Source: Pseudovibrio exalbescens (GTDB lineage: Bacteria > Pseudomonadota > Alphaproteobacteria > Rhizobiales > Stappiaceae). From it: a stretch of 64,000 nt of DNA. Location: the NCBI RefSeq assembly GCF_028737195.1, contig NZ_JAQZAJ010000001.1:558001-622000 (forward strand). The letters are read 5' to 3'. This document shows, piece by piece, positions 1 through 64,000 of this stretch. The stretch's first letter is position 1; each line of letters starts with the position of its first letter. The notes under the pieces were generated by a model. The model was not told the origin of the DNA. It saw nothing but the letters and a program-made list of their open reading frames with translations, and did not search any database. The position numbers and the translations under genes are program-made.

Positions 1-461
1 CCCTGCGGGCCATAGCGCACGCCATCTTCGCGCAGTTCCGTTTCGCCTTCCTGATAATAGGCTTCATCGCGCACGGAGTACCAACCGGCGTAGCTATCCT
101 TGTAGATGTCGCCGTTTTCCTGCATTTTCAACCAGATAGCCTTGCTGGCCTCGTAGTGGCGCGGCTCATTTGTCTGGATGAAATCGTCGTTGGAACACCC
201 CAGAACCTCGACCATTTCGCGGAAGCGCTTGGAGTTCATATCAGCGAGATCGGAGGGTGACATGCCTTCCTTGACGGCGGTCTGAAGCATCTTCTGGCCA
301 TGTACATCGGTACCGGTCAGAAAGTGTACTTCACGGCCGTCCAGTCTCTGGAATCGGGCCAGCACGTCAGTTGCGATTGCCTCATAGGCGTGGCCGATGT
401 GCGGCGCGCCATTGGGGTAGGAAATCGCTGTCGTAATATAGAAAGGCGATTTATCTGTCAT
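1..461 (-). CDS. metG: Methionyl-tRNA synthetase, N-terminal part (cut by window edge)
   Basis: Charges tRNA-Met with methionine in the cytoplasm. The visible 153 residues begin [18 protein letters not shown] and carry the class I HIGH signature at residues 21-24 (PHIGHAYEA), followed by the Rossmann-fold segment [12 protein letters not shown] typical of bacterial MetRS. The KMSKS part and anticodon domain lie beyond the left edge. The ATG at 459-461 is the only start that gives the family's usual N-terminus. It is the last visible gene of the minus-strand series rlpA-dac-tmk-holB-metG and follows holB by about 100 bp. Identification is firm; completeness cannot be judged. Confidence 0.95.
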
Positions 462-563
462 GTTGTTCGATCGATCTCGAAGGGTTGGATCGTAAGGCAC
501 TAAAAGCTCCCGCGTTTCAGACGGAAGCCTTCGACGAGGGATTGACCGGCGTGCAGAAGCGGG

Positions 564-1622
564 TCAGCCCCGCAGGTCCTTCAGGAAGTTGAGGACAACC
601 TGCTTACGATCAAGGTTCAAAGCATCAGCAGCTGCAGCCGCTTGGCCCACCTTTTCCCACACCTCGGCCCACCTGACAAGAGAGCGTGCCCCGTGTTGCG
701 CATCTTTCCGGACCTGTTCCGATAGAAAACTGCGAGCCAAATCAAGGAAGGTAGCCCAGGCATCGTCAGCTCCCCGGCTTGCAACCAGATCTGCAAACCG
801 GTGCCCTTCACTCATGTCCACATGCGGTAAAGAAGAGACTAGCTGGAAGAACCTTGTTGCCACCTCTTGCCCCTCACCGCCAATGGCCAGCATGGCGTGC
901 CGCGGACTGCCATCGGCCATTGCCATCAGTGCCTCTGAGTAGGTTTCGCCGGAATCTGGCGGAAAACCGAAGGTATGGAGCGCTCCATACATCTCCTGAT
1001 TTTCAAGGCGGCGCAGTTCCAGACGACGGCAACGGGACCTGATTGTTGGCAGCAACCGGCCCGGATTGTGGGAGAGCACCAGAAACAGACAGCGTTCCGG
1101 CGGCTCCTCCAGCACCTTCAACAGGGCATTGGCCGCGCTTGCATTCATGTCGTCGGCCGCATCGACGATGCAGATGCGCCATGTGCCACCTGCAGAGGTA
1201 GAACCGAAGAAAGATACGGTTCGCCGCACCTCATCAACAGGTAGCTCTTTCTTGAAACGCTTGCCTTTTTCGTCCCATGGACGCTTCAGGTGCAGCAGGT
1301 CCGCGTGAGATGCGGCTGCGATCATTCGGGCAGCATGGCTGTCCTCAGGCACGGCCAACGAGGTAGCCTGCGCCACTTCAGGAGCATTTCGGTCCGGATG
1401 TGTCAGCACAAAGCGGGCAAAGCGGAATGCAAGGGTTGCCTTGCCTACGCCTTTGGGACCACCCAGTATCCACGCATGATGCATGCGCGTGGAGCGGTAG
1501 GCATCCAGAAGCTCCTGTTCCGCCTCTTTGTGGCCGAACAGATGGCCATGCTCACGGGGAAGCGGCACGCCATCGATTGAATCGAGAATGGGAATTTCTT
1601 GTATTGCGGGCGCTCTAGCCAT
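564..1622 (-). CDS. holB: DNA polymerase III delta-prime subunit
   Basis: Clamp-loader subunit that helps place the beta clamp on DNA. The 352-residue protein has a P-loop-like GPKGVGKA at residues 55-62, the segment NALLKVLEEPP near 165-175 and the SRC motif at 196-198 that defines clamp-loader AAA+ proteins. It overlaps the upstream tmk by 8 bp, so translation is probably coupled. tmk-holB-metG order is usual in alphaproteobacteria, which supports delta-prime rather than gamma/tau (DnaX). Confidence 0.93.
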   Translation of the reverse strand: MARAPAIQEIPILDSIDGVPLPREHGHLFGHKEAEQELLDAYRSTRMHHAWILGGPKGVGKATLAFRFARFVLTHPDRNAPEVAQATSLAVPEDSHAARMIAAASHADLLHLKRPWDEKGKRFKKELPVDEVRRTVSFFGSTSAGGTWRICIVDAADDMNASAANALLKVLEEPPERCLFLVLSHNPGRLLPTIRSRCRRLELRRLENQEMYGALHTFGFPPDSGETYSEALMAMADGSPRHAMLAIGGEGQEVATRFFQLVSSLPHVDMSEGHRFADLVASRGADDAWATFLDLARSFLSEQVRKDAQHGARSLVRWAEVWEKVGQAAAAADALNLDRKQVVLNFLKDLRG

Positions 1623-2298
1623 TTTCTGCGGCTCCCTGCGCCTCGCCTGCTGGCGTCTTTGCCTTCAAGAAACGGTCTTCTACCGCCTGCCAGATGGCCT
1701 GCTCTACCGCGTCCAAGGATTGACTGCCGTCAATCACCACAAACCGGTGTGCGGCATTTTCCGCAATCTTCAGAAACAGTTGTCGGCGGCGCTCATGGGT
1801 TTCAATCGTATCCTGCTCAAACCGGTCTGGAGCATGCTCTGCGCCTTTTTCCGAGCGCTGGGTAACGCGCGCAAGCCCCACCTCGGTGGGCACGTCAATG
1901 AGAAGGGTCATATCCGGCTCATGGCCATCAATAGCAACTTCCTGTAGCTGGTCGATCAGCGCATCAGATACCCCAGCCTCGCCCTGATAAACGCGAGATG
2001 AATCCGCAAATCGGTCGCACAACACCCACTTGCCCGCCTCAAGCGCCGGCTTGATCAACGTATCCACGTGATCAGCCCGGGCAGCGTTGAAAAGAACCGC
2101 CTCGGCCTCCGGGCCATAAAGGCGCGCCGCGCCGGACAGGAGAACAGAGCGCACCATTTCAGCGCCAGCCGTACCTCCGGGTTCGCGTGTTGCGATCACA
2201 TCCACGCCGGACTTTTCAAGCCTGTCCTTCAGACGGGCAATCTGAGTGGACTTGCCTGCGCCCTCACCGCCTTCAAAGGTGATAAATTTTCCGGCCAC
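1615..2298 (-). CDS. tmk: Thymidylate kinase
   Basis: Phosphorylates dTMP to dTDP in DNA precursor synthesis. The 227-residue protein has the P-loop GGEGAGKST at residues 10-18, the dTMP-binding TREPGGT at 37-43 and a DRFADSS segment near residue 95 corresponding to the family's DR(Y/F) motif. Length fits the family (about 210-230). It starts 43 bp after the dac homologue stops and overlaps holB downstream. Confidence 0.96.
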   Translation of the reverse strand: MAGKFITFEGGEGAGKSTQIARLKDRLEKSGVDVIATREPGGTAGAEMVRSVLLSGAARLYGPEAEAVLFNAARADHVDTLIKPALEAGKWVLCDRFADSSRVYQGEAGVSDALIDQLQEVAIDGHEPDMTLLIDVPTEVGLARVTQRSEKGAEHAPDRFEQDTIETHERRRQLFLKIAENAAHRFVVIDGSQSLDAVEQAIWQAVEDRFLKAKTPAGEAQGAAENG

Positions 2299-2341
2299 GC
2301 TACCTCAATCCCTTGGTCAATCTCACGTAAGAGACCGGACC

Positions 2342-3499
2342 TTAAAACAATTTCCAGAACAGCTCAGCAATAGCGTCCATGCTGCGCTGTTGCAATGTTC
2401 CTTTCTGGACCGACTCCCCTGTAATCAGCGGGCTTGTGAAAATAACCGTGTCTTCTGCGAGCAGTTGAAGCTCTCCAACCTGCTTGCCCGCCTGTACCGG
2501 GGCCGGCAACGGCCCGTCGTATACAACACGCAGGCCATACTCTTCCTTCTTTGAGATATCCAGCAGAGCATGGAGCGCGCCCGGCGTCACCAGCGCCACT
2601 GTTGGCTGCTTTCCGCCATAAACTCTGGCTCTTGCTACTTCTTCGCCCTTCAAGAAAACTGGCCGTATGCTAAGCCCGGAGAAGGTTGAAACAAGTAGGG
2701 TTTTCAGGTCCTCAAGCCGCTCCTCCTCATTGCGAGCGCCAGCAACAGCGGCCACATAGCGGTTGCCATGCACCAGCAGTGTGCCAATGCCTGAGTAACC
2801 GGAGGTTTCCGCAAAACCCGCGGTGAAGCCATCAAGCCCTTCGATTTCCCGCAGGAGCGGGTTTTTATTGCGCTGAGTAATGTTATTCCAAGTGAATCGG
2901 TGCACACCAAAAAGACCGTGCAGCTCTGGCTCTTCCTTGATGATGTGCAACACCAGCTTCAACTGGTCCGCCAATGTGGTGGTATTGTTTGGATCCGGAT
3001 ACCCCGTTGCGTTGGCGTAGGTTGTATTGGTCATGCCCAGTTCTTGGGCTTTTTCGGTCATGCGCTGCGCAAATGCGGTCTCATCCCCGGCAATGCCTTG
3101 AGCAAGGGCGATAGCTGCATCATTGGCGCTATGAACAACCAGCCCCTTGAGCAAGTTCTCGACGGAAACCGAACTGCGCACATTCGCGAACATGGTTGTA
3201 ACGCGTGCAGGTGCCCCGCCCCGTCGCCATGCATCTTCGCTGATGGGAAGCTCTGTTGAAGCGGCTACCTGCTCAGCACGGATCGCATCAAGGACGACGA
3301 GCGCCGTCATGAGTTTCGTCAGGTTTGCAGGTGCAAAGGGGGTCTGCGCATTCTTGGAGTAAACCAGCGCATTGCGGTCCGCGTCATACAAAAAGGCAGA
3401 GGTAGAGTTCAACTCGACCGCTTGCGTTGCGGTCAGACTCATCATGAGAGCAGTGAGGCTTAGAAAAGCCCACCTTAGAAATACGCGAGGAGTATCCAT
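2342..3499 (-). CDS. D-alanyl-D-alanine carboxypeptidase homologue, probably catalytically inactive
   Basis: Belongs to the PBP5/DacA-like S11 peptidase family that trims peptidoglycan stem peptides in the periplasm. The 385 residues start with a signal peptide (about 1-27). Overall fold segments are well conserved (SEDAWRRGGAP, TTYANATGYPDP, FTWNNITQRNKNPLL). Two of the three active-site motifs are altered. The SxxK box reads NLTK at residues 59-62, with Asn (AAC codon) in place of the nucleophilic Ser. The KTG box reads TAG at 226-228. The SxN box is intact (SAN, 124-126). The reading frame is full length, so this looks like a maintained pseudoenzyme rather than a decayed gene. A binding or regulatory role at the wall is inference. 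It lies between rlpA and tmk. Confidence 0.85.
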   Translation of the reverse strand: MDTPRVFLRWAFLSLTALMMSLTATQAVELNSTSAFLYDADRNALVYSKNAQTPFAPANLTKLMTALVVLDAIRAEQVAASTELPISEDAWRRGGAPARVTTMFANVRSSVSVENLLKGLVVHSANDAAIALAQGIAGDETAFAQRMTEKAQELGMTNTTYANATGYPDPNNTTTLADQLKLVLHIIKEEPELHGLFGVHRFTWNNITQRNKNPLLREIEGLDGFTAGFAETSGYSGIGTLLVHGNRYVAAVAGARNEEERLEDLKTLLVSTFSGLSIRPVFLKGEEVARARVYGGKQPTVALVTPGALHALLDISKKEEYGLRVVYDGPLPAPVQAGKQVGELQLLAEDTVIFTSPLITGESVQKGTLQQRSMDAIAELFWKLF

Positions 3500-3563
3500 T
3501 CAACCAAGGCACCTGAGTGTTTTCTTTGGTTCAAGATACTCCTCGAGAATTATTCAACAAGGG

Positions 3564-4736
3564 TTACTGTTGCCCTTTTGCAGTTGCAATTAGCAGTCTT
3601 TTCAACCCCATTCCGCCTGAGACATTGTCAAAAGCATCATGTGCTGTGGCGACGCGGTCCTCTGCGGCGAAGGAAGAGACCGCATTTCCTGGTGTCCATG
3701 TTGGCTGAACCGGACCGGACGATGGCGGCGGCAGAAGCCCACTGTTAAAGCTTGGCTGCGCTGGTTGATACGTTGGCTGGGGTGCTGGCGCTCGATACGC
3801 GGTTGGCGTTTGCTGGCGCTGCAGCGCCTCTTGAACCTGATTAGTGAAGCCGTTGTTGGACGCCACCTGAATGGTCGCAGCGCTCTGCTCGAACACGATG
3901 CCCGGATCAAGAGAAGCGACCTGCTGTGCTGGATATCCAGTCGGGCTGGCGGACGCGACAAGAGAAGGCGCAGCGTATGGGCGCATTTTTGGTGCTGGAA
4001 CCGGGCCGGTTATGCGTGTGGATGGCCGGTTGAAGGCCAGCATGGTACCTGGTCGGGTTGCACCCGGCGCAACGGAGCCCGGCCCCGTGTAGGACGCCAT
4101 GAGATAACTCTCGTCCTGGCCATGCAAAGGAGCGCGGCCAATGTACTCGACCTTTACCTTTGCAACACCATGCTTCTTGGTATCCAGCATTGTCGCAACG
4201 CGCTCTGACAAGTCGATAACGCGATTGCCGTGGAATGGGCCACGGTCATTTACGCGCACGATCATGGAACGGCCATTGGTGACGTTGGTTACGCGCGCAT
4301 AGGATGGCAGCGGCATGGTGGTGTGCGCAGCGGTAAGACCATTGCGGTCAAAAATCTCACCGTTTGCGGTCATGCGTCCGTGAAATGTCGGCCCATACCA
4401 AGAGGCCATACCCACCTTGCGGTAGTTCGGATCATCCTTGGGATAATACCATTTGCCAGCGATCTTGTAGGGCTTGCCTACAACGGCACGCCCTCCCCCT
4501 TTGGGGACCGGTTTGGCGTCAGTCACCATACGGGGACTGGCTTTCACGCCATAATCAGATTCGCTGAACTTCACCTTGCTGGAATCACCGCCGCAGGCTG
4601 CAAGCACAAGACAGCTTGCCGCTACCAGCAGGATGGATCGTGTCTGCTTGGCAGACGTGGTTCCACGTCCTGTCTTTGCTTTTGCAAAAACAAGGGCTTG
4701 CCCGCTCTTGGCAGGTGTACACAGAGCATTATTCAT
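3564..4736 (-). CDS. rlpA: RlpA-family septal ring lytic transglycosylase, lipoprotein
   Basis: RlpA proteins cleave denuded peptidoglycan strands at the septum. The 390-residue product has a basic N-terminus, a hydrophobic stretch and a lipobox LAAC with the lipidated Cys at 48. A double-psi beta-barrel domain spans about 108-200 (ASWYGPTFHGRMTANGE, RVNDRGPFHG, VIDLSERVA), including the conserved Asp of NDRGP. The C-terminal half is Pro/Gln/Ala-rich and low complexity. I do not see a clear SPOR domain, which many RlpA proteins carry at the C-terminus. It is the first gene of the minus-strand cell-wall group and is followed by the dac homologue after 64 bp. Confidence 0.88.
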   Translation of the reverse strand: MNNALCTPAKSGQALVFAKAKTGRGTTSAKQTRSILLVAASCLVLAACGGDSSKVKFSESDYGVKASPRMVTDAKPVPKGGGRAVVGKPYKIAGKWYYPKDDPNYRKVGMASWYGPTFHGRMTANGEIFDRNGLTAAHTTMPLPSYARVTNVTNGRSMIVRVNDRGPFHGNRVIDLSERVATMLDTKKHGVAKVKVEYIGRAPLHGQDESYLMASYTGPGSVAPGATRPGTMLAFNRPSTRITGPVPAPKMRPYAAPSLVASASPTGYPAQQVASLDPGIVFEQSAATIQVASNNGFTNQVQEALQRQQTPTAYRAPAPQPTYQPAQPSFNSGLLPPPSSGPVQPTWTPGNAVSSFAAEDRVATAHDAFDNVSGGMGLKRLLIATAKGQQ

Positions 4737-5029
4737 CGCGTTTGACTCAATACATTCACGCTGTTGGGGAGATGACGGATACAGTGCAGCAATCCCCGTT
4801 CATGAGTGCAGTTTTCACATAAAAACATTAACCAGTTGCAAACCTAAGTGCGCCCCTTGGGTTTTCGCGGGTTAATTGCGGTGATGCGATCCGTGCTACC
4901 AGCTTTGCCGGGGCATATCTAGAGTTAACTAACCCCTTCGCTTTATTCACAGTCTCGTTGGGGAGTAGAAAAGAAATGCGCTTGACTTATGCCGTGTGAT
5001 GATCGAAAAGGTGCCCCACCACGAAGGCC

Positions 5030-5119
5030 GGAGAGGTGGCAGAGTGGTTGAATGCACCGGTCTTGAAAACCGGCGGGCGTGGAAGCGTCTCGTGGGTTCG
5101 AATCCCACCCTCTCCGCCA
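5030..5119 (+). tRNA. tRNA-Ser(TGA)
   Basis: A 90-nt cloverleaf with a seven-pair acceptor stem (GGAGAGG/CCTCTCC), discriminator G and an encoded CCA. The anticodon arm is CCGGT-CTTGAAA-ACCGG (anticodon TGA). The variable arm is long, as in class II serine tRNAs, and the T-arm is GTGGG-TTCGAAT-CCCAC. Confidence 0.97.
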
Positions 5120-5145
5120 TACTTCCAACGCGAGAGCGTTTCCAG

Positions 5146-5175
5146 AATCCGGCCTAGGCCGGATTTTTGCGTTTT
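5146..5175 (+). terminator. Rho-independent terminator after tRNA-Ser
   Basis: Nine-base-pair stem AATCCGGCC-TA-GGCCGGATT followed by TTTGCGTTTT. It sits 27 bp downstream of the tRNA. Confidence 0.8.
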
Positions 5176-5239
5176 AATGCGCGTTGGGCGTGACGAGCTG
5201 ATACATAGCCTTGGTGCCAGTTAGCTCGAACGATGTACC

Positions 5240-5618
5240 TCAGTGCCGATAGTCAAAGGACTTAACCACCGCACTGATTTCATCTTCTCCCGCAAGAAAC
5301 AAATCATATTGACCAATGCGCAGTTGATCTTCACCGAGACTGGCCTCTGATAGGCGTTGTATTTTCTCTCACAGCACCCCGGTTACTCCGAGAACAACGA
5401 GGGTCAACGATCAACCTTGCTGGCGATGACGTCACCAAGGATGGCGCAGACCTGTTCTGGCTGCTCAACGACGGAGATATGCTTGCCATCAACGGGCTCA
5501 AGGTGCGCTATGGCGCAAGGAAAGCCGCTTCTGCCTGCATCGGGATGGGATAGATATCGTCTTTTTCCAGCAATCACGAGGGGCTGCCCCTTCAGCCGGT
5601 TAGACTATTCATGTTTCG
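5240..5618 (-). pseudogene. Decayed gene remnants, including an alpha/beta-hydrolase-like C-terminus
   Basis: No intact gene is present between the tRNA-Ser terminator and the TetR gene, but the minus strand holds protein-like fragments. Between about 5618 and 5404 a frame bounded by stops reads KGQPLVIAGKRRYL...VDGKHISVVEQPEQV and ends in TGA. It resembles the last strands of an alpha/beta hydrolase, where a HIS or HFS sequence before EQPE is common and carries the catalytic His. A second fragment on the same strand, about 5368-5240, ends in AVVKSFDYRH and a stop; I do not recognise it. Neither has a start and ribosome site. Interpretation as a relic is inference. Confidence 0.4.
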
Positions 5619-5677
5619 AAGGAAACTAACGGCCCTACGGCATTTCTTGCCCTAAACCATAAAGGAAACTGTGGTCA

Positions 5678-6277
5678 CTAGTGGCGAGCCAAGGCCGCCA
5701 TCGCAGGGTCAAGCTGCGCTTCCAGTTGCTCCCGGCTCAAGCCATCACGCGCCTGCATCGAAATTGCCTGCATCATTCCACTGTAAAAGCGCGCAAGCAC
5801 CGGAATGTCCACTTCCGGCGCAACGTCACCTTCCTCGCGCCCACGCATCAGACGCTTTTCAATTAGGGCGATACTCTCCTGCCGAATGCTTTTTAGGAGC
5901 TCTGAAAGCGGGGCGCTCTCTGGCTGACAACTCAAGACGCCTGTAATCAGCATACAGCCAGCGGAATTGGGCGAACAAACTGCCACGTCAATACTGGCTT
6001 TAAGCATGGCACGGATGCTGTCTTGTGCCGTTTCCCCGGTTTCAAGGGCGCCCAGGAACACCGAAGCCGTTGTTGCCTTGTAAAGGTCGACCGCCTCACG
6101 GAAGGCCGCCTCCTTCGATCCGAAGGCAGCATAAAAACTCGGTGGTGTTATGCCAATCGCCGCTGTTATGTCGTTGAGTTGAGCGGCTTCATACCCCTTT
6201 TCCCAAAACACTTTCATCACGGTACGCAAAGCGTCGTCACGGTCGAAGCTGCGGGGGCGTCCTCTTGATACAGCCAT
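5678..6277 (-). CDS. TetR/AcrR-family transcriptional regulator
   Basis: About 199 residues. The N-terminal helix-turn-helix domain (about residues 1-55) contains DALRTVMKVFWEKGYEA and TPPSFYAAFGSKEAAF, the standard TetR recognition region. The C-terminal half is the ligand domain. I chose the ATG at 6277 (MAVSRG) because AAAGGG lies 5 nt upstream; a GTG at 6283 is the alternative. The gene is divergent from an MFS exporter and a GGAATT-N5-AATTCC palindrome lies between them, so it probably represses itself and the exporter until a ligand binds. The ligand is unknown. Confidence 0.9.
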   Translation of the reverse strand: MAVSRGRPRSFDRDDALRTVMKVFWEKGYEAAQLNDITAAIGITPPSFYAAFGSKEAAFREAVDLYKATTASVFLGALETGETAQDSIRAMLKASIDVAVCSPNSAGCMLITGVLSCQPESAPLSELLKSIRQESIALIEKRLMRGREEGDVAPEVDIPVLARFYSGMMQAISMQARDGLSREQLEAQLDPAMAALARH

Positions 6278-6296
6278 CCTCACCCTTTCTGTAGTA

Positions 6297-6313
6297 GGAA
6301 TTATATAAATTCC
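6297..6313. promoter_or_regulatory. Candidate TetR operator between regulator and MFS gene
   Basis: GGAATTATATAAATTCC has perfect six-base arms (GGAATT/AATTCC) around a 5-bp centre. It lies 20 bp upstream of the regulator's start and 68 bp upstream of the exporter's ATG. A second weaker inverted repeat, GTGA-N9-TCAC, lies at 6339-6355. Position between divergent genes fits an autoregulatory operator. Confidence 0.5.
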
Positions 6314-6380
6314 TTGACCCTTTCTGGCAAGCCCGATAGTGATTTATGTAGTCACATTTATACAAAAGGAATAATTGATC

Positions 6381-7601
6381 ATGTCATGCGAAACGGCGGG
6401 CACTTGCACCGGCAGCGCAATGGAAAATTTCCCGGCCCGTCAAGGAATGAGACTCCCCATTGTTGTCTATGTTTTGGGGCTGACAATCTTTGTCCTTACG
6501 ACTTCCGAATTCATGGTCGCGGGGATGATGCCCTCCCTGTCTGCCGCTTTCGGTGTAGGCCTGGGAGATGTGGGGTACCTGATTTCGCTCTACGCAGCTG
6601 GAATGGTTGTAGGCGGTCCGGTCTTAACCGCGGTGTTGCTGCGCCTGCGTGTCCCGAACAAGCGCGCGCTGATCTCGCTTCTGGGTCTTTATGTGGCAGG
6701 TGGCACGATCGCAGCAACCGCTGCTGACTACGAGATTATGGCATTTGCCCGTGTGGTGACCGGGGTGGCGGGATCGGCGTGCTTTGGCGTCTCCCTTACG
6801 ATATGCGCAGAACTGGTAGCGCCCGACGCGCGTGGGCGGGCATCATCCATCGTACTCGGAGGCCTTATGCTGGCAACGGTCTTGGGCGTGCCGTTCGCCA
6901 CCATTGTCGACCAGAATTTCGGCTGGCAGGTCAGTTTCTGGATCGTCGCTCTACTCGCCTTGGCATGTGCACTGGCCGTTATGTTCCTTGTCCCTGCATC
7001 ACGAGTGTCGGCAGGGGTAAGCCTGCGCGAAGAACTCGCCTCGTTTCGAAAAGGACGACTGTGGGCTGCATATGCCACCAGCGGTCTGATCATCGGCGCG
7101 ACCTTTGCCGCCTTCAGCTACTTCTCGCCAATTTTCACCGAAATTTCGGGCTTCGCACCCGGCGCCATCCCTCTCCTGCTCGCTGTCTATGGCGCGGTTA
7201 ACGTGATCGGCAACATCGTTGTCGGGCGTTATGCTGATCGCTATACATTCCTCATTCTGATCGGGGGGCTTGTTCTTCTCGCCATCGGGCTTTCGGCGTT
7301 CGCTCTCTTTGCTTGGAGCCCGGTCCTCAGCGTTGCAGCGTTTATCGTCATCGGCTTTGTCGGGGTCCCTATGAACCCGGCCATGGTGGTGCGCGTCATG
7401 CATGCCGCCCATCCTGGGCCGCTGGTAAACACCGTGCATACCTCCGTCATCAACATCGGTCTGGGCTTCGGAGCTTGGGCCGGCGGCTTGGGCATCGAGG
7501 CCGGATATGGCCTTGTGTCTCCGCTCTGGATTGGCGTTGGCCTGGCACTGATTGGCTTGCTCTCCCTTGCCCCGGCAGGTGCAAGGCGGCTTGATCCGTA
7601 A
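6381..7601 (+). CDS. MFS transporter, drug:H+ antiporter-1 type
   Basis: Inner-membrane exporter with twelve predicted helices over about 406 residues. The N-terminal segment (FVLTTSEFMVAGMMPSLS, VGYLISLYAAGMVVGGP) matches the AraJ/NepI/YdhP-like sugar- or drug-efflux branch. I chose ATG 6381 because AAAAGGA ends 10 nt upstream; a TTG at 6375 is also in frame. The divergent TetR gene suggests substrate-induced expression. Substrate is not predictable from sequence. Confidence 0.9.
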   Translation: MSCETAGTCTGSAMENFPARQGMRLPIVVYVLGLTIFVLTTSEFMVAGMMPSLSAAFGVGLGDVGYLISLYAAGMVVGGPVLTAVLLRLRVPNKRALISLLGLYVAGGTIAATAADYEIMAFARVVTGVAGSACFGVSLTICAELVAPDARGRASSIVLGGLMLATVLGVPFATIVDQNFGWQVSFWIVALLALACALAVMFLVPASRVSAGVSLREELASFRKGRLWAAYATSGLIIGATFAAFSYFSPIFTEISGFAPGAIPLLLAVYGAVNVIGNIVVGRYADRYTFLILIGGLVLLAIGLSAFALFAWSPVLSVAAFIVIGFVGVPMNPAMVVRVMHAAHPGPLVNTVHTSVINIGLGFGAWAGGLGIEAGYGLVSPLWIGVGLALIGLLSLAPAGARRLDP

Positions 7602-7689
7602 GCGACACATTCGACTGCAAGCAGACCACAAGACCCAACGGGGCTCCCTGCCCGCTTTACGGCGGACAGGGAGCGTTTTGTTAAGGCAA

Positions 7690-10281
7690 CTAGGCGCCTT
7701 TTGGCTGAAATTCCAATGCCTTTTGCCGTTCTTCCTTGCTGCGGCGATCCACTCCAAGCATGAGCACAATGTTCTTCGCCACGTAAAGTGAGGAATAGGT
7801 GCCGATGACCACGCCGAAGGTAATCGCAAAGACAAAGCCACGGATCACATCGCCGCCAAGGACGAGCAGCGCAATCAACGCCACCAGCGTTGTCAGTGAA
7901 GTCATCATGGTGCGGCTGAGTGTTTCATTTGCAGAAAGGTTCAGCAGATCGCGCAATGGCATCTTCTTGTAACGGCGAAGGTTCTCTCTAACCCGGTCAA
8001 ACACCACCACCGTATCGTTGATTGAATAACCAAGGATGGTGAGAAGCGCAGCAACGGTTGTGAGATCCACTTTTAGGCCGAACAAGGCGAAGACCCCGAG
8101 CGTGACGACAATGTCGTGTACGAGAGCTGAGACAGCCCCCAGAGCGAACTGCCACTCGAACCGGAACCAGATGTAGACAAGGATCGCAACGATCCCCCCG
8201 CCAATTGCCCAGAGCGCGGCGCTGACGAGTTCTGGCGACACCTTGCCCCCGATGCTTTCGACTGAAGAAAAGGAAAGCTCAGGATCAACGCTCAACAGCG
8301 CTTCCTTCACCTGTGCCAGTCCCCCTTCGGCGGCCTCGCTGTCCCCAGCAAGGCGGATTGACGCCACATGGTTCGTGGTTGCGCTGTCAGCGGTGAAGAC
8401 TTCAGAGATCACCACATCCTCATAGCCCAGCTCGGCTAGAGCGCCGCGGTAGGCTGGCAACTGCAGCTCATGCTGTGTTTCCACGCGCATGCTGGTGCCC
8501 CCGGTAAAGTCGATGCCCAGGTTAAGCCCGGCGGTGAAGACCAGCACCAAGGCAGCAACGACTGCAATCAGTGAAAGACCAAAGGTCGCCCACTGGACCC
8601 GGAAGAAGTCTATGCTCGTTTTTTCCGGTAGATACCGCAGCAGGCCGGTGACCTTGAGCTTGGCCGTGCCGCGCCAATGCAACCAGGATTGAAGCACCAG
8701 TTTGGTGACAAACACGGCCGTAAACATGGAAGTCATGATGCCAAGGCCCATGGTGACCGCAAAACCGCGCACCGGTCCAACGCCTAACCAGAACATGAGT
8801 CCGGCAGTCAGAAGACCCGTAAGGTTTGAGTCCAGAATTGCTGAGAACGCATGATCGAACCCACGTCCAACGGCCCGCCACGTGTTCTTGTCGGCACGCA
8901 TTTCTTCGCGAATACGCTCAAAAATGAGAACGTTGGCATCAACCGCCATACCGATAGTAAGCACGATACCTGCGATACCCGGCAATGTGAGCGTGGAGCC
9001 GATGAGCGACAGCAAGCCGATCAATAGGGTCATGTTTACGATTAGCCCAAAGGTGGCAACCAACCCGATCGAGCCGTAGCAAGCAACCATGAGCACACAG
9101 ACCGCGATGATGCCGACTATGGCCGCTTGAGCCCCTGAATTGATGCTATCTTGTCCAAGCTCTGGCCCAACGGTCCGTTCCTCAAGGAAATTGAGCTCGG
9201 CGGGCAAAGCCCCTGCCCGAAGCAATGTTGAAAGCTCAACGGTTTCCTTCACCGAGAAATTGCCGGTGATGATACCGCTGCCGCCAGGAATGTGGCCCTG
9301 GATGACCGGCGCGGACAGCACCTTGTCATCAAGTACAATGGCAAACGGTGCCCCAACATTTCGCGCAGTGTACTCGCTGAAGGCCCGTGTACCACTTGCA
9401 TCGAACCGGAACGAAACGGCAGGCTGACTGTTCTGATCAAAGCTTGCATGAGCGTCCACCAACTGTTCGCCCGTCACCACAGCTCTCGGATCGAGCTGGT
9501 AGTAGACATCCGGGGTATTGGCTGCTGGCAGCACCAAACCGGTGCTGGCGACGCTGCGGCCCATATCAAGGACTGGATGGAAAGACAGGTGAGCTGTTGT
9601 ACCAATAAGGCTCTTGAGAGCCTCTGCATCGAAGATGCCTGGCACTTCAATCACAATCCGGTCAGCCCCCTGCCGCACAATGGTTGGCTCTCGGGTACCA
9701 GCCTCATCAATACGCTTGCGGATCACCTCCAAACTCTGAGCCACGACGCGGTCGCGCAATTCTTGCAGGCCTGCCTCCGAGTACTTTAGCGTGATGCGGC
9801 CGTTTTCCTCTGACACCACAAAGCGCCGGTCTGCGGTGCCGGTAACAAAGCCCTGCGCGTTTGCAAATGTGGTTGCCGCCTGCTTTGCAAAATCAGTGTG
9901 GCTTGTGTCTGAAAGCATCAGGCGCAGTTCGCCTTCTGGTGCCTCAAGACGGCGGAAACCGCCGACCCGGTCACGCTGCTCGCGGAGCGCGGTCCGAAGC
10001 TCTGGCCACATGGCGTCCATATGGCGTTTTGCAACGCCCTGTACATCTACTTCAGCCATAAGGTGGGCACCGCCGCGCAGGTCGAGCCCCAAGTTGACCA
10101 AGCGCGAAGATAGCCAACTGGGCCAGTTGACCTCCTGATTGGCGGCGACGCTCTGCCCCTGCTCTATCAGGTCGTTGTGGCGTTCTACATGAGAGTAAAA
10201 TGCATTTGGCAAGGCAAGCCAAAGGCACAAGATACAGATGCCCCACACCGTGAGGCGTTTGAATAACGTTGGTCTTTGCAT
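7690..10281 (-). CDS. secDF: Fused protein translocase subunit SecDF
   Basis: SecD and SecF assist Sec-dependent export from the periplasmic side using the proton gradient. Here they form one 863-residue chain. The SecD half (about 1-540) has the first helix, the P1 domain beginning GLDLRGGAHLMAEVD, and helices with GMAVDANVLIFERIREE. The SecF half (about 550-850) has GIDFTGGTSMRVE and GYSINDTVVVFDRVRENLR. Natural SecDF fusions are known in several bacteria including alphaproteobacteria. yajC is not adjacent. A small exported-protein gene lies about 115 bp upstream on the same strand. Confidence 0.95.
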   Translation of the reverse strand: MQRPTLFKRLTVWGICILCLWLALPNAFYSHVERHNDLIEQGQSVAANQEVNWPSWLSSRLVNLGLDLRGGAHLMAEVDVQGVAKRHMDAMWPELRTALREQRDRVGGFRRLEAPEGELRLMLSDTSHTDFAKQAATTFANAQGFVTGTADRRFVVSEENGRITLKYSEAGLQELRDRVVAQSLEVIRKRIDEAGTREPTIVRQGADRIVIEVPGIFDAEALKSLIGTTAHLSFHPVLDMGRSVASTGLVLPAANTPDVYYQLDPRAVVTGEQLVDAHASFDQNSQPAVSFRFDASGTRAFSEYTARNVGAPFAIVLDDKVLSAPVIQGHIPGGSGIITGNFSVKETVELSTLLRAGALPAELNFLEERTVGPELGQDSINSGAQAAIVGIIAVCVLMVACYGSIGLVATFGLIVNMTLLIGLLSLIGSTLTLPGIAGIVLTIGMAVDANVLIFERIREEMRADKNTWRAVGRGFDHAFSAILDSNLTGLLTAGLMFWLGVGPVRGFAVTMGLGIMTSMFTAVFVTKLVLQSWLHWRGTAKLKVTGLLRYLPEKTSIDFFRVQWATFGLSLIAVVAALVLVFTAGLNLGIDFTGGTSMRVETQHELQLPAYRGALAELGYEDVVISEVFTADSATTNHVASIRLAGDSEAAEGGLAQVKEALLSVDPELSFSSVESIGGKVSPELVSAALWAIGGGIVAILVYIWFRFEWQFALGAVSALVHDIVVTLGVFALFGLKVDLTTVAALLTILGYSINDTVVVFDRVRENLRRYKKMPLRDLLNLSANETLSRTMMTSLTTLVALIALLVLGGDVIRGFVFAITFGVVIGTYSSLYVAKNIVLMLGVDRRSKEERQKALEFQPKGA

Positions 10282-10396
10282 GAAATCCCCATGGCGCAGT
10301 TCATTGGCTCAGCCGAGAAAAGCGCCGCATACTCTTAATTTTTTTGAGGTTTTGCCGCCTGCAACAACCGAGATGATCCGTGCAGCGGCTGGGAAT

Positions 10397-10777
10397 TCAA
10401 GCGAAAGGTGGTGCGCGGGGTTGGTTGGCTTGTCCGCAGCGTCCAAACAGAACCACTTGATCTGCGGCGAGCTGTAGCTTTTTCCGCAAGAACTGCGGCA
10501 CCCCATCTGCAAGGGCTACGGCCTTCAGAACAGGTTCAGAGCCGCCCTGAGAAAGCGTGGTCGCCCGTTCATAGCGGGTTTCGGCAAGCTTGTGGCTGGC
10601 GTTGGTTCCTGCGGACGGTGAGCCCGCTTGAGTGCTGGCAAGCTCTGCAGTTTGCAATAGTGATCGTGGCCCGGCTGGCAGCTGCCCACCCAGGGCAACC
10701 GACAGGACCACAAAGAAGCCAAGGACGGCTTTCAGCGATCGGTTCACTATTGCAAGATCATGTTTCACGAGCGCCAT
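10397..10777 (-). CDS. Small exported or membrane-anchored protein, function unknown
   Basis: A 126-residue frame with a convincing N-terminal membrane segment (about residues 14-33, AVLGFFVVLSVALGGQLPAG) after a short basic region. The rest is Ala/Ser/Gln-rich and contains no motif I recognise. Third-codon GC preference and the signal-like start suggest it is real. The last 25 residues are Arg/Pro-rich and may reflect a frameshift, because the neighbouring frame also looks protein-like at 10309-10440. It could be co-transcribed with secDF. Confidence 0.5.
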   Translation of the reverse strand: MALVKHDLAIVNRSLKAVLGFFVVLSVALGGQLPAGPRSLLQTAELASTQAGSPSAGTNASHKLAETRYERATTLSQGGSEPVLKAVALADGVPQFLRKKLQLAADQVVLFGRCGQANQPRAPPFA

Positions 10778-11017
10778 CTACGCGCTTTGATGGGAGGCTG
10801 TCAACGCAGTGCTAACGCTGCTCCCATTCAAAGGCCTTATACCCATTACAGGACGGTAGGCCGAATAGGCGCCGGCAAATGGCGACATGATGTTGTTGCT
10901 ATCAGCTCTTGGGATGTGAACCGCAATGCCTGAAACGTATTGATGCATGAACTCCCGCATCCAGCTGCGCTGTTTTGGTGACCCAAGCCCGGCCAATCCC
11001 CACTGCGCAGCTTTATA

Positions 11018-11033
11018 ATGACCAATTGGTCAT
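11018..11033. promoter_or_regulatory. Perfect 16-bp palindrome upstream of the NmrA-like gene
   Basis: ATGACCAATTGGTCAT is self-complementary over all 16 bases and lies 62 bp upstream of the ATG at 11096, where an operator would sit. The form TGACC-N4-GGTCA is typical of dimeric TetR- or MarR-like repressors. No regulator gene is adjacent. Confidence 0.55.
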
Positions 11034-11095
11034 AATAAATTGACGGGAGGATTGCAGCTGCGCCATAGTGCCTTGCGAAGCGACAAGGAGTAGAC

Positions 11096-11941
11096 ATGAA
11101 AACCGTCGTAATTGCCGGGGCAACAGGATATTTGGGGCGACACTTGGTGTGGCGCTATCTGGAAGAAGAATGGCACGTGCGTGCGCTGGTGCGCGATGCA
11201 ACACGCGCAGCTCGTTTGGACCTCGGCCGTGCAGAACTGGTGGAAGCACAGGCCACCAAACCACAGACCTTAAAAGGGGTTCTTGACGGTGCGGATCTGG
11301 TGATCTCAAGCCTTGGTATCACACGGCAGCGAGATGGCCTCACTTATCAGGATGTTGATTATCAGGCGAATGCCAATCTGCTTGAGGAAGCCCTGGCAGC
11401 GGGTGTTCCCCAATTTGGTTACATTCATGTCATCGGCGCAAAGCTTATGAAAGGCGTTCCGCTGGTTGACGCCAAGCAGGCCTTTGTAGACCGCCTGCAG
11501 AGCACTCCAATTCGATCCACGGTGGTCGCCCCTTCAGGCTTTTTCTCCGACATGAAGGACTTTCTGGAGATGGCGCGCGCTGGCCGCGTGTGGCTGTTCG
11601 GCGAAGGGTATTTAAAACTCAACCCCATACACGGTGAGGATTTGGCCGCGGCGGTTTTCAACGCGGTAGAAGCAGAACAGCCCTTCTTTGAGGTGGGCGG
11701 TCCCGACATTTTTACCCATGAAGAACTGGCCCAGCTCGCCTTTGCGGTAATCGGAAAGCCTCAGAAGATTGCGCATTTACCAGACGGACTTCGGCGCTTT
11801 TTGATCAAGATACTGCCGTGGGTAACGCCCGCACATATCCATGGGCCAGCCAAATTCTTTTTATCGGCAATGGGATCCAACATGGTTGGACAGCCAATGG
11901 GAACTCATCACCTCAAGTCCTATTTCGAAGAACTGACTTAG
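11096..11941 (+). CDS. NmrA-like/SDR-family NAD(P)-binding oxidoreductase
   Basis: Atypical short-chain dehydrogenase fold, 281 residues. The nucleotide-binding motif GATGYLGRH is at residues 8-16, followed by RALVRDATRAARLD, typical of the NmrA/YwnB branch where Arg contacts NADP. There is no clear YxxxK catalytic pair, so it may be a redox sensor, isomerase or reductase of unknown substrate. It has its own promoter region with the 16-bp palindrome, and AAGGAG lies 7 nt before the ATG. Confidence 0.85.
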   Translation: MKTVVIAGATGYLGRHLVWRYLEEEWHVRALVRDATRAARLDLGRAELVEAQATKPQTLKGVLDGADLVISSLGITRQRDGLTYQDVDYQANANLLEEALAAGVPQFGYIHVIGAKLMKGVPLVDAKQAFVDRLQSTPIRSTVVAPSGFFSDMKDFLEMARAGRVWLFGEGYLKLNPIHGEDLAAAVFNAVEAEQPFFEVGGPDIFTHEELAQLAFAVIGKPQKIAHLPDGLRRFLIKILPWVTPAHIHGPAKFFLSAMGSNMVGQPMGTHHLKSYFEELT

Positions 11942-11945
11942 GGCA

Positions 11946-13931
11946 CTAGTCCCAACGGGCTTCATTTTCTCTGCGCGAGAAAAACACCTGTTCTCCGGTC
12001 GTCAGGAGCTGGCTGATACGTTTCGGGCCGCCGTTCTCGTCAAATTCCACCAGACCTATGCCACTGGCGTTGAGCAAACGACGCCCGTGGGGCATGCCCT
12101 CAGGTTTTCGGGGAATGACCTTCATGCCACGGCGCCGTGTTAGCCAGTTTAGTGGTGAGCGTGGTGAATAAAGCCAGCGGTTCAGGTGATCCAGCTTGCT
12201 CAGCAGCGACGCGGGAAACTCGTTCTTGATGCCGCTGCTGCAGATCTGCCAAATGTCGGGGCCGCCAGAACGCCCCCGCAACTCCACATCATAGACAAAG
12301 GAGTAATGCACATCTCCTGACAGAATGGTGAAACGGTCAGGCGTCTTGCGATGGCGGAAAACATTCAAGATGCCGTCAGCGGTGCCCGGGTGAGCCATCC
12401 AGTATTCAGCATCGACCATCAACGGCTTGCCCAAATAGGTCATGAGCTTTTGCAGCGTCTCGATGAGTTTGACGCCAAAGATCGGCGCAGCGGACACAAG
12501 CATGACGCTGTCCCTGCCCCTCAGCTCCCGCTGCAGGTCCGTTACCGCTTCCCAGTCCAGCAGACCTGAGGGCTTGTAACCTGCGCTTTCTGAACGCCAA
12601 CGCCGGGTGCGGGTATCAAGCACAATCAATGGCGGATCTGTTGGCCACAGATAATCCCATTTTTCGAAATCGTAGAGATCGTCCAAGAACGCGTCGTGGG
12701 CTGGCGTGCCGGGTGCGGCAAGCGTTTGATGCAACGCCTCCATGTACTTTGGCTCGAACACTTCCGGCCGATTGCCCCAGCCTTGATTGAGCATGTAAGC
12801 CGCCAACGCATTTCCGATGATCCGCCGCGAAAACGGATGGCTATATGCCGTCTCTTCCCAATCGCGGTTGAGATTCCAGTCGTCGGTTACATCATGATCA
12901 TCAAAGATCATAGCAACTGGCAGGTGGGCAAACAGTCGGCGTACCTGCCCCAGCCCTTCCACAAACCCTTCGATCACTTTTCGCTCTTTTTCATAGAGCG
13001 CGGCATGTTCTGCACTCAGGTTCTCCGGCGCTTCCAGAGACAGGCCTTGCCAAACTGCAGGCGACCAGATGAGCAGATACATGCACAAAAATTCGGAGAG
13101 CGTAATCAGATGGTTGTGGGCGTGATCGGCTGTGAAGATCGGCTTTTCGACACCGCCAAACAACACCATCCAAAGGGCACGGTTTTTCTCCAGATTGGGA
13201 AGAAAGTTCTCGCGTTTGTAATAGGTGTCGTGGTGGGCAAAGAGGTCTTCAGCGGTTGGCGGAATCCGACTTTCCAACTCGCCAAGCTTTTCACCGTGAA
13301 CACCAAGGCGATTTATCAACTGATGGATGGCCTTGAGCATGGGGCCCGCCACATCATCGGCGTAGACCTGATCGCCGCTCATCACGAGTACGGCAGGCCA
13401 CTGTTCGCGCGCCTTCGGACCTCGGCCAGCTTCCATCAGGCCTTGCAAGTGTGCATCGGCAGCAACAAGTCCATCGCCGCCATCATGGTGAGGCTTGCGG
13501 CAAGACCCATGAAGCAACGTCCCTACTCTCGACTTGATCATGAAGCCGGGCAGTTTCTGCCCCTCATAGGTCAGGTCCGGGGCCCAAACCGAATGATCTT
13601 GCCAACCGGTCTCCTCGTCATCCTCCATGAGCAACGACAGGCGATAGCTGACCCATTCATCGAGCGGGAGCTGCTTGTCCAGCGACACGTTCACAAGAAG
13701 GTAATGAAGATTGGTTCCGGCAGACAGAAGCTGCAGTTCAGAGGTGCCAGGCACCAGTCCGATGGACTGTGGCTCGCCAGACTCCGGATAGAGCTCCAAG
13801 CGCACCTTTGCAGGCGCGCGGGTTGCAAGCCAAATGGTCAGTTGCTCTGGACGCATCCGGCGAAGGATCGGACCGGCAAGAACTGGTGGTGTGTACGCGG
13901 GATCTGGCATATTCCAATGAAAGTTTTTCAA
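11946..13931 (-). CDS. PhoD-like alkaline phosphatase/phosphodiesterase
   Basis: Calcineurin-like metallophosphatase of the PhoD type, 661 residues. Metal-ligand motifs appear in order: GSCRKPHHDG near 150, SGDQVYADD near 185, FDDHDVTDDWNLNRDW near 345 and LSGDVHYSF near 540. No clear signal peptide is present at this start, so it may be cytoplasmic or exported by an unrecognised route; many PhoD proteins use Tat. It converges with the NmrA-like gene, leaving only 4 bp between stops. Substrate could be phosphodiesters, phospholipids or teichoic-acid-like polymers; this cannot be told from sequence. Confidence 0.85.
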   Translation of the reverse strand: MKNFHWNMPDPAYTPPVLAGPILRRMRPEQLTIWLATRAPAKVRLELYPESGEPQSIGLVPGTSELQLLSAGTNLHYLLVNVSLDKQLPLDEWVSYRLSLLMEDDEETGWQDHSVWAPDLTYEGQKLPGFMIKSRVGTLLHGSCRKPHHDGGDGLVAADAHLQGLMEAGRGPKAREQWPAVLVMSGDQVYADDVAGPMLKAIHQLINRLGVHGEKLGELESRIPPTAEDLFAHHDTYYKRENFLPNLEKNRALWMVLFGGVEKPIFTADHAHNHLITLSEFLCMYLLIWSPAVWQGLSLEAPENLSAEHAALYEKERKVIEGFVEGLGQVRRLFAHLPVAMIFDDHDVTDDWNLNRDWEETAYSHPFSRRIIGNALAAYMLNQGWGNRPEVFEPKYMEALHQTLAAPGTPAHDAFLDDLYDFEKWDYLWPTDPPLIVLDTRTRRWRSESAGYKPSGLLDWEAVTDLQRELRGRDSVMLVSAAPIFGVKLIETLQKLMTYLGKPLMVDAEYWMAHPGTADGILNVFRHRKTPDRFTILSGDVHYSFVYDVELRGRSGGPDIWQICSSGIKNEFPASLLSKLDHLNRWLYSPRSPLNWLTRRRGMKVIPRKPEGMPHGRRLLNASGIGLVEFDENGGPKRISQLLTTGEQVFFSRRENEARWD

Positions 13932-14173
13932 GACGTGTTTTTATAATGTAGGTGTACAAAATGCGCTAACAACCGTTAGAGCAGAGATAAGCGCTTACAA
14001 TAAAAACCAAAACTCATCAGAGTATTTACATTATCAATAATTTTAAGATGTAACGAAATAAATTATTACAAAAATAATGACTATATCATAAATGTTATTG
14101 ATCTATAAAAATCCATAATGAGAAAATGAAGTATTAGCATGCGGTCCGCACACGATTATATACGGAGACCGAC

Positions 14174-16663
14174 ATGTCCAACTACAAGTATTTACTGAAT
14201 AAAACTTCAGCGATTTGCAGCTCCTTACTACATCTCACATTTACTACAGCAGTCAGCCTCTTGCTTCTTGCTAGTCATGCGCCCTCGATGGCGGAGGATA
14301 GTGCCAGTATTGAATGGGGGGAAATAAAACTATTTCGCGCAGACGGACAAACACCTGGCCGGATCATTACTATGGTCAATGAACATGATAGGCCGGCTGG
14401 CCTGCTCACCGCAGGCGATACGATCCTTCAAACATTTAACAGCACGCAGGAGATTGCAGACTACATCGCACGAATGCCATTACATTTTAGGCGTTTTTTT
14501 AAGGTTGTAGACCTGAATGGCAAGACATTGATGCCTGGCTTTGTAGAGCCTCACGTCCACCTGCCTCTGATGGTTAACTTCTCCGCCGGTGCCGATCTTT
14601 CAACCTGTCTACCTGAACCCTACCACTACCGTCTTTACGGCGATGACACGATGATGGTTGATGGTCGAGAGGTTTCTACCTGCGGTGACTTTCCAAATTT
14701 TAAAGATGACCAAGGCAACTACTTTACGAGCGACGGCTGGCAAGCTGAGAACCCCCACCTAACAGTTCTCGATTGGACAATGACAGTCCTGAATGAAAGC
14801 GAAAGTCGCCTGATCGGCGGCAAGAATGGCAAAACCGAATGGATCGTGGGCAATGGAATTGATCCTGCGCGCTTTGGGGTAACCGAAGAAGCGATCGAGA
14901 TGACACAGGCTTTTCGTCAAAATCCGGCAGTTTCCATTGAGGAAAATGTAAAAGGCGCAGGCCCTGGTGAGTTACCTGTTTTCCTTCTCGACCAATCTGG
15001 ACACGTTGCCTACGTAAATGGACAAGCGTTCATCGCATCAGGCATTTGCGAACGCTGGCCGTGTGGTCCTGATGATGCCAAAAAGGACCCTCCCGTTCTC
15101 GGAAAATGGGCTGTAGGTGATGATGGAAACTACACCGGCCTACTTCAGGAAGAAGATGCATACGCTTTGTTCCTAAAGGCTATTCAGGAAGCAGTCGGGG
15201 CTGATGAGAGCAGCCCGTTCTACTTCATGAATAAGAAAGATGGCGTAGAGGCGACTGGCAAAATCGTCCAGAGGATCGCAGAAAAGGGTGTGACCACCTT
15301 GATCGATGCGGGCGGTTTTTCCGAGCCAATGATCCAGTATTTGGGGGCTGTTGCCGTCGGCAGCGAAAAGGTTGGCTATGAAGGAAACATGAAGGCCGCT
15401 CCCTTCCGCATCCGCACTCTGGTTGCTTCGAACGTAAACCACAGCAACAGCGAGGAAGCCGCCAAGATTGCTGAGCGCTTGTACACCGGGCCATGGCCTG
15501 AAAAAGTGACGATCAATGGCAAAACGATTGACAACGAGCTGGGCACCTTTGGCGTCAATGGCATCAAGTTCTGGATCGATGGCTCGACGCAAGGCTGCAG
15601 CGCCTTTCTGGTAGATTCTTACGCATCGAATGGGATCTGCACTGAAGCTGGCGAAGGTGTGCATGGCTCTCATGGTGCGAACTACATTGTCTTCGCGAAC
15701 GCAGCCCATGATGGCACTCAACATCCAGACAACAATGCAGCTGCACTTACTGCTTCCATCTACACCGGACCGGACTCCGATGAGGGCGTGGCCTTTTACA
15801 ATGCCATGAAGCCCTTTGTTGAGAAGGGAATGCAAATTCAAGTGCATGCAAATGGTGACAAGGCCATGATAGGCGCTGCGAGAACAGCTCAAAAGCTTGT
15901 CGAGGATTGCCACTGGAAATTTGACGACGGATCCCTTCCGATGATCTTACACCATGCAACCGTTGGAGGCGGATTTGCGCAGAGCTATGGACGCACCCCT
16001 GTTGCAGAGCTGTTGAGCAAAATTCGTGGGGAGACACGAGACGTTGAATGCGACGGCGAGAAAGTCGCGCAAAAATATGACATCGGCCTATCCCATACAT
16101 CTGGGCACGTCGCCTACTGGGGCGGCGGCTTCTTGAGCTTGCTTGACGGCAAAGTCAACTTTACAGCACTCGGGACAGACAGCGATGAGGAAGGCCGCGC
16201 TCCGTGGCTGGATGCAAACAAAGCGGAACTGGGAGGCGACAAAGCATCTGATGAAAGCGCTCAGAACAGCTACGAACCCTTTGACGTTTCGTTTCATAGC
16301 GATGCGCCGATTACACCTGTGAGCCCGCTTTGGTATGTTTCCCAAATGGTGACGAGAAATACTTGGACATACCCAGATATCAAGTCCGATGCCAGCTATG
16401 AGCTCCCTTCACCGGGCAGCAATCTGGCTCAGAAAATCGATGTTTATCAGGCGCTCAAAGGCATAACCACGATCCCCGCCAAGCAAAATGGTCTTGATCC
16501 GTACATTGGGAGTCTGGAACCAGGCAAACGAGCTGACCTCGTAATACTGGACAGTGATCCTCTGTCAGTTAACAAGATGGACCTACCTTACATCAAGGTT
16601 TGCGCCACCTACCTCAATGGTGAAGAGTGGAAACCAGAAAAAACGAGCGAAAAGTGTAAATAA
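14174..16663 (+). CDS. Exported amidohydrolase-3 family (YtcJ-like) metal-dependent hydrolase
   Basis: An 829-residue protein with a signal peptide ending near residue 40 (HAPSMA). Metal ligands of the amidohydrolase superfamily are present: HVH at 127-129 after MPGFVEP, VHANGD near 558, LHHATVGG near 595 and LGTDSDE near 665. C-terminally, GSLEPGKRADLVILDSDP is the usual last beta-sandwich signature. It is about 250 residues longer than typical YtcJ proteins (550-600), with extra loops bearing Cys residues that could form disulfides in the periplasm. Upstream is an AT-rich region and downstream a strong terminator, so it is probably monocistronic. Substrate unknown. Confidence 0.85.
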   Translation: MSNYKYLLNKTSAICSSLLHLTFTTAVSLLLLASHAPSMAEDSASIEWGEIKLFRADGQTPGRIITMVNEHDRPAGLLTAGDTILQTFNSTQEIADYIARMPLHFRRFFKVVDLNGKTLMPGFVEPHVHLPLMVNFSAGADLSTCLPEPYHYRLYGDDTMMVDGREVSTCGDFPNFKDDQGNYFTSDGWQAENPHLTVLDWTMTVLNESESRLIGGKNGKTEWIVGNGIDPARFGVTEEAIEMTQAFRQNPAVSIEENVKGAGPGELPVFLLDQSGHVAYVNGQAFIASGICERWPCGPDDAKKDPPVLGKWAVGDDGNYTGLLQEEDAYALFLKAIQEAVGADESSPFYFMNKKDGVEATGKIVQRIAEKGVTTLIDAGGFSEPMIQYLGAVAVGSEKVGYEGNMKAAPFRIRTLVASNVNHSNSEEAAKIAERLYTGPWPEKVTINGKTIDNELGTFGVNGIKFWIDGSTQGCSAFLVDSYASNGICTEAGEGVHGSHGANYIVFANAAHDGTQHPDNNAAALTASIYTGPDSDEGVAFYNAMKPFVEKGMQIQVHANGDKAMIGAARTAQKLVEDCHWKFDDGSLPMILHHATVGGGFAQSYGRTPVAELLSKIRGETRDVECDGEKVAQKYDIGLSHTSGHVAYWGGGFLSLLDGKVNFTALGTDSDEEGRAPWLDANKAELGGDKASDESAQNSYEPFDVSFHSDAPITPVSPLWYVSQMVTRNTWTYPDIKSDASYELPSPGSNLAQKIDVYQALKGITTIPAKQNGLDPYIGSLEPGKRADLVILDSDPLSVNKMDLPYIKVCATYLNGEEWKPEKTSEKCK

Positions 16664-16700
16664 TAGGAATTTATAGCCATTGTTTTGCTTGAGGAAGAGA

Positions 16701-16729
16701 GCCCGCAGACGTTGCTGCGGGCTTTTTTC
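16701..16729 (+). terminator. Rho-independent terminator of the amidohydrolase gene
   Basis: Stem GCCCGCAG/CTGCGGGC with a 6-nt loop, followed by a run of six T. It begins 37 bp after the stop. Confidence 0.9.
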
Positions 16730-16870
16730 TATTTATAACTTCAACGCATCTGGGTTGTCATTATTTGTCGCCAAGGAGTTTATGGATCTGAAACCATATG
16801 GCATACCAGATATCACAGGCTAGCAACCTCTGACGTCTCTCCTGCTGCCATCAACACAAGGAGGTTCGTT

Positions 16871-17680
16871 ATGGCTCCAATCAAATCCCCATTGAAAACG
16901 GCTGGCATCTCACTGCTCGCAGGCTTGCTGAGTTTCAGCTCTGCGTTTGCAGAAGGGGCCGTACTTCTTACCAAACAGATTTGTGCGAACCCGGCGGACA
17001 TTATGGTTTCGCATTGGGCAGCGACAAAGGGCGCTACAGACGTTTTCTTCATGGCAAGCGATGGCACCGTGTCCAAAGTAAAGACTGACAAGAGTTTTGA
17101 TGACTTCAGCACGGTCTACATTTCCGCCCACAGCAGCCCTGAAAACGTTGGCGGCATCGCTAACGCAGACTTTGCCACATACTTCAAGGCAGCTCACGCC
17201 AGCACACCGGAAACCGTGTTCTTCAGTGGCTGCTATACAGGATCAGGAAATGCGCGCAGCAAGCTGAACGCCGAGTATGACGACAACATCAATTCACTAT
17301 ACGGCCCCAAGGGTCCTTGTGCGCTGGTTGGCGATGGCAGCGCCGTGCTCTCGGAAGCCAAGGATCTATACGATGTCACGAATTCGAACAACGCGGGTTT
17401 CAACAAGGTCGTCGACAACATCATGAAGATCTGGTCAGGTGATACCAATGCGAGCGAGTACAACCAGACTGGAAAAAACTGGCAAAAGGCCTGTGAAGCA
17501 TACACAGACCCATTGAATGCGGCCAAGCTCTCTGAATTTCATGATGAGGTGCTGAAGATGTTCGTCACCGACGCCGCCACAGATCCAGAGGAAGACAGCT
17601 ACAATTACGGCCTTCTGATCAAATGGAACAACGCTGGCACCGCGTTCTCTGTATGCGGCAAAGAGCACGACGCGTGCTGA
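16871..17680 (+). CDS. Exported protein with caspase-like His/Cys pair, otherwise uncharacterised
   Basis: A 269-residue protein with a signal peptide (about 1-27, ending SSAFA). I recognise no named family with certainty. Residues 78-125 have the layout of the caspase/CHAT fold: a hydrophobic strand ending in His (VYISAHSS, His87), a short helical segment, then a second strand ending in Cys (TVFFSGCYTGSG, Cys121). In CHAT, gingipain and caspase-type peptidases these positions are the catalytic dyad (…HG… and …ACxTG…). Six further Cys residues could form disulfides. An extracytoplasmic Cys peptidase is inference. GGAGG lies 8 nt before the ATG, and a hairpin follows the stop. Confidence 0.7.
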   Translation: MAPIKSPLKTAGISLLAGLLSFSSAFAEGAVLLTKQICANPADIMVSHWAATKGATDVFFMASDGTVSKVKTDKSFDDFSTVYISAHSSPENVGGIANADFATYFKAAHASTPETVFFSGCYTGSGNARSKLNAEYDDNINSLYGPKGPCALVGDGSAVLSEAKDLYDVTNSNNAGFNKVVDNIMKIWSGDTNASEYNQTGKNWQKACEAYTDPLNAAKLSEFHDEVLKMFVTDAATDPEEDSYNYGLLIKWNNAGTAFSVCGKEHDAC

Positions 17681-17709
17681 AACGTTTGCGTAAAATCTTA
17701 TGAACAAGT

Positions 17710-17735
17710 CCCGCCAAACCTAACCTCTTGGCGGG
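17710..17735 (+). terminator. Hairpin after the caspase-like gene, probable terminator
   Basis: CCCGCCAA/TTGGCGGG stem of eight pairs with a 10-nt loop, 30 bp after the stop. The following bases are only moderately T-rich, so termination strength is uncertain. Confidence 0.5.
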
Positions 17736-17858
17736 CCTTACCTAATCGTAAATAAAAGTATTTATTTTCGCGATAACAGTTATTTAGCTCGATTTTGCAA
17801 ACAGGATAACGTAAGGTCACCACGTTAGAGACAAGAAGCTTCATGGAAGGAGCTCCCT

Positions 17859-17957
17859 ATGCAGGTCAAGAACCTCGTCTTCACAACCGCCGCCTACGCT
17901 GCCATGTTTTCATCAGTCGGCTTTCTTCTCCTCATTACCACAAAGATTATCGGCTAG
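17859..17957 (+). CDS. Very small single-pass membrane protein (32 residues)
   Basis: The frame begins MQVKNLVFTTAAYAAMF and ends in KIIG. It is one hydrophobic helix of about 20 residues with a Lys near each end, the usual form of bacterial small membrane proteins. A strong ribosome site (GGAAGGAG) lies 7 nt before the ATG. It stands alone between the caspase-like gene and the lsr operon. A longer overlapping frame (17843-18037) looks random. I know no family for it. Confidence 0.6.
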   Translation: MQVKNLVFTTAAYAAMFSSVGFLLLITTKIIG

Positions 17958-18051
17958 GATCTGTTCCAAGGACACAGCTCAGAAAAGCTCTCCTGCCCTT
18001 TTCCGGACAAGAGAGCCTTCCTATGTGCGTGTCATGAGGTGAAACGCTGGC

Positions 18052-18807
18052 TCACTCAATGGTTGTGAGGCTCTTCAGGTTGTCAGCAATCGACTTGCCG
18101 CTCTTGAAGACCGCACTGCCGCTGACAATGATATCCGCCTGCATGGCCGCGGCCATTGGAAATGTTGTTGGCGTGATGCCGCCGTCTATGCAGACAAGCG
18201 GATCAACGCCCGCCTCTCTTGCCATGGTCCGGATCGCTTTGACTTTTTCGGCCGTCGCCTCGTTGGGGGATCCCCCGCTCCAACCCGGATCAACGGCGAT
18301 CAAGGTCACCATTTCAAGCGATCGTATCACTGGCCGCACAAGCTCTGCTGAGCTTCCGGGGTTGAGGGCAACGGAACGAATAATCTTGCGGTCGCTTTTC
18401 GCTCCAACTACGGGCACATCCAACTCGACCAGCGCGCGATGCAAATGGCGGGTGCCTTCTGCATGCACATGAACGATATCCGCACCAGCCGTGATAAATG
18501 CCTGAATGTGGCTCAGCGGATCATCCACCATCAGGTGAACGTCCTTGAGCATGGTTGTTTCAGTTGCTTTGACAAGACCGGCGCCCGCTGTCATTTGCGG
18601 ACAGAAAACACCGTCCATGACATCGTAATGCAAGAGGTTGACTCCTGCCTGCTCCAATTCTGAGACTGCGGCACCATAGGCCATGGCATTGGCCGCCATC
18701 AGCCCGACGCTCAAATGAGGAGCAGCGCTGCGCAACCATGCGACCAGAGCTTCGCGGGAGATCAGATCCTGAGGGCCAGGACGTTGGTGTGATGAACCGG
18801 ATTGCAT
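18052..18807 (-). CDS. lsrE: LsrE-like ribulose-phosphate 3-epimerase family protein
   Basis: TIM-barrel epimerase family, 251 residues. Family segments present are LLHYDVMDGVFCP near 78-90, KDVHLMVDDP near 110, DIVHVHAEGT, TLIAVDPGWSGG and CIDGGIT near 208. The 35-residue N-terminal extension is longer than housekeeping Rpe. It is the last gene of the minus-strand lsr operon, 12 bp after lsrG. An Rpe-like gene named lsrE ends the lsr operon of Salmonella, so position and family agree. Its reaction in AI-2 catabolism is not established. Confidence 0.82.
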   Translation of the reverse strand: MQSGSSHQRPGPQDLISREALVAWLRSAAPHLSVGLMAANAMAYGAAVSELEQAGVNLLHYDVMDGVFCPQMTAGAGLVKATETTMLKDVHLMVDDPLSHIQAFITAGADIVHVHAEGTRHLHRALVELDVPVVGAKSDRKIIRSVALNPGSSAELVRPVIRSLEMVTLIAVDPGWSGGSPNEATAEKVKAIRTMAREAGVDPLVCIDGGITPTTFPMAAAMQADIIVSGSAVFKSGKSIADNLKSLTTIE

Positions 18808-18819
18808 GAGCTGGGCCCC

Positions 18820-19116
18820 TTAAACTTCTGGCAGAATGCCTTTAAAGACGCGGTGTGTGCGCGGACCGGTCATAATGTCTTCCAGCTCAGCCTTCACCTT
18901 CAGATAATGAGGCGTCTGCTTGTGCGCCAGAACGGCATCCTGGTCGACATAGGCTTCATAGATGGAAAACTTGGTGGGATCTTCCGGGTCTTGCAGAACG
19001 TCAAACCGCAGGCAGCCCGGTTCCTGAATGGACCCTTCATGATTTGGGCGAAAGACGCGCAGAAAGTCTTCGATGCGGTCTGGCTTTACCTGAATTTCGA
19101 CGAGGGTTACGTGCAT
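18820..19116 (-). CDS. lsrG: Phospho-AI-2 isomerase LsrG
   Basis: Converts (4S)-4-hydroxy-5-phosphonooxypentane-2,3-dione, the phosphorylated AI-2 signal, to the isomer used by LsrF. The 98-residue protein is a dimeric ferredoxin-like ABM-domain enzyme. [13 protein letters not shown] and [19 protein letters not shown] match enteric LsrG closely. I place the start at 19116 (MHVTLVEI) because homologues begin there; an in-frame upstream codon at 19149 adds 11 residues. Fifth lsr function in the operon, after lsrB. Confidence 0.93.
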
Positions 19117-19221
19117 GGGTTCAAGTCCTTTGCTGCCCGACAAGGGCACAGTTTTTTGACGTGAGGAGGCGCTGGATGCGCCTCCCCTTGCCGATGAGTT
19201 GTGGAGATTGAAAAGCCTCGA

Positions 19222-20250
19222 TTAGAAATCGAAGTTGTCGATGTTTTCCTTGTTGAAGACCTGACGTTCTGGCAGCAGGATGATGCCATTGCCGTCAGCT
19301 TCGTACTCGTAGCCCTGAACGCTGTTCGGGCTGACTTCGATGGTGCCAACGCCCGGAATGTCCATGGTGTCACCAACGTTCATTGGGCCTTCATTGAGAA
19401 GATGCTCAGCAACGAAGGTGGAGATGCGGCCTTGCTTGGTCACGTCCCACAGCCCAAACTGCTTGACGGTGTCGCGCTTGACATAAGGACGCATGACGTT
19501 TGGCGTGGAGAAACCAACGATGATCACTTCACCAGCGCGTCCAAGGTTTTCTGCAGCTTGTGCAGCGGCAGGCAGTGCGTTTGCATCTGGCGCGATGATG
19601 ATGTCCAAATCCTTGTAGGCCTGAAGAATACCTTCACCGGTCTGCAGAGACTTTTGTGCATCATTGTAGCCAAACTGGGTTGTCACGACTTCCCAACCCG
19701 GATGCTCAGCTGCGATCTTCTCCTTTGCCGCCTTTACCCAGGCGTTCTGATCGGTCACCGTCGGGCTTGAGTAGAAAAAGGCAACCTTCGCCTTCTCTTC
19801 CTTGTGCTGGTCTGCCGCCATATCCACCAGAAGGGTACCAAGTTGCGCTGGTGTGCCCTGATTGATGTAGTAGCTACGGCATTCTGGGTTCACGTCGGAA
19901 TCCCACGTCAGAACCTTTACGCCACGCTTCATGGCGCGCTTCAGGGCCGGACACAGGCCATCTGGAGAGACGGCGGAAATAGAGATTGCGTCATAGCCCT
20001 GATTGGCGAAGGTGTTGATGTACTGGACCTGTCCGGATACCGAAGGTTCGGTTGGCCCATCATAGGTCACGGTCACGCCAAGCTCCTTGCCAGCCTCGAC
20101 AGCCCCCTGACCGCCGGAAGTGAAGAAGCCAACGCCGACCAGCTTTGGAATGAACGCAATGCGCTTTTCCGCAGCATTTGCGGTGGTGAGCATGGTGGAT
20201 GCTGCAAATGCCAATGCCAGTGCTGTAGAAATCGTACCTAGGCGTTTCAT
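19222..20250 (-). CDS. lsrB: AI-2 periplasmic binding protein LsrB
   Basis: Captures AI-2 in the periplasm for the LsrACD importer. The 342-residue protein has a signal peptide ending TTANA (about residue 26) and a two-lobed type I periplasmic fold. [12 protein letters not shown] (Lys36), [10 protein letters not shown] and YINQGTP match the ligand-contact segments of LsrB from enterics. It sits after the two permeases, as in known lsr operons. It is distinct from ribose-binding RbsB, which lacks these segments. Confidence 0.94.
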
Positions 20251-20339
20251 AGTGTTTCTCCCGAAGTTTGATTATGTAACCCGCATCCCTGCCAGCTCTC
20301 CCAGAAGGCGTGCGGACCGTCTCCCATTGGTGCGCTGGA

Positions 20340-21347
20340 TCAGCTTGTCTGCTGCCCAACGCTCTTGAGCACGCGCCACTGGAGGTAATAAGCGCGTCCC
20401 ATCTCACTCAGGCTGCGCAGGGCAACCACCAACACCAGCAACCCGCCAGAGAGCGCGTTGGAGACGTGACTGGAAACCCCGATGATTTGCAGACCTGTTT
20501 GAAAGTAGCCGACCAGCAATGCTGCCAATGCTGTGCCAAGAATGGTGCCAGAGCCGCCGTAGATGCTGGTCCCACCCAGAACCACTGCGGTGATGGCGGG
20601 CATCAGCGCCGCAGAGCCAAAATCTGAACGGGCTGAGCCGAAGTAGCTTGCCAGTACCAGCCCCGAAAGCGCTGCCATGATACCGGTAAGGGCATAGGCA
20701 ATGGTGAGCGTGCGGAACTGAGGCACCCCTGCATACCGTGCTGCCCGGTCGTTCTGGCCGATCAGATAGATGTAGCGACCAAAGCGGGTGCGATGCAGGA
20801 TGACCATGAAGATCCCGGTCGCCACAAAGAAGATGACAAGCGGAAATGGCAGGCCGAGGACCTCCAGGTTCGCCAATTCCACAAAGCTTGCATCAAAGCC
20901 GCTGATGCCCTCATAGCCGGAGGCCCCACCAAGACCGGAAAGAACCAGTGCTGCCCCGCTGAACAAGAAGCTTGATCCAAGCGTAATCACAAGCGGGTTG
21001 ACCTTGGCCACATGAATGGCCACCGAGTTAAGAACACCGGTTGCACAGCCAACACAAAGGGCACCAAAGCAGGCGATCCAAATGTTGACGCCGTTCACCC
21101 AAAGCAGCCCAAGAGTGATCGCTGCAAGCCCCATTACAGCCCCGATGGAAAGGTCAATGCCGCCGGTGATGATCACCAGAGTAAGGGCAAGAGCCACAAT
21201 GCCGATATGAACGAAGTCGCTCGTTGAAAACAGCAATGTTGAAGGGCGCAGGAAAGCCGGATTGATGGCGCCAAACACCAGAATTTCGCCAATCAGGAGG
21301 ATAGCCAGCACTGTCTCCCAGCGCTTCAAGAAGTGGAGCCTGTTCAT
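20340..21347 (-). CDS. lsrD: AI-2 ABC transporter permease LsrD
   Basis: One of two inner-membrane channel subunits of the AI-2 importer, 335 residues and about ten hydrophobic helices. The EAA-like segment GGIDLSIGAVMGLAA is near residue 67 and TAVVLGGTSIYGGSGTILGT near 250, both typical of the RbsC/AraH-like permease family. It overlaps lsrC by 4 bp, indicating translational coupling. The assignment as LsrD rather than LsrC rests on gene order. Confidence 0.93.
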   Translation of the reverse strand: MNRLHFLKRWETVLAILLIGEILVFGAINPAFLRPSTLLFSTSDFVHIGIVALALTLVIITGGIDLSIGAVMGLAAITLGLLWVNGVNIWIACFGALCVGCATGVLNSVAIHVAKVNPLVITLGSSFLFSGAALVLSGLGGASGYEGISGFDASFVELANLEVLGLPFPLVIFFVATGIFMVILHRTRFGRYIYLIGQNDRAARYAGVPQFRTLTIAYALTGIMAALSGLVLASYFGSARSDFGSAALMPAITAVVLGGTSIYGGSGTILGTALAALLVGYFQTGLQIIGVSSHVSNALSGGLLVLVVALRSLSEMGRAYYLQWRVLKSVGQQTS

Positions 21348-22390
21348 TTGCGCACCTCACCGAGTTCCTTGATGGTTGGAGTTTCGACGGACTTGTCGTT
21401 CTGGGCGTCTGTCTCAATGAACTTGCGGTACTTCTGATAACGCAGAGCGGACCCCATGGCTTCGCGGATCTTTCCGTCGGCGATCAGGACCACCAGAAGG
21501 ATGCCGCCCGCGATCATGTCGTTCCAGAAAGCGTCAAGGCGCAGCATGACCAGAACACTGTCGATGGAGGTCATGAAGTAGGCCCCAAGACCAGCGCCGA
21601 TGACCGTTCCGGTGCCGCCAAGCAGGCTCACGCCACCCAGGACACTTGAGGCAATTGCGCGCATTTCCATGCCGTTGCCAGCGGTGTTTGGAATAAAGCC
21701 GATCTGGGCTGCGAAGATGATGCCGGCAAGAGCTGCAAGAACGCCGTTGATCGCATAAGCAGTGAGCTGAACCTGCCTTACCTTGATACCCAGCAGGCGG
21801 GCCCCTTCCCGATTGTCACCAACGGCGAAAAGCGAACGACCAAAGGCGGTGTACCGAAGCCAGCAGTGGGTGCCGACAAGCAGGAACAGAACAATCCATG
21901 CAAAGGCTGAGAGCCCCAGAAAGCCTGCATGAGACAGGCCTTTGAAACCCTCCGGCAAGCCTTCGATCCAGCTACCGCTTGTAACCAGATGCACAAGACC
22001 GCGATAGAGACCGAGTGTGCCAAGGGTAGCCACGATGGCAGGCACCCGCAAAATGGCAACCATGAAGCCATTGAAGAGACCGCAAAGCAGACCAACGAAC
22101 AATGCGATGGCAATGCTGGGGCCGATACCGAATTGCCCGTTCATCAGTATTCCCGCCACAGCGGCGGACAGACCCATGATCGAGCCAATGGAGACATCCA
22201 ACCCGCGGGTTGCCATGACCAGTGTGGCGCCGATGGCAATCACCAGCAGGATCAGGCTGTTGTTGTAGATGGACAGTACCGTCTCGAAGGAGAGATACGA
22301 TGTATCCACCACCCCCAGCACGACGAATAGCAGCAGGATGATGACCGCAACAGAAGCTTCGCGGTTGGTTTGCAAGAACCGTATCAACAT
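21344..22390 (-). CDS. lsrC: AI-2 ABC transporter permease LsrC
   Basis: Partner permease of LsrD, 348 residues. Contains TRGLDVSIGSIMGLSA near residue 61 and ASSVLGGVSLLGGTGTVIGAG near 240. The hydrophilic C-terminal tail of about 40 residues is longer than in LsrD. It overlaps lsrA by 7 bp and lsrD by 4 bp, so lsrA, lsrC and lsrD are tightly coupled. Confidence 0.93.
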   Translation of the reverse strand: MLIRFLQTNREASVAVIILLLFVVLGVVDTSYLSFETVLSIYNNSLILLVIAIGATLVMATRGLDVSIGSIMGLSAAVAGILMNGQFGIGPSIAIALFVGLLCGLFNGFMVAILRVPAIVATLGTLGLYRGLVHLVTSGSWIEGLPEGFKGLSHAGFLGLSAFAWIVLFLLVGTHCWLRYTAFGRSLFAVGDNREGARLLGIKVRQVQLTAYAINGVLAALAGIIFAAQIGFIPNTAGNGMEMRAIASSVLGGVSLLGGTGTVIGAGLGAYFMTSIDSVLVMLRLDAFWNDMIAGGILLVVLIADGKIREAMGSALRYQKYRKFIETDAQNDKSVETPTIKELGEVRK

Positions 22391-23904
22391 TGTTTGGCCC
22401 CCTGTTCTGCGGTAACGCCGAAGGACAGCTGTGCGATGGTATCGACGCTGATTTCCGCTCCCCTGAGCTCACCACCTGGATGGCCGTGATCCATCACCAG
22501 AACTCGATTGCTCAAGCGCTGGACTTCTTCATGGTCCGAGGAGATCAAAAGGATGGCGACACCACGCGCGGCAAGGTCATCGATCAACCTGTAGATATCA
22601 GCGCGAACGGCCACGTCTACGCCGCGGGTGGGCTCATCAAGGATCAAAACCTTGGGGTTGGCCGCAAGGCATTTGGCCAGAAGGATCTTCTGTTGATTGC
22701 CACCGGAAAGAGTGCGCACAGCCTGGGAGGAAGATGCGCAGACAATTCCGAGCGACTTCACATAGTCTTGGAAGCGCTGCTCTTCCGCGCCCAGACGAAG
22801 CCATGCGGGCTCGCGGTACAAGACCAGCGAGGATGAGTTCCAGCACAGCGATGCATCGACAAACAGGCCACTGGATTGACGGTCCTCCGGAAGATAGACC
22901 ACGCCATGGTCAAGGCTCTTGATCGGCGAGGTTTCTGTCAGATCCAAACCGTCAACTGTGATGCGGCCTCGGGCAGCTTTTCGGATGCCATAAAGCGTTT
23001 CGGCAAGCTCGGTGCGGCCGGAGCCAACAACGCCCGCCAACCCCAAGACTTCACCCGCATGCAAGCTGAAAGATATATGGGCGAAGCCTTCGCCGCACAG
23101 ATTTTGAACCCTGAGCACTTCCATGCCTTCGGTGAACTCTGGCCGAGCTTCATCAATCTCGAAGGCAGACTTGCCTTCAATCTGAGTCATGGCTCGCACG
23201 ATTTCGGCATCAGAGAAGCTCTTGGGTGGGCCTGCGAGCACGACCTTGCCGTCACGCAGGATGCTAACCGTCTCGGCGATCTCCCGAATTTCGCCAAGCT
23301 TGTGGCTAATGAAAAAGATGCCGACGCCCTGGGCAGAGAGTGCCCGCATGCGGGTAAACAGCTTGGCCACTTCCCGCGGTGTCAAAGCCGATGTGGGTTC
23401 ATCCAGTATAAGGATCCTGGCATTGCGAATGAGGCCGCGCAGGATCTCCACCATCTGTTGATCAGCCACTTCAAGCTGGCCAGCTGGTGTGTGCAATTCT
23501 AGGGATGATCCGACCTCTTTGATCAGGTCGATCAGCCGGGACTTCAACTCCGCCCGATTGCCGGGCATGTGCATCAGCACATTTTCTTCTACCGTAAGGT
23601 TTGGGAACAGCATGGGTTCCTGAGGAACCAGATGAATGCCCAATTGCCGTGAAAGAACTGGTGTTAGATTGTTGGCCTTTACGCCGCCCACATAAAGATC
23701 ACCGCGATCAACCGGATGCAATCCGGCGATGATTTTCATCAACGTGGACTTGCCAGCGCCATTTCCTCCCAAAAGTGCATGGATTTGACCTGACTCAAGC
23801 GTGAGATCCACGCCTTTCAGAACCGACACGCTTCCGAAGAATTTCCAGATGGCATCGGCTTTGATGAGTGTTTCGCGTAGAGTAGACGGTATTTGTTCCG
23901 TCAT
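22384..23904 (-). CDS. lsrA: AI-2 ABC transporter ATP-binding protein LsrA
   Basis: Double ATPase that powers AI-2 uptake, 506 residues. The first nucleotide domain has Walker A GGNGAGKST at 47-54, Walker B LILDEPTSAL and HKLGEI. The second has the degenerate P-loop GVVGSGRTELAE usual for sugar-type double ATPases and a normal signature TLSGGNQQK. It follows lsrF after a 171-bp gap that contains a strong hairpin. Confidence 0.94.
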   Translation of the reverse strand: MTEQIPSTLRETLIKADAIWKFFGSVSVLKGVDLTLESGQIHALLGGNGAGKSTLMKIIAGLHPVDRGDLYVGGVKANNLTPVLSRQLGIHLVPQEPMLFPNLTVEENVLMHMPGNRAELKSRLIDLIKEVGSSLELHTPAGQLEVADQQMVEILRGLIRNARILILDEPTSALTPREVAKLFTRMRALSAQGVGIFFISHKLGEIREIAETVSILRDGKVVLAGPPKSFSDAEIVRAMTQIEGKSAFEIDEARPEFTEGMEVLRVQNLCGEGFAHISFSLHAGEVLGLAGVVGSGRTELAETLYGIRKAARGRITVDGLDLTETSPIKSLDHGVVYLPEDRQSSGLFVDASLCWNSSSLVLYREPAWLRLGAEEQRFQDYVKSLGIVCASSSQAVRTLSGGNQQKILLAKCLAANPKVLILDEPTRGVDVAVRADIYRLIDDLAARGVAILLISSDHEEVQRLSNRVLVMDHGHPGGELRGAEISVDTIAQLSFGVTAEQGAKQC

Positions 23905-23953
23905 GTCGAACGCACTCCCTGGTTTTGAGCAGTTTCCCGCTATTCTCCCCTAT

Positions 23954-23998
23954 CGCGGAGAGGCTCCCCTCTCCGCGTGTTGTGTCGTTGGGCCAACG
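23954..23998 (-). repeat. Hairpins in the lsrF-lsrA gap
   Basis: A perfect ten-pair stem (CGCGGAGAGG/CCTCTCCGCG, 23954-23963 with 23968-23977) encloses a 4-nt loop. Just beyond it CGTTGGGCCAACG (23986-23998) forms a second palindrome. No T-run follows on the minus strand. They could stabilise or limit the transcript between lsrF and the transporter genes. Confidence 0.55.
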
Positions 23999-24075
23999 GC
24001 CGGGCTCCTCAGAGCGGCAAAAGGCAACGGTCACCCGTCTCCCAACCTTTCGCGTTCTGCTGGAGCACTCCTCGA

Positions 24076-24972
24076 TTACTCAGCGGCTTGTGCTTGAGCG
24101 GCCTTTTCAGCCTCATAGAGTTCGATGGCTTTCTCTGGCTTCTCGCCATCGTGAACAACAGCGCGTACCGCCTTGATCATCCCAACCGGGCTGTCGGACT
24201 GGAAGATATTTCGGCCCATATCAACGCCATGCGCGCCCTGATCGATCGCCTTGTAAGCCATGTAGAGCGCATCCATTTCCGGCAGCTTCTTGCCGCCCGC
24301 AATCACGATCGGCACGGGACACCCTGCGACGACTTTCTCGAAACCCTCTTCGACAAAGTATGTCTTGATGATGTGCGAGCCGAGTTCGGCACAGATGCGT
24401 GTTGCGAGGCCGAAATAGCGAGCGTCGCGTGCCATGTCCTTGCCAATCCCGGTTACGGCCATTGTTGGAACGCCGTACCGATTGCCGGTGTCAATCAGCT
24501 TCACAAGGTTTGCCAGAGACTGGTGTTCGTACTCCGCACCGACATACACATTGGTGGTGATGGCAGAAGCATTCAGACGCACAGCGTCTTCAATATCGAC
24601 CGCAACCAGCTCGTTTGAAAGTTCTGTGAGAACGCTCATGCCGCCAGAGCAGCGCAGAACCACCGGCTTACGGCTATCTGCAGGCATGGTGGCGCGCAGA
24701 CCACCGCGGGTGCACATCAAAACATCGGTGTAAGGAACCAGCGGGCGAATGGTGAGATCCAGACGCTCCAACCCTGTTGCCGGACCCTGAAAGTATCCGT
24801 GGTCAAACGCCAGCATGACCGTGTTGCCACTCTTTTCCTGAAAAATGCGCGCCATACGGTCCTGCATCCCCCAGTCCAGCGCGTTGGAACCTCGGATAGG
24901 AAACGGCTTCACTTCAACCGGAATGTCCTCACAAAAGTTCTTGCCTTCTTTTACATCGTCCATGTCAGCCAT
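24076..24972 (-). CDS. lsrF: 3-hydroxy-5-phosphonooxypentane-2,4-dione thiolase LsrF
   Basis: Last step of phospho-AI-2 breakdown: transfers an acetyl group to CoA and yields dihydroxyacetone phosphate. The 298-residue class I aldolase-fold protein has [10 protein letters not shown] near 55-64, [12 protein letters not shown] near 110 and the Schiff-base Lys at 203 ([12 protein letters not shown]), the position of the catalytic Lys in E. coli LsrF. Here lsrF is the first gene of the minus-strand operon, ahead of the transporter, unlike enteric lsrACDBFG. Confidence 0.94.
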
Positions 24973-25124
24973 AACGCTCTCCGCTCATTGTTGTTAGGCC
25001 GCATTCACTCCTCACCGAGAAGCGTCGTTCATGTGAACAGCGACTCATCAATTGCTCACCTGAGTATTGCCGCTGAGAGGCATAGGTCAACCCGATTCAC
25101 GTTACAAAAATGCGCGCACCGAAA

Positions 25125-25281
25125 CATATGATCACTATCCACTATGGTGAAATTTCACTCAAACCCTTCCAAAAGCGAGGGAAATTCATTTAAAATTTTT
25201 AAAATTACGGGATAATCCGGATATATGAAAAACTCATTCCGCAATGAAGGCTTGATCATTTATCTTTGAAGTGATCATATG
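25125..25281. promoter_or_regulatory. Divergent lsr promoter region with exact inverted repeats
   Basis: The 338-bp gap between lsrF and lsrR contains CATATGATCAC at 25125-25135 and its exact reverse complement GTGATCATATG at 25271-25281, each facing one of the divergent operons. A third TGATCA core lies at 25253-25258. These are good candidates for LsrR operators, because LsrR represses both directions in enterics and binds as a tetramer that can bridge sites. The middle of the gap is AT-rich. Confidence 0.5.
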
Positions 25282-25310
25282 CACAGCAACAGGGCAGTTG
25301 GAGAGACGCT

Positions 25311-26261
25311 GTGAACGAGATGACCGAAGACCAGACATTTGAACCTCAGGAAGAGGAGCTCATGAGCCGCGTGGCGTGGTACTACTACCACGACGGCATG
25401 ACGCAGAGCGAAATCGGCACGCGTCTAAACCTGTCACGTATCAAGGTGTCGCGCATGCTTGAGCGCGGCCGCCGTATGGGCTTAATCCATATTCATATTA
25501 ATTCCAGCTATGGCGGGTGTTTTGAACTCGAAAATCGCCTTCAGCAGCTCTATGGGCTGACTGAAGTGCGCGTCATTCCTGCGAACTCCCAGGAAAACTC
25601 CGGAGACAGGCTCTCGGAAGCGGCCAGCCAATACTTCATGGGAAAGCTCAAGAAGTCAGACCTCTTGGCGGTCGGCTGGGGAGCCATGGTAATGGGCGCC
25701 TTGCAGAGACTGGCGCAGACGTTGTCGCATCGCGACATCTCACTTGTAAGCCTTACGGGCGGGGTTGCTGCTTACATTGAAGGTATTGCTTCTGGGCGCA
25801 CTTCTCAAAACGTGCACCTGATCCCTGCCCCATTGCTGGTCTCAAACCCGGATCTGGCAGCAAGCTTGCGCAACGAGCGCCATGTCATGGACGTGATGAG
25901 CATGGCAAAAACGGCCAACTACGCTCTTGTTGGCGTCGGCTCAGTGGCCAATCAGGCGACCTTGATCACATCAGGCTATGCAACAGGCTCGCAGTTTGAG
26001 GCGTTTCGCCGCCAAGGCGCTGTCGGCGATATCATAGCTGTATTTTACGATGAGAACGGTCAGGTTCTCGACCTGCCGTTTCACAACACTCTTGTCGGGC
26101 TGGATTTGGAGGCTCTGCGCAACATTCCTCAGGTGGTTGCTGCAGCATGCGGTCAAGACAAGGTGGACGCCATTCGGGCTGCGGCCAAAGGCAAGCACTT
26201 CAATGTGCTGATCACAGATGAGCCGACGGCGCAGGCCATCATCAAGGGAGAAACATCATGA
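25311..26261 (+). CDS. lsrR: Transcriptional repressor LsrR (SorC/DeoR family)
   Basis: Represses the lsr genes until phospho-AI-2 binds. The 316-residue protein has an N-terminal helix-turn-helix (about 17-60: VAWYYYHDGMTQSEIG, LSRIKVSRMLERGR) and a C-terminal sugar-phosphate sensor domain (from about 65) with GWGAMV and SLTGGV segments. The GTG at 25311 is chosen because GGAG ends 7 nt upstream; an ATG three codons later is possible. The stop overlaps the lsrK start by 4 bp. Confidence 0.93.
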   Translation: MNEMTEDQTFEPQEEELMSRVAWYYYHDGMTQSEIGTRLNLSRIKVSRMLERGRRMGLIHIHINSSYGGCFELENRLQQLYGLTEVRVIPANSQENSGDRLSEAASQYFMGKLKKSDLLAVGWGAMVMGALQRLAQTLSHRDISLVSLTGGVAAYIEGIASGRTSQNVHLIPAPLLVSNPDLAASLRNERHVMDVMSMAKTANYALVGVGSVANQATLITSGYATGSQFEAFRRQGAVGDIIAVFYDENGQVLDLPFHNTLVGLDLEALRNIPQVVAAACGQDKVDAIRAAAKGKHFNVLITDEPTAQAIIKGETS

Positions 26262-27829
26262 GTCAAAACCAGGGCTATGTCCTGGCTATTGACGCCGGAA
26301 CGGGCAGCGGGAGAGCTGTCATTTTCGACGCCGAAGGCAGGCAGGTTGCCGTGGGGCAGGAAGAGTGGAGCCATTTGAGCGATCCGCAATTTCCGGGCTC
26401 CATGGCTTTCGACTGCGAAGCCAATTGGGCTTTGCTGTGTCGCTGCATCAAGAAGGCTTTGGGAGAAGCCAAACTGAAGGCAAGCGACATCCGGGCCGTA
26501 AGCGCCACCAGCATGCGCGAGGGTATCGTTCTTTATAGTAAGGATGGTTCTGAACTTTGGGCCTGCGCTAACGTGGACTCAAGGGCCGCCGAAGAAGTGC
26601 GCGCTTTGCAGGCCAATACTCCGGATCTAGAGAAGGACGCCTACCGGATTTCAGGCCAGACATTTGCTCTGGGCGCGATACCGCGTTTGAAGTGGATCGA
26701 AAAACACTTGCCGCAGGTCTATGAGCAGACAGACAAGATGTCCATGCTCTCGGACTGGATGCTGGCACGCCTTTCCGGTGTCATTGCCTCCGATCCATCC
26801 AACGCTGGAACAACCGGCATCTTTTCTCTAGAAACCCGTGACTGGTGTCCCGATATCGCAGCCCGCGCTGGTATCAAAAACACGATCTTCCCGCCTGTTG
26901 TCGAGACAGGCACGCCAATAGGTGACGTCACCGCCAAGGCCTCAGAGGAAACCGGCCTCGCAACGGGGACCCCTGTCATTATGGGCGGCGGTGATGTGCA
27001 ATTTGGTGCGCTGGGCCTTGGAGTTTCCCGCCCCGGTCAGGCAGCTGTTCTTGGTGGCACCTTCTGGCAGGAAGTGGTGAACATGGGCAGCGCCAAGACA
27101 GATCCGGAAATGCGTATTCGTGTCAATCCACATGTGGTGCCCGGCGTAAGTCAGGCAGAAGGTATTGCCTTCATGGTGGGCATGACCACGCGCTGGTTCC
27201 GGGACGCCTTCTGCCAAGAAGAACAGCGTGTTGCACAGGAACGGGGTCTGGACGTCTATGAACTACTTGAGGCCATGTCCAGCGCTGTTCCAGTTGGGGC
27301 TGGTGGCATCCTTCCCGTCTTTACGGACGTGATGAACTATGGCTCATGGTATCACGCAGCCCCGTCTCTATTGAACCTTTCACTGGATGCCAACACCTGC
27401 GGCAAGGCAGAGATTTTCCGCGCGCTACAAGAAAACGCTGCGATCGTTGCAAATGAAAACCTTCGTCTGGCAGCAAACATGGCTGATGTCGAACTTGACG
27501 AGATCGTGTTTGCAGGGGGGGCATCCAAGGGCAAGCTTTGGTGCCAGATCCTGTCCGACGCAACCGGCATGCCTGTTAAGGTGCCGGAAGTGACTGAAGC
27601 GACTGCATTTGCGGCAGGGCTAGCGGCTTGGGTTGGCATTGGTGTCTATGGTTCGCTGATGGAAGCGGCAGACAAGACCGTGCGGTGGAAGCGCCGCTAC
27701 ACCCCTGACCTGGCTAATCACGCGCTTTACGGCGAGATCACCGAGAAATGGCGCACCGCCTACGCAGCGCAGCGTGCGCTGGTTGATCAAAACATCACCC
27801 GGTCCATGTGGAAGGCCCCTGGGCTTTAA
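26258..27829 (+). CDS. lsrK: AI-2 kinase LsrK
   Basis: FGGY-family carbohydrate kinase that phosphorylates imported AI-2 and traps it in the cytoplasm. The 523-residue protein has the N-terminal phosphate-binding AIDAGTGSGRAVIFD at 10-24, SATSMREGIVLY near 84, MGGGDVQFGALG near 240 and the second-domain FAGGASKGKLWCQILSD near 415, where most FGGY kinases have GGGA(K/S)S. Translation is coupled to lsrR by a 4-bp overlap. Confidence 0.94.
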   Translation: MSQNQGYVLAIDAGTGSGRAVIFDAEGRQVAVGQEEWSHLSDPQFPGSMAFDCEANWALLCRCIKKALGEAKLKASDIRAVSATSMREGIVLYSKDGSELWACANVDSRAAEEVRALQANTPDLEKDAYRISGQTFALGAIPRLKWIEKHLPQVYEQTDKMSMLSDWMLARLSGVIASDPSNAGTTGIFSLETRDWCPDIAARAGIKNTIFPPVVETGTPIGDVTAKASEETGLATGTPVIMGGGDVQFGALGLGVSRPGQAAVLGGTFWQEVVNMGSAKTDPEMRIRVNPHVVPGVSQAEGIAFMVGMTTRWFRDAFCQEEQRVAQERGLDVYELLEAMSSAVPVGAGGILPVFTDVMNYGSWYHAAPSLLNLSLDANTCGKAEIFRALQENAAIVANENLRLAANMADVELDEIVFAGGASKGKLWCQILSDATGMPVKVPEVTEATAFAAGLAAWVGIGVYGSLMEAADKTVRWKRRYTPDLANHALYGEITEKWRTAYAAQRALVDQNITRSMWKAPGL

Positions 27830-27883
27830 GAACGAGGAGGAAGGCGTGGCAATCCTCGGTTTGCGCAGGCGCCTCAAGTAATC

Positions 27884-28243
27884 ATGTTTAAAACAAGCGA
27901 AAGCGATCATTCCTATCGGTTTGAAGATCATGGCCCAAAGTACCTGCAACGCGGACCTCGATCTGACATTGGCGTTGTGACCTTGCAGCCCGGCCAGCAT
28001 TTTCCAGCCCACAAGCACTGCCGCATCGAAGAGAACTTTCTGACCATTGCCGGTGAAGTACACATGTATGTGGACGGCACTCTTCATGTGCTCGGCGTTG
28101 GCGATTTTCTCCGCTGTGAGCCCGGGGAAGCCCACTACGTGGAGAACAAAGGCGACGTGCCGTGGAAGGCGGTGTTTATCAAGGCACCTTTCGATCCCAA
28201 AGATGGTGTTCCGGTGGATTGGAAGCCAGGGGACGCTGCCTAG
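27884..28243 (+). CDS. Cupin-domain protein at the end of the lsrRK operon
   Basis: A 119-residue single-domain cupin. Motif 1 is PGQHFPAHKHCRIEENFLTI (His43, His45, Glu49 or Glu50) and motif 2 is PGEAHYVEN near 88-96, so the usual metal ligands are present. It lies 54 bp after lsrK and before a terminator, which makes co-transcription likely. Cupins bind metals and act on sugars, dioxygen or small carbonyl compounds, so a role in AI-2 furanone or DPD chemistry is possible. That is inference; enteric lsr operons lack it. Confidence 0.85.
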   Translation: MFKTSESDHSYRFEDHGPKYLQRGPRSDIGVVTLQPGQHFPAHKHCRIEENFLTIAGEVHMYVDGTLHVLGVGDFLRCEPGEAHYVENKGDVPWKAVFIKAPFDPKDGVPVDWKPGDAA

Positions 28244-28265
28244 TTTGCAGCCCCACCAACAATCA

Positions 28266-28291
28266 AGGCCGCCGTCATGGCGGTCTTTTTG
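28266..28291 (+). terminator. Terminator of the lsrR-lsrK-cupin operon
   Basis: GCCGCC/GGCGGT stem with a 5-nt loop followed by CTTTTTG, 25 bp after the cupin stop. Confidence 0.8.
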
Positions 28292-28457
28292 TTTTCTTGT
28301 CCGCGGCTGCTCTTCAAACAACCAAGTGCTCAAATGACGCCCGCACCCCAAAGCCGTTCGCATTTCATGAACAGTCATTCAACCAGACCTGTTGGTGCCC
28401 TGCCCACCCAAAAAAGCTAGACTTGTTCCAGAGTGAAATTCCGAGCTGGAGGGTGTC

Positions 28458-29441
28458 ATGGGCAAGCTTGTCGAAGGGAAATGGGTCACCGGCGAAGTTG
28501 GCGCGGCGAAGGAAGACGGCGCGTTCAAGCGAGCAGATGCCGTCTGCCGTGACTGGATCAAGGCCGATGGCTCCACCAAGTTCGCACCGGAAGTTGGCCG
28601 TTATCACCTCTACGTGGCGGACGCCTGTCCGTGGGCCCACAGGACACGTATTTTTTGCAAGCTGAAAGGCCTGGAAGACGCCATTTCGCTCTCTGTTGTG
28701 GACCCCTACATGGGCGAAAACGGCTGGTGGTTTTCAGGGAAAAATGGGACCGATCCAGACCCGATTAACGGCTTTACCTATCTGCATGAAGTCTACATAA
28801 AAGGAGACTCCGACTACACAGGTCGCGTAACGGTTCCAGTGCTTTGGGACAAGAGGCTCAACGTTGTTGTGAGCAATGAGTCTTCAGAGATCATTCGCAT
28901 GTTGAACTCGGAATTTGTAGGCGTTGCCGGTAACGACATCGACTTTTATCCAGAACACCTTCGCGAGAAGATTGATGAGCTCAATGCCTGGATCTACCCG
29001 ACCATCAACAACGGCGTCTATCGCTCAGGTTTTGCACGCTCTCAAGAGGCTTATGAGACAGCTGTTTCAGAGGTTTTTCAATCCCTCGACAGGCTGGAAG
29101 AAATTCTCTCATCTCAACGCTATCTGGCGGGTGATACCATAACAGAGGCGGATTGGCGTTTGTTCGCGACCTTACTGCGGTTTGATGCCGTGTATGTTTG
29201 CCTATTCAAGACCAACTTGCGCCGCATCAGCGACTACCCAGTCATCTCTGCCTACCTCCGCGAGTTGTATCAATGGGAAGGCATAACTGAAACGATCCAC
29301 ATGGAGAATATCAAGGCGCACTACTTCAAGTCACTGAGGACGATCAACCCATTCGGTATTGTTGCCAAAGGACCTGATGGCATTGATTTTACAGCGCCTC
29401 ACGACCGTAGCCACATGCCTTCACAGGTGGCACGGTTCTGA
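28458..29441 (+). CDS. Glutathionyl-hydroquinone reductase (YqjG/Ecm4-type GST)
   Basis: Xi-class glutathione transferase that reduces glutathionyl-hydroquinones. The 327-residue protein has the N-terminal GRYHLYVADACPWAHRT with active-site Cys57 in the CPWA motif, then the thioredoxin-like domain and an all-helical domain ending with GRYLAG-like SQRYLAGDTITEADWRLF. The C-terminal INPFGIVAKGP matches the family's terminal signature. GGAG lies 7 nt before the ATG. It follows the lsr terminator, so it is a separate unit. Confidence 0.93.
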   Translation: MGKLVEGKWVTGEVGAAKEDGAFKRADAVCRDWIKADGSTKFAPEVGRYHLYVADACPWAHRTRIFCKLKGLEDAISLSVVDPYMGENGWWFSGKNGTDPDPINGFTYLHEVYIKGDSDYTGRVTVPVLWDKRLNVVVSNESSEIIRMLNSEFVGVAGNDIDFYPEHLREKIDELNAWIYPTINNGVYRSGFARSQEAYETAVSEVFQSLDRLEEILSSQRYLAGDTITEADWRLFATLLRFDAVYVCLFKTNLRRISDYPVISAYLRELYQWEGITETIHMENIKAHYFKSLRTINPFGIVAKGPDGIDFTAPHDRSHMPSQVARF

Positions 29442-29491
29442 GCATCGGTTTGTGGAAGCGGAACAGGGGCGATGCTGAGGCACGCCCTGGT

Positions 29492-29947
29492 TCACTTGAT
29501 CTCGTCGTTTGAACGCATTTCAATTTGGCGCATTGGCATGGCATCAATGATTGCGAACAGATCAGGCGCTTCGATTACACCCTCGCGCCTGTGCTTTACG
29601 CCTCCGTCTTTGCCAATCAATACGACCTGCTTTTCTTGGCTTTCCACACTCACCAGGGATCTCAACTTCGCCGCATCCATCTCAGGCGCAGGCTTTCCGA
29701 TGACACGGGCCCTGTCCTTGGCGACTTCAAAAAACAGAAGATTCCGCTCCTTCATCTCTGCCTGGTTTTCATCATAGATCTTGCGTTGTGTGCGCAGCAA
29801 AGCCGCGTCCTTACTATCGTCAAAAACCAATAGCAGGCGGTTTTTCCATTGAAACTCTGAGAGGTCGGCATAAACGGCACTGCTTGTTGCAAATACCGCT
29901 AACGCACTCAGTCCGATCATCCATGAGGCAGTCCGTTTGGAAGGCAT
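29492..29947 (-). CDS. DUF4174-domain exported protein
   Basis: A 151-residue protein with a signal peptide (about 1-27, ending VYA). The mature part starts with LSEFQWKNRLLLVFD and contains LLFFEVAKDR and VVLIGKDGGVKHRREG, the pattern of the DUF4174 family, which is a thioredoxin-like fold without the CxxC pair. Function unknown. AAGGAG lies 7 nt before the ATG. It is monocistronic and converges with the reductase gene. Confidence 0.82.
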   Translation of the reverse strand: MPSKRTASWMIGLSALAVFATSSAVYADLSEFQWKNRLLLVFDDSKDAALLRTQRKIYDENQAEMKERNLLFFEVAKDRARVIGKPAPEMDAAKLRSLVSVESQEKQVVLIGKDGGVKHRREGVIEAPDLFAIIDAMPMRQIEMRSNDEIK

Positions 29948-30112
29948 ATAAGCTCCTTGGTTTGATCTGCATTACGGAGACCGGCGGATTGGGGTTCATT
30001 TTGCAGCAAAATCCGCTGCCTAATCTTTCAAGTTTCAAATATGTTCCATATTTGTTCCAATCTCCTTTTGGTTGTGCTAGATACAAGCCTCTTGCACTAA
30101 GGAGAGCGCGAA

Positions 30113-30595
30113 ATGGTTGTGGTCAGGCACCTGGAAAAAACAGACCTGGATGAGCTTTTTGCTGTTTCGGTAACGGAAGAGCAGCTTAAATTTGTTGGCA
30201 CCACTCAGGAGATCGTGGAAGCAGCGCCGGACACAAGCCACCTGCACGTGATTGTCGACGGGGACAAGATCGTCGGTATGTTCAACCTCGACACCGCCTA
30301 CCCCAATACCTACGACTTCGCGAAGACGGGTGAGCTGGGCTTCAGAGCATTCTTGATCGGCCATGAGTACCAAGGGCGCGGACTGGCGAAAAAAGCCATG
30401 GAAGCCCTTCGAAAGCACCTGGAGGCCCACTACGCCAAGCACGGATCCATCGTCTTGACGGTGAACTGCAAAAACCCAGTAGCCTATAGACTATACCTAG
30501 CCACCGGTTTCGAGGATACGGGCGAGCTCTATCATGGAGGTGCGGCGGGACCGCAACATATCCTTCGCATGGTCTATGCAAAAAACAGCGACTGA
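30113..30595 (+). CDS. GNAT-family N-acetyltransferase
   Basis: A 160-residue single-domain acetyltransferase. The acetyl-CoA-binding motif A is visible as FLIGHEYQGRGLAKKAMEAL (about 80-100), followed by VNCKNPVAYRLYLATGFEDTGE typical of the RimJ/RimL-like branch. Substrate unknown. AAGGAGAG lies 7 nt before the ATG, which supports this start. Confidence 0.9.
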   Translation: MVVVRHLEKTDLDELFAVSVTEEQLKFVGTTQEIVEAAPDTSHLHVIVDGDKIVGMFNLDTAYPNTYDFAKTGELGFRAFLIGHEYQGRGLAKKAMEALRKHLEAHYAKHGSIVLTVNCKNPVAYRLYLATGFEDTGELYHGGAAGPQHILRMVYAKNSD

Positions 30596-30629
30596 AACAA
30601 AAACGCCGACCTCATTTCGAGGTCGGCGT
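30592..30629 (-). terminator. Terminator for the type I secretion operon
   Basis: Eleven-pair stem ACGCCGACCTC/GAGGTCGGCGT with a 5-nt loop. On the minus strand it is followed by TTTTTGTTTC. It overlaps the end of the acetyltransferase gene region and may stop transcription from both sides. Confidence 0.85.
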
Positions 30630-30654
30630 CATGAATGCCTATCATTTGTTCCGA

Positions 30655-31977
30655 TCAGCTTTCGCGCAGTGCGTGGGCAATCTGATCACGAAGCGGCTTC
30701 AGCAGATAAGATAGAACCGTGCGAGAGCTGGTCCTGATGAAACCTTCAACCGGCATTCCGGGCACCAGAATTTGACCCTCGAGCCGCTCGAGTTCGTCCT
30801 CACTGATCTCCAGCCGCACCTTGTAATACTGCTCGCCGGTTTTCTCATCCTGTGTCAGGTCTGGAGCAACGTGCTTGACCGTGGCAAACAGCTCCGGCGT
30901 TACGCGCTGATCCAGCGCAGCAAGGCGCACCCGCGCCTCCTGCCCGATTGTGACCTGATCCACATCAGTCGGACGCACCCGTGTTTCAACAACAAGGTCT
31001 ACCGTGTCGGGAACGATCAGCATCAACAAAGCACCTGCCCCAACAACACCGCCCTCGGTATTGACTTCCAACTGGTGAACCAGTCCTGATGTTGGAGAGA
31101 TGATCTCGATGCGGTTCAGCCGGTCTTCAGCTGCGGTTTTCTGTTCTTCCAACTGGGCAATTTGGGAACGGGTATCCTGCAGTTCGGACAGAACATTTTC
31201 AAGAAAGCTTTCATCCAACTGAAGGATTTGAATGCGGCGCTCGCTGATCCCTTCTTTGGTTTGGGCAATCTGGGAAATCAAAGCCCCTCGATCACCAACC
31301 AACTCAGCTCTGTCACGCTTGATCGCGGTCACCTGAGAGGCATTGACCAAACGCTTTTCCATGAGCGTTTCAAAGTCTGCGAGCTGGTCTGAGATCAGCG
31401 CAATGCTTTCAGCCTTTGCATCTCGCTGCACTTCAAGCCCCTTGATCTGCTCTTCAAGCTGAGAGATCTGCTCTACCAACTGGCGCTTCCGCCCTTCCAA
31501 AGCCCGTGCGCGGGCCTCAAACAAGGCTCTTTCACCATTGACCGCCGTCGCTGCGTTTGGGCTCGTGAGTTCCCGCGCTGTCAGGTGGAGTGGGAACTTG
31601 ACTTCATCCAGCTGCTGCCACTCGGCATTCAGGCGCGCTTCACGTGCATAGAGTTGGTCCAGTTGCTTGGAGGAAATCTCCAAGTTCGCCCGCACGACCG
31701 TGTCATCGAGGCGCACCAACAAGTCACCCGCCTCAACACGGTCGCCCTCTTCCACATAGATTTTGCCAACAATGCCGCCTTCCTGATGCTGAACCTTTCT
31801 CGGTTGCCCTTCGACGACCACAGAGCCAGAGGCAATCACGGCACCGCTGATTTCTGCAACGGCTGACCAACCGCCAAGCCCACCAACAAGTACCCCGACC
31901 ATGGCGAGGCCAAGCCAAGTATGCTTGCGCCGGGAGGCACGTGCTTTTTCAAGAGCCCTATTTTCTGTCATGAGCAA
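30655..31977 (-). CDS. Type I secretion membrane-fusion protein, HlyD family
   Basis: Periplasmic adaptor linking the ABC exporter to a TolC-like outer-membrane channel. The 440-residue protein has one N-terminal helix (about 20-42), a biotinyl-lipoyl half motif (VEEGDRVEAGDLLVRLDD near 78-95), a long coiled coil (about 150-290) and the C-terminal beta-barrel ending VSYLLKPLRDQIAHALRES, the standard HlyD/PrtE tail. The start overlaps the upstream ABC gene by 20 bp. No TolC gene is adjacent. Confidence 0.93.
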   Translation of the reverse strand: MLMTENRALEKARASRRKHTWLGLAMVGVLVGGLGGWSAVAEISGAVIASGSVVVEGQPRKVQHQEGGIVGKIYVEEGDRVEAGDLLVRLDDTVVRANLEISSKQLDQLYAREARLNAEWQQLDEVKFPLHLTARELTSPNAATAVNGERALFEARARALEGRKRQLVEQISQLEEQIKGLEVQRDAKAESIALISDQLADFETLMEKRLVNASQVTAIKRDRAELVGDRGALISQIAQTKEGISERRIQILQLDESFLENVLSELQDTRSQIAQLEEQKTAAEDRLNRIEIISPTSGLVHQLEVNTEGGVVGAGALLMLIVPDTVDLVVETRVRPTDVDQVTIGQEARVRLAALDQRVTPELFATVKHVAPDLTQDEKTGEQYYKVRLEISEDELERLEGQILVPGMPVEGFIRTSSRTVLSYLLKPLRDQIAHALRES

Positions 31978-33736
31978 CGGCCCCCACTGGTGCTGGCTTT
32001 CCTACGCTCGCACCAACCTTTTGTAGTACTTCATCTTTCGGTCCAAACGCCACTTGCTGACCTTCTTTGATCACCAAGAGGTAGTCCACCGTCGCAATTG
32101 CACTCGGTCGATGCGCGACCACGATCACGATACTGCCCTTTTCACGAAGCGCCTTGATGGCTTCCATAAGCGCGGCTTCACCCTCTGAATCGAGGTTCGA
32201 ATTGGGCTCATCCAAAACAACCAGAAAGGGCTCTCCATAGAGTGCCCGAGCCAAACCGATGCGCTGTCTTTGCCCCGCAGAAAGACGGGCTCCCCCATCC
32301 CCCACTTGAGTGTCGTAGCCATCCGGCAGGCTTGTGATGAGATCATGAACATTGGCCATTCGAGCGGCACGCAGAACATCCTCATCCTGACGCTGAGCGC
32401 TAAAACGCGCGATGTTGTCGGCAATGCTTCCATCAAACAACTCGACATCTTGAGGCAGATAGCCGATCGCCGCGCCAAGCCGCTCCTCACTCCACTGATT
32501 GGGCTCAGCCCCATCAAACCGAACGGACCCGCGCAAGATAGGCCAAACGCCGATAAGCGCCCGTATCATGCTTGTCTTTCCGCTGCCAGACGGGCCGATC
32601 ACGCCCAAGCCATCCCCTGCGCGCAGCTGGAACGTTGCCCCCTTGAAGGTGAGCACCTTCTCGCCGGGCGCTGCGGTGGCAAGATTTTCGACGGCAAGAT
32701 TGTCCTTGGGGAGTGGCAGTTCGGTCTGCGGCTCCTCCTCGTCCATGGCCTGCAAAGCTTGTTCGAGCCGGGTACGACTTTGACGAGAGGCCAGAAACCC
32801 GCGCCAATGAGCAACTGCCTGTTCAACAGGTGCAAGCGCACGCGATGTAATGATCGAGGCTGCAATCATTACACCGGGAGAAACTTCTTGCTTGATGGCC
32901 AGCCAAGCCCCTACGCCAAGCACAGCAGATTGAAGGATGAAACGCAGGGCTTTGATGACTGTTGCAAAGAATGACTGCCGGTCCGCCGCCTTCGACTGGA
33001 CGTCATAGTAGTCTTCATTGGAGCGCTGCCACTGTTCCACCAGAGTTTGGTTCATGCCCATGGCCCGGATCACCTCCGCATTCCTGCGGGTGCCGTTTAC
33101 AAAGCCGCTGCGCTGGCCGTTCATCATACTCAGGGCGCGGCTAGGCTCACGTGAGAGAAGCTCATTCGCAATAACCAAAGCTAAAATCACCACAGCGCCA
33201 GCAAGGGCAAGAACGCCAAGCCAGAAGTGAAGCGCGAACACGATGGCCAGATAAACTGGCATCCACGGCACATCGAAGATTGCCGATGGACCCTGACCGC
33301 CCCAGAACTGGCGCATGGTTTCAAGATCCCGGACCGGATCCACGTTCTTGCCTTGCGCACCGAGCCGCAGAGGAAGCTTCAAGCTGGCAGCATAAGAGGC
33401 TGCGGAAAGCTGCGCATCGATCTCCTGAGACACGCGGTTCAAGCTTCGCGCCCTGATGCCCTCCAGCAGAGCAAAGAAGACATAGAGCACACCTGCGAAC
33501 ACCGCGATGACAATGAGTGTGGGGACGCTGGCACTGGACAGCACCCGGTCATAGATCTGCAACATGAAGATCGGGCCTGTCAGCATCAACAGGTTGATGA
33601 CCAGACTGATAGCCCCGATTGACAGGTATGCAGAGCGGCAGGACTTGAAAGCCTCTGTTATGGGAGAGCGCTTTGACCTACGGGAAACTGATTGAAGCAT
33701 CAAACAACTCAAATCGATAAAAGATGGGGCAAACAA
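31958..33736 (-). CDS. Type I secretion ABC transporter (PrtD/HasD-like), ATPase and permease
   Basis: Fused membrane and ATPase exporter of 592 residues. The transmembrane domain (about 25-330) begins GAISLVINLLMLTGPIFMLQ and IYDRVLSS, characteristic of the PrtD type. The ATPase domain has Walker A GPSGSGKTS near 383, signature LSAGQRQRIGLARAL and Walker B VVLDEPNSNLD. There is no N-terminal C39-like domain, so a substrate with a C-terminal signal is expected, such as an RTX protein or hemophore. No substrate gene is adjacent. The start may be the ATG at 33700 (MLQSVSRR), because the first 12 residues are not family-like. Confidence 0.92.
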   Translation of the reverse strand: MFAPSFIDLSCLMLQSVSRRSKRSPITEAFKSCRSAYLSIGAISLVINLLMLTGPIFMLQIYDRVLSSASVPTLIVIAVFAGVLYVFFALLEGIRARSLNRVSQEIDAQLSAASYAASLKLPLRLGAQGKNVDPVRDLETMRQFWGGQGPSAIFDVPWMPVYLAIVFALHFWLGVLALAGAVVILALVIANELLSREPSRALSMMNGQRSGFVNGTRRNAEVIRAMGMNQTLVEQWQRSNEDYYDVQSKAADRQSFFATVIKALRFILQSAVLGVGAWLAIKQEVSPGVMIAASIITSRALAPVEQAVAHWRGFLASRQSRTRLEQALQAMDEEEPQTELPLPKDNLAVENLATAAPGEKVLTFKGATFQLRAGDGLGVIGPSGSGKTSMIRALIGVWPILRGSVRFDGAEPNQWSEERLGAAIGYLPQDVELFDGSIADNIARFSAQRQDEDVLRAARMANVHDLITSLPDGYDTQVGDGGARLSAGQRQRIGLARALYGEPFLVVLDEPNSNLDSEGEAALMEAIKALREKGSIVIVVAHRPSAIATVDYLLVIKEGQQVAFGPKDEVLQKVGASVGKPAPVGAVAHDRK

Positions 33737-34556
33737 TAGCCAGAAGATGCCTATAACGCCATGATATTCCTACTACACATCTGTATAAGTCATGGCTTGT
33801 ACCCGCTGCCCACAGACTACTGCAAGCTGCTGGAGTTCATTGGTTAAAATTAGAGTGTTCGAGCCAGTATCCAAAACACTCGGCAATGCTGCACATCAGA
33901 ACTACCCTAGGACAGATGGCCGGTTATTGTTGCCCGCCAGTTCTGTCACTCGGAGCTAGAAAGTTGCATGGCGTTTTTGCGCTTCAGTGGATGTTCGATC
34001 CGTGATGTGGGTCTCAAACTCTTCTTGCCATGCACTTCGGTTACCCGAACCTCAGGCATCCATGCTGGCTTTAGGTGCGCCCCGCAAAAACCGCAGAGGA
34101 TCGCCTGCCGGATTAAACACTAAACCCTTCCCTGAATTCTACTCAGAGAAACCGTGTAGGAGGCCCTGTCTTCGGCAAACGACTTCTGCCTCACAATTGC
34201 AACTCACTCGCATTTTCAAATAGAAATAAAATAAACCATCCAAACAGAAAATATTCGTAAGTAATAACCGAAACGGCTATCAACAGAGGCCAAACAAATC
34301 AGTAGTTTTTATATTTTACAAATCAAAAAATCCAATAATTTCAATATAGTAGTGTCTATTACTTATATTGCCAAGATCATATATCTCATCGCAATATCCA
34401 GAAGGAGCTAACACTAGGCACGGAGTGAACCAAGAGCCTATCCATGAACCGCATTGCAGCATGTTGGTCTGGGTCTCTTGGTAAAGCCTGTTAGTGAGGG
34501 AGTTTTGGGGTTTTCTGGATTTGGAGCAGGCCCCATCAAAAAAAGGCGAGATCATC
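33737..34556. other. 820-bp gene-poor region with a Fur-like motif and an AT-rich tract
   Basis: I find no convincing gene. TTGCAACTCACTCGCATTTT at 34197-34216 reads on the minus strand as AAAATGCGAGTGAGTTGCAA, which resembles bacterial Fur/iron-response boxes (ATGCGAGTGATT-like). About 34215-34390 is strongly AT-rich. Short frames exist on both strands (for example 33987-34223), but none has a ribosome site and recognisable sequence. It may be the scar of a lost locus, possibly iron-related; that is inference. Confidence 0.35.
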
Positions 34557-35546
34557 ATGTTCAAATCCACTACAAGCAAACTGGCATTGGGGGTCGTTGC
34601 ACTGGTCGTAGTCGCGGGCTATCCAGCTTACCGCTACATCTTCGGGGCAACTGTTGTAGACGTTAACTCTACGGAACAAGCGCAAAAGATTGAAGACTAC
34701 GCAAATCCAGCGGCATTTACGACACCACTTCAACTCGCAAAGATGATGAAGGAAGACGACAAGCTGATCGTCATTGGCGCGTTGAACCCTGCAAAGGGCG
34801 ATACCCCGATCAGTGGTTCCTTTACATTCTGGCGGGGCGATTACTCTGCGCAAAAGAGCGCCTATGACTATGGCGGAATGCGCAATACAGCAGAAGAAAT
34901 GGAAGACCTGCTGAGCCGAATTGGCGCCTCTCCAGACAGCCCGATTGTAGTATATGCAGCCAACAAGCATCATGACGCCGCCCGCCTCTACTGGCAGCTC
35001 GGCCTGCTTGGCCATGAAAACGTAAAGTACCTTGACGGCGGCCTGAACGCATGGCTTGGCGCAGAGCTTCCTGTCGGCAATGCAAATCCAACAGTTGAGG
35101 CGACCGACTACGTGGCCCCAAACAAGAATGAAACCAAGCTTGCCACAATCGAAATGGTACGGAATGCGATTACAGATGATGACTGGGTCATCATCGATAC
35201 CCGCGGCACCGACGAATTTGATGGCACAAGCGTCAAGTCCGGTGCTTATGGTCCGGGCGCCATTCCGGGCGCTGTCCACATCAACTGGACCAAAGCCGTC
35301 AACGAAGACAGTACCTTGAAGACTGCTGCCGAGTTGAAAGCTCTTTACGGTGATCTCATCAAGGGCAAGAAGGTCATTTCCTACTGTCAGTCTGGTGTTC
35401 GGTCTGCCCACACGACAATGGTTCTGGAAGAAGTACTGGGAGCAACAGACGTCTACAACTACGACGGATCCTGGATTGAATGGAGCCACGCTTTTTATGA
35501 GGAAGGCCGCGAAGGCATAGAAATCATGAATGGCGGGAAGAGCTGA
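34557..35546 (+). CDS. Membrane-anchored tandem-rhodanese sulfurtransferase
   Basis: A 329-residue protein with an N-terminal hydrophobic segment (about 9-30) that could be a signal anchor or signal peptide, followed by two rhodanese domains. The first (about 55-175) lacks a Cys at the active-site loop (YAANKHHD). The second (about 195-325) has Cys277 in YCQSGVRSAH, so only it should carry persulfide, as in SseA/TST enzymes. ATG 34557 is chosen because AAAGGCGAG lies just upstream and it gives the signal-like start. A strong hairpin follows the stop, before the flavoprotein gene. Probably extracytoplasmic; sulfur donor unknown. Confidence 0.88.
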   Translation: MFKSTTSKLALGVVALVVVAGYPAYRYIFGATVVDVNSTEQAQKIEDYANPAAFTTPLQLAKMMKEDDKLIVIGALNPAKGDTPISGSFTFWRGDYSAQKSAYDYGGMRNTAEEMEDLLSRIGASPDSPIVVYAANKHHDAARLYWQLGLLGHENVKYLDGGLNAWLGAELPVGNANPTVEATDYVAPNKNETKLATIEMVRNAITDDDWVIIDTRGTDEFDGTSVKSGAYGPGAIPGAVHINWTKAVNEDSTLKTAAELKALYGDLIKGKKVISYCQSGVRSAHTTMVLEEVLGATDVYNYDGSWIEWSHAFYEEGREGIEIMNGGKS

Positions 35547-35558
35547 TCCCAAGAACAG

Positions 35559-35586
35559 GGGCATCTCTAACGAAGAGATGCCCTTT
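35559..35586 (+). terminator. Hairpin between rhodanese and flavoprotein genes
   Basis: GGGCATCTCT/AGAGATGCCC ten-pair stem with a 5-nt loop and then TTTCCT. It ends 27 bp before the next start. The T-run is short, so it may only attenuate read-through. Confidence 0.6.
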
Positions 35587-35612
35587 CCTCCTCATTCAAG
35601 GGAACGGTAGAA

Positions 35613-37406
35613 ATGAAACACGTCAACTTCAGTCAGCCTCTTTATGACACGGCTCAAGAGATCGTGGACGGCTGCATGGGTGATGCAGCTCCCGCCTGCC
35701 AGAGCGCATGCCCTATGCACACTGACGTGAAACAGTATGTGAAACTGGCCGCCGAGGGCGAATACCAGCAAGCTGTCGACGTCATCAGACAAAAGATTTT
35801 CATGCCGCAGGTGCTTGGCCGCATTTGCGCGCATCCTTGCGAGGCTGCGTGCCGTCGCAATGAAGAGTTCTCGCAGCCGATCAGCGTTGCCGCGATCAAG
35901 CGATTTGTTGCTGAAAAAGCGGACAAGAAAGAGAACTGGAACCTTGCTCAAGCTCCAGCAACGGGCAAAAAGGTTGCTGTTGTAGGTGCCGGACCGGCGG
36001 GCGCACAGGCCGCTGTTGAGCTGCGCCGTCAAGGCCATGCCGTGACCATCTTCGAAAAACTCAAGGTGTTTGGCGGTATGATGCGCGTGGGCATTCCTGA
36101 GTACCGCCTGCCGCGTGATGTGATCGACTTCGAATATGGCTATCTGGACATGATGGGCGTTGAGGTGAAGTTTGGCGTTGAGGTTGGCAAAGACATCACC
36201 TTCGATGAACTGCGCAGCGACCATGACGCGGTCATTCTGGCTCATGGTGCCCATGTGGGCTCCATCATCCCGATCAAAGGTCACGAGGCCGAGGGCGTCT
36301 ATTCGGCCGTTGAGTACCTCAAGGAAATCTCCGAGACACGGGCGTTCCCGCGCGCAGGCAAGCGGATCCTCGTCATTGGCGGTGGCGACGTTGCCATGGA
36401 CTGCGCCCGCTCCTCTTGGCGCATTGGTGCCGATGAGGTTCATCAGTGTTCTTTGGAGGAAATGGAGGCCCTGCCCGCCAGTCAGGTTGAAATTGACGAG
36501 GCAATGGAAGAACGCGTTGCTTTCAACGCTGGTTGGGGGCCGAAGGAAATCCTTGTTGAAGATGGCAAGGTGGTCGGCGTGGTTCTTCAAAAGGTGTTGA
36601 GCATCTTTGATGGAGACGGAAATTTCTCACCGGCTTACAGCGATGAAACCCGAGAGGTAGCTGTAGATACAGTGATCTTCGCAACCGGACAGGTTGTCGC
36701 CGATATTACTGACGGTGCGCTGGAACAAGGACGCGGTGGCCGCTATGTGGTGAACAAGGATACCCTTGCCACATCCCTGCCAGATGTTTTCGTTGCCGGC
36801 GATGCCTCTGGCGGTGCCATTGTGGTTGAAGCCATGGCACTTGGCCGCAAAGCTGCCCTCAGCATCGAACGCTTGTTTACTGAACGCGCTTTGGAGGCGG
36901 ATCGGAACCTTGAAGAGGAAGGCGCCTACAAGACCCGCCTTGATGTTCCTCTGCCGGAAGGTACCGTTGACACGCCGCGCATTCACCACAACACCCGTCC
37001 GGCCGAAGAACGCAAGCGGGACTTCATTCAGGTAGATTTGGGGCTCACCGAAGAGCAGGTCACGAGCGAAGGGGATCGCTGCCTCCAGTGTGAATGCAAG
37101 CTCTGCATGAATGAGTGCGTGATGATGAACGATTTTGGCGATTGCCCAAAATCTCTGTTCAGCGACTTCATCGAGAAAAAAGAGATGGAGCCGTTGCTGG
37201 CATACTCATGCAACGCATGCGATCAGTGTACGATTGTTTGCCCAAAGGACTTCCCGATGAAGAGCATCTTCATGGGAGCCCGCGCAGACTTCGTGAAAGC
37301 CAACAATGGCCACTCGCCAATTCCGGGCCACAAGGCCATCGAGATGCACCAGAAACTTGGTTTTTCTCGGATCTTCACAATGGCAAAGAAAGCAGTGGGG
37401 CGGTAA
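35613..37406 (+). CDS. GltD-like Fe-S flavoprotein with C-terminal ferredoxin-like domain
   Basis: A 597-residue pyridine-nucleotide-dependent oxidoreductase. The N-terminal region carries two Cys groups (Cys21/29/33 and Cys72/76/80) like the Fe-S domain of glutamate synthase small subunit. An FAD Rossmann motif GAGPAG is at 125-130 and an NADPH motif VIGGGDVAMD at 254-263. The C-terminus (about 490-545) has two further Cys clusters, QCECKLCMNEC and CNACDQCTIVCPKD, as in bis-[4Fe-4S] ferredoxins. No gltB lies nearby, so glutamate synthesis is unlikely. It probably passes electrons from NAD(P)H through Fe-S centres to the CCG-domain protein encoded 2 bp downstream; that is inference from coupling. 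AAGGGA precedes the ATG. Confidence 0.88.
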   Translation: MKHVNFSQPLYDTAQEIVDGCMGDAAPACQSACPMHTDVKQYVKLAAEGEYQQAVDVIRQKIFMPQVLGRICAHPCEAACRRNEEFSQPISVAAIKRFVAEKADKKENWNLAQAPATGKKVAVVGAGPAGAQAAVELRRQGHAVTIFEKLKVFGGMMRVGIPEYRLPRDVIDFEYGYLDMMGVEVKFGVEVGKDITFDELRSDHDAVILAHGAHVGSIIPIKGHEAEGVYSAVEYLKEISETRAFPRAGKRILVIGGGDVAMDCARSSWRIGADEVHQCSLEEMEALPASQVEIDEAMEERVAFNAGWGPKEILVEDGKVVGVVLQKVLSIFDGDGNFSPAYSDETREVAVDTVIFATGQVVADITDGALEQGRGGRYVVNKDTLATSLPDVFVAGDASGGAIVVEAMALGRKAALSIERLFTERALEADRNLEEEGAYKTRLDVPLPEGTVDTPRIHHNTRPAEERKRDFIQVDLGLTEEQVTSEGDRCLQCECKLCMNECVMMNDFGDCPKSLFSDFIEKKEMEPLLAYSCNACDQCTIVCPKDFPMKSIFMGARADFVKANNGHSPIPGHKAIEMHQKLGFSRIFTMAKKAVGR

Positions 37407-37408
37407 CG

Positions 37409-38179
37409 ATGACAAACAAGATTTTCATGCCGGGCTGCAGCCTGCCCTCTTACAATCCAGAGGCCGTCTCCAAAACAGCCGCCTATCTGAAGTCCGTCTA
37501 CCCAGACATGGGTGCCGTGCAAAAGTGCTGCGGCAAGCCAACGGCGGCAATTGGTCAAACAGAGAAGTTCAAGGAACGCTTCGCTGACCTGCAGAAGGAT
37601 TTCGACAAGGTCGAAGCAGAAGAAGTGATTGTGGCCTGCCAGAGCTGCTTTGGCATGATCACGAAGAACGCCAGCGGCCAAAAGCCGGTGTCTCTCTGGG
37701 CGCTGCTGCCGCAGATCGGCCTGCCGCCTGAGCTGGTAGGAAAAGCAAAGAATAGTGACGTGACTTTCACCATTCACGATTCCTGCTCCACCCGTTTTGA
37801 AACCGAGCTTCAGGAAGGTATTCGCTGGGTCCTCAAGGAACTTGGCTACAAGGTCGTGGAACCCAAACACACGCGCGAGAATGCCCGTTGCTGCGGCTTT
37901 GGCGGCATGGTTGTTCCGGCGAATCCCGATCTTGCAGATCGCGTCATTAAACGCCGTGTAGAAGAGTTTGAAACCGACTACGTGGTGGTTTACTGCGCGG
38001 CCTGCCGTGCCTCCATGATGGGCATTGGGACGAAGTCCTGGCACATTCTGGACCTTCTGTGGGGGCCTGTGGTGATGCAAGGCGACGAGCCGCCTGCCAA
38101 CGTACTGGCCAGCCCCGTCAAATCCTGGATGAACCGATATCGCAGCAAGGTTGGCCTCAACCGCTGCATGGCTTGCTAA
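37409..38179 (+). CDS. CCG-domain (HdrB/GlpC-like) iron-sulfur protein
   Basis: A 256-residue protein with two copies of the Cys-rich CCG domain found in heterodisulfide reductase HdrB, GlpC and LutA. First copy: Cys10, Cys40-Cys41 (KCCGKP), Cys77-x-x-Cys80. Second copy: Cys126, Cys161-Cys162 (RCCGFGG), Cys196-x-x-Cys199. All ten Cys are present, so both clusters could form; in HdrB these domains hold non-cubane [4Fe-4S] clusters that cleave disulfides. The start at 37409, 2 bp after the flavoprotein stop, indicates a coupled pair. Substrate unknown; a disulfide, persulfide or quinone is possible. Confidence 0.87.
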   Translation: MTNKIFMPGCSLPSYNPEAVSKTAAYLKSVYPDMGAVQKCCGKPTAAIGQTEKFKERFADLQKDFDKVEAEEVIVACQSCFGMITKNASGQKPVSLWALLPQIGLPPELVGKAKNSDVTFTIHDSCSTRFETELQEGIRWVLKELGYKVVEPKHTRENARCCGFGGMVVPANPDLADRVIKRRVEEFETDYVVVYCAACRASMMGIGTKSWHILDLLWGPVVMQGDEPPANVLASPVKSWMNRYRSKVGLNRCMAC

Positions 38180-38282
38180 GCCAAGTGATAACCTGAGCGC
38201 CCGTGGGGAGGAAATGGGCGCTCTGGTTGCTTGAACCAACGCCTTTGGGCCAACTCTACTAATAAATTGGAAAGATAGGCCA

Positions 38283-38960
38283 ATGAAATATGTCTATATC
38301 GTCATTGCCGCAATTGTTGTCGCCGCGCTGATCTACGCTGCCAAGCAGACGGGAATGCTGGCACTTCTCACTGATGTACAAGGACTACAGGCCTGGATCT
38401 CCAGCTTTGGTGCCTGGAGCTACATCGTCTTTTTCCTGGCCTTTATCGCAGCCTGCGTGTTCATGCTGCCGGGAAGCGCCTTCACAATTGTCGCGGGTAT
38501 CGCATTCGGGCCCATCATTGGAGCCATCATCTCGCTTCTGGCTGCAACCGCCGGCGCAACCGCCGCGTTCATCGTTTCACGCTTTCTGGCGCGTGGTCTC
38601 ATCCTTGACAAGTTCGGCTCCAACCCGATTTTCAAGAAAATTGACGACGGCGTGAAAGAAAATGGCATGAGCTTCCTCATCCTGACCCGTCTTGTACCGG
38701 TGTTTCCTTTCAGCTTGCAGAACTATGCCTACGGCCTCACAGGTATCAGTTTTTGGACCTATGTGCTTGTATCGCTGGTGACCATGGCCCCTGGCGCCTT
38801 CATCTTCGCCTACATGGCAGGTGACATTGCCACCAACGGCGTCTCTGTGATGTTGCTGGTGAAGTTCGCAGTGGCTGGGCTCATTCTGTTCGGCGTGTCT
38901 CTCATTCCAAAATACATCGCCAAAAAACGTGGCATCGACCTTCAGGCACTCTCCAAGTAG
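38283..38960 (+). CDS. TVP38/TMEM64 (VTT-domain) inner-membrane protein
   Basis: A 225-residue integral membrane protein with a VTT/SNARE-associated domain. Characteristic segments are CVFMLPGSAFTIVAGIAFGP (about 60-79) and LTRLVPVFPFSLQNYAYGLTG (about 137-157). It lies 103 bp after the CCG gene with GGAAAGA before the ATG and ends in a terminator, so it probably closes the redox operon. TVP38 proteins are often beside redox genes; here it may anchor the flavoprotein/CCG pair at the membrane. That is inference. Confidence 0.88.
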   Translation: MKYVYIVIAAIVVAALIYAAKQTGMLALLTDVQGLQAWISSFGAWSYIVFFLAFIAACVFMLPGSAFTIVAGIAFGPIIGAIISLLAATAGATAAFIVSRFLARGLILDKFGSNPIFKKIDDGVKENGMSFLILTRLVPVFPFSLQNYAYGLTGISFWTYVLVSLVTMAPGAFIFAYMAGDIATNGVSVMLLVKFAVAGLILFGVSLIPKYIAKKRGIDLQALSK

Positions 38961-38984
38961 GACCTGAACAAGCCAACACGAAAC

Positions 38985-39018
38985 GCCGCTGCAGCCCATG
39001 CTTCAGCGGCTTTTTTTT
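38985..39018 (+). terminator. Terminator of the flavoprotein-CCG-TVP38 operon
   Basis: GCCGCTG/CAGCGGC stem with a 12-nt loop followed by about eight T. It lies 24 bp after the TVP38 stop. Confidence 0.9.
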
Positions 39019-39076
39019 GCCTGGAGCCCACGCACGACGGCGCAAGCCAAGCCATTCAACATAAGAGAAGAAATAA

Positions 39077-39153
39077 TGGCGACCCCTGCAGGATTCGAAC
39101 CTGCGACCATCGGCTTAGAAGGCCGGTGCTCTATCCAGCTGAGCTAAGGGGCC
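39077..39153 (-). tRNA. tRNA-Arg(TCT)
   Basis: A 77-nt cloverleaf with CCA encoded. Acceptor stem GGCCCCT/AGGGGTC has one G-T pair at 2:71. The anticodon loop is CTTCTAA (anticodon TCT). The top pair of the anticodon stem is a C-A mismatch (27:43). The T-arm is GCAGG-TTCGAAT-CCTGC. Confidence 0.95.
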
Positions 39154-39239
39154 GTATCGCGCGCGAAGGCCTTGCCCACACGCGTCTTGCTGGTGTGGCG
39201 TTTCATAAGCCACTCACCAAAATATCTCAATGCCCAATT

Positions 39240-39545
39240 TCAATGAGTCCACGGCGCAGCGCGGTCATAGCGAAAATTGTCTGAGTAGGACGCGATACGT
39301 ACCTTGCGCGGCTGCTTTTCAACCACACGATAAGGAATCTGATTGCGCTGTGCGAACTCAATCGCCTCTTCTTTGGTCTGAAACGTCAGGCGAACCTGCT
39401 GCTTCATGTCCGAGGAGGTTGTGTAGCCCATCAAAGGCTCAATGCTCTTAGCTGCGGATGGTTCGAAGTCGAGAACCCAGTTCTCGGTCTTTGCCTTTCC
39501 GGACTGCATTGCGGTTTTGGATGGCCGATAGATGCGCGCAACCAT
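39240..39545 (-). CDS. Complex I accessory subunit, NDUFS4-like (ETC complex I subunit region)
   Basis: A 101-residue homologue of the mitochondrial 18-kDa (AQDQ) subunit NDUFS4. The start MVARIYRPSKTAMQSG, the central W-V-L-D-F segment, PLMGYTTSSD and LTFQTKEEAIEFAQRN match the alphaproteobacterial family. I take ATG 39545 as start; a GTG at 39587 would add 14 residues. It is monocistronic between tRNA-Arg and the Pit transporter, away from the nuo operon, as is usual. Confidence 0.88.
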   Translation of the reverse strand: MVARIYRPSKTAMQSGKAKTENWVLDFEPSAAKSIEPLMGYTTSSDMKQQVRLTFQTKEEAIEFAQRNQIPYRVVEKQPRKVRIASYSDNFRYDRAAPWTH

Positions 39546-39970
39546 GTTCGAGCCCTGCCCTTCAATTCTTTTGGAAACGGGCCTCACGATGAGGCTTCAG
39601 GTCGTTTTTTCCGAAATTTCTGTTGCTTGTCAATGAGCCAATCCAACTAGCCACCGTATTTGCCCCGATTAGCCAGCGAATCTGTTCCCGCTGAACTGTT
39701 CTTGCATGCAGAAGAGATGCACTGGTTGCTCCTGTCGAGCCGATATCCGTGAATTGGGTGCGAGTGCTTTGTGACGACGGCATTTAGTTGTTGCCTGCCG
39801 CGTTTTTATCGAGCTATGCCACCGTCATAAAATTGTAACATTGCAGCTTAAGCGCCACTGATCACTCCCCTTTCGCCAGTATTGCGACAGTTAGAGGTCA
39901 GCGGCCCCTGGAAAGCTCGTAGTGGGACAAAATCTTCACTTAAAAGCACTGCCAGAAAGCCAGAATCTGC
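39546..39970. other. Intergenic region, no gene seen
   Basis: Between the divergent NDUFS4-like and Pit genes. It must hold both promoters. The frames present lack ribosome sites and recognisable sequence. Confidence 0.4.
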
Positions 39971-41458
39971 ATGAGCAACACAACGCTTAAGCCCACACTG
40001 GATAAAGATCTTGAAAAGGTTTCCCGCCTTCAGGGCGCCAACACGTTCCTCACTGCCCGCTTTGCAGCACCAAGCCTGAGCTTTGTGTTCCTCCTGCTGG
40101 CCATGGGCATATCCAGCATTTACATGACCGGCGAGCTTGGCACCGGAATTGTCATTGCAGCAGCCGGTGTTGGGGCCTATCTGGCGCTGAATATTGGCGC
40201 AAATGATGTTGCCAACAACGTCGGCCCCGCCGTTGGTTCTCAAGCACTTTCCATCACCGGAGCCCTGATAATTGCCGCTATCTTTGAGAGCGCAGGAGCG
40301 CTGATTGCTGGTGGCGATGTGGTTGGCACCATTTCCAAGGGCATCATCGACCCTGCCACCGTATCGCAAAGCGATGTGTTTGTACGGGTGATGCTGAGCG
40401 CCCTCGTTTCTTCCGCACTCTGGGTCAACCTGGCCACCTGGATTGGCGCACCGGTCTCTACCACGCACGCGGTTGTTGGCGGTGTGATGGGCTCTGGCAT
40501 GGCGGCATCAGGCTACAGCTCGGTCAACTGGGATACGATGGGCTCAATTGCCGCCAGCTGGGTAATCTCTCCAGTCCTCGGCGGCTTGATCGCAGCCGCA
40601 TTCTTGTTCTTCATCAAGACTTTCATCATCTATCAGAGTGACAAGATTGCTGCTGCCCGGCGCTGGGTCCCTCTCCTCATTTCAATCATGGTGGGCGCTT
40701 TTTCAGCATACCTAGCCATGAAAGGCTTGAAGAAGGTTATTTCCATTGCGTTGTGGCAAGCGCTGCTTTTCGGCTTTGCAGCCAGCCTCCTCAGCTATCT
40801 TGTCGTCAAGCCGCTGATTGCGCGGCAGGCCGAAGGACTGGAGAACCGAAACCAATCGCTGCGCAAACTGTTTCGTATGCCGCTGATTTGTTCTGCCGCC
40901 CTTCTTTCTTTTGCCCACGGCGCAAACGATGTTGCGAATGCCATCGGCCCCCTGGCGGCCATTGTGCATACCATCAGCGCTGGAGAGGTTGCCGCCAAGG
41001 TTTCCATTCCGCTTTGGGTCATGGTCATCGGCGCCTGTGGCATCTCGTTCGGCCTGTTGCTTTTCGGCCCAAAACTCATCCGAATGGTGGGAGAACAGAT
41101 CACCAAGCTCAATCCAATGCGCGCGTACTGTGTAGCACTCTCCGCAGCCATCACAGTCATTATCGCCTCTGGCTTTGGTCTACCTGTCAGCTCGACTCAT
41201 ATTGCTGTGGGCGCGGTGTTTGGCGTTGGCTTCTTTCGAGAATGGTACACCCGCTCCTCAAAGCGCCGCGTGGACTACATGCACTCAGAAACCGGCCGCA
41301 GCAGCTATACTCAGCTTACAGCCAAAACCAAGCGCCCAAAGCTGGTGCGGCGTTCGCATTTCACAACGATTGTGGCGGCCTGGGTGATCACAGTTCCGGC
41401 TTCAGCCGGTGTATCGGCCATGGTCTATGCCGCGCTTACCGGCCTCCTGATGCCGTGA
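39971..41458 (+). CDS. Low-affinity inorganic phosphate transporter, Pit family
   Basis: Inner-membrane metal-phosphate:H+ symporter, 495 residues. Both inverted repeats of the PiT signature are present: NIGANDVANNVGPAVGS near 74-90 and AHGANDVANAIGPLAAI near 316-332. GAPVSTTHAVVGGVMG and GLPVSSTHIAVGAVFG are the matching halves near 159 and 410. A hydrophilic loop (about 280-305) separates the halves. No phoU/pap-like gene precedes it, which differs from the rhizobial orfA-pit pair. Confidence 0.92.
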   Translation: MSNTTLKPTLDKDLEKVSRLQGANTFLTARFAAPSLSFVFLLLAMGISSIYMTGELGTGIVIAAAGVGAYLALNIGANDVANNVGPAVGSQALSITGALIIAAIFESAGALIAGGDVVGTISKGIIDPATVSQSDVFVRVMLSALVSSALWVNLATWIGAPVSTTHAVVGGVMGSGMAASGYSSVNWDTMGSIAASWVISPVLGGLIAAAFLFFIKTFIIYQSDKIAAARRWVPLLISIMVGAFSAYLAMKGLKKVISIALWQALLFGFAASLLSYLVVKPLIARQAEGLENRNQSLRKLFRMPLICSAALLSFAHGANDVANAIGPLAAIVHTISAGEVAAKVSIPLWVMVIGACGISFGLLLFGPKLIRMVGEQITKLNPMRAYCVALSAAITVIIASGFGLPVSSTHIAVGAVFGVGFFREWYTRSSKRRVDYMHSETGRSSYTQLTAKTKRPKLVRRSHFTTIVAAWVITVPASAGVSAMVYAALTGLLMP

Positions 41459-41616
41459 GCGGTCACAAGCAAGCAATGCAATGAGAACGAAGCTCGCCTC
41501 AATGGCGGGCTTTTCTTTTGCTCTTCCAACAGTTTCTGCGAGAAGAAACGACAAAACCGCCATGAGCCGTCGTAACCGGCGCATTGCGTTGAGCATGAAA
41601 GATATTTTTGGAGAAA

Positions 41617-41693
<77 letters not shown>

Positions 41694-41713
41694 ACTACAG
41701 AGATTTCAAGAAA

Positions 41714-41790
<77 letters not shown>

Positions 41791-41810
41791 ACAGCAGAGA
41801 TTTGAAGAAG

Positions 41811-41887
<77 letters not shown>

Positions 41888-42190
41888 TGGCTTCTTCAGT
41901 GCCCTGCACTGTTTCTTGAGGGGCCTTATATTCAGATGACAGGTTTATGGCAATACCAAAAATGCGATTTATCCAAAACGTCGGTGGATCAATCTTATTG
42001 GGATTGTAGATAACCGGATAACTCCTAAGCCTCTGAGAGATATCTGAAAAAAGAGGCAGGTCCAGCCTGCCCCAAGGTGTTTCCAGAGTTCCGCCAAACC
42101 AAAAAGAGATAAGGCGACACGTAAAACATGAGTTTTACAATCATATTTATAGCCAGCCGCAGCCTTTCCTGTCAACCGAACCTTAGAAAA

Positions 42191-42216
42191 CTAAAAAGCC
42201 CGGCTTGGGGCCGGGC
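42191..42216 (-). terminator. Terminator of exoR
   Basis: On the minus strand, GCCCGGC/GCCGGGC with a 5-nt loop followed by TTTTTAG. It lies 24 bp after the exoR stop. The rest of 41888-42239 shows nothing I recognise. Confidence 0.9.
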
Positions 42217-42239
42217 AATTCAATTGCTGAAATTCTGAA

Positions 42240-43160
42240 TTATTGGCTCGCAGCAGCAGCTTGAGCTTGCGGTCGGTGAACGGACAACCAGTTATCCGCC
42301 CATTCGGCGGCGCGGCGACGCTCATTTTCAGAAGCAAGCGCGAAAGCGCGCTCGTGGGTCTTTACGATCCAGTCATCGGTGCTCGTTGTGACCTGCCTGC
42401 GGGCCAACGTCATCCACTGAAGACCGACAAGCTTGGCATTTCGCATGGAACCAGAGGTATAAATCAACTCACCAAACTTCGCCTGGGCCCCCACGTGCCC
42501 TTTGGCGGCTGCAAGCTTCAGCCAGCGCGCGGCCTGACGGGCATCATGCAATGATGTATCCGGCGACAAATAAAGGTTGCCAAGGTTGAACTGCGCGTCT
42601 GCATCACCAAAGTAAGAGGCCGCATAGGTAAACAACTGGCGTGCTTTTGCAACATTCGGCTTCACCGGGCTGTCGCCAATGCCAGTCATGTAATAGGAAC
42701 CCAGCGCGACGATGGAATCCGCCACGAGAGAAGCTGATGGCGAATCCCGACGATCCTCCGAATAGGAACTCGCTACCTGAGAAAAATACCGGAACGCACG
42801 AAGGTCATCTTCCTTCACACCATCGCCAACTGCATACATCTGGCCGAGTTTCCAGGCTGCAAGTGGCTGGCCATGCTCTGCTGCATAATGCAAAGGATCA
42901 ATCGCGGCTGCCTTGTCACCTGCGAAATAGGCCTTAGCACCCATCTGCAGTGCCTGAAGTGGCGTAATTGCGCCAGTAGACTTAGGCGTTGACTTATCGA
43001 GTTTCTCAATAGCTTTCAGCGGGTCATCATTTTGATGATCGATGCCCTGCGCATACGCCGCCTGCGTTGCGCCAGCCAGCATCAAGACCGCTGCACAAAG
43101 TCCTGCACCTGCACCCATAACGTGTCGAGCACGTTTGTTATGTCTGCAAAAATTACTCAT
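42240..43160 (-). CDS. exoR: ExoR-like periplasmic Sel1-repeat regulator
   Basis: A 306-residue exported protein (signal peptide about 1-38, ending AAYAQ) made of Sel1-type tetratricopeptide repeats: AAEHGQPLAAWKLGQMYAVG near 97, ALGSYYMTGIGDSPVKPN near 153, FTYAASYFGDADAQFNLGNL near 180 and WLKLAAAKGHVGAQAKFGEL near 215. This order and the final LARRQ…WAD region match ExoR of rhizobia, which binds the sensor ExoS in the periplasm and holds the ExoS-ChvI pathway off. Exopolysaccharide and motility control is therefore likely. The exoS/chvI genes are not in the window. Confidence 0.85.
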   Translation of the reverse strand: MSNFCRHNKRARHVMGAGAGLCAAVLMLAGATQAAYAQGIDHQNDDPLKAIEKLDKSTPKSTGAITPLQALQMGAKAYFAGDKAAAIDPLHYAAEHGQPLAAWKLGQMYAVGDGVKEDDLRAFRYFSQVASSYSEDRRDSPSASLVADSIVALGSYYMTGIGDSPVKPNVAKARQLFTYAASYFGDADAQFNLGNLYLSPDTSLHDARQAARWLKLAAAKGHVGAQAKFGELIYTSGSMRNAKLVGLQWMTLARRQVTTSTDDWIVKTHERAFALASENERRRAAEWADNWLSVHRPQAQAAAASQ

Positions 43161-43753
43161 GACCCAGTATGGCTCACTACCCTTTATTGCGTGCGCATAT
43201 GACGCCCGCTACTCCCCTCAAGCTAAATGTCAAAAGTGTCAATTTTGGCACTAAAACCCATCGAGCCTGCGGCTTTATTAGGCCCACCAAGATTCCTGAC
43301 AAATTTACCCCTGTCAGAAACTAGCAGAAAATTGAACAAGTTAACAATCAAGCGGGGCCAAACTAATCTGGAAAATTTGGAGAAACTGTGAAGACGATGA
43401 TGCTGAGGCGGATCATATCTGCGCGCTGTTGCAGATCCGGCACACTACCCGTATGGCGCTACCTACGAACAAACACACCCAAGCTAGGTGGAATAAGGGC
43501 TGAATAACTTGGGCACGTCGCCCACAGCTTTGTTAAACGCCTTAGACAAAACCGTGGATCTACCGCTATAAAGCTCCCTGAGGATGAATGGGGCTGAAAT
43601 CATTTTACAGAACGGAAACTGCGAAATCTTGTTTTCCGTGTGTACAGAGCTTCTTCGCGGAGCTTTTTTGGAAAAGTGCCCGGCCCCAATTTGCGTTGCC
43701 GTCCCTTTATCGACGCGGCTGCAAACCTGTTTCAAAGAGAACCAGAACTGACC
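43161..43753. other. Intergenic region between exoR and parE
   Basis: About 590 bp between divergent genes, holding both promoters. Small frames exist but none has a recognisable product. GTGTCAATTTTGGCAC (43240-43255) contains partial inverted symmetry upstream of exoR and could be a regulator site; I cannot assign it. Confidence 0.35.
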
Positions 43754-45838
43754 ATGAGCTCAAAAGACGACCTTTTTGCAAACGTAGACCTGACTGCCTT
43801 GGACACAACGCCAAAGCCAGAAGGGACATCCGTGCAGGGAGGAGCTGCGCCAACCAAGCCGAAGGCAGCCAGCAAGCCGGCCCCAAGAAACGGCGAAGCA
43901 GGTGCTGAGCAAGCCTACTCGGCAGCAGATATTGAAGTTCTGGAAGGTTTGGAACCGGTCCGGCGCCGCCCAGGCATGTACATCGGCGGCACCGATGACA
44001 AGGCCCTGCACCATCTGTTCGCGGAAGTCATCGACAACTCCATGGACGAAGCGGTTGCGGGTCACGCAAGCTGGATCGACGTCAACCTCGACAAGGACGG
44101 TTATCTGACCGTCACGGACAATGGTCGCGGCATTCCGGTTGACCCTCACCCGAAATTTAAGGATCGGTCCGCTCTGGAAGTGATCATGACCACGCTGCAT
44201 GCCGGTGGTAAGTTTGACAGCAAGGTCTATGAGACATCAGGCGGTCTGCATGGTGTGGGTGTCTCTGTTGTAAATGCCCTTTCAGAAGAACTGGTGGTGG
44301 AGGTCGCTCGAAACCGGCAGCTTTATCGCCAGATCTTCAGCCGCGGCATCCCAACGGGCCCCTTGGAACATGTGGGTGATGTACACAACCGCCGCGGAAC
44401 TCAGGTGCGTTTCAAGCCCGACCATCAGATCTTTGGCAAGAGTGCCCGCTTCCGTCCAGAACGCCTTATGAATATGGCGCGCTCAAAAGCGTACCTGTTT
44501 GGCGGCGTGGAGATTCGGTGGCGGTGTGCGCCCGAGCTTTTGGAGAACGTGAAGAACGTTCCCTCTGAAGCTACATTCCATTTCCCTGATGGTCTGAAGG
44601 ATTACCTGGCAGAAACACTCGCTTCTGAACGCCGTGTCACAGATGAGAGTTTTTCTGGTCGCACTTCAGCAACTGGCAAACACGGTGCCGTTGAATGGGC
44701 TGTTTCCTGGTTTGCAGGCGATGGTTTTGTGAATTCATACTGTAATACGGTACCAACACCTGAAGGAGGCACCCATGAGGCCGGTCTGCGTTATGCATTG
44801 CTGCGTGGCCTCAAAGCCTACGGCGAGCTCACTGGCAACAAGAAAGCCAGTGTGATCACCGGCGATGATGTCATGACTTCTGCTGGTGCCATGCTGTCCG
44901 TTTTTGTGCGTGAACCCGAGTTTGTTGGCCAGACCAAAGACAAACTGGCCACGAATGAGGCGACCCGCATTGTTGAAAATGCCGTGCGCGATGCCTTTGA
45001 CCATTGGCTGACAGCCTCTCCAAATCAGGCAAACAAGCTCCTTGAGTGGGTCATTGACCGAGCTGACGAACGGCTGCGACGCCGTCAGGAACGGGATGTG
45101 GCGCGCAAGACCGCTGTGCGCAAGCTGCGCCTTCCGGGCAAGCTGGCGGACTGTTCCACCAGTCAGGCGCAGGGAACTGAACTCTTTATTGTTGAGGGTG
45201 ACTCGGCTGGCGGCTCGGCAAAGCAAGCGCGGAACCGCTCTAATCAGGCTATCCTGCCCTTGCGAGGAAAAATCCTGAACGTTGCCAATGCAGGGCGTGA
45301 AAAGCTGGCCAGCAACCAGCAGCTTGCTGATCTTATTCAGGCACTCGGCTGCGGCACCCGCTCCAATTACCGCGAAGAAGACCTGCGCTATGAGCGCATT
45401 GTCATCATGACTGATGCGGACGTGGATGGGGCGCACATCGCCTCACTGCTGATAACGTTCTTCCACCGCGAGATTCCTGAAATCATCCATGGCGGGCACC
45501 TGTATCTTGCCGTACCGCCGCTTTACCGCATCAGCCAGGGCGGCAAGACGATGTATGCCCGAGATGACGCTCACCGCGATGAGCTTCTGGCAAAGCACTT
45601 CAAAAAAAGTGGAAAAGTCGAAATCGGCCGCTTCAAAGGTCTTGGTGAGATGCTTCCGGCGCAATTGAAAGAAACAACAATGGATCCAGCCAATAGAACG
45701 CTGCTGAAGATTGTTGTAAGTGACGAGCATGCCATTGAGACAGGTAGTTCTGTCGAAAAGTTGATGGGTAATAAACCCGAGGCGCGCTTCAACTTTATTC
45801 AAGAACGTGCAGAGTTCGCCACTGATCTCGATATCTGA
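43754..45838 (+). CDS. parE: DNA topoisomerase IV subunit B
   Basis: ATPase subunit that with ParC unlinks daughter chromosomes. 694 residues. The GHKL domain has RRRPGMYIGGTDD near 70-83, EVIDNSMDEAV and GGLHGVGVSVVNALS near 160. The TOPRIM domain has VEGDSAGGSAKQARNRSNQ near 480 and MTDADVDGAHIASLL near 556. Length and TOPRIM details favour ParE over GyrB (usually above 790). ATG 43754 (MSSKDDLF) matches family starts; an upstream in-frame start at 43640 would add 38 unlikely residues. Confidence 0.95.
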   Translation: MSSKDDLFANVDLTALDTTPKPEGTSVQGGAAPTKPKAASKPAPRNGEAGAEQAYSAADIEVLEGLEPVRRRPGMYIGGTDDKALHHLFAEVIDNSMDEAVAGHASWIDVNLDKDGYLTVTDNGRGIPVDPHPKFKDRSALEVIMTTLHAGGKFDSKVYETSGGLHGVGVSVVNALSEELVVEVARNRQLYRQIFSRGIPTGPLEHVGDVHNRRGTQVRFKPDHQIFGKSARFRPERLMNMARSKAYLFGGVEIRWRCAPELLENVKNVPSEATFHFPDGLKDYLAETLASERRVTDESFSGRTSATGKHGAVEWAVSWFAGDGFVNSYCNTVPTPEGGTHEAGLRYALLRGLKAYGELTGNKKASVITGDDVMTSAGAMLSVFVREPEFVGQTKDKLATNEATRIVENAVRDAFDHWLTASPNQANKLLEWVIDRADERLRRRQERDVARKTAVRKLRLPGKLADCSTSQAQGTELFIVEGDSAGGSAKQARNRSNQAILPLRGKILNVANAGREKLASNQQLADLIQALGCGTRSNYREEDLRYERIVIMTDADVDGAHIASLLITFFHREIPEIIHGGHLYLAVPPLYRISQGGKTMYARDDAHRDELLAKHFKKSGKVEIGRFKGLGEMLPAQLKETTMDPANRTLLKIVVSDEHAIETGSSVEKLMGNKPEARFNFIQERAEFATDLDI

Positions 45839-45911
45839 GTATATGACCGCCCCGATCTCTTAAGGTAAACAGGATGTAGTTTTAACCTCTTGAGATTCGG
45901 GTCGTCATCGG

Positions 45912-46637
45912 ATGCTTCGAGCCCTTTACAGCCTTTATGATCGTTCACGGCGCCCTTTACGCGACCGGGTGTTTTTCATTCTTCCCAACTTGAAGATGGC
46001 CTACGGGCGTATACCCGGCGCAAGTGGATGTGCAGGTGATCCGATTTTGCGCCGCTTGAACTCCATCGAATTTGCCCTGGAGCACGGATCTCCTGACTTC
46101 AAGCCAGACCCTGAGTTTCCCTATGAAGCGTTAGAGTGCGTCAAAGCAAGAGACTTGCTGCGCACACCCAACAGGCTGATGACCATTGCAGTCCTCAAAC
46201 ATCCGTTGCATCGCCTGATGTCGTGTTATCGCCAGCACTTTGGTGCTGAGGGCATCCCCTCGCCCCGTCTTGAACATTACGGCCTTGATCAGTCGACGAG
46301 CTTCGGAGGCTTCGTGCGCCGTATATGCAGGGTGCCCGATTATCGGGCAGACAACTATTTTCGTAGCCAGATCGATATTTTAAGCCATAGGGGACAGTTC
46401 GTACCAGACTTTGTCCTAACAACAGATCATATGGAAGAAGGCCTACAAGGTTTACGTGCAATCATTAGCCGCCGTACCGGCGTAGATATGGGCAGTTTCG
46501 AGCGCTCCGAGCTTGAAAATTACTTTTCAATCAGTTTTCCTAGCCACAGCAATGCTGAAGAGGTTGAGTTTCATCTCGCAACTCGGTACAAGAGCGACCT
46601 AGAAATGTTTACTCGACATGCTGCAGGTTCAGCTTAG
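45912..46637 (+). CDS. Sulfotransferase-2-like protein with degenerate PAPS loop
   Basis: A 241-residue protein similar to carbohydrate-type sulfotransferases. The 3'-phosphate-binding segment is recognisable as IAVLKHPLHRLMSCYRQHF (about 92-110), where family members have (R/K)xPxxRxxSxY. The 5'-phosphosulfate loop, expected as IPKTGSTS-like near residues 33-40, reads RIPGASGCA, so the conserved Lys is missing. It may be inactive, use another group, or belong to a distant branch. It starts 73 bp after parE and may be co-transcribed with it. Product unknown. Confidence 0.6.
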   Translation: MLRALYSLYDRSRRPLRDRVFFILPNLKMAYGRIPGASGCAGDPILRRLNSIEFALEHGSPDFKPDPEFPYEALECVKARDLLRTPNRLMTIAVLKHPLHRLMSCYRQHFGAEGIPSPRLEHYGLDQSTSFGGFVRRICRVPDYRADNYFRSQIDILSHRGQFVPDFVLTTDHMEEGLQGLRAIISRRTGVDMGSFERSELENYFSISFPSHSNAEEVEFHLATRYKSDLEMFTRHAAGSA

Positions 46638-46820
46638 GGCGGTATTTTAAAATAACGTTCGAGACATGACCCTATGGAAGTCGCATAGAGCTGCGGGTCA
46701 CATCCGATTATTACGGAGTGAAACGTAGATCTGCGGGATGGCGAGCCAATAGACGAATTCTGGTCCAATTAAGGTGTAGGCACTCAGACTTTTAGTTGCC
46801 GCCGCAAAGATCGCGTACAT

Positions 46821-48266
46821 ATGTCATTTTCTTCACTAGGCCTCAGCGAGAAAGTTCTCTCTGCAGTAGAATCTTCTGGATACAAAGAACCTACCGAAAT
46901 TCAGGCACAAGCCATCCCGCATGTTCTTGAAAGAAAAGATGTTCTTGGGATCGCGCAAACGGGCACAGGTAAGACGGCATCCTTCACCCTGCCGATGATA
47001 ACGCTTCTCGAAAAAGGCCGAGCGCGGGCTAGAATGCCACGCACCCTCATTCTGGAGCCGACCCGCGAACTTGCCGCGCAGGTGGAAGAGAACTTTCAGC
47101 GTTACGGCATCAATCACAAGCTCAACGTTGCGCTTTTGATTGGCGGCGTGTCCTTCGCAGAGCAGGACCGTAAACTGGAAAAGGGCGCCGACGTGCTTAT
47201 TGCAACGCCAGGCCGCCTGCTTGACCACTTTGAGCGCGGCAAACTGTTGCTTCAAGGCGTCGAGATTCTCGTCATCGATGAAGCAGACCGCATGTTGGAC
47301 ATGGGCTTCATCCCGGATATTGAGCGCATCTGCAAGCTCATCCCCTTCACGCGTCAGACGCTGTTCTTCTCAGCCACCATGCCAAACGAAATTCAGCGTC
47401 TGGTGGATACATTCCTGCACAATCCAGAACGTGTGGAAGTAGCGAAGGCTTCATCAGCAGCAGATACAGTGACACAGCGCCTCGCCGGCACCGGCTTTGA
47501 AGACTATGAGAAGCGCGCCACGTTGCGTGAACTCATCGACAACGCTGAAGACCTGCAGAACGCCATCATTTTCTGCAACCGTAAACGCGATGTCGCCACC
47601 CTGTTCCGCTCTCTGGACAAGCATGGCTACTCTGTTGGTGCTCTTCATGGGGACATGGATCAGATGTCGCGCATGGCGATGCTGGAAAGCTTTAAGACCG
47701 GCAACATCAAGATCCTCGTCGCCAGTGATGTGGCGGCACGCGGCCTTGATATTCCGTCCGTATCTCATGTGTTCAACTTCGATCTTCCAATCCATGCGGA
47801 AGATTATGTGCATCGCATCGGCCGTACGGGCCGCGCGGGGCGCGAGGGTGCCGCGTTTTCAATCGTGACAGGCGACGATGAGAAAGCTCTGGACGCCATC
47901 CAGAAAACCATTAACCGCACGTTGGAATGGATTGGTGAGCCTGTCGACTTCGAAGCAGCTGCTGAGGAGAAAAAGGCTCGCAAGAAGAATCGCCGCGGTG
48001 AAAAGTCCAAATCCGTCAAGGAAGGACGCCGTGGGAAAAAAGATTCGAGCGCAAAAAAAGATAGCCCGAAGTTGAATACAGATGAATCTGTGGAATTTTC
48101 TTCAGCCAGCGAAATAGATTTCCAGCCGATTCCGATCTCTCAACCCGTTCAAAGACGCAGTCCAAATCGGCGAAATTCCGGGAATGGTGAAGGTTTAACC
48201 TTCAAGGAAAGCGGCCACATTCCCGCGTTTCTGCTCAGGGACACCAAGCGTAAGGTCGCTTCGTAG
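46821..48266 (+). CDS. DEAD-box RNA helicase, RhlE-like
   Basis: ATP-dependent RNA helicase of 481 residues. Q motif PTEIQAQ at 24-30, Walker A AQTGTGKT at 45-52, PTRELA near 77, DEAD box VIDEADRMLDMGF near 151, SAT near 180 and HRIGRTGRAGREG near 333. The C-terminal 100 residues are Lys/Arg/Ser-rich and disordered, typical of RhlE-type RNA-binding tails. Likely role is ribosome assembly or RNA decay, perhaps in cold. Confidence 0.93.
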   Translation: MSFSSLGLSEKVLSAVESSGYKEPTEIQAQAIPHVLERKDVLGIAQTGTGKTASFTLPMITLLEKGRARARMPRTLILEPTRELAAQVEENFQRYGINHKLNVALLIGGVSFAEQDRKLEKGADVLIATPGRLLDHFERGKLLLQGVEILVIDEADRMLDMGFIPDIERICKLIPFTRQTLFFSATMPNEIQRLVDTFLHNPERVEVAKASSAADTVTQRLAGTGFEDYEKRATLRELIDNAEDLQNAIIFCNRKRDVATLFRSLDKHGYSVGALHGDMDQMSRMAMLESFKTGNIKILVASDVAARGLDIPSVSHVFNFDLPIHAEDYVHRIGRTGRAGREGAAFSIVTGDDEKALDAIQKTINRTLEWIGEPVDFEAAAEEKKARKKNRRGEKSKSVKEGRRGKKDSSAKKDSPKLNTDESVEFSSASEIDFQPIPISQPVQRRSPNRRNSGNGEGLTFKESGHIPAFLLRDTKRKVAS

Positions 48267-48382
48267 CTCCGCGGAAATGCACCTTAATTTTAAATTAGGT
48301 ATATACTAATAATGATCTTTCAGAGGGTTGGTGATCAAAGCAGGCACTGGGGCAGTGTCTGCTGCTAAACTGCGAGAAGCTT

Positions 48383-49444
48383 ATGAGCAATGGGGACGAT
48401 TTTCTGCGTACGATCGCTTATGGCGAGACCGCGCTAGATTTCATCAAAACCAATAGTTTGCCTGCATATCCGCGCAACTATGAGCTGTGGTACAGCTATG
48501 CTTCTGGCTTCAATCAGTCCCTCAATCGGGCCATCAATAAAATCATCGAGAAAAACGGCAAGATCACTGCTGATGAAACGCAGAAGATCTACAACCGTTT
48601 TCTGTCCCCCAACCGCTTGGGGGAGCGCATTGATGACGTTGGCGAACAGATCTCGATTGAGGTCAAAAATCTGCTGGCGTCGATTGACAGCGGCAAGGTC
48701 GCAACCGACGAGTACGGCGGCAGACTTCGCACCGCACTTGAGTCACTTCAAGAGGTGAATACTCGGGAGGAGCTTGAGCAGGTCATTCGCGGCCTGATCA
48801 ATGCAACCACCGCCACAGCTGAAACCAACGGCGATCTCAAGAACCAGCTCATTTCGGCGCGCAAGCAGATTAGCACCCTAAGGGATAGCCTTGAGGCCAT
48901 TCGCTACGAAAGCCTCACAGATGAGCTGACAACCCTCAACAACCGCAAGCATTTCGATCAGTCTTTGGAAAAAGAGTTGCAGGAAGCGGCCAATACTGGC
49001 CGTCCAGTTGCCCTACTCCTAACTGATATTGATCACTTTAAGCAGTTCAACGACAATTATGGTCACCAAACCGGCGATCAGGTACTGCGACTTGTGGCGC
49101 TGTCGGTAAAACAAAACATCAACAGCCACGACATCGCCTGCAGGTACGGTGGAGAAGAGTTCGGCATCATCATGCCGCATTGTACACTGGAGAAAGCCAA
49201 GGAAGTAGCTGAACGTATTCGACGAACAGTCACCTCCAAGGAACTTGTAAAACGATCCACCGGTGAAAACCTGGGGCGTATTACAATCTCAATCGGCGTT
49301 GCCATCTCCCACCCCGATGACACACTGCATTCGATCGTCTCGCGAGCAGATGATGCTCTTTACACAGCAAAGAATGCCGGGCGAAATTTGGTGAGATCTG
49401 AAAAAGACATCGACCGCGGCCCCGCCAAAAATCACGTGGCCTGA
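48383..49444 (+). CDS. GGDEF-domain diguanylate cyclase
   Basis: Makes cyclic di-GMP. The 353-residue soluble protein has an N-terminal helical region (about 1-175, with a coiled coil near 150-175) of the type found in Caulobacter DgcB-like proteins. The GGDEF domain (about 176-345) has TDIDHFKQFND near 214 and an active GGEEF at 256-260. The inhibitory I-site, RxxD five residues before GGEEF, reads NSHD at 247-250, so product inhibition by this site is not expected. No EAL domain or membrane segment is present. Confidence 0.93.
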   Translation: MSNGDDFLRTIAYGETALDFIKTNSLPAYPRNYELWYSYASGFNQSLNRAINKIIEKNGKITADETQKIYNRFLSPNRLGERIDDVGEQISIEVKNLLASIDSGKVATDEYGGRLRTALESLQEVNTREELEQVIRGLINATTATAETNGDLKNQLISARKQISTLRDSLEAIRYESLTDELTTLNNRKHFDQSLEKELQEAANTGRPVALLLTDIDHFKQFNDNYGHQTGDQVLRLVALSVKQNINSHDIACRYGGEEFGIIMPHCTLEKAKEVAERIRRTVTSKELVKRSTGENLGRITISIGVAISHPDDTLHSIVSRADDALYTAKNAGRNLVRSEKDIDRGPAKNHVA

Positions 49445-49831
49445 TCACTCCTCATAGACTGGCCGAACGTTGAACTCCGTCCATTTAGCGAAGTAACGAT
49501 GCCTTGCCTTGTCTGGGTTTTTGGAGACAGCTTTGGCTTTTTCCGCCCACTCTTTCAGTGTTTGATGTTCCAACTGAACGAAATGAGGAACTGAGTAGTA
49601 GGGCAAAGCGAAGAAACTACCAAAGCATTTGTGAATGTAGGGGGTCTGCCCTTGCTTCAGGTAGTCGGCGACGTTGCTGCACCCTGCCCTCAGATAGAGC
49701 TGACTTTCCTTCACCAAACCGAACATGGTGGCTTCATGGAAAATGCCTGTTCCCCCAAACATCTCCCGCGTTCGCACTCCGTCGAGAGTCTTCAGGTAGT
49801 TCAATGCAATCCTACTGAAACCAACTGTCAT
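49445..49831 (-). CDS. TfoX/Sxy N-terminal-domain protein
   Basis: A 128-residue protein with the TfoX N-terminal fold: TREMFGGTGIFHEATMFGLV (about 22-41) and a terminal YYSVPHFVQLEHQTLKEWAE segment. It lacks the TfoX C-terminal domain. TfoX in gammaproteobacteria induces competence, but single-domain alphaproteobacterial members are uncharacterised. It converges with the cyclase gene with no gap between the stops. Confidence 0.82.
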   Translation of the reverse strand: MTVGFSRIALNYLKTLDGVRTREMFGGTGIFHEATMFGLVKESQLYLRAGCSNVADYLKQGQTPYIHKCFGSFFALPYYSVPHFVQLEHQTLKEWAEKAKAVSKNPDKARHRYFAKWTEFNVRPVYEE

Positions 49832-49937
49832 AACACCACGCCATCCACCAACTTTCCCAATGATGGACTCGTGCGACCGATTATCGCAATTAGCCGTAGG
49901 ACTGATTAAAATTTATCTTATGCAATTTCCACAATGT

Positions 49938-50618
49938 TCATCGAGTAGGTAAGCGCTTCAGACCCATTTGCCAAAAATCTGTCTCCAACCTTGTCGCTTG
50001 ATCAAAGATGGTCACGAGACGCTGGAACTGGTCGGCCTCAATGTGGCTTGGTGCAAGTTCATCCAGCTCGGCGATGGCGTGGCTTCGAAGCTCCTGATAC
50101 TCACGACCGGCATATTCGCTAATCCACTCAGCATAGGGGTTGTCTTTTGCCAACGCCCCAGGCACCTCGGCCAGGCGTTCCGCTATTTCACCATAGCCAA
50201 TGACGCAGGGTGCCAGTGCAATCTTGAGATCGAGCAGATCGCCACGCATACCGGCTTCTAGAACATAGCTGGTATAAGCCAGCGTTTCTGTCTCCAACGG
50301 TGTTTGCTCAAGATCTGCGGGAGACAGCCCCCACCTTTCGCAAATCCGGACATGGAGATCCATCTCCACCTCGAGCAGTCCCTTGAGCCCGAGAAGATTG
50401 CTACGCATCTGCTTAAGATTTCGGCTTTTATAAATGGCGAGCGCATAGGCGCGAGAAAAGTCGATCAGGAACAGATAATCCTGGACCAAATAGGTCTGGA
50501 AGGCTTCCTTAGGAAGGGTCCCTGCAGCCATCTGCTCCACAAAGGAATGATGAGTGTACTCCCGCCAGCTTTCGCTGGCGGCATCTTTTAGGCGGTCAAA
50601 AAGTTTCATGATGTTCAA
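49938..50618 (-). CDS. tenA: TenA-family thiaminase II/aminopyrimidine aminohydrolase
   Basis: Hydrolyses aminopyrimidine thiamine-breakdown products for salvage. The 226-residue all-helical protein has Cys138 in APCVIGYGEIA, the active-site Cys of TenA, and YAEWISEYAGREYQ near 167, both family hallmarks. The start overlaps the sufA stop by 4 bp, so it is translated as the last gene of the suf operon. ATG 50609 (MKLFDRL) is an alternative start. No TPP riboswitch is seen. Confidence 0.9.
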   Translation of the reverse strand: MNIMKLFDRLKDAASESWREYTHHSFVEQMAAGTLPKEAFQTYLVQDYLFLIDFSRAYALAIYKSRNLKQMRSNLLGLKGLLEVEMDLHVRICERWGLSPADLEQTPLETETLAYTSYVLEAGMRGDLLDLKIALAPCVIGYGEIAERLAEVPGALAKDNPYAEWISEYAGREYQELRSHAIAELDELAPSHIEADQFQRLVTIFDQATRLETDFWQMGLKRLPTR

Positions 50619-50989
50619 TTCGCGAGCGGCGCGCCTTCAGACGGGCGAAGCTCAACAGATTCACCACAGCCACAGGCAGACACCTCGTTAGGATTTTTGA
50701 AGGTAAACCCAGAACGGAACTTGGTTGTTTCAAATCCCATTTCGGTGCCAAGGAGGTACAGGACTGCTGACGGATCAACGAACACCTTCACGCCTTTGTC
50801 CTCAACCAGATCATCGCCCGGCTTGTGTTCAAAGGCCAAGCTCATATCGTACTCCATGCCGGCACAGCCACCCTTCTTGACACCAATGCGCAAACCAAGC
50901 GCGCCGTCGGCATCACTCAGCAGCTCGCGCACTTGCTCTGCGGCTTCGTCGGTCAGAGACAGAACCTGAAACTTGGCTGCATTCATCAT
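50615..50989 (-). CDS. sufA: A-type Fe-S carrier SufA/IscA
   Basis: HesB-family scaffold or carrier that passes clusters to target proteins. 124 residues. The three conserved Cys are in GGCAGMEY near 41 and ACGCGES near 111-113. Located after sufT and overlapping tenA. SufA versus IscA/ErpA is assigned from operon context. Confidence 0.92.
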   Translation of the reverse strand: MMNAAKFQVLSLTDEAAEQVRELLSDADGALGLRIGVKKGGCAGMEYDMSLAFEHKPGDDLVEDKGVKVFVDPSAVLYLLGTEMGFETTKFRSGFTFKNPNEVSACGCGESVELRPSEGAPLAN

Positions 50990-51028
50990 AACTGTGCTGT
51001 TCCTCTCTCAGAGGGCCTCATACCCGTA

Positions 51029-51424
51029 TTAGAAGAAGTTCAACGCCACACGCGCTTCGTCAGACATGCGGCTGGGATCCCATGGTGGATCAAACACCAT
51101 GGATACATCCACGTGCCCAACGCCTTGCACAGAGGCGACTGCGTTTTCAACCCAGATCGGCATTTCTCCTGCAACCGGGCAGCCCGGTGCCGTGAGGGTC
51201 ATGTCAATCTTAATGGAACGATCGTCTTCGATGTCCACCTTGTAGATTAGGCCCAACTCATAAATATCGACCGGAATCTCCGGGTCATACACGGTCTTAA
51301 GCGCACCGATAATGTCGGTAGTCAACCGCTCCAACTCATCTGCCGGAATGGCAGATTGCTGAGTGACTTCGGTGGCCTTGATTGGCTCGCCGGAGAATTC
51401 ACTCACTGCTGGCTGTTCACTCAT
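51029..51424 (-). CDS. sufT: SUF system assembly factor SufT (DUF59/MIP18 family)
   Basis: A 131-residue protein with a DUF59 domain in its C-terminal 100 residues: LKTVYDPEIPVDIYELGLIY near 37-56 and MTLTAPGCPVAGEMP near 73-87, whose Cys is the conserved reactive residue. SufT helps mature Fe-S proteins under high demand. It sits 8 bp after sufS. Confidence 0.9.
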   Translation of the reverse strand: MSEQPAVSEFSGEPIKATEVTQQSAIPADELERLTTDIIGALKTVYDPEIPVDIYELGLIYKVDIEDDRSIKIDMTLTAPGCPVAGEMPIWVENAVASVQGVGHVDVSMVFDPPWDPSRMSDEARVALNFF

Positions 51425-51432
51425 CGCTCTTC

Positions 51433-52680
51433 CTATCCAAATAACCTCAGGGCCTTGTGCAACGCTTCGACCAAAACATCAACTTCTCTAGTTGTGTTGT
51501 AGAGACCAAAGCTCGCCCGGCAGGTGCTTGTTACACCATATCGTGTCAACAAAGGCTGTGCGCAATGGGTTCCTGCTCGAACCGCGACGCCTTCCCGGTC
51601 AATCACCATGGAAACGTCGTGAGCGTGGACCCCTTCTATTTCGAAGGAGAAGATTGCGCCTTTATTCGCCGCATTGCCCAAAATCCGCAGAGAGTTGATT
51701 TCCGAAAGCCGCTGTTGGGCATAGTCTCTCAGCACCAACTCGTGGTTCGCGATGTTTTCTCGACCGAGCGCTTCAACATACTGAATCGCGGCTCCTAGGC
51801 CAATGGCCTGCACGATCGGCGGTGTGCCTGCCTCAAAACGGTGTGGCGGATCTGCATAGGTAACCGTGTCTTCGTAGACGTCCTTGATCATCTCACCGCC
51901 GCCATTGAACGGGCGAAGACGATCAAGAGCCTCAGGCTTACCGTAGAGAACGCCGATACCGCTTGGCCCATAGAGCTTATGGCCGGTAAAAACATAGTAA
52001 TCACAGCCAATGTCCTGAACATCGACCGGCATGTGGACGGCCGACTGGGAACCGTCCAGCAAGACCTTGATCCCGCGATCCTTGGCCAACCCGCAGATCT
52101 CTTTTACCGGAACCACAGTGCCAGTTACGTTGGACATGTGGGTCACGGCAATCAGCTTGGTACGATCTGTGATGAGCTGCTCAACCGCATCAACGGTCAG
52201 ATTGCCCTCCTCATCAATCGGTGCCCACTTGATGACAGCGCCTTTGCGCTCCCGCAAGAAATGCCAGGGCACGATGTTGGAGTGGTGCTCCAGAATGGAG
52301 ATGATGATTTCATCGCCTTCTTGGATCTCATCCGCCAAGCCATAGGAAACCGTGTTGATGGCCTCCGTGGACGACCGGGTAAAGACAATCTGGTCGATAC
52401 TTGAGGCGTTCAGAAAGGCACGTACGATCTCACGAGCGCCTTCGAAGTTATCCGTCGCCGTATTGGACAGATAATGAAGCCCACGGTGAACGTTCGCATA
52501 CTCGTGGGAATACGCCTTTGTGATCGCATCAATTACCGCCTGCGGCTTTTGCGCAGACGCGCCATTATCCAGATAAACCAACGGCTTTCCGTGAACTTCA
52601 CGAGACAAGATCGGGAAGTCCTTTCGGACTTCCTCGACATTGTAGCCTGTGTTTACTGGTTGGCTTGAAGGGATATTCAT
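51433..52680 (-). CDS. sufS: Cysteine desulfurase SufS
   Basis: PLP enzyme that takes sulfur from cysteine for cluster assembly. 415 residues. VYLDNGASAQKP near 35-46, the PLP Lys in FTGHKLYGPSGIG near 230 and the mobile Cys in RAGTHCAQPLL near 367 identify a group II (SufS) desulfurase. ATG 52680 (MNIPSSQ) is chosen; it lies 4 bp after the sufD stop. It is distinct from the IscS-type desulfurase at the head of the same operon. Confidence 0.94.
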   Translation of the reverse strand: MNIPSSQPVNTGYNVEEVRKDFPILSREVHGKPLVYLDNGASAQKPQAVIDAITKAYSHEYANVHRGLHYLSNTATDNFEGAREIVRAFLNASSIDQIVFTRSSTEAINTVSYGLADEIQEGDEIIISILEHHSNIVPWHFLRERKGAVIKWAPIDEEGNLTVDAVEQLITDRTKLIAVTHMSNVTGTVVPVKEICGLAKDRGIKVLLDGSQSAVHMPVDVQDIGCDYYVFTGHKLYGPSGIGVLYGKPEALDRLRPFNGGGEMIKDVYEDTVTYADPPHRFEAGTPPIVQAIGLGAAIQYVEALGRENIANHELVLRDYAQQRLSEINSLRILGNAANKGAIFSFEIEGVHAHDVSMVIDREGVAVRAGTHCAQPLLTRYGVTSTCRASFGLYNTTREVDVLVEALHKALRLFG

Positions 52681-52684
52681 TTTC

Positions 52685-53953
52685 TCATTCCTCAGAACCG
52701 AGCAACGCGCGCAGCTGTGTTTCCAGCAGAGCAACAACACGCTCGTTCTCGATCTCTTCAATGGCCTCTGCCAAAAATGCCAGTACAAGCATTTTGCGCG
52801 CTTCGGCCTCAGGGATCCCGCGGGCTCGCAGATAGAACAGCAGATCTTCGTCGATCTCACCGGTGGTGGAACCGTGCGCGCACTGTACATCGTCGGCAAA
52901 GATCTCAAGCTCAGGCTTGGCGTTCATCTCAGCTTCTTCAGAAAGCAAAAGAGACTGCACCATCATCTGGCCATCTGTTTTTTGTGCATCCGGCCGCACA
53001 ATGATCTTACCCTGGAAAACCGAACGTGCCTTATCTGCAATGACGGACTTGTAAAGCTCACGGCTCTCGCAGTTCGGCACCGCATGATCCACAAACAACG
53101 TCACATCCGAGTGCTGGGTATCGCCCAAAACAGAGATGCCTCGCGCACCAAGGTTGCTCTCTTCGCCCTCAAACTCAACAAACAGCTGAGTACGAGACAG
53201 ATCGCTACCGGCATTTAGTGTGAAGTGGTTCACATCTGCATGCGCACCAATCTTCAAGGCCACACTGTCCAGATGCTGTGCCTTGCGGCTTTCATCCTGC
53301 AGCTTGATGAAGGTTGCGGATGCCTCATCACCAACACGGATTTCTGTAGCCGCGTTCGTCTGGTACACCGCACCTGCTTCGCCTAAAAACCGTTCGACGA
53401 TAAGCACATTTGCGCCGTTGCCAACCACGAAGCGATTGCGCGGATAGGTTGCCTTCTCCGCACCTGTGGTGATGTGGGAGATCTCGATCGCGGTGGCGAC
53501 TTCCACTCCCTCAGCGACCTCGATGGACACACCCTCCTGCTGGAACGCTGCGTTCAAGCTGATGATGGCATCCTTGGCCGGAAAGAGTGAGGCACCCTCT
53601 GCAATTGGAGAGATCGTTACACCTTCCGGAAGCACACCTGAGGACAGATCCGCTCGATAGTAGCCATCCACAATGGCGATACGAGCAGTTGCACCATCAT
53701 CCAGAAGCTCTGGCAGAGCAACGGCTTCACCAGCGTTCGCGGCTGGCGCAAACGCCTGCCGCATCTTGGCGCGCAGATCGGTGTAGTGCCATTCTTCCAC
53801 TCGGCGATGAGGAAGCCCGGCCTCTTTGAACTCGGCAAAGGCTTTCTCGCGCGTTTCTGCAGAAACGCCACCCTGATCCTTTGCAAGACCTGCAAACTGT
53901 TCAATCAGGCTGGCTTCCGCTTGGGTTTCCTGAACCCGTACTTCAGCGTTCAT
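52685..53953 (-). CDS. sufD: Fe-S assembly scaffold subunit SufD
   Basis: Beta-helix partner of SufB in the SufBCD complex. 422 residues. The core C-terminal domain has DVTLFVDHAVPNCESRELYK near 285-304, where SufD His/Cys residues act at the SufB interface, and DDVQCAHGSTTGEIDEDLLF near 365-384. Follows sufC after 16 bp. Confidence 0.94.
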   Translation of the reverse strand: MNAEVRVQETQAEASLIEQFAGLAKDQGGVSAETREKAFAEFKEAGLPHRRVEEWHYTDLRAKMRQAFAPAANAGEAVALPELLDDGATARIAIVDGYYRADLSSGVLPEGVTISPIAEGASLFPAKDAIISLNAAFQQEGVSIEVAEGVEVATAIEISHITTGAEKATYPRNRFVVGNGANVLIVERFLGEAGAVYQTNAATEIRVGDEASATFIKLQDESRKAQHLDSVALKIGAHADVNHFTLNAGSDLSRTQLFVEFEGEESNLGARGISVLGDTQHSDVTLFVDHAVPNCESRELYKSVIADKARSVFQGKIIVRPDAQKTDGQMMVQSLLLSEEAEMNAKPELEIFADDVQCAHGSTTGEIDEDLLFYLRARGIPEAEARKMLVLAFLAEAIEEIENERVVALLETQLRALLGSEE

Positions 53954-53969
53954 ATTTCACCTCACCTAA

Positions 53970-54722
53970 TTAAGCAGCTTCTTCGCCGACGTAATCCGCA
54001 TACCCATTGGCTTCCAGCTCAAGTGCCAGCTCTTTGCCACCAGACTTCACAATCTTGCCCTTTGACAGAACGTGCACAAAGTCCGGTACGATATGGTCAA
54101 GCAGACGCTGGTAGTGAGTGATGACGATCATGCCGCGGCTCGGGTCGCGCAGCTTGTTAACGCCTTCAGACACGATACGCAGGGCATCAATATCCAGACC
54201 TGAATCCGTTTCATCGAGCACACACAGAGTTGGCTCCAGAAGCGCCATTTGCAGGATTTCGGCGCGCTTTTTCTCACCACCGGAAAAGCCAACATTCAGC
54301 GGACGGCGGAGCATTTCGGGGCTCACATTCAGGTCCTTGGACTTTTCCTTGACCAATTTCATGAATTCTGGTGTCGGAAGATCTTCCAGACCACGAGAGC
54401 GGCGCTGAGCATTCAGCGCGGTCTTCAAAAAGGTCATGGTTGCGACACCTGGAATTTCGATCGGGTACTGGAAGGCCAGGAACATACCGGCAGCCGCGCG
54501 CTCATCGGCGCCAAGCTCAAGCATGTCTTCACCGTTGTAGGAGATTGAACCCTCGGTGATCTCATAGTCTTCCTTACCGGCCAGCACGTAGGAGAGAGTG
54601 GACTTGCCGGAACCGTTTGGCCCCATGATTGCGTGCACTTCACCCGGCTTTACAGTGAGGTCGATGCCACGGAGGATTTCGTTGCCTTCTACGTGGGCGT
54701 GCAGGTTTTTAATCTCTAACAT
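53970..54722 (-). CDS. sufC: Fe-S assembly ATPase SufC
   Basis: ABC-type ATPase driving the SufBCD scaffold. 250 residues. Walker A GPNGSGKST at 35-43, signature FSGGEKKRAEILQMA near 149-163 and Walker B CVLDETDSGLDIDAL. The VLAGKEDYE insert is typical of SufC. A cupin gene lies immediately upstream. Confidence 0.95.
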   Translation of the reverse strand: MLEIKNLHAHVEGNEILRGIDLTVKPGEVHAIMGPNGSGKSTLSYVLAGKEDYEITEGSISYNGEDMLELGADERAAAGMFLAFQYPIEIPGVATMTFLKTALNAQRRSRGLEDLPTPEFMKLVKEKSKDLNVSPEMLRRPLNVGFSGGEKKRAEILQMALLEPTLCVLDETDSGLDIDALRIVSEGVNKLRDPSRGMIVITHYQRLLDHIVPDFVHVLSKGKIVKSGGKELALELEANGYADYVGEEAA

Positions 54723-54755
54723 TTCTCAGATCCTGTTTAGTCTGACGCGCCGCTT

Positions 54756-55250
54756 TTAAGCTTCGCCGTCCCAATAGTTGACGTGGTTTTCACTTTCTCT
54801 CCCGCAATGACGCAACCGTCCTCCGGGCTTGTAACTGGTGACCTGAAACTTGCCGGAGTCTGGGTATTCGCAGACTTCCGTCTCAGATTTGTTGGCAATG
54901 GCCAGATATTTAAGGGTCATTGAACCTGTGTTGATGATCTGGTGCGCGGTCTCGGGACCGCCTGTTGGTGCACCAAGCACATCTCCTGCGGAGAATGACA
55001 CTTTGTTTTGCCCGTACCTGTATGTGCCTTTCCCTTCCAAAATAACGAAGATCTCCTCTTCATTATGATGGCAGTGAAAAGGGCAAGCAGACTTGCCGGG
55101 CTGTACTTCGTTGTAACCGATGCCAAGCTTTTTCAGCTTCAGCAGGTCGCCAAAGGCGGCATCCTTTGCTGAAAAGAAGTCGCCCTGGCTCCAATCATCA
55201 AGAGCAAGCTCAGACAGAGTAGCAATCGGCATGTCCGAGGCACTCATCAA
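54756..55250 (-). CDS. Cupin-domain protein inside the suf operon
   Basis: A 164-residue cupin. Motif 1 is [18 protein letters not shown] (His, His and Glu ligands near 58-66) and motif 2 is [13 protein letters not shown] near 96-108, so the metal site looks complete. The start overlaps the sufB stop by 1-4 bp and sufC follows after 33 bp, so it is an operon member. Its part in cluster assembly is unknown. The pattern is similar to sugar-isomerase-like cupins, but I cannot assign a substrate. Confidence 0.85.
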
Positions 55251-56719
55251 CCTACTGATCCCTCAAGACTGATCCCGATGAGCTTTTGCGCTTCCACGGC
55301 AAACTCCATTGGAAGCTGCTGGATTACGTCACGCACAAAGCCATTCACGATCAGCGCCACAGCTTCTTCCTCATCAAGACCGCGGGCCTGACAATAGAAC
55401 ATCTGATCATCAGAGATCTTGGAGGTGGTTGCTTCGTGCTCGAACACAGCCGTTGCGTTCTTGCTCTCGATGTAAGGCACGGTATGCGCGCCGCACTTGT
55501 CACCAATCAACAGCGAGTCACACTGAGTGAAGTTACGCGCGTTTGACGCCTTGCGGTGCGCTGAGACCTGACCGCGATAAGTGTTCTGAGAAACACCTGC
55601 GGAGATACCCTTCGAGATAATACGGCTTGAGGTATTCTTGCCGAGATGGATCATCTTGGTGCCACTGTCCACCTGCTGGTGGCCATTTGAAATGGCGATT
55701 GAGTAGAACTCACCTACGGAGTTGTCACCGCGCAGGATACAGCTTGGGTACTTCCAAGTGATGGCAGAGCCTGTCTCAACCTGTGTCCATGCGATCTTGG
55801 AGTTCTTGCCACGGCAATCTCCACGCTTGGTCACGAAGTTGTAGATACCGCCCTTTCCTTCTGAATCGCCCGGATACCAGTTCTGAACAGTCGAGTACTT
55901 GATTTCCGCATCATCCAGCGCAACCAGTTCCACAACAGCCGCGTGCAGCTGGTTTTCGTCGCGCTGAGGTGCCGTACAGCCTTCCAAATAGGAGACGTAG
56001 GAGCCCTTCTCAGCGATGATGAGCGTACGCTCAAACTGGCCGGTGTTCTGCTCGTTGATACGGAAGTAAGTGGACAACTCCATGGGGCAGCGCACGCCCT
56101 CTGGGATGTAAACGAACGAACCGTCAGAGAACACAGCAGAGTTGAGCGTGGCATAGAAGTTATCGGAAACCGGCACAACGGAACCGAGGTACTTCTGGAC
56201 CAGCTCTGGATGCTCACGAATGGCCTCAGAGATCGGACAGAAGATCACGCCAGCTTTTGCCAGCTCTTCCTTAAAGGTGGTCGCGACAGACACACTGTCG
56301 AACACGGCGTCGACTGCAACGCGGTGCTCAGGCGCGACGCCTGCGAGGATTTCCTGCTCTGAAAGCGGAATACCAAGCTTCTTGTAGGTCTCCAGAATTT
56401 CCGGATCCACTTCGTCAAGGCTCTTGAGGCCTTCCTTGGCTTTAGGCGCCGCATAGTAGTGCAGCTCCTGAAACTCCACAGGCGGGTAGTTCACGCGGGC
56501 CCAGCTTGGCTCTTTCATGGTCTGCCAGCGCTTGAAAGCCTCAAGACGCCAATTCAGCATCCACTCCGGCTCTTCTTTCTTTGCAGAAATGAAACGAATA
56601 ATGTCTTCGTTCAGACCTTTTGGAGCCAATTCGGACTCGATGTCTGTCACGAAGCCGTATTTGTATTGATCTACGTCGATCGCTTTGACCTGATCAATTG
56701 TTTCCTGGACTGCCGCCAT
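55247..56719 (-). CDS. sufB: Fe-S assembly scaffold subunit SufB
   Basis: Main scaffold on which the SufBCD complex builds clusters. 490 residues. Core segments are [20 protein letters not shown] near 205-224, [19 protein letters not shown] near 247-265, the [15 protein letters not shown] segment near 292-306 and [16 protein letters not shown] near 407-422 with the conserved Cys. Second gene of the operon, 126 bp after the IscS-type gene. Confidence 0.95.
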
Positions 56720-56845
56720 AATCTACTCCGTATGCGGGTTATCCGCTTGGAGAACGCTTTTGCGTTCCGTTATTTATCTTCGACTGTTTGCCAACTTTGA
56801 CGTTGGTTTGAGTGCCCTAATTCGTTTTAGTCACTGGATCGGCAT

Positions 56846-58018
56846 TCAGACCACATTGGCCTGTTTCTGCCGTGGGCTTATGCGCTCGTAAATGCGCTGC
56901 CACGCCTTCAACGCCGTATCCAAATCTTCCGGTCTTGTCGCCCAACCCATACTCAAGCGGATCGCGCCGCGAGCAGCCTGTTCATCAACCCCCATTGCGG
57001 TGAGGACATGGGACACACCCACCTTGCCGGAGGAACACGCCGATCCGGAAGAAACCGACACGCCTGATAAATCGAAAGAGATCAGCGCGGTCTCTGCTGG
57101 AACGCCCGGCACGGAAAAGCAAGTAGTATTACCTAGACGTGGCGCATTTTCACCAAAAATCAAGAGGTCTGGGTAGTTGGATTTCAATTTGTTTTCAAAG
57201 TCTTGCTGATATTCCACCAACCTCAGAGAACCACGCTCTGAACAAGCCGCTTCGCTTGCTGCTGCAAAGCCCGCGATGCCTGCCGTGTTTTCCGTACCCG
57301 CACGGCGCCAACTTTCCTGACCACCGCCAGTAAAGAGAGGCGCCGGACGCAGAATGCCTTTCGCCAAGACAAGCGCACCTACCCCTTGAGGGCCACCGAT
57401 CTTGTGCGAGGAGATTGAAAGCGCCTGACAGCCGATCATGGCCATGGACAGATCAAGGCGCCCGGCCCCTTGAACCGCGTCTACGTGAAACAAGTGACCG
57501 GCGTCCTCAACAATCACACCGATCTCTTTCAAGGGCTGTATGACGCCGGTCTCGCTGTTGGCCGCCATAACTGAAACAAGAGCTATTTCGCCTTGTGGCA
57601 CGGCCGCCAGGCTGTCCTGCAATGCCGCAAGATCCACACGCCCTTCGCCGTCCACCGGCAGAACATTGACGTGATCTACAGCAAACCTGCCGCCAGCAAG
57701 AACAGAAGGATGCTCAACAGCGCTTACAAACAGGTGCTTCACGTCAAACGGCTTGCCATCTCTCATCCAGACAGGAGAAAGTGCTGTGACGTTTGCTTCA
57801 GTCCCACCGCTGGTGAAGATGACGTTCTGCGGATCCCCATCAACCAAAGCCGCAACACTCTCGCGTGCTCTTTCAATAACGCTGCGCGCGCCGCGGCCAT
57901 TTGCATGGATGGAAGATGCATTTCCGGGAGAAGCAAAAACCTCCCGCATGGCCGCAAGAGCCTCTTCGCGCAACGGGGCTCCGGCATTGTAATCAAGATA
58001 TGTTCTGTTGTTCTTCAA
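56846..58018 (-). CDS. Cysteine desulfurase, IscS/NifS type
   Basis: Group I desulfurase of 390 residues. TYLDYNAGAPLREEA at 6-20, TSGGTEANVTAL near 69-80, the PLP Lys in SSHKIGGPQGVGAL near 206 and the flexible-loop Cys in SGSACSSGK near 328-336 are all present. It heads the suf operon, directly behind the Irr-box promoter. In rhizobia this iscS-like gene at the same place supplies sulfur for SUF, and no isc scaffold genes are seen. No iscR lies upstream. Confidence 0.92.
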   Translation of the reverse strand: MKNNRTYLDYNAGAPLREEALAAMREVFASPGNASSIHANGRGARSVIERARESVAALVDGDPQNVIFTSGGTEANVTALSPVWMRDGKPFDVKHLFVSAVEHPSVLAGGRFAVDHVNVLPVDGEGRVDLAALQDSLAAVPQGEIALVSVMAANSETGVIQPLKEIGVIVEDAGHLFHVDAVQGAGRLDLSMAMIGCQALSISSHKIGGPQGVGALVLAKGILRPAPLFTGGGQESWRRAGTENTAGIAGFAAASEAACSERGSLRLVEYQQDFENKLKSNYPDLLIFGENAPRLGNTTCFSVPGVPAETALISFDLSGVSVSSGSACSSGKVGVSHVLTAMGVDEQAARGAIRLSMGWATRPEDLDTALKAWQRIYERISPRQKQANVV

Positions 58019-58199
58019 GACAGTAATCTCTGCTTGCTCTTTGACCCAATTGCACCGTTACCCGCCTTACAAAGCGATGCCAGCTCCAGCAAATCGACGC
58101 TTTGTGAGAAGTTGCGAGAATCATTCAGGGTTCTTGCTTGCGATATACCGCGCACTCATTTAAATGAGCGAGTAGGTTTGTTGGCGAAGCACCAACCTC

Positions 58200-58249
58200 T
58201 TTCGAATAATTCTAAACTGGACCCTATTAAACCTGCGTTTCTGAGTCAA
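58200..58249 (-). promoter_or_regulatory. Promoter of the suf operon with Irr box (ICE motif)
   Basis: TTTCGAATAATTCTAAA at 58200-58216 matches the alphaproteobacterial iron-control element TTTAGAA-N3-TTCTAAA at all but one position. On the minus strand a possible -35 TTGACT (58244-58249) and -10 TAGGGT (58221-58226) are 17 bp apart, and the box begins 4 bp after the -10. This position fits repression by Irr when iron is low. Sequence match is seen; regulation is inference from the known role of Irr at suf operons. Confidence 0.7.
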
Positions 58250-58328
58250 GTTTTATCGGAAAGCAGATGCGCGGTCTATACATTCAGCTGTGAAAACAGC
58301 CCGTAACCTAGAGGGATTTCTCGCGCCT

Positions 58329-58985
58329 ATGCCTGAGGTGATCTTTAACGGCCCTGCCGGACGACTGGAAGGACGCTTCCATCCTGCGAAACAGCGCAAC
58401 GCGCCGATCGCACTGGTACTGCATCTGCACCCGCAATTCGGCGGCACGATGAACAACCAGATCGTCTATCAGATGTACTACATGTTCGCGAAGCGTGGCT
58501 TTGCGGTTTTGCGTTTCAACTTCCGTGGCGTGGGCAGAAGCCAAGGTCAGTTCGACCATGGTCAGGGTGAACTTTCTGATGCCGCTGCGGCGCTTGACTG
58601 GGTGCAAACTGTGCATCCAGATGCACGCGCTTGCTGGATCGCTGGCTTCTCCTTTGGCGCCTGGATCGGCATGCAGCTGCTGATGCGTCGCCCGGAAGTA
58701 GAAGGCTTCATTTCTGTGGCGCCACCAGCCAACCTTCACGACTTCTCATTCCTTGCACCGTGCCCCTCTTCCGGCCTGATCATCCACGGCGATCAGGACA
58801 AGGTCGTGCCGCAAAAGGACGTGCAGGCTCTGGTGGATAAGTTGAAAACCCAGAAGGGTATCACGATCGATCACCAGATCATTCCGGGAGCAAATCACTT
58901 CTTTGAAGACAATGTTGATGTTCTGATGGAGGACTGCTCCTCGTATCTCGACAAGCGCCTAGGACTGATCAACGAAGAAATGTAA
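58329..58985 (+). CDS. Alpha/beta hydrolase of unknown substrate
   Basis: A 218-residue serine hydrolase. The nucleophile elbow GFSFGAWIG holds the Ser near residue 105, an acid lies in IHGDQDKVVP near 152-161, and His is in GANHFFEDN near 187. FRGVGRSQGQFDHGQGE near 70 is typical of this compact family, which commonly stands divergent from the suf operon in rhizobia. ATG 58329 (MPEVIFNG) matches the family start; an upstream ATG at 58290 is less likely. Confidence 0.87.
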   Translation: MPEVIFNGPAGRLEGRFHPAKQRNAPIALVLHLHPQFGGTMNNQIVYQMYYMFAKRGFAVLRFNFRGVGRSQGQFDHGQGELSDAAAALDWVQTVHPDARACWIAGFSFGAWIGMQLLMRRPEVEGFISVAPPANLHDFSFLAPCPSSGLIIHGDQDKVVPQKDVQALVDKLKTQKGITIDHQIIPGANHFFEDNVDVLMEDCSSYLDKRLGLINEEM

Positions 58986-59013
58986 GGCCCTCGTCCTCAG
59001 GGCGAAGACCAAC

Positions 59014-59044
59014 AAAAAACCCGGCTCTGCAGGCCGGGTTTTTT
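59014..59044. terminator. Bidirectional terminator between hydrolase and NDUFA12 genes
   Basis: CCCGGC/GCCGGG stem with flanking A and T runs (AAAAAA before, TTTTTT after), so it can stop transcription from both convergent genes. Confidence 0.9.
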
Positions 59045-59063
59045 CGTTGTTCGAAACTTTTCA

Positions 59064-59450
59064 TCAGTCGCCAGGGGACCAAGCTTCATAGTCGCCAGTC
59101 ACACGCGGGCGGCTCTCCGGTGTAAGGATGGAGCCTTTTGGACGATACGCATTGGGCGTACCCGTCATGTTCGGCACATATGCAGCTTCCCATTCGCGGG
59201 GCTTGTAGCTGTCCTCGGTTGGCGGCACGTCGGTTCGGTGATGCATCCACCCATGCCAGCCAGCAGGAATGCGAGAAGCCTCTGCCGTGCCATTGTAAAG
59301 CACCCAGCGGCGCTTACCTGCACGCTCACGGTAGTACTTGTTGCCAAATTCGTCTTCGCCGACAAACTCACCCTTGCGCCATGTGAAGAAGCGCGTTCCC
59401 ATGGTCTGGCTATTCCACCACGTGAACAGCTCGAGCACCCATTGCTTCAT
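59064..59450 (-). CDS. Complex I accessory subunit NDUFA12 (B17.2-like)
   Basis: A 128-residue homologue of the mitochondrial B17.2 subunit. GTRFFTWRKGEFVGEDEFGN at 18-37, KYYRERAGKRRWVLY at 38-52, IPAGWHGWMHHRTDVPP near 61-77 and AYVPNMTGTPNAYRP near 91-105 are highly characteristic. In alphaproteobacteria it is also encoded apart from the nuo operon. Confidence 0.93.
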   Translation of the reverse strand: MKQWVLELFTWWNSQTMGTRFFTWRKGEFVGEDEFGNKYYRERAGKRRWVLYNGTAEASRIPAGWHGWMHHRTDVPPTEDSYKPREWEAAYVPNMTGTPNAYRPKGSILTPESRPRVTGDYEAWSPGD

Positions 59451-59551
59451 AGCGGCAGCTCCTAATCGTTTTTCCGCTTACCGGTTCGCTTTGGGCGCGA
59501 ATATGGCCCCATGACACGCGTCTGTCCACCCTTTGCGCCTAGTAAAAGAGA

Positions 59552-60274
59552 CTATGCACCGGAACCAGGGTCTTTTGGACGCCGCCCTTCGCCAAATGCG
59601 CGCGACGAACGCTCCTTTTGCGTACGAGGCTCGTCACGCTGCGCATCACGATCTTTATCCGCCTCAAAGTCAGGATGAAGGATCAAGGAAGCAAACTCGT
59701 GCGCGGCGAGCTTGGCCTTTCGGTCAACCATCTCCTTGTTGGCAGTCTTGTTCATTTCTTCTGCCCTGAGCAAAGCCGCGTATTTTTCCTCACCTTGATC
59801 GAGAAGTTCCCGGACGCCCTCCACGATAAGACCACCATCGTCGGATTCGATGATTTTCCGAGCGTCTCTGGTCACCCATTCCAGAGTTTGCTGCAGACCG
59901 GCGGCGGAGAGCGGCTTGGCCAATACATGATGCGCCCCTGCCCGCATCGCCTTACTGATGAGGCCGCGCGTCCCATGAGCGGTCACAAAGATAAGCGGAA
60001 CATGGGTAAGTGGTGCCATCTTCGGATTCCGCAGCAGGCACAACATCTGGTAGCCAGAGACGGGCTGCATATGCCAGTCACTCAAAATGAGGTTCGGCGG
60101 ATCCGCAAACATCTGTGGCACCGCTTCTTTGGGAGAATCGAAGATGCGGAACCGTTTCACCTTCATGGTATTCATGAGGCTTCTCAGAATCGTCTGTGCC
60201 GCGCGCGAGTCTTCAACAATCGCGACATCCAACTCCGAAATCTGCTTGCCATAGGCTCTATGGTGCTCGCCCAA
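59552..60274 (-). CDS. Response-regulator receiver protein
   Basis: A 240-residue protein with one CheY-like domain (about 14-135): acidic pair ED at 21-22, phospho-acceptor Asp66 in LILSDWHM, Thr in FVTAHG near 98 and Lys in LAKPLS near 119. The remaining 100 residues are charged and helical, without a DNA-binding or enzyme domain. The only canonical start in frame is TTG 60274, with AGAAAGG 7 nt upstream; the frame stays open for about 40 more codons upstream without another start. No kinase is adjacent. Confidence 0.87.
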   Translation of the reverse strand: MGEHHRAYGKQISELDVAIVEDSRAAQTILRSLMNTMKVKRFRIFDSPKEAVPQMFADPPNLILSDWHMQPVSGYQMLCLLRNPKMAPLTHVPLIFVTAHGTRGLISKAMRAGAHHVLAKPLSAAGLQQTLEWVTRDARKIIESDDGGLIVEGVRELLDQGEEKYAALLRAEEMNKTANKEMVDRKAKLAAHEFASLILHPDFEADKDRDAQRDEPRTQKERSSRAFGEGRRPKDPGSGA

Positions 60275-60948
60275 ATCGCCGACCTTTCTGCCAAGACCCC
60301 GCGCCTTTGCGCGGTTCCGCTCTGATATCCCAAAACAATTACCAGCACAGCCTTGTGCCAGTATAAAACACAGGCGTTTTCCACCCGTTTTCTGCTGGTC
60401 AATCCATTAGAATTTCTCCCCAGCTTAATTCAAGGGGCACAGCTTGGTAAATCCACTCACTTCCACATGCAGAAGCACACCGGAAAACAGCCATTACAGC
60501 AACCTTTACCGGCCATTTGTTAACCTGGCTAAACCACAATATCTGGTGGGGCCAACAATTTTTAAAGCACCACACTTAGCGCCCCACCGCTTGACGCCTA
60601 TGTCCGATTCAATCTACTTTTGCCCGGTGTTCGGGGTCGGGGCAAATCGGCGCGTTCTTGCCGAGCGTTCTCTATAAATACGAAGTTTGATCGGTGCTTG
60701 CGTTTCTTAAAATGAAATCGAGCAGCCGTAGACTTTTGCGCGAGCAAGACCTATCTATTGTGTGTTAACCAAAAATAAACACAACATATGGTAGGCCTTG
60801 CGCAGATTTATCGTGAATGTGTCTCGACCATACTATATTGGCAACCAGCTTCGTGATTAACACCTGATCCAGCGGCGGAGACGGGCGCGAAGCAAATTTC
60901 TTACCCGTCACCAGTGTGGCATGCTGGTGGCTTGTTAAGGGGGCATGT
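60275..60948. other. Long intergenic region upstream of nrdJ
   Basis: About 670 bp with no convincing gene. It holds two NrdR-box-like sequences (60748-60794). A small hairpin CACCAG-N9-CTGGTG (60909-60929) lies just before the nrdJ ribosome site. Frames such as 60444-60677 lack recognisable sequence. Confidence 0.4.
60748..60794 (+). promoter_or_regulatory. Two NrdR-box-like sites 31 bp apart
   Basis: GACCTATCTATTGTGT (60748-60763) and ACACAACATATGGTAG (60779-60794) each match about 12 of 16 positions of the NrdR consensus ACACwATATnTwGTGT. One keeps the right half and the other the left half exactly. Their 31-bp start-to-start distance is the usual three-turn spacing of NrdR box pairs. They lie 155-200 bp before nrdJ. 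Confidence 0.55.
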
Positions 60949-63900
60949 ATGAAGATCGAACGGCGCTATACGCAGGAGGGGCAATCCCCCTACGCCGATA
61001 TCGAGTTCCGTGAAGCAACGAGCGAAATCCGCAACCCGGATGGTTCCGTTGTGTTCCGCCTGGAGAACATTCAGGTACCAACTCAGTTTTCACAGGTCGC
61101 CTCCGACATTCTTGCGCAGAAGTACTTCCGCAAAGCCGGTGTGCCTGCCCGCCTGAAGGCCGTGGAGGAAAACTCCGTGCCTTCATGGTTGTGGCGCAAA
61201 AAGCCTGATACCCGCGCTTTAAAGGATCTGCCTGAAGAAGAACAATTCGGATCTGAAACCGACTCCCGTCAGGTATTCGATCGTCTTGCCGGTACTTGGA
61301 CCTACTGGGGCTGGAAAGGCGGCTACTTTGATAGCGAGGCTGATGCTCAAGCGTTTTTCGACGAACTGCGCTACATGCTGGCGACCCAAAAGGTGGCGCC
61401 GAACTCTCCGCAGTGGTTCAACACCGGCCTGCATTGGGCCTATGGCATTGATGGTCCAAGCCAAGGCCACTACTACGTGGATCATGAAAGCGGCAAGCTG
61501 ACCCGCTCTTCTTCTGCCTACGAACACCCACAACCGCACGCCTGCTTCATTCAGTCCGTAGACGACGACTTGGTGAACGAAAACGGGATCATGGACCTTT
61601 GGGTTCGTGAGGCACGCCTGTTCAAATACGGTTCTGGTACCGGCTCCAACTTCTCTCGCCTTCGCTCCTCTGGCGAAAAGCTTGCAGGCGGCGGCAAATC
61701 CTCCGGCTTGATGAGCTTCCTGCGCATTGGTGACCGCGCAGCTGGCGCCATCAAGTCTGGTGGCACCACCCGCCGGGCTGCCAAGATGGTGGTGGTCGAT
61801 GTAGACCATCCTGACATTGAAGAATACATCAACTGGAAGGTGACCGAAGAGCAGAAGGTTGCGGCTCTCGTGACCGGCTCCAAAATCTGCCAGAAACACC
61901 TTCAGGCGGTCATGCGCGCCTGCGTGAACTGTGAAGGTTCAGGCGACGATTGCTTCGACCCAAAGAAGAACCCTGCCCTCAAACGCGAAATGCGGGCGGC
62001 AAAGAAGGCACTGGTTCCAGACAACTACATCCAGCGCGTGGTTCAGTTTGCGCGTCAAGGTTACAAGACCATCGAGTTTCCGACCTACAACACGGATTGG
62101 GACTCTGAAGCCTACCTGACCGTAGCGGGCCAGAACTCCAACAACTCCGTTCGCGTGACAGACGGCTTCCTCGACGCAGTCACCAACGACGGCGACTGGG
62201 ATCTCGTCGCCCGCGTCAAGGGCGACGTTGTGAAGACCGTCAAGGCAGCGGACATCTGGGAACAGATCGGCTATGCCGCATGGGCTTCAGCTGATCCGGG
62301 CCTTCAGTACCACACCACCATCAACGACTGGCACACCTGCCCCGCTGGTGGGGAAATTCGCGCGTCCAACCCATGTTCTGAATACATGTTCCTGGACGAT
62401 ACCGCGTGTAACCTTGCATCCCTGAACCTGCTTCAGTTCCGCATGGAAGACGGCTCCTTTGACCACGAGCGTTTTGAACACGGCGTGCGTCTTTGGACCA
62501 TCGTTCTGGAAATTTCCGTTCTGATGGCCCAGTTCCCTTCCAAGCAGATCGCGCAGCTTTCTTACGAGTACCGCACCCTTGGTCTGGGCTATGCCAACAT
62601 TGGCGGCTTGCTCATGACCTCCGGCATTCCTTACGACAGTGAGGAAGGACGTGCGCTGTGTGGTGCAATCACCGCAATCATGACCGGCGTTTCCTACGCC
62701 ACCTCCGCCGAAATGGCTGGCGAGCTTGGGGCGTTCCCGCGCTATGACGAAAACGCAGAGAACATGCTCCGCGTGATCCGCAACCACCGCCGCGCCGCCC
62801 ATGGCGAAACCGCGGGCTACGAGGGCCTGAACACCCTTCCCGTTGCGCTTGACCACAAGTCATGCCCTGAACCGATCCTGATCGACCGCGCCAAGAAAGC
62901 ATGGGACAACGCCTTGTCTCTTGGTGAGAAAAACGGCTACCGCAACGCACAGACCAGTGTGATTGCGCCAACCGGCACCATTGGTCTGGTGATGGACTGC
63001 GACACAACCGGCATTGAGCCAGACTTTGCGCTGGTCAAGTTCAAGAAGCTTGCCGGTGGTGGTTACTTCAAGATCATCAACCGCGCGGTTCCGGAAGCGT
63101 TGAGTGCACTGGGATACTCGGCCTCTGAAATTGCCGAGATTGAAGCATACGCTGTTGGTCACGGGTCCATCAATCAGGCACCGGCCATCAACCCAACAAC
63201 ATTGAAGGCCAAGGGCTTTGATGATGAGGCACTTGAAAAGCTCGCAGGGTCTCTGGGTTCTGCGTTCGATATCAAGTTTGTCTTCAACCGGTTCACGTTT
63301 GGCGATGCTTTCCTGACGGAAAAGCTCGGCGTTCCAGCGGACAAGCTCGACGACTTCGAGTTCGACCTGCTGGCCCACCTTGGTTTCTCCAAGGCAGACA
63401 TTGAAGCCGCCAACACCCATGTGTGCGGTGCCATGACCCTTGAAGGTGCGCCGCACCTGAAGGAAGAGCACTATCCGGTGTTTGACTGCGCGAACCCATG
63501 TGGTCGTATCGGCAAGCGCTACCTGTCCGTTGAAAGCCACATCCGCATGATGGCAGCGGCCCAGCCGTTCATCTCCGGCGCGATCTCCAAGACCATCAAC
63601 ATGGCAAATGCAGCCACCGTTGATGATTGTAAAGACGCCTACATGCTCTCATGGAAGCTTGGTCTGAAGGCAAACGCCCTTTACCGCGACGGCTCCAAAC
63701 TGTCTCAGCCGCTGAACTCTCAGCTGCTTGAAGATGATGAGGAAGAAGCCGAAGATGTTGTTGAGGCCATTGCTGCTCAGCCGCAAGCTGCCCGCGCTGA
63801 AGTGATTGCAGAACGCATCGTGGAGCGCATTGTCGAACGGTCCGTGCGCACCCGCGAACGCCTGCCGAACCGCCGCAAGGGCTACACCCAAAAGGCATCG

Positions 63901-64000
63901 GTTGGCGGCCACAAGGTCTATCTGACCACTGGCGAGTACGAGGATGGCCGCATCGGTGAAATCTTCATCGACATGCACAAGGAAGGCGCGGCTTTCCGCT
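60949..64000 (+). CDS. nrdJ: Vitamin B12-dependent ribonucleotide reductase (cut by window edge)
   Basis: Class II reductase that makes deoxyribonucleotides using adenosylcobalamin, with no oxygen requirement. The visible 1017 residues begin [20 protein letters not shown]. They contain the catalytic-core segments [20 protein letters not shown] near 475-494 (finger-loop Cys and radical-site Asn/Glu), [20 protein letters not shown] near 664-683 and [12 protein letters not shown] near 876. An Arg/Glu-rich linker (about 945-970) leads towards the C-terminal domain beyond the window. TAAGGGGG precedes the ATG. The family is about 1200-1250 residues, so roughly 200 are missing. Confidence 0.96.

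Follow-up and report, generated by a model that had tools for sequence, protein, structure and literature searches.

A four-gene redox module in Pseudovibrio exalbescens

Four genes occupy positions 34557 to 38960 on the forward strand of the 64,000-nucleotide stretch of Pseudovibrio exalbescens DNA that we analysed (the window). In order, they encode a tandem two-domain rhodanese, exported or anchored (34557-35546; two PF00581 stretches, 93 bits), a GltD/NfnB-like Fe-S flavoprotein (35613-37406; Fer4_20, Pyr_redox_2 and a C-terminal 4Fe-4S dicluster), an HdrB-like double-CCG protein (37409-38179; two CCG stretches, PF02754, 67 bits) and a TVP38/VTT membrane protein of the DedA superfamily (38283-38960; PF09335 VTT_dom, 92 bits). 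All four frames are intact, and the open reading frame list and domain profiles confirm the positions and families given in the original prediction. The mechanical list starts the rhodanese at a GTG at 34494, and the ATG at 34557 matches the Vibrio starts. The flavoprotein and CCG genes are separated by 2 nt and the V. harveyi pair overlaps by 4 nt, which makes the predicted translational coupling plausible.

The module has a host-like G+C content (0.546 versus 0.543 for the window), and the region upstream of it (33737-34556) has 45% G+C versus 54.6% in the module. On its other flank lies a tRNA-Arg(TCT) gene (39077-39153, reverse strand) with its 3' end towards the module. Nine of 10 stretches from congeners contain this tRNA, and these stretches lack the module genes; the module lies on the variable side of the tRNA. 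A repeat of the tRNA 3' end as a mark of insertion was rejected: no second copy of the first 14-20 bases occurs in the window, and the first 18 bases have no copy with up to 3 mismatches between 24001 and about 39060. A 115-aa gene is present in 9 of the 10 fetched congeners.

Cofactor and active-site residues are conserved

The flavoprotein combines FAD and NAD(P) Rossmann domains with a C-terminal dicluster ferredoxin domain, whose 10 Cys are invariant in 28/28 aligned sequences. Its Fer4_20, FAD and NAD(P) domains are common to the GltD and NfnB families; unlike GltD, it has the extra ferredoxin domain and lacks the YRR motif, with CSLE where five aligned PDB relatives have YRR. It also scores under both GltD model cut-offs (TIGR01317, 224.4 of 447.7 bits; TIGR01318, 249.4 of 482.95 bits). 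The statement that there is no gltB is right for the locus; on another contig (C24), a 1580-aa gltB-like frame adjoins the genome's own gltD, which is 35% identical to the flavoprotein. Since this gltB has its own adjacent gltD, we rejected the idea that the flavoprotein serves as GltD to a distant gltB. This was one of two cases that the original prediction had named against itself; the other, a lack of linkage in other genomes, did not come about either (see below).

The CCG protein carries the motifs CX29CCX35CXXC and CX34CCX33CXXC. The ten Cys that it was said to contain (residues 10, 40, 41, 77, 80, 126, 161, 162, 196 and 199) are borne out as invariant in 29/29 aligned sequences, reaching down to about 30% identity. 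HdrB has the same two motifs and all ten Cys, and the HdrB chains 8rvv, 8rvu and 9sfi match the profile weakly (whole-sequence E 0.0003-0.001, with no individual stretch passing). Compared with HdrB of heterodisulfide reductase, the electron donor to the CCG protein would be the GltD-like flavoprotein; no HdrA or HdrC partner was recognised among the window's frames around the four genes, as predicted for hdrA.

Domain 1 of the rhodanese has no Cys, and domain 2 holds the active-site loop CQSGVR, in which C277 and R282 are invariant (29/29 aligned sequences). The loop ends in Arg, as does the CAKGVR loop of yeast RDL2, where the terminal Arg is described as required for thiosulfate splitting (PMC8533005). 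A single N-terminal hydrophobic segment (residues 6-29) suggests that the protein is exported or membrane-anchored; this fits the exported sulfurtransferase of the original prediction, with a membrane anchor as the other reading. The protein is 29% identical to E. coli YnjE, for which poor activity with thiosulfate and an unclear substrate are reported (PMC10215317). The TVP38/VTT protein is 41% identical to E. coli YdjX, and a search by sequence found no PDB relative of it.

The four genes form a horizontally transferred unit

The same four genes occur in the same order in 25/25 Vibrionaceae loci with the CCG gene. Elsewhere in the set of loci, L009 ends at a record edge, and its missing TVP38 was kept out of the counts. 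The V. harveyi proteins are 61-80% identical to those of the window (rhodanese 61%, TVP38/VTT protein 72%, flavoprotein 74%, CCG protein 80%), and the comparison proteins SufB, SufC, SufD, SufS and ParE are 30-60% identical to those of E. coli. The CCG gene is absent from 15/15 congeners and thus occurs in 1 of 16 genus genomes. Together, these data indicate that the four genes form a real, horizontally moved unit. A flavoprotein-CCG tree, from which two short rows (L069 and L079) were left out, places the window next to the Vibrio sequences with weak support only (75/84 with Vibrio on one side). At E 1e-20, matches in the phylum and class samples were confined to the query's own genome (1/398 and 1/369), and phage records gave no match. 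Two weak plasmid matches came from Prevotella (H5) and Niallia (H6).

The co-occurrence in other genomes on which the original prediction depended extends beyond Vibrionaceae to Ilyobacter and Cetobacterium. Ilyobacter has a flavoprotein-CCG fusion and a rhodanese-VTT fusion. Among distant CCG relatives the linkage is not universal: tblastn found neither rhodanese nor TVP38 in the 16 kb around a fused relative of 34-35% identity (G020), and no rhodanese in the 16.8 kb around the Acetoanaerobium relative (30%), where it found two VTT proteins and, of the flavoprotein, only the C-terminal ferredoxin part.

The nearest model for the fused form is NF045663 (diclust_near_Sec), a fused pyridine nucleotide-disulfide oxidoreductase/dicluster protein with the domains and domain order of the flavoprotein-CCG pair. 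It describes a single protein, whereas the window and Vibrio have the two parts as separate genes; with 264.8 and 210.2 bits for the window's pair and 501 bits for the Ilyobacter fusion, all stay under its cut-off of 530 bits. Its "near Sec" name fits an alternative in which selenite, tellurite or a similar oxyanion, and not a sulfur compound, is what the unit reduces. In the same direction point a C-GCAxxG-C-C (seleno)protein that adjoins the module genes in Cetobacterium, a match of the rhodanese to ExtH (NF040901) of the Geobacter selenite/tellurite operon (60.1 bits; Ilyobacter fusion 91.6), and a title linking DedA to selenite cited within PMC10127716. Both ExtH scores are below the cut-off of 200 bits, however, the Geobacter cluster is described with a porin and c-type cytochromes, unlike the four-gene set (PMC5877670), and in Vibrio both the sensor and the promoter box resemble those of TtrSR (see below). 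We consider such chalcogen detoxification unlikely.

The Vibrio operon resembles the E. coli ydj-ynj cluster

In Vibrio, the four genes start an eight-gene operon and are followed by homologues of YnjB, YnjC, YnjD and YnjF (46%, 31%, 47% and 64% identical to E. coli in V. harveyi). The full set of TVP38, rhodanese, YnjB-C-D and YnjF is present in 23/25 Vibrionaceae, YnjB-like being absent from 2. By its gene content, this operon appears akin to E. coli ydjXYZ-ynjABCDEF, an uncharacterised cluster that shares TVP38 (YdjX) and rhodanese (YnjE) with the window module; the E. coli cluster also contains YdjY and YnjA but lacks an annotated flavoprotein or CCG gene. Acetoanaerobium connects the two forms, with YdjY (50%) and a ferredoxin-CCG protein in a single cluster. 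In E. coli, ydjXYZ-ynjABCD and ynjE are reported to be activated by FNR (PMC3688515), and the ydj/ynj literature that we found covers regulation and the poor YnjE activity only. The original prediction knew of no described system with exactly these parts, which is incomplete in view of this uncharacterised relative. Its lack of a known partner holds for the window and fails for the relatives, which have a conserved YnjBCD/F-like transporter and CDP-alcohol phosphatidyltransferase as well as a TtrSR-like system.

Of the ydj-ynj type genes, the window locus has TVP38 and rhodanese only. The sole YnjB-family protein above the cut-off in its genome is distant (31%), is common to 12/16 genus genomes and adjoins neither TVP38 nor rhodanese; it was rejected as an importer belonging to the module.

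A YnjF-like CDP-alcohol phosphatidyltransferase is found in 25/25 Vibrionaceae operons, and DedA-superfamily members of other subfamilies are described as lipid scramblases or flippases (PMC10127716). The unit might serve lipid-linked chemistry: a phosphatidyl compound made by YnjF would be flipped by TVP38, and the flavoprotein-CCG pair would hold a thiol on a lipid or in the membrane in its reduced state. Against this, no CDP-alcohol phosphatidyltransferase was seen among the window's frames in the neighbourhood of the four genes. We know of no thiol lipid for such a system, and regard this reading as improbable.

A TtrSR-like sensor and a ttrR box in Vibrio

A two-component system is divergent from the Vibrio operon. 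The module sensors form one clade (100/100) that, in a midpoint-rooted tree, is nested among sensors adjoining ttrBCA-like genes, to which the Vibrio module sensor is 39-45% identical. The tree used 24 of the 25 module rows, L069 being left out for its broken sensor frame. Rows L159 and L164 are labelled "other" as no TtrA frame was seen, and a TtrB-like gene adjoins the sensor in both; L169 has neither beside its sensor. Sensor and regulator score below the equivalog cut-offs (NF040750, 363.2 of 750 bits; NF040749, 210.3 of 290 bits).

An exact ttrR box, given as GTGG-N4-CCAC in PMC11293645, occurs in 25/25 Vibrionaceae intergenic regions versus 0.3% of shuffles (the broken sensor frame makes the L069 region longer). 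An FNR-like site lies at a fixed 29 nt from the box in 23/25, with one mismatch in 20 of these, a level attained by 3.4% of shuffles. In 20 of the 25 module-bearing Vibrionaceae no TtrA was found at E 1e-60, so the sensor there has no TtrA to serve. The module group has changed TNPGQ to TSPGQ and GFP to GPP; the unchanged residues are conserved in the TTR-context sensors and shared by the PHS-context rows shown. These changes suggest that the ligand is neither tetrathionate nor thiosulfate. We suspect that the module sensor of V. parahaemolyticus belongs to its TtrSR-paralogous pair 05905-05910, which affected ttrBCA and tsdBA expression; this sensor may therefore have targets besides the module.

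The window organism has the four-gene core only, without sensor or linked importer: no PhnD-type (TtrS-like) sensor kinase was found in it, and the upstream region has no exact ttrR box (the best has 2 mismatches) and no FNR-like site within 2 mismatches. The core could thus be what is left of a transferred unit, with hardly any function or none, in keeping also with its single occurrence in the genus and its position on the variable side of the tRNA. Its intact frames, host-like G+C and retention of the ten CCG Cys, the ten C-terminal flavoprotein Cys and the rhodanese Cys argue otherwise, making a remnant quite unlikely.

A proposed role in cleaving sulfur-sulfur bonds

Judged from these sequence features, the four genes probably use the cell's reducing power for cleaving sulfur-sulfur bonds. 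We propose, at slightly less than even confidence, that the module is the redox core of an operon handling sulfane or polythionate sulfur, an NADH-driven HdrB-like S-S reductase. The periplasmic rhodanese would load its Cys277 with sulfane sulfur drawn from thiosulfate or a polythionate, and TVP38 would pass the substrate, or its carrier lipid, across or into the membrane. The cytoplasmic flavoprotein would accept hydride from NADH and send electrons by way of FAD and its Fe-S clusters to the CCG protein. There, two cluster sites of the HdrB type would reductively cleave an S-S bond, be it in tetrathionate, in an S-sulfonate or in a persulfide carrier. In Vibrio, the YnjBCD-type importer and the YnjF-type CDP-alcohol phosphatidyltransferase would be part of the unit, which is predicted to be switched on by the TtrSR-like sensor plus the FNR-like site. 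Preference for NADH, direction, substrate and the role of TVP38 are points that we infer. The original prediction had offered a route from NAD(P)H to a disulfide, persulfide or quinone; regulation and rhodanese lend circumstantial support to a sulfur S-S bond, and nothing in this analysis supports a quinone as the end point.

CCG proteins of known families act in both directions. In the manner of sulfur-oxidising Hdr-like systems, the CCG protein could instead oxidise a thiol or persulfide, with the rhodanese delivering persulfide sulfur and the flavoprotein yielding NAD(P)H. The Vibrio FNR-like and TtrR-like boxes suggest that an oxidised sulfur compound is used anaerobically, and we hold the oxidative direction to be as unlikely as chalcogen detoxification.

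Among the described systems close to the module is TtrSR-TtrBCA tetrathionate respiration, with a related sensor and regulator and an identical ttrR box in the Vibrio module. Unlike TtrBCA, the Vibrio operon has no recognised molybdoenzyme, cytochrome or quinol subunit, and the module is predicted to be NADH-linked and partly cytoplasmic. A bolder and more doubtful proposal is a molybdenum-free, NADH-linked import and reduction of polythionates or organic S-sulfonates by a dedicated YnjBCD importer, periplasmic rhodanese, VTT protein and cytoplasmic flavoprotein-HdrB complex, with a TtrSR-derived sensor in control. If true, it would mean that Vibrio species lacking TtrA can make use of tetrathionate-type sulfur in a way of their own, and would explain the uncharacterised E. 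coli ydj-ynj cluster as a relative. The analysis ties four enigmatic families (VTT/DedA, YnjE-type rhodanese, YnjBCD/F and flavoprotein-CCG) to one regulatory signal class, so that the role of ydj-ynj type clusters can be probed directly with a chosen panel of inducers. If the reading as an S-S reductase is right, marine and gut bacteria gain an HdrB-type, molybdenum-free way of using sulfur oxyanions.

Linkage of the module genes in other genomes

All four module open reading frames were confirmed at the positions of the original prediction (34557-38960), with profiles for two rhodanese domains, a GltD-like Fe-S flavoprotein, two CCG domains and a VTT domain. Long minus-strand frames of 332-342 aa over the module in the ORF list (34536-35564, 35592-36590 and 37223-38239) are interpreted as mechanical shadows of the coding frames. 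The CCG protein was found at E up to 1e-20 in 22 of 197 Vibrionaceae genomes, which together with three further named Vibrio gave 25 loci. The co-occurrence check originally proposed showed the four families linked elsewhere: rhodanese, flavoprotein, CCG and TVP38 genes follow in that order at all 25 (one, L069, with split frames). YnjC-, YnjD- and YnjF-like genes lie downstream of TVP38 in 25/25 (that for YnjF in L079 detected by tblastn), preceded by a YnjB-like gene in 23; L063 and L075 gave no match to that gene.

Outside the Vibrionaceae the parts are partly fused. Ilyobacter carries the flavoprotein and CCG protein as one chain and a rhodanese fused to a VTT domain, and Cetobacterium has the flavoprotein-CCG fusion plus rhodanese, TVP38 and transporter. 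The Cetobacterium operon is adjoined (L010, 2360-5964) by ahpC and genes for a methyltransferase, a pyridine nucleotide-disulfide oxidoreductase with a thioredoxin domain and a C-GCAxxG-C-C (seleno)protein. In Acetoanaerobium a ferredoxin-CCG protein is accompanied by two VTT proteins and by YnjBCD-, YnjF- and YdjY-like genes; the 16.8 kb fetched held no rhodanese and, of the flavoprotein, the ferredoxin part only. Genome G020 encodes a fused protein whose CCG part is 34-35% identical, with rhodanese and TVP38 absent from the 16 kb fetched, and we read this locus as another use of the fusion. The G020 fusion, of about 800 aa (G020 belongs to the same family; loci L027, 2983-6380, and L007), adjoins a MobA-like/HD protein and a radical-SAM protein that carries an HMPTM zinc ribbon. 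We consider it very probable that the four genes form a functional unit.

Conserved residues of the module proteins

The CCG protein reads C10-X29-C40C41-X35-C77xxC80 in its first half and C126-X34-C161C162-X33-C196xxC199 in its second. All ten cysteines, as originally noted for the window protein, are invariant in 29/29 sequences (window, 25 Vibrionaceae, Ilyobacter, Cetobacterium and Acetoanaerobium). A five-member CCG profile matched the iron-sulfur-binding reductase 9ojn in the PDB at 6e-11, and HdrB chains weakly, with whole-sequence E values between 0.0003 and 0.001 and no individual stretch passing the cut-off. Six N-terminal flavoprotein cysteines are kept in 27/28 sequences, the exception being the broken frame of L069, and ten C-terminal ones in 28/28. 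By general rules for the second nucleotide-binding motif, the flavoprotein would use NADH rather than NADPH: five aligned PDB relatives have YRR there, against CSLE in the window and the displayed Vibrio rows, and CLE and PLE in Ilyobacter and Cetobacterium. The rhodanese has a hydrophobic N-terminal segment and, in the window, a second-domain loop CQSGVR, whose Cys and Arg are invariant in 29/29 sequences (25 Vibrionaceae, window, two Ilyobacter and Cetobacterium).

Genomic setting in Pseudovibrio

Identity to V. harveyi is 61% for the rhodanese, 74% for the flavoprotein, 80% for CCG and 72% for TVP38; five ordinary window proteins (SufB, C, D, S and ParE) compared with E. coli, as a stand-in for Gammaproteobacteria, gave 59, 60, 30, 48 and 43%, in keeping with horizontal transfer of the module. 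The CCG gene was absent at E 1e-10 from all 15 other genus genomes searched. The phosphate transporter that lies beyond tRNA-Arg(TCT) (39077-39153) is present in 16/16 genus genomes. Ten congener stretches were fetched, and 9 of them carry the tRNA with its adjoining 115-aa gene. None of these ten held any of the four module genes or a match to window genes on the module side of the tRNA, whose flanks are likely an insertion hot spot. Three tandem tRNA-Pro(TGG) genes, with a spacing of 97 bases, occupy 41617-41887. In the flavoprotein-CCG tree the window adjoins the Vibrio set, neither clearly outside nor inside it (support 75/84), and the tree therefore fixes neither donor nor direction of transfer.

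The sensor pair and promoter sites of the Vibrio operon

In 25/25 Vibrionaceae loci the operon is flanked by a divergent gene pair for a PhnD-type sensor kinase and a response regulator, whose domains were assigned by a scan in V. harveyi. The window genome yielded no PhnD-type sensor kinase, the search giving kinase-domain matches and one weak stretch with stops. The sensing part matched in 43/247 genomes of the order, and 20 contexts were fetched and labelled by reading N-termini. A TtrA-sized molybdoenzyme adjoins 12 of the 14 higher-scoring sensors (39-45% identity) and a TtrB-like gene the other 2; psrA/phsA-like genes adjoin 5 of the 6 lower-scoring ones (33-37%). In a midpoint-rooted tree of 44 sensors, with long branches flagged by the program, 24 module sensors form one clade (100/100) inside a 38-row clade with 14 TTR-type sensors, separate from a 6-row PHS clade. 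At two positions of the sensing domain the module sensors differ from the TTR-context group and from the displayed PHS-context rows, with S94 against N and P185 against F. This speaks against the reading proposed below: the ligand may therefore be a related molecule rather than tetrathionate or thiosulfate.

TtrA gave a whole match in 4 of the 25 module-bearing Vibrionaceae, pieces with stops in 1, and no match at E 1e-60 in the other 20, including V. harveyi, or in the window genome; three TTR-context controls, one the query's own genome, were all positive. PMC11293645 likewise reports that V. harveyi has no ttr orthologues. In G909 a ttrA-like gene lies in three pieces with stop codons (G909:C4:174587-177665) and the module locus, L069, is also split, which may reflect draft quality.

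PMC11293645 gives the TtrR box as GTGG-N4-CCAC. Its exact form is present in 25/25 Vibrionaceae intergenic regions vs 0.3% of shuffled regions, and absent upstream of the module in the window. An FNR-like site lies 29 nt from the box in 23/25, with one mismatch in 20 (a level reached by 3.4% of shuffles) and two in 3 (31%). V. parahaemolyticus has a second, uncharacterised two-component system, 05905-05910, which shares 44% identity with TtrS and 47% with TtrR; its promoter is bound by TtrR, which raises it 7.1-fold in E. coli, and 05905-05910 itself raises ttrBCA and tsdBA transcription 3.0- and 1.4-fold (PMC11293645, in part). We infer, short of proof, that 05905-05910 is the sensor pair of the module. 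Genome G999 fits this in both the order and the distances of its genes: the CCG gene lies near 1.43 Mb and ttrA near 2.31 Mb, with kinase then regulator on the plus strand.

Kinship with the E. coli ydj-ynj cluster and proposed function

E. coli K-12 carries the uncharacterised cluster ydjX-ydjY-ydjZ-ynjA-ynjB-ynjC-ynjD-ynjE, with ynjF on the other strand. YdjX is 41% identical to the window TVP38, and YnjE 29% and 27% to the window and V. harveyi rhodaneses; in V. harveyi the SBP matches YnjB (46%; the SBP scores 547 bits vs the NF008633 cut-off of 203), the permease YnjC (31%), the ATPase YnjD (47%) and the CDP-alcohol transferase YnjF (64%). At L141 (5062-10006) a YnjB/YnjC-like pair adjoins an apparent radical-SAM protein and two transferase-like genes, which we take to be rSAM/selenodomain-associated. 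The flavoprotein/CCG and YdjY forms look like one family of clusters, because the Acetoanaerobium ferredoxin-CCG cluster also encodes a YdjY that shares 50% identity with the E. coli protein. FNR activates E. coli ydjXYZ-ynjABCD and ynjE (PMC3688515, in part), and thiosulfate is a poor substrate for YnjE, whose physiological substrate is described as unclear in the portion available of PMC10215317.

Among the open-literature matches listed, no title or abstract opening describes an operon with these parts together; PMC10127716 already notes that DedA proteins occur fused with rhodanese as well as with pyridine nucleotide-disulfide oxidoreductases. We file the operon under a known but uncharacterised kind. 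The module seems somewhat more apt to concern sulfane or polythionate sulfur than other chemistry, and its reaction probably runs in the reductive direction. As a tentative reading of the whole, at slightly less than even chance, electrons would pass from NADH through FAD and Fe-S clusters to the CCG protein, which would cleave an S-S bond in a sulfur compound; the rhodanese and TVP38, joined in Vibrio by the importer, would deliver that compound.
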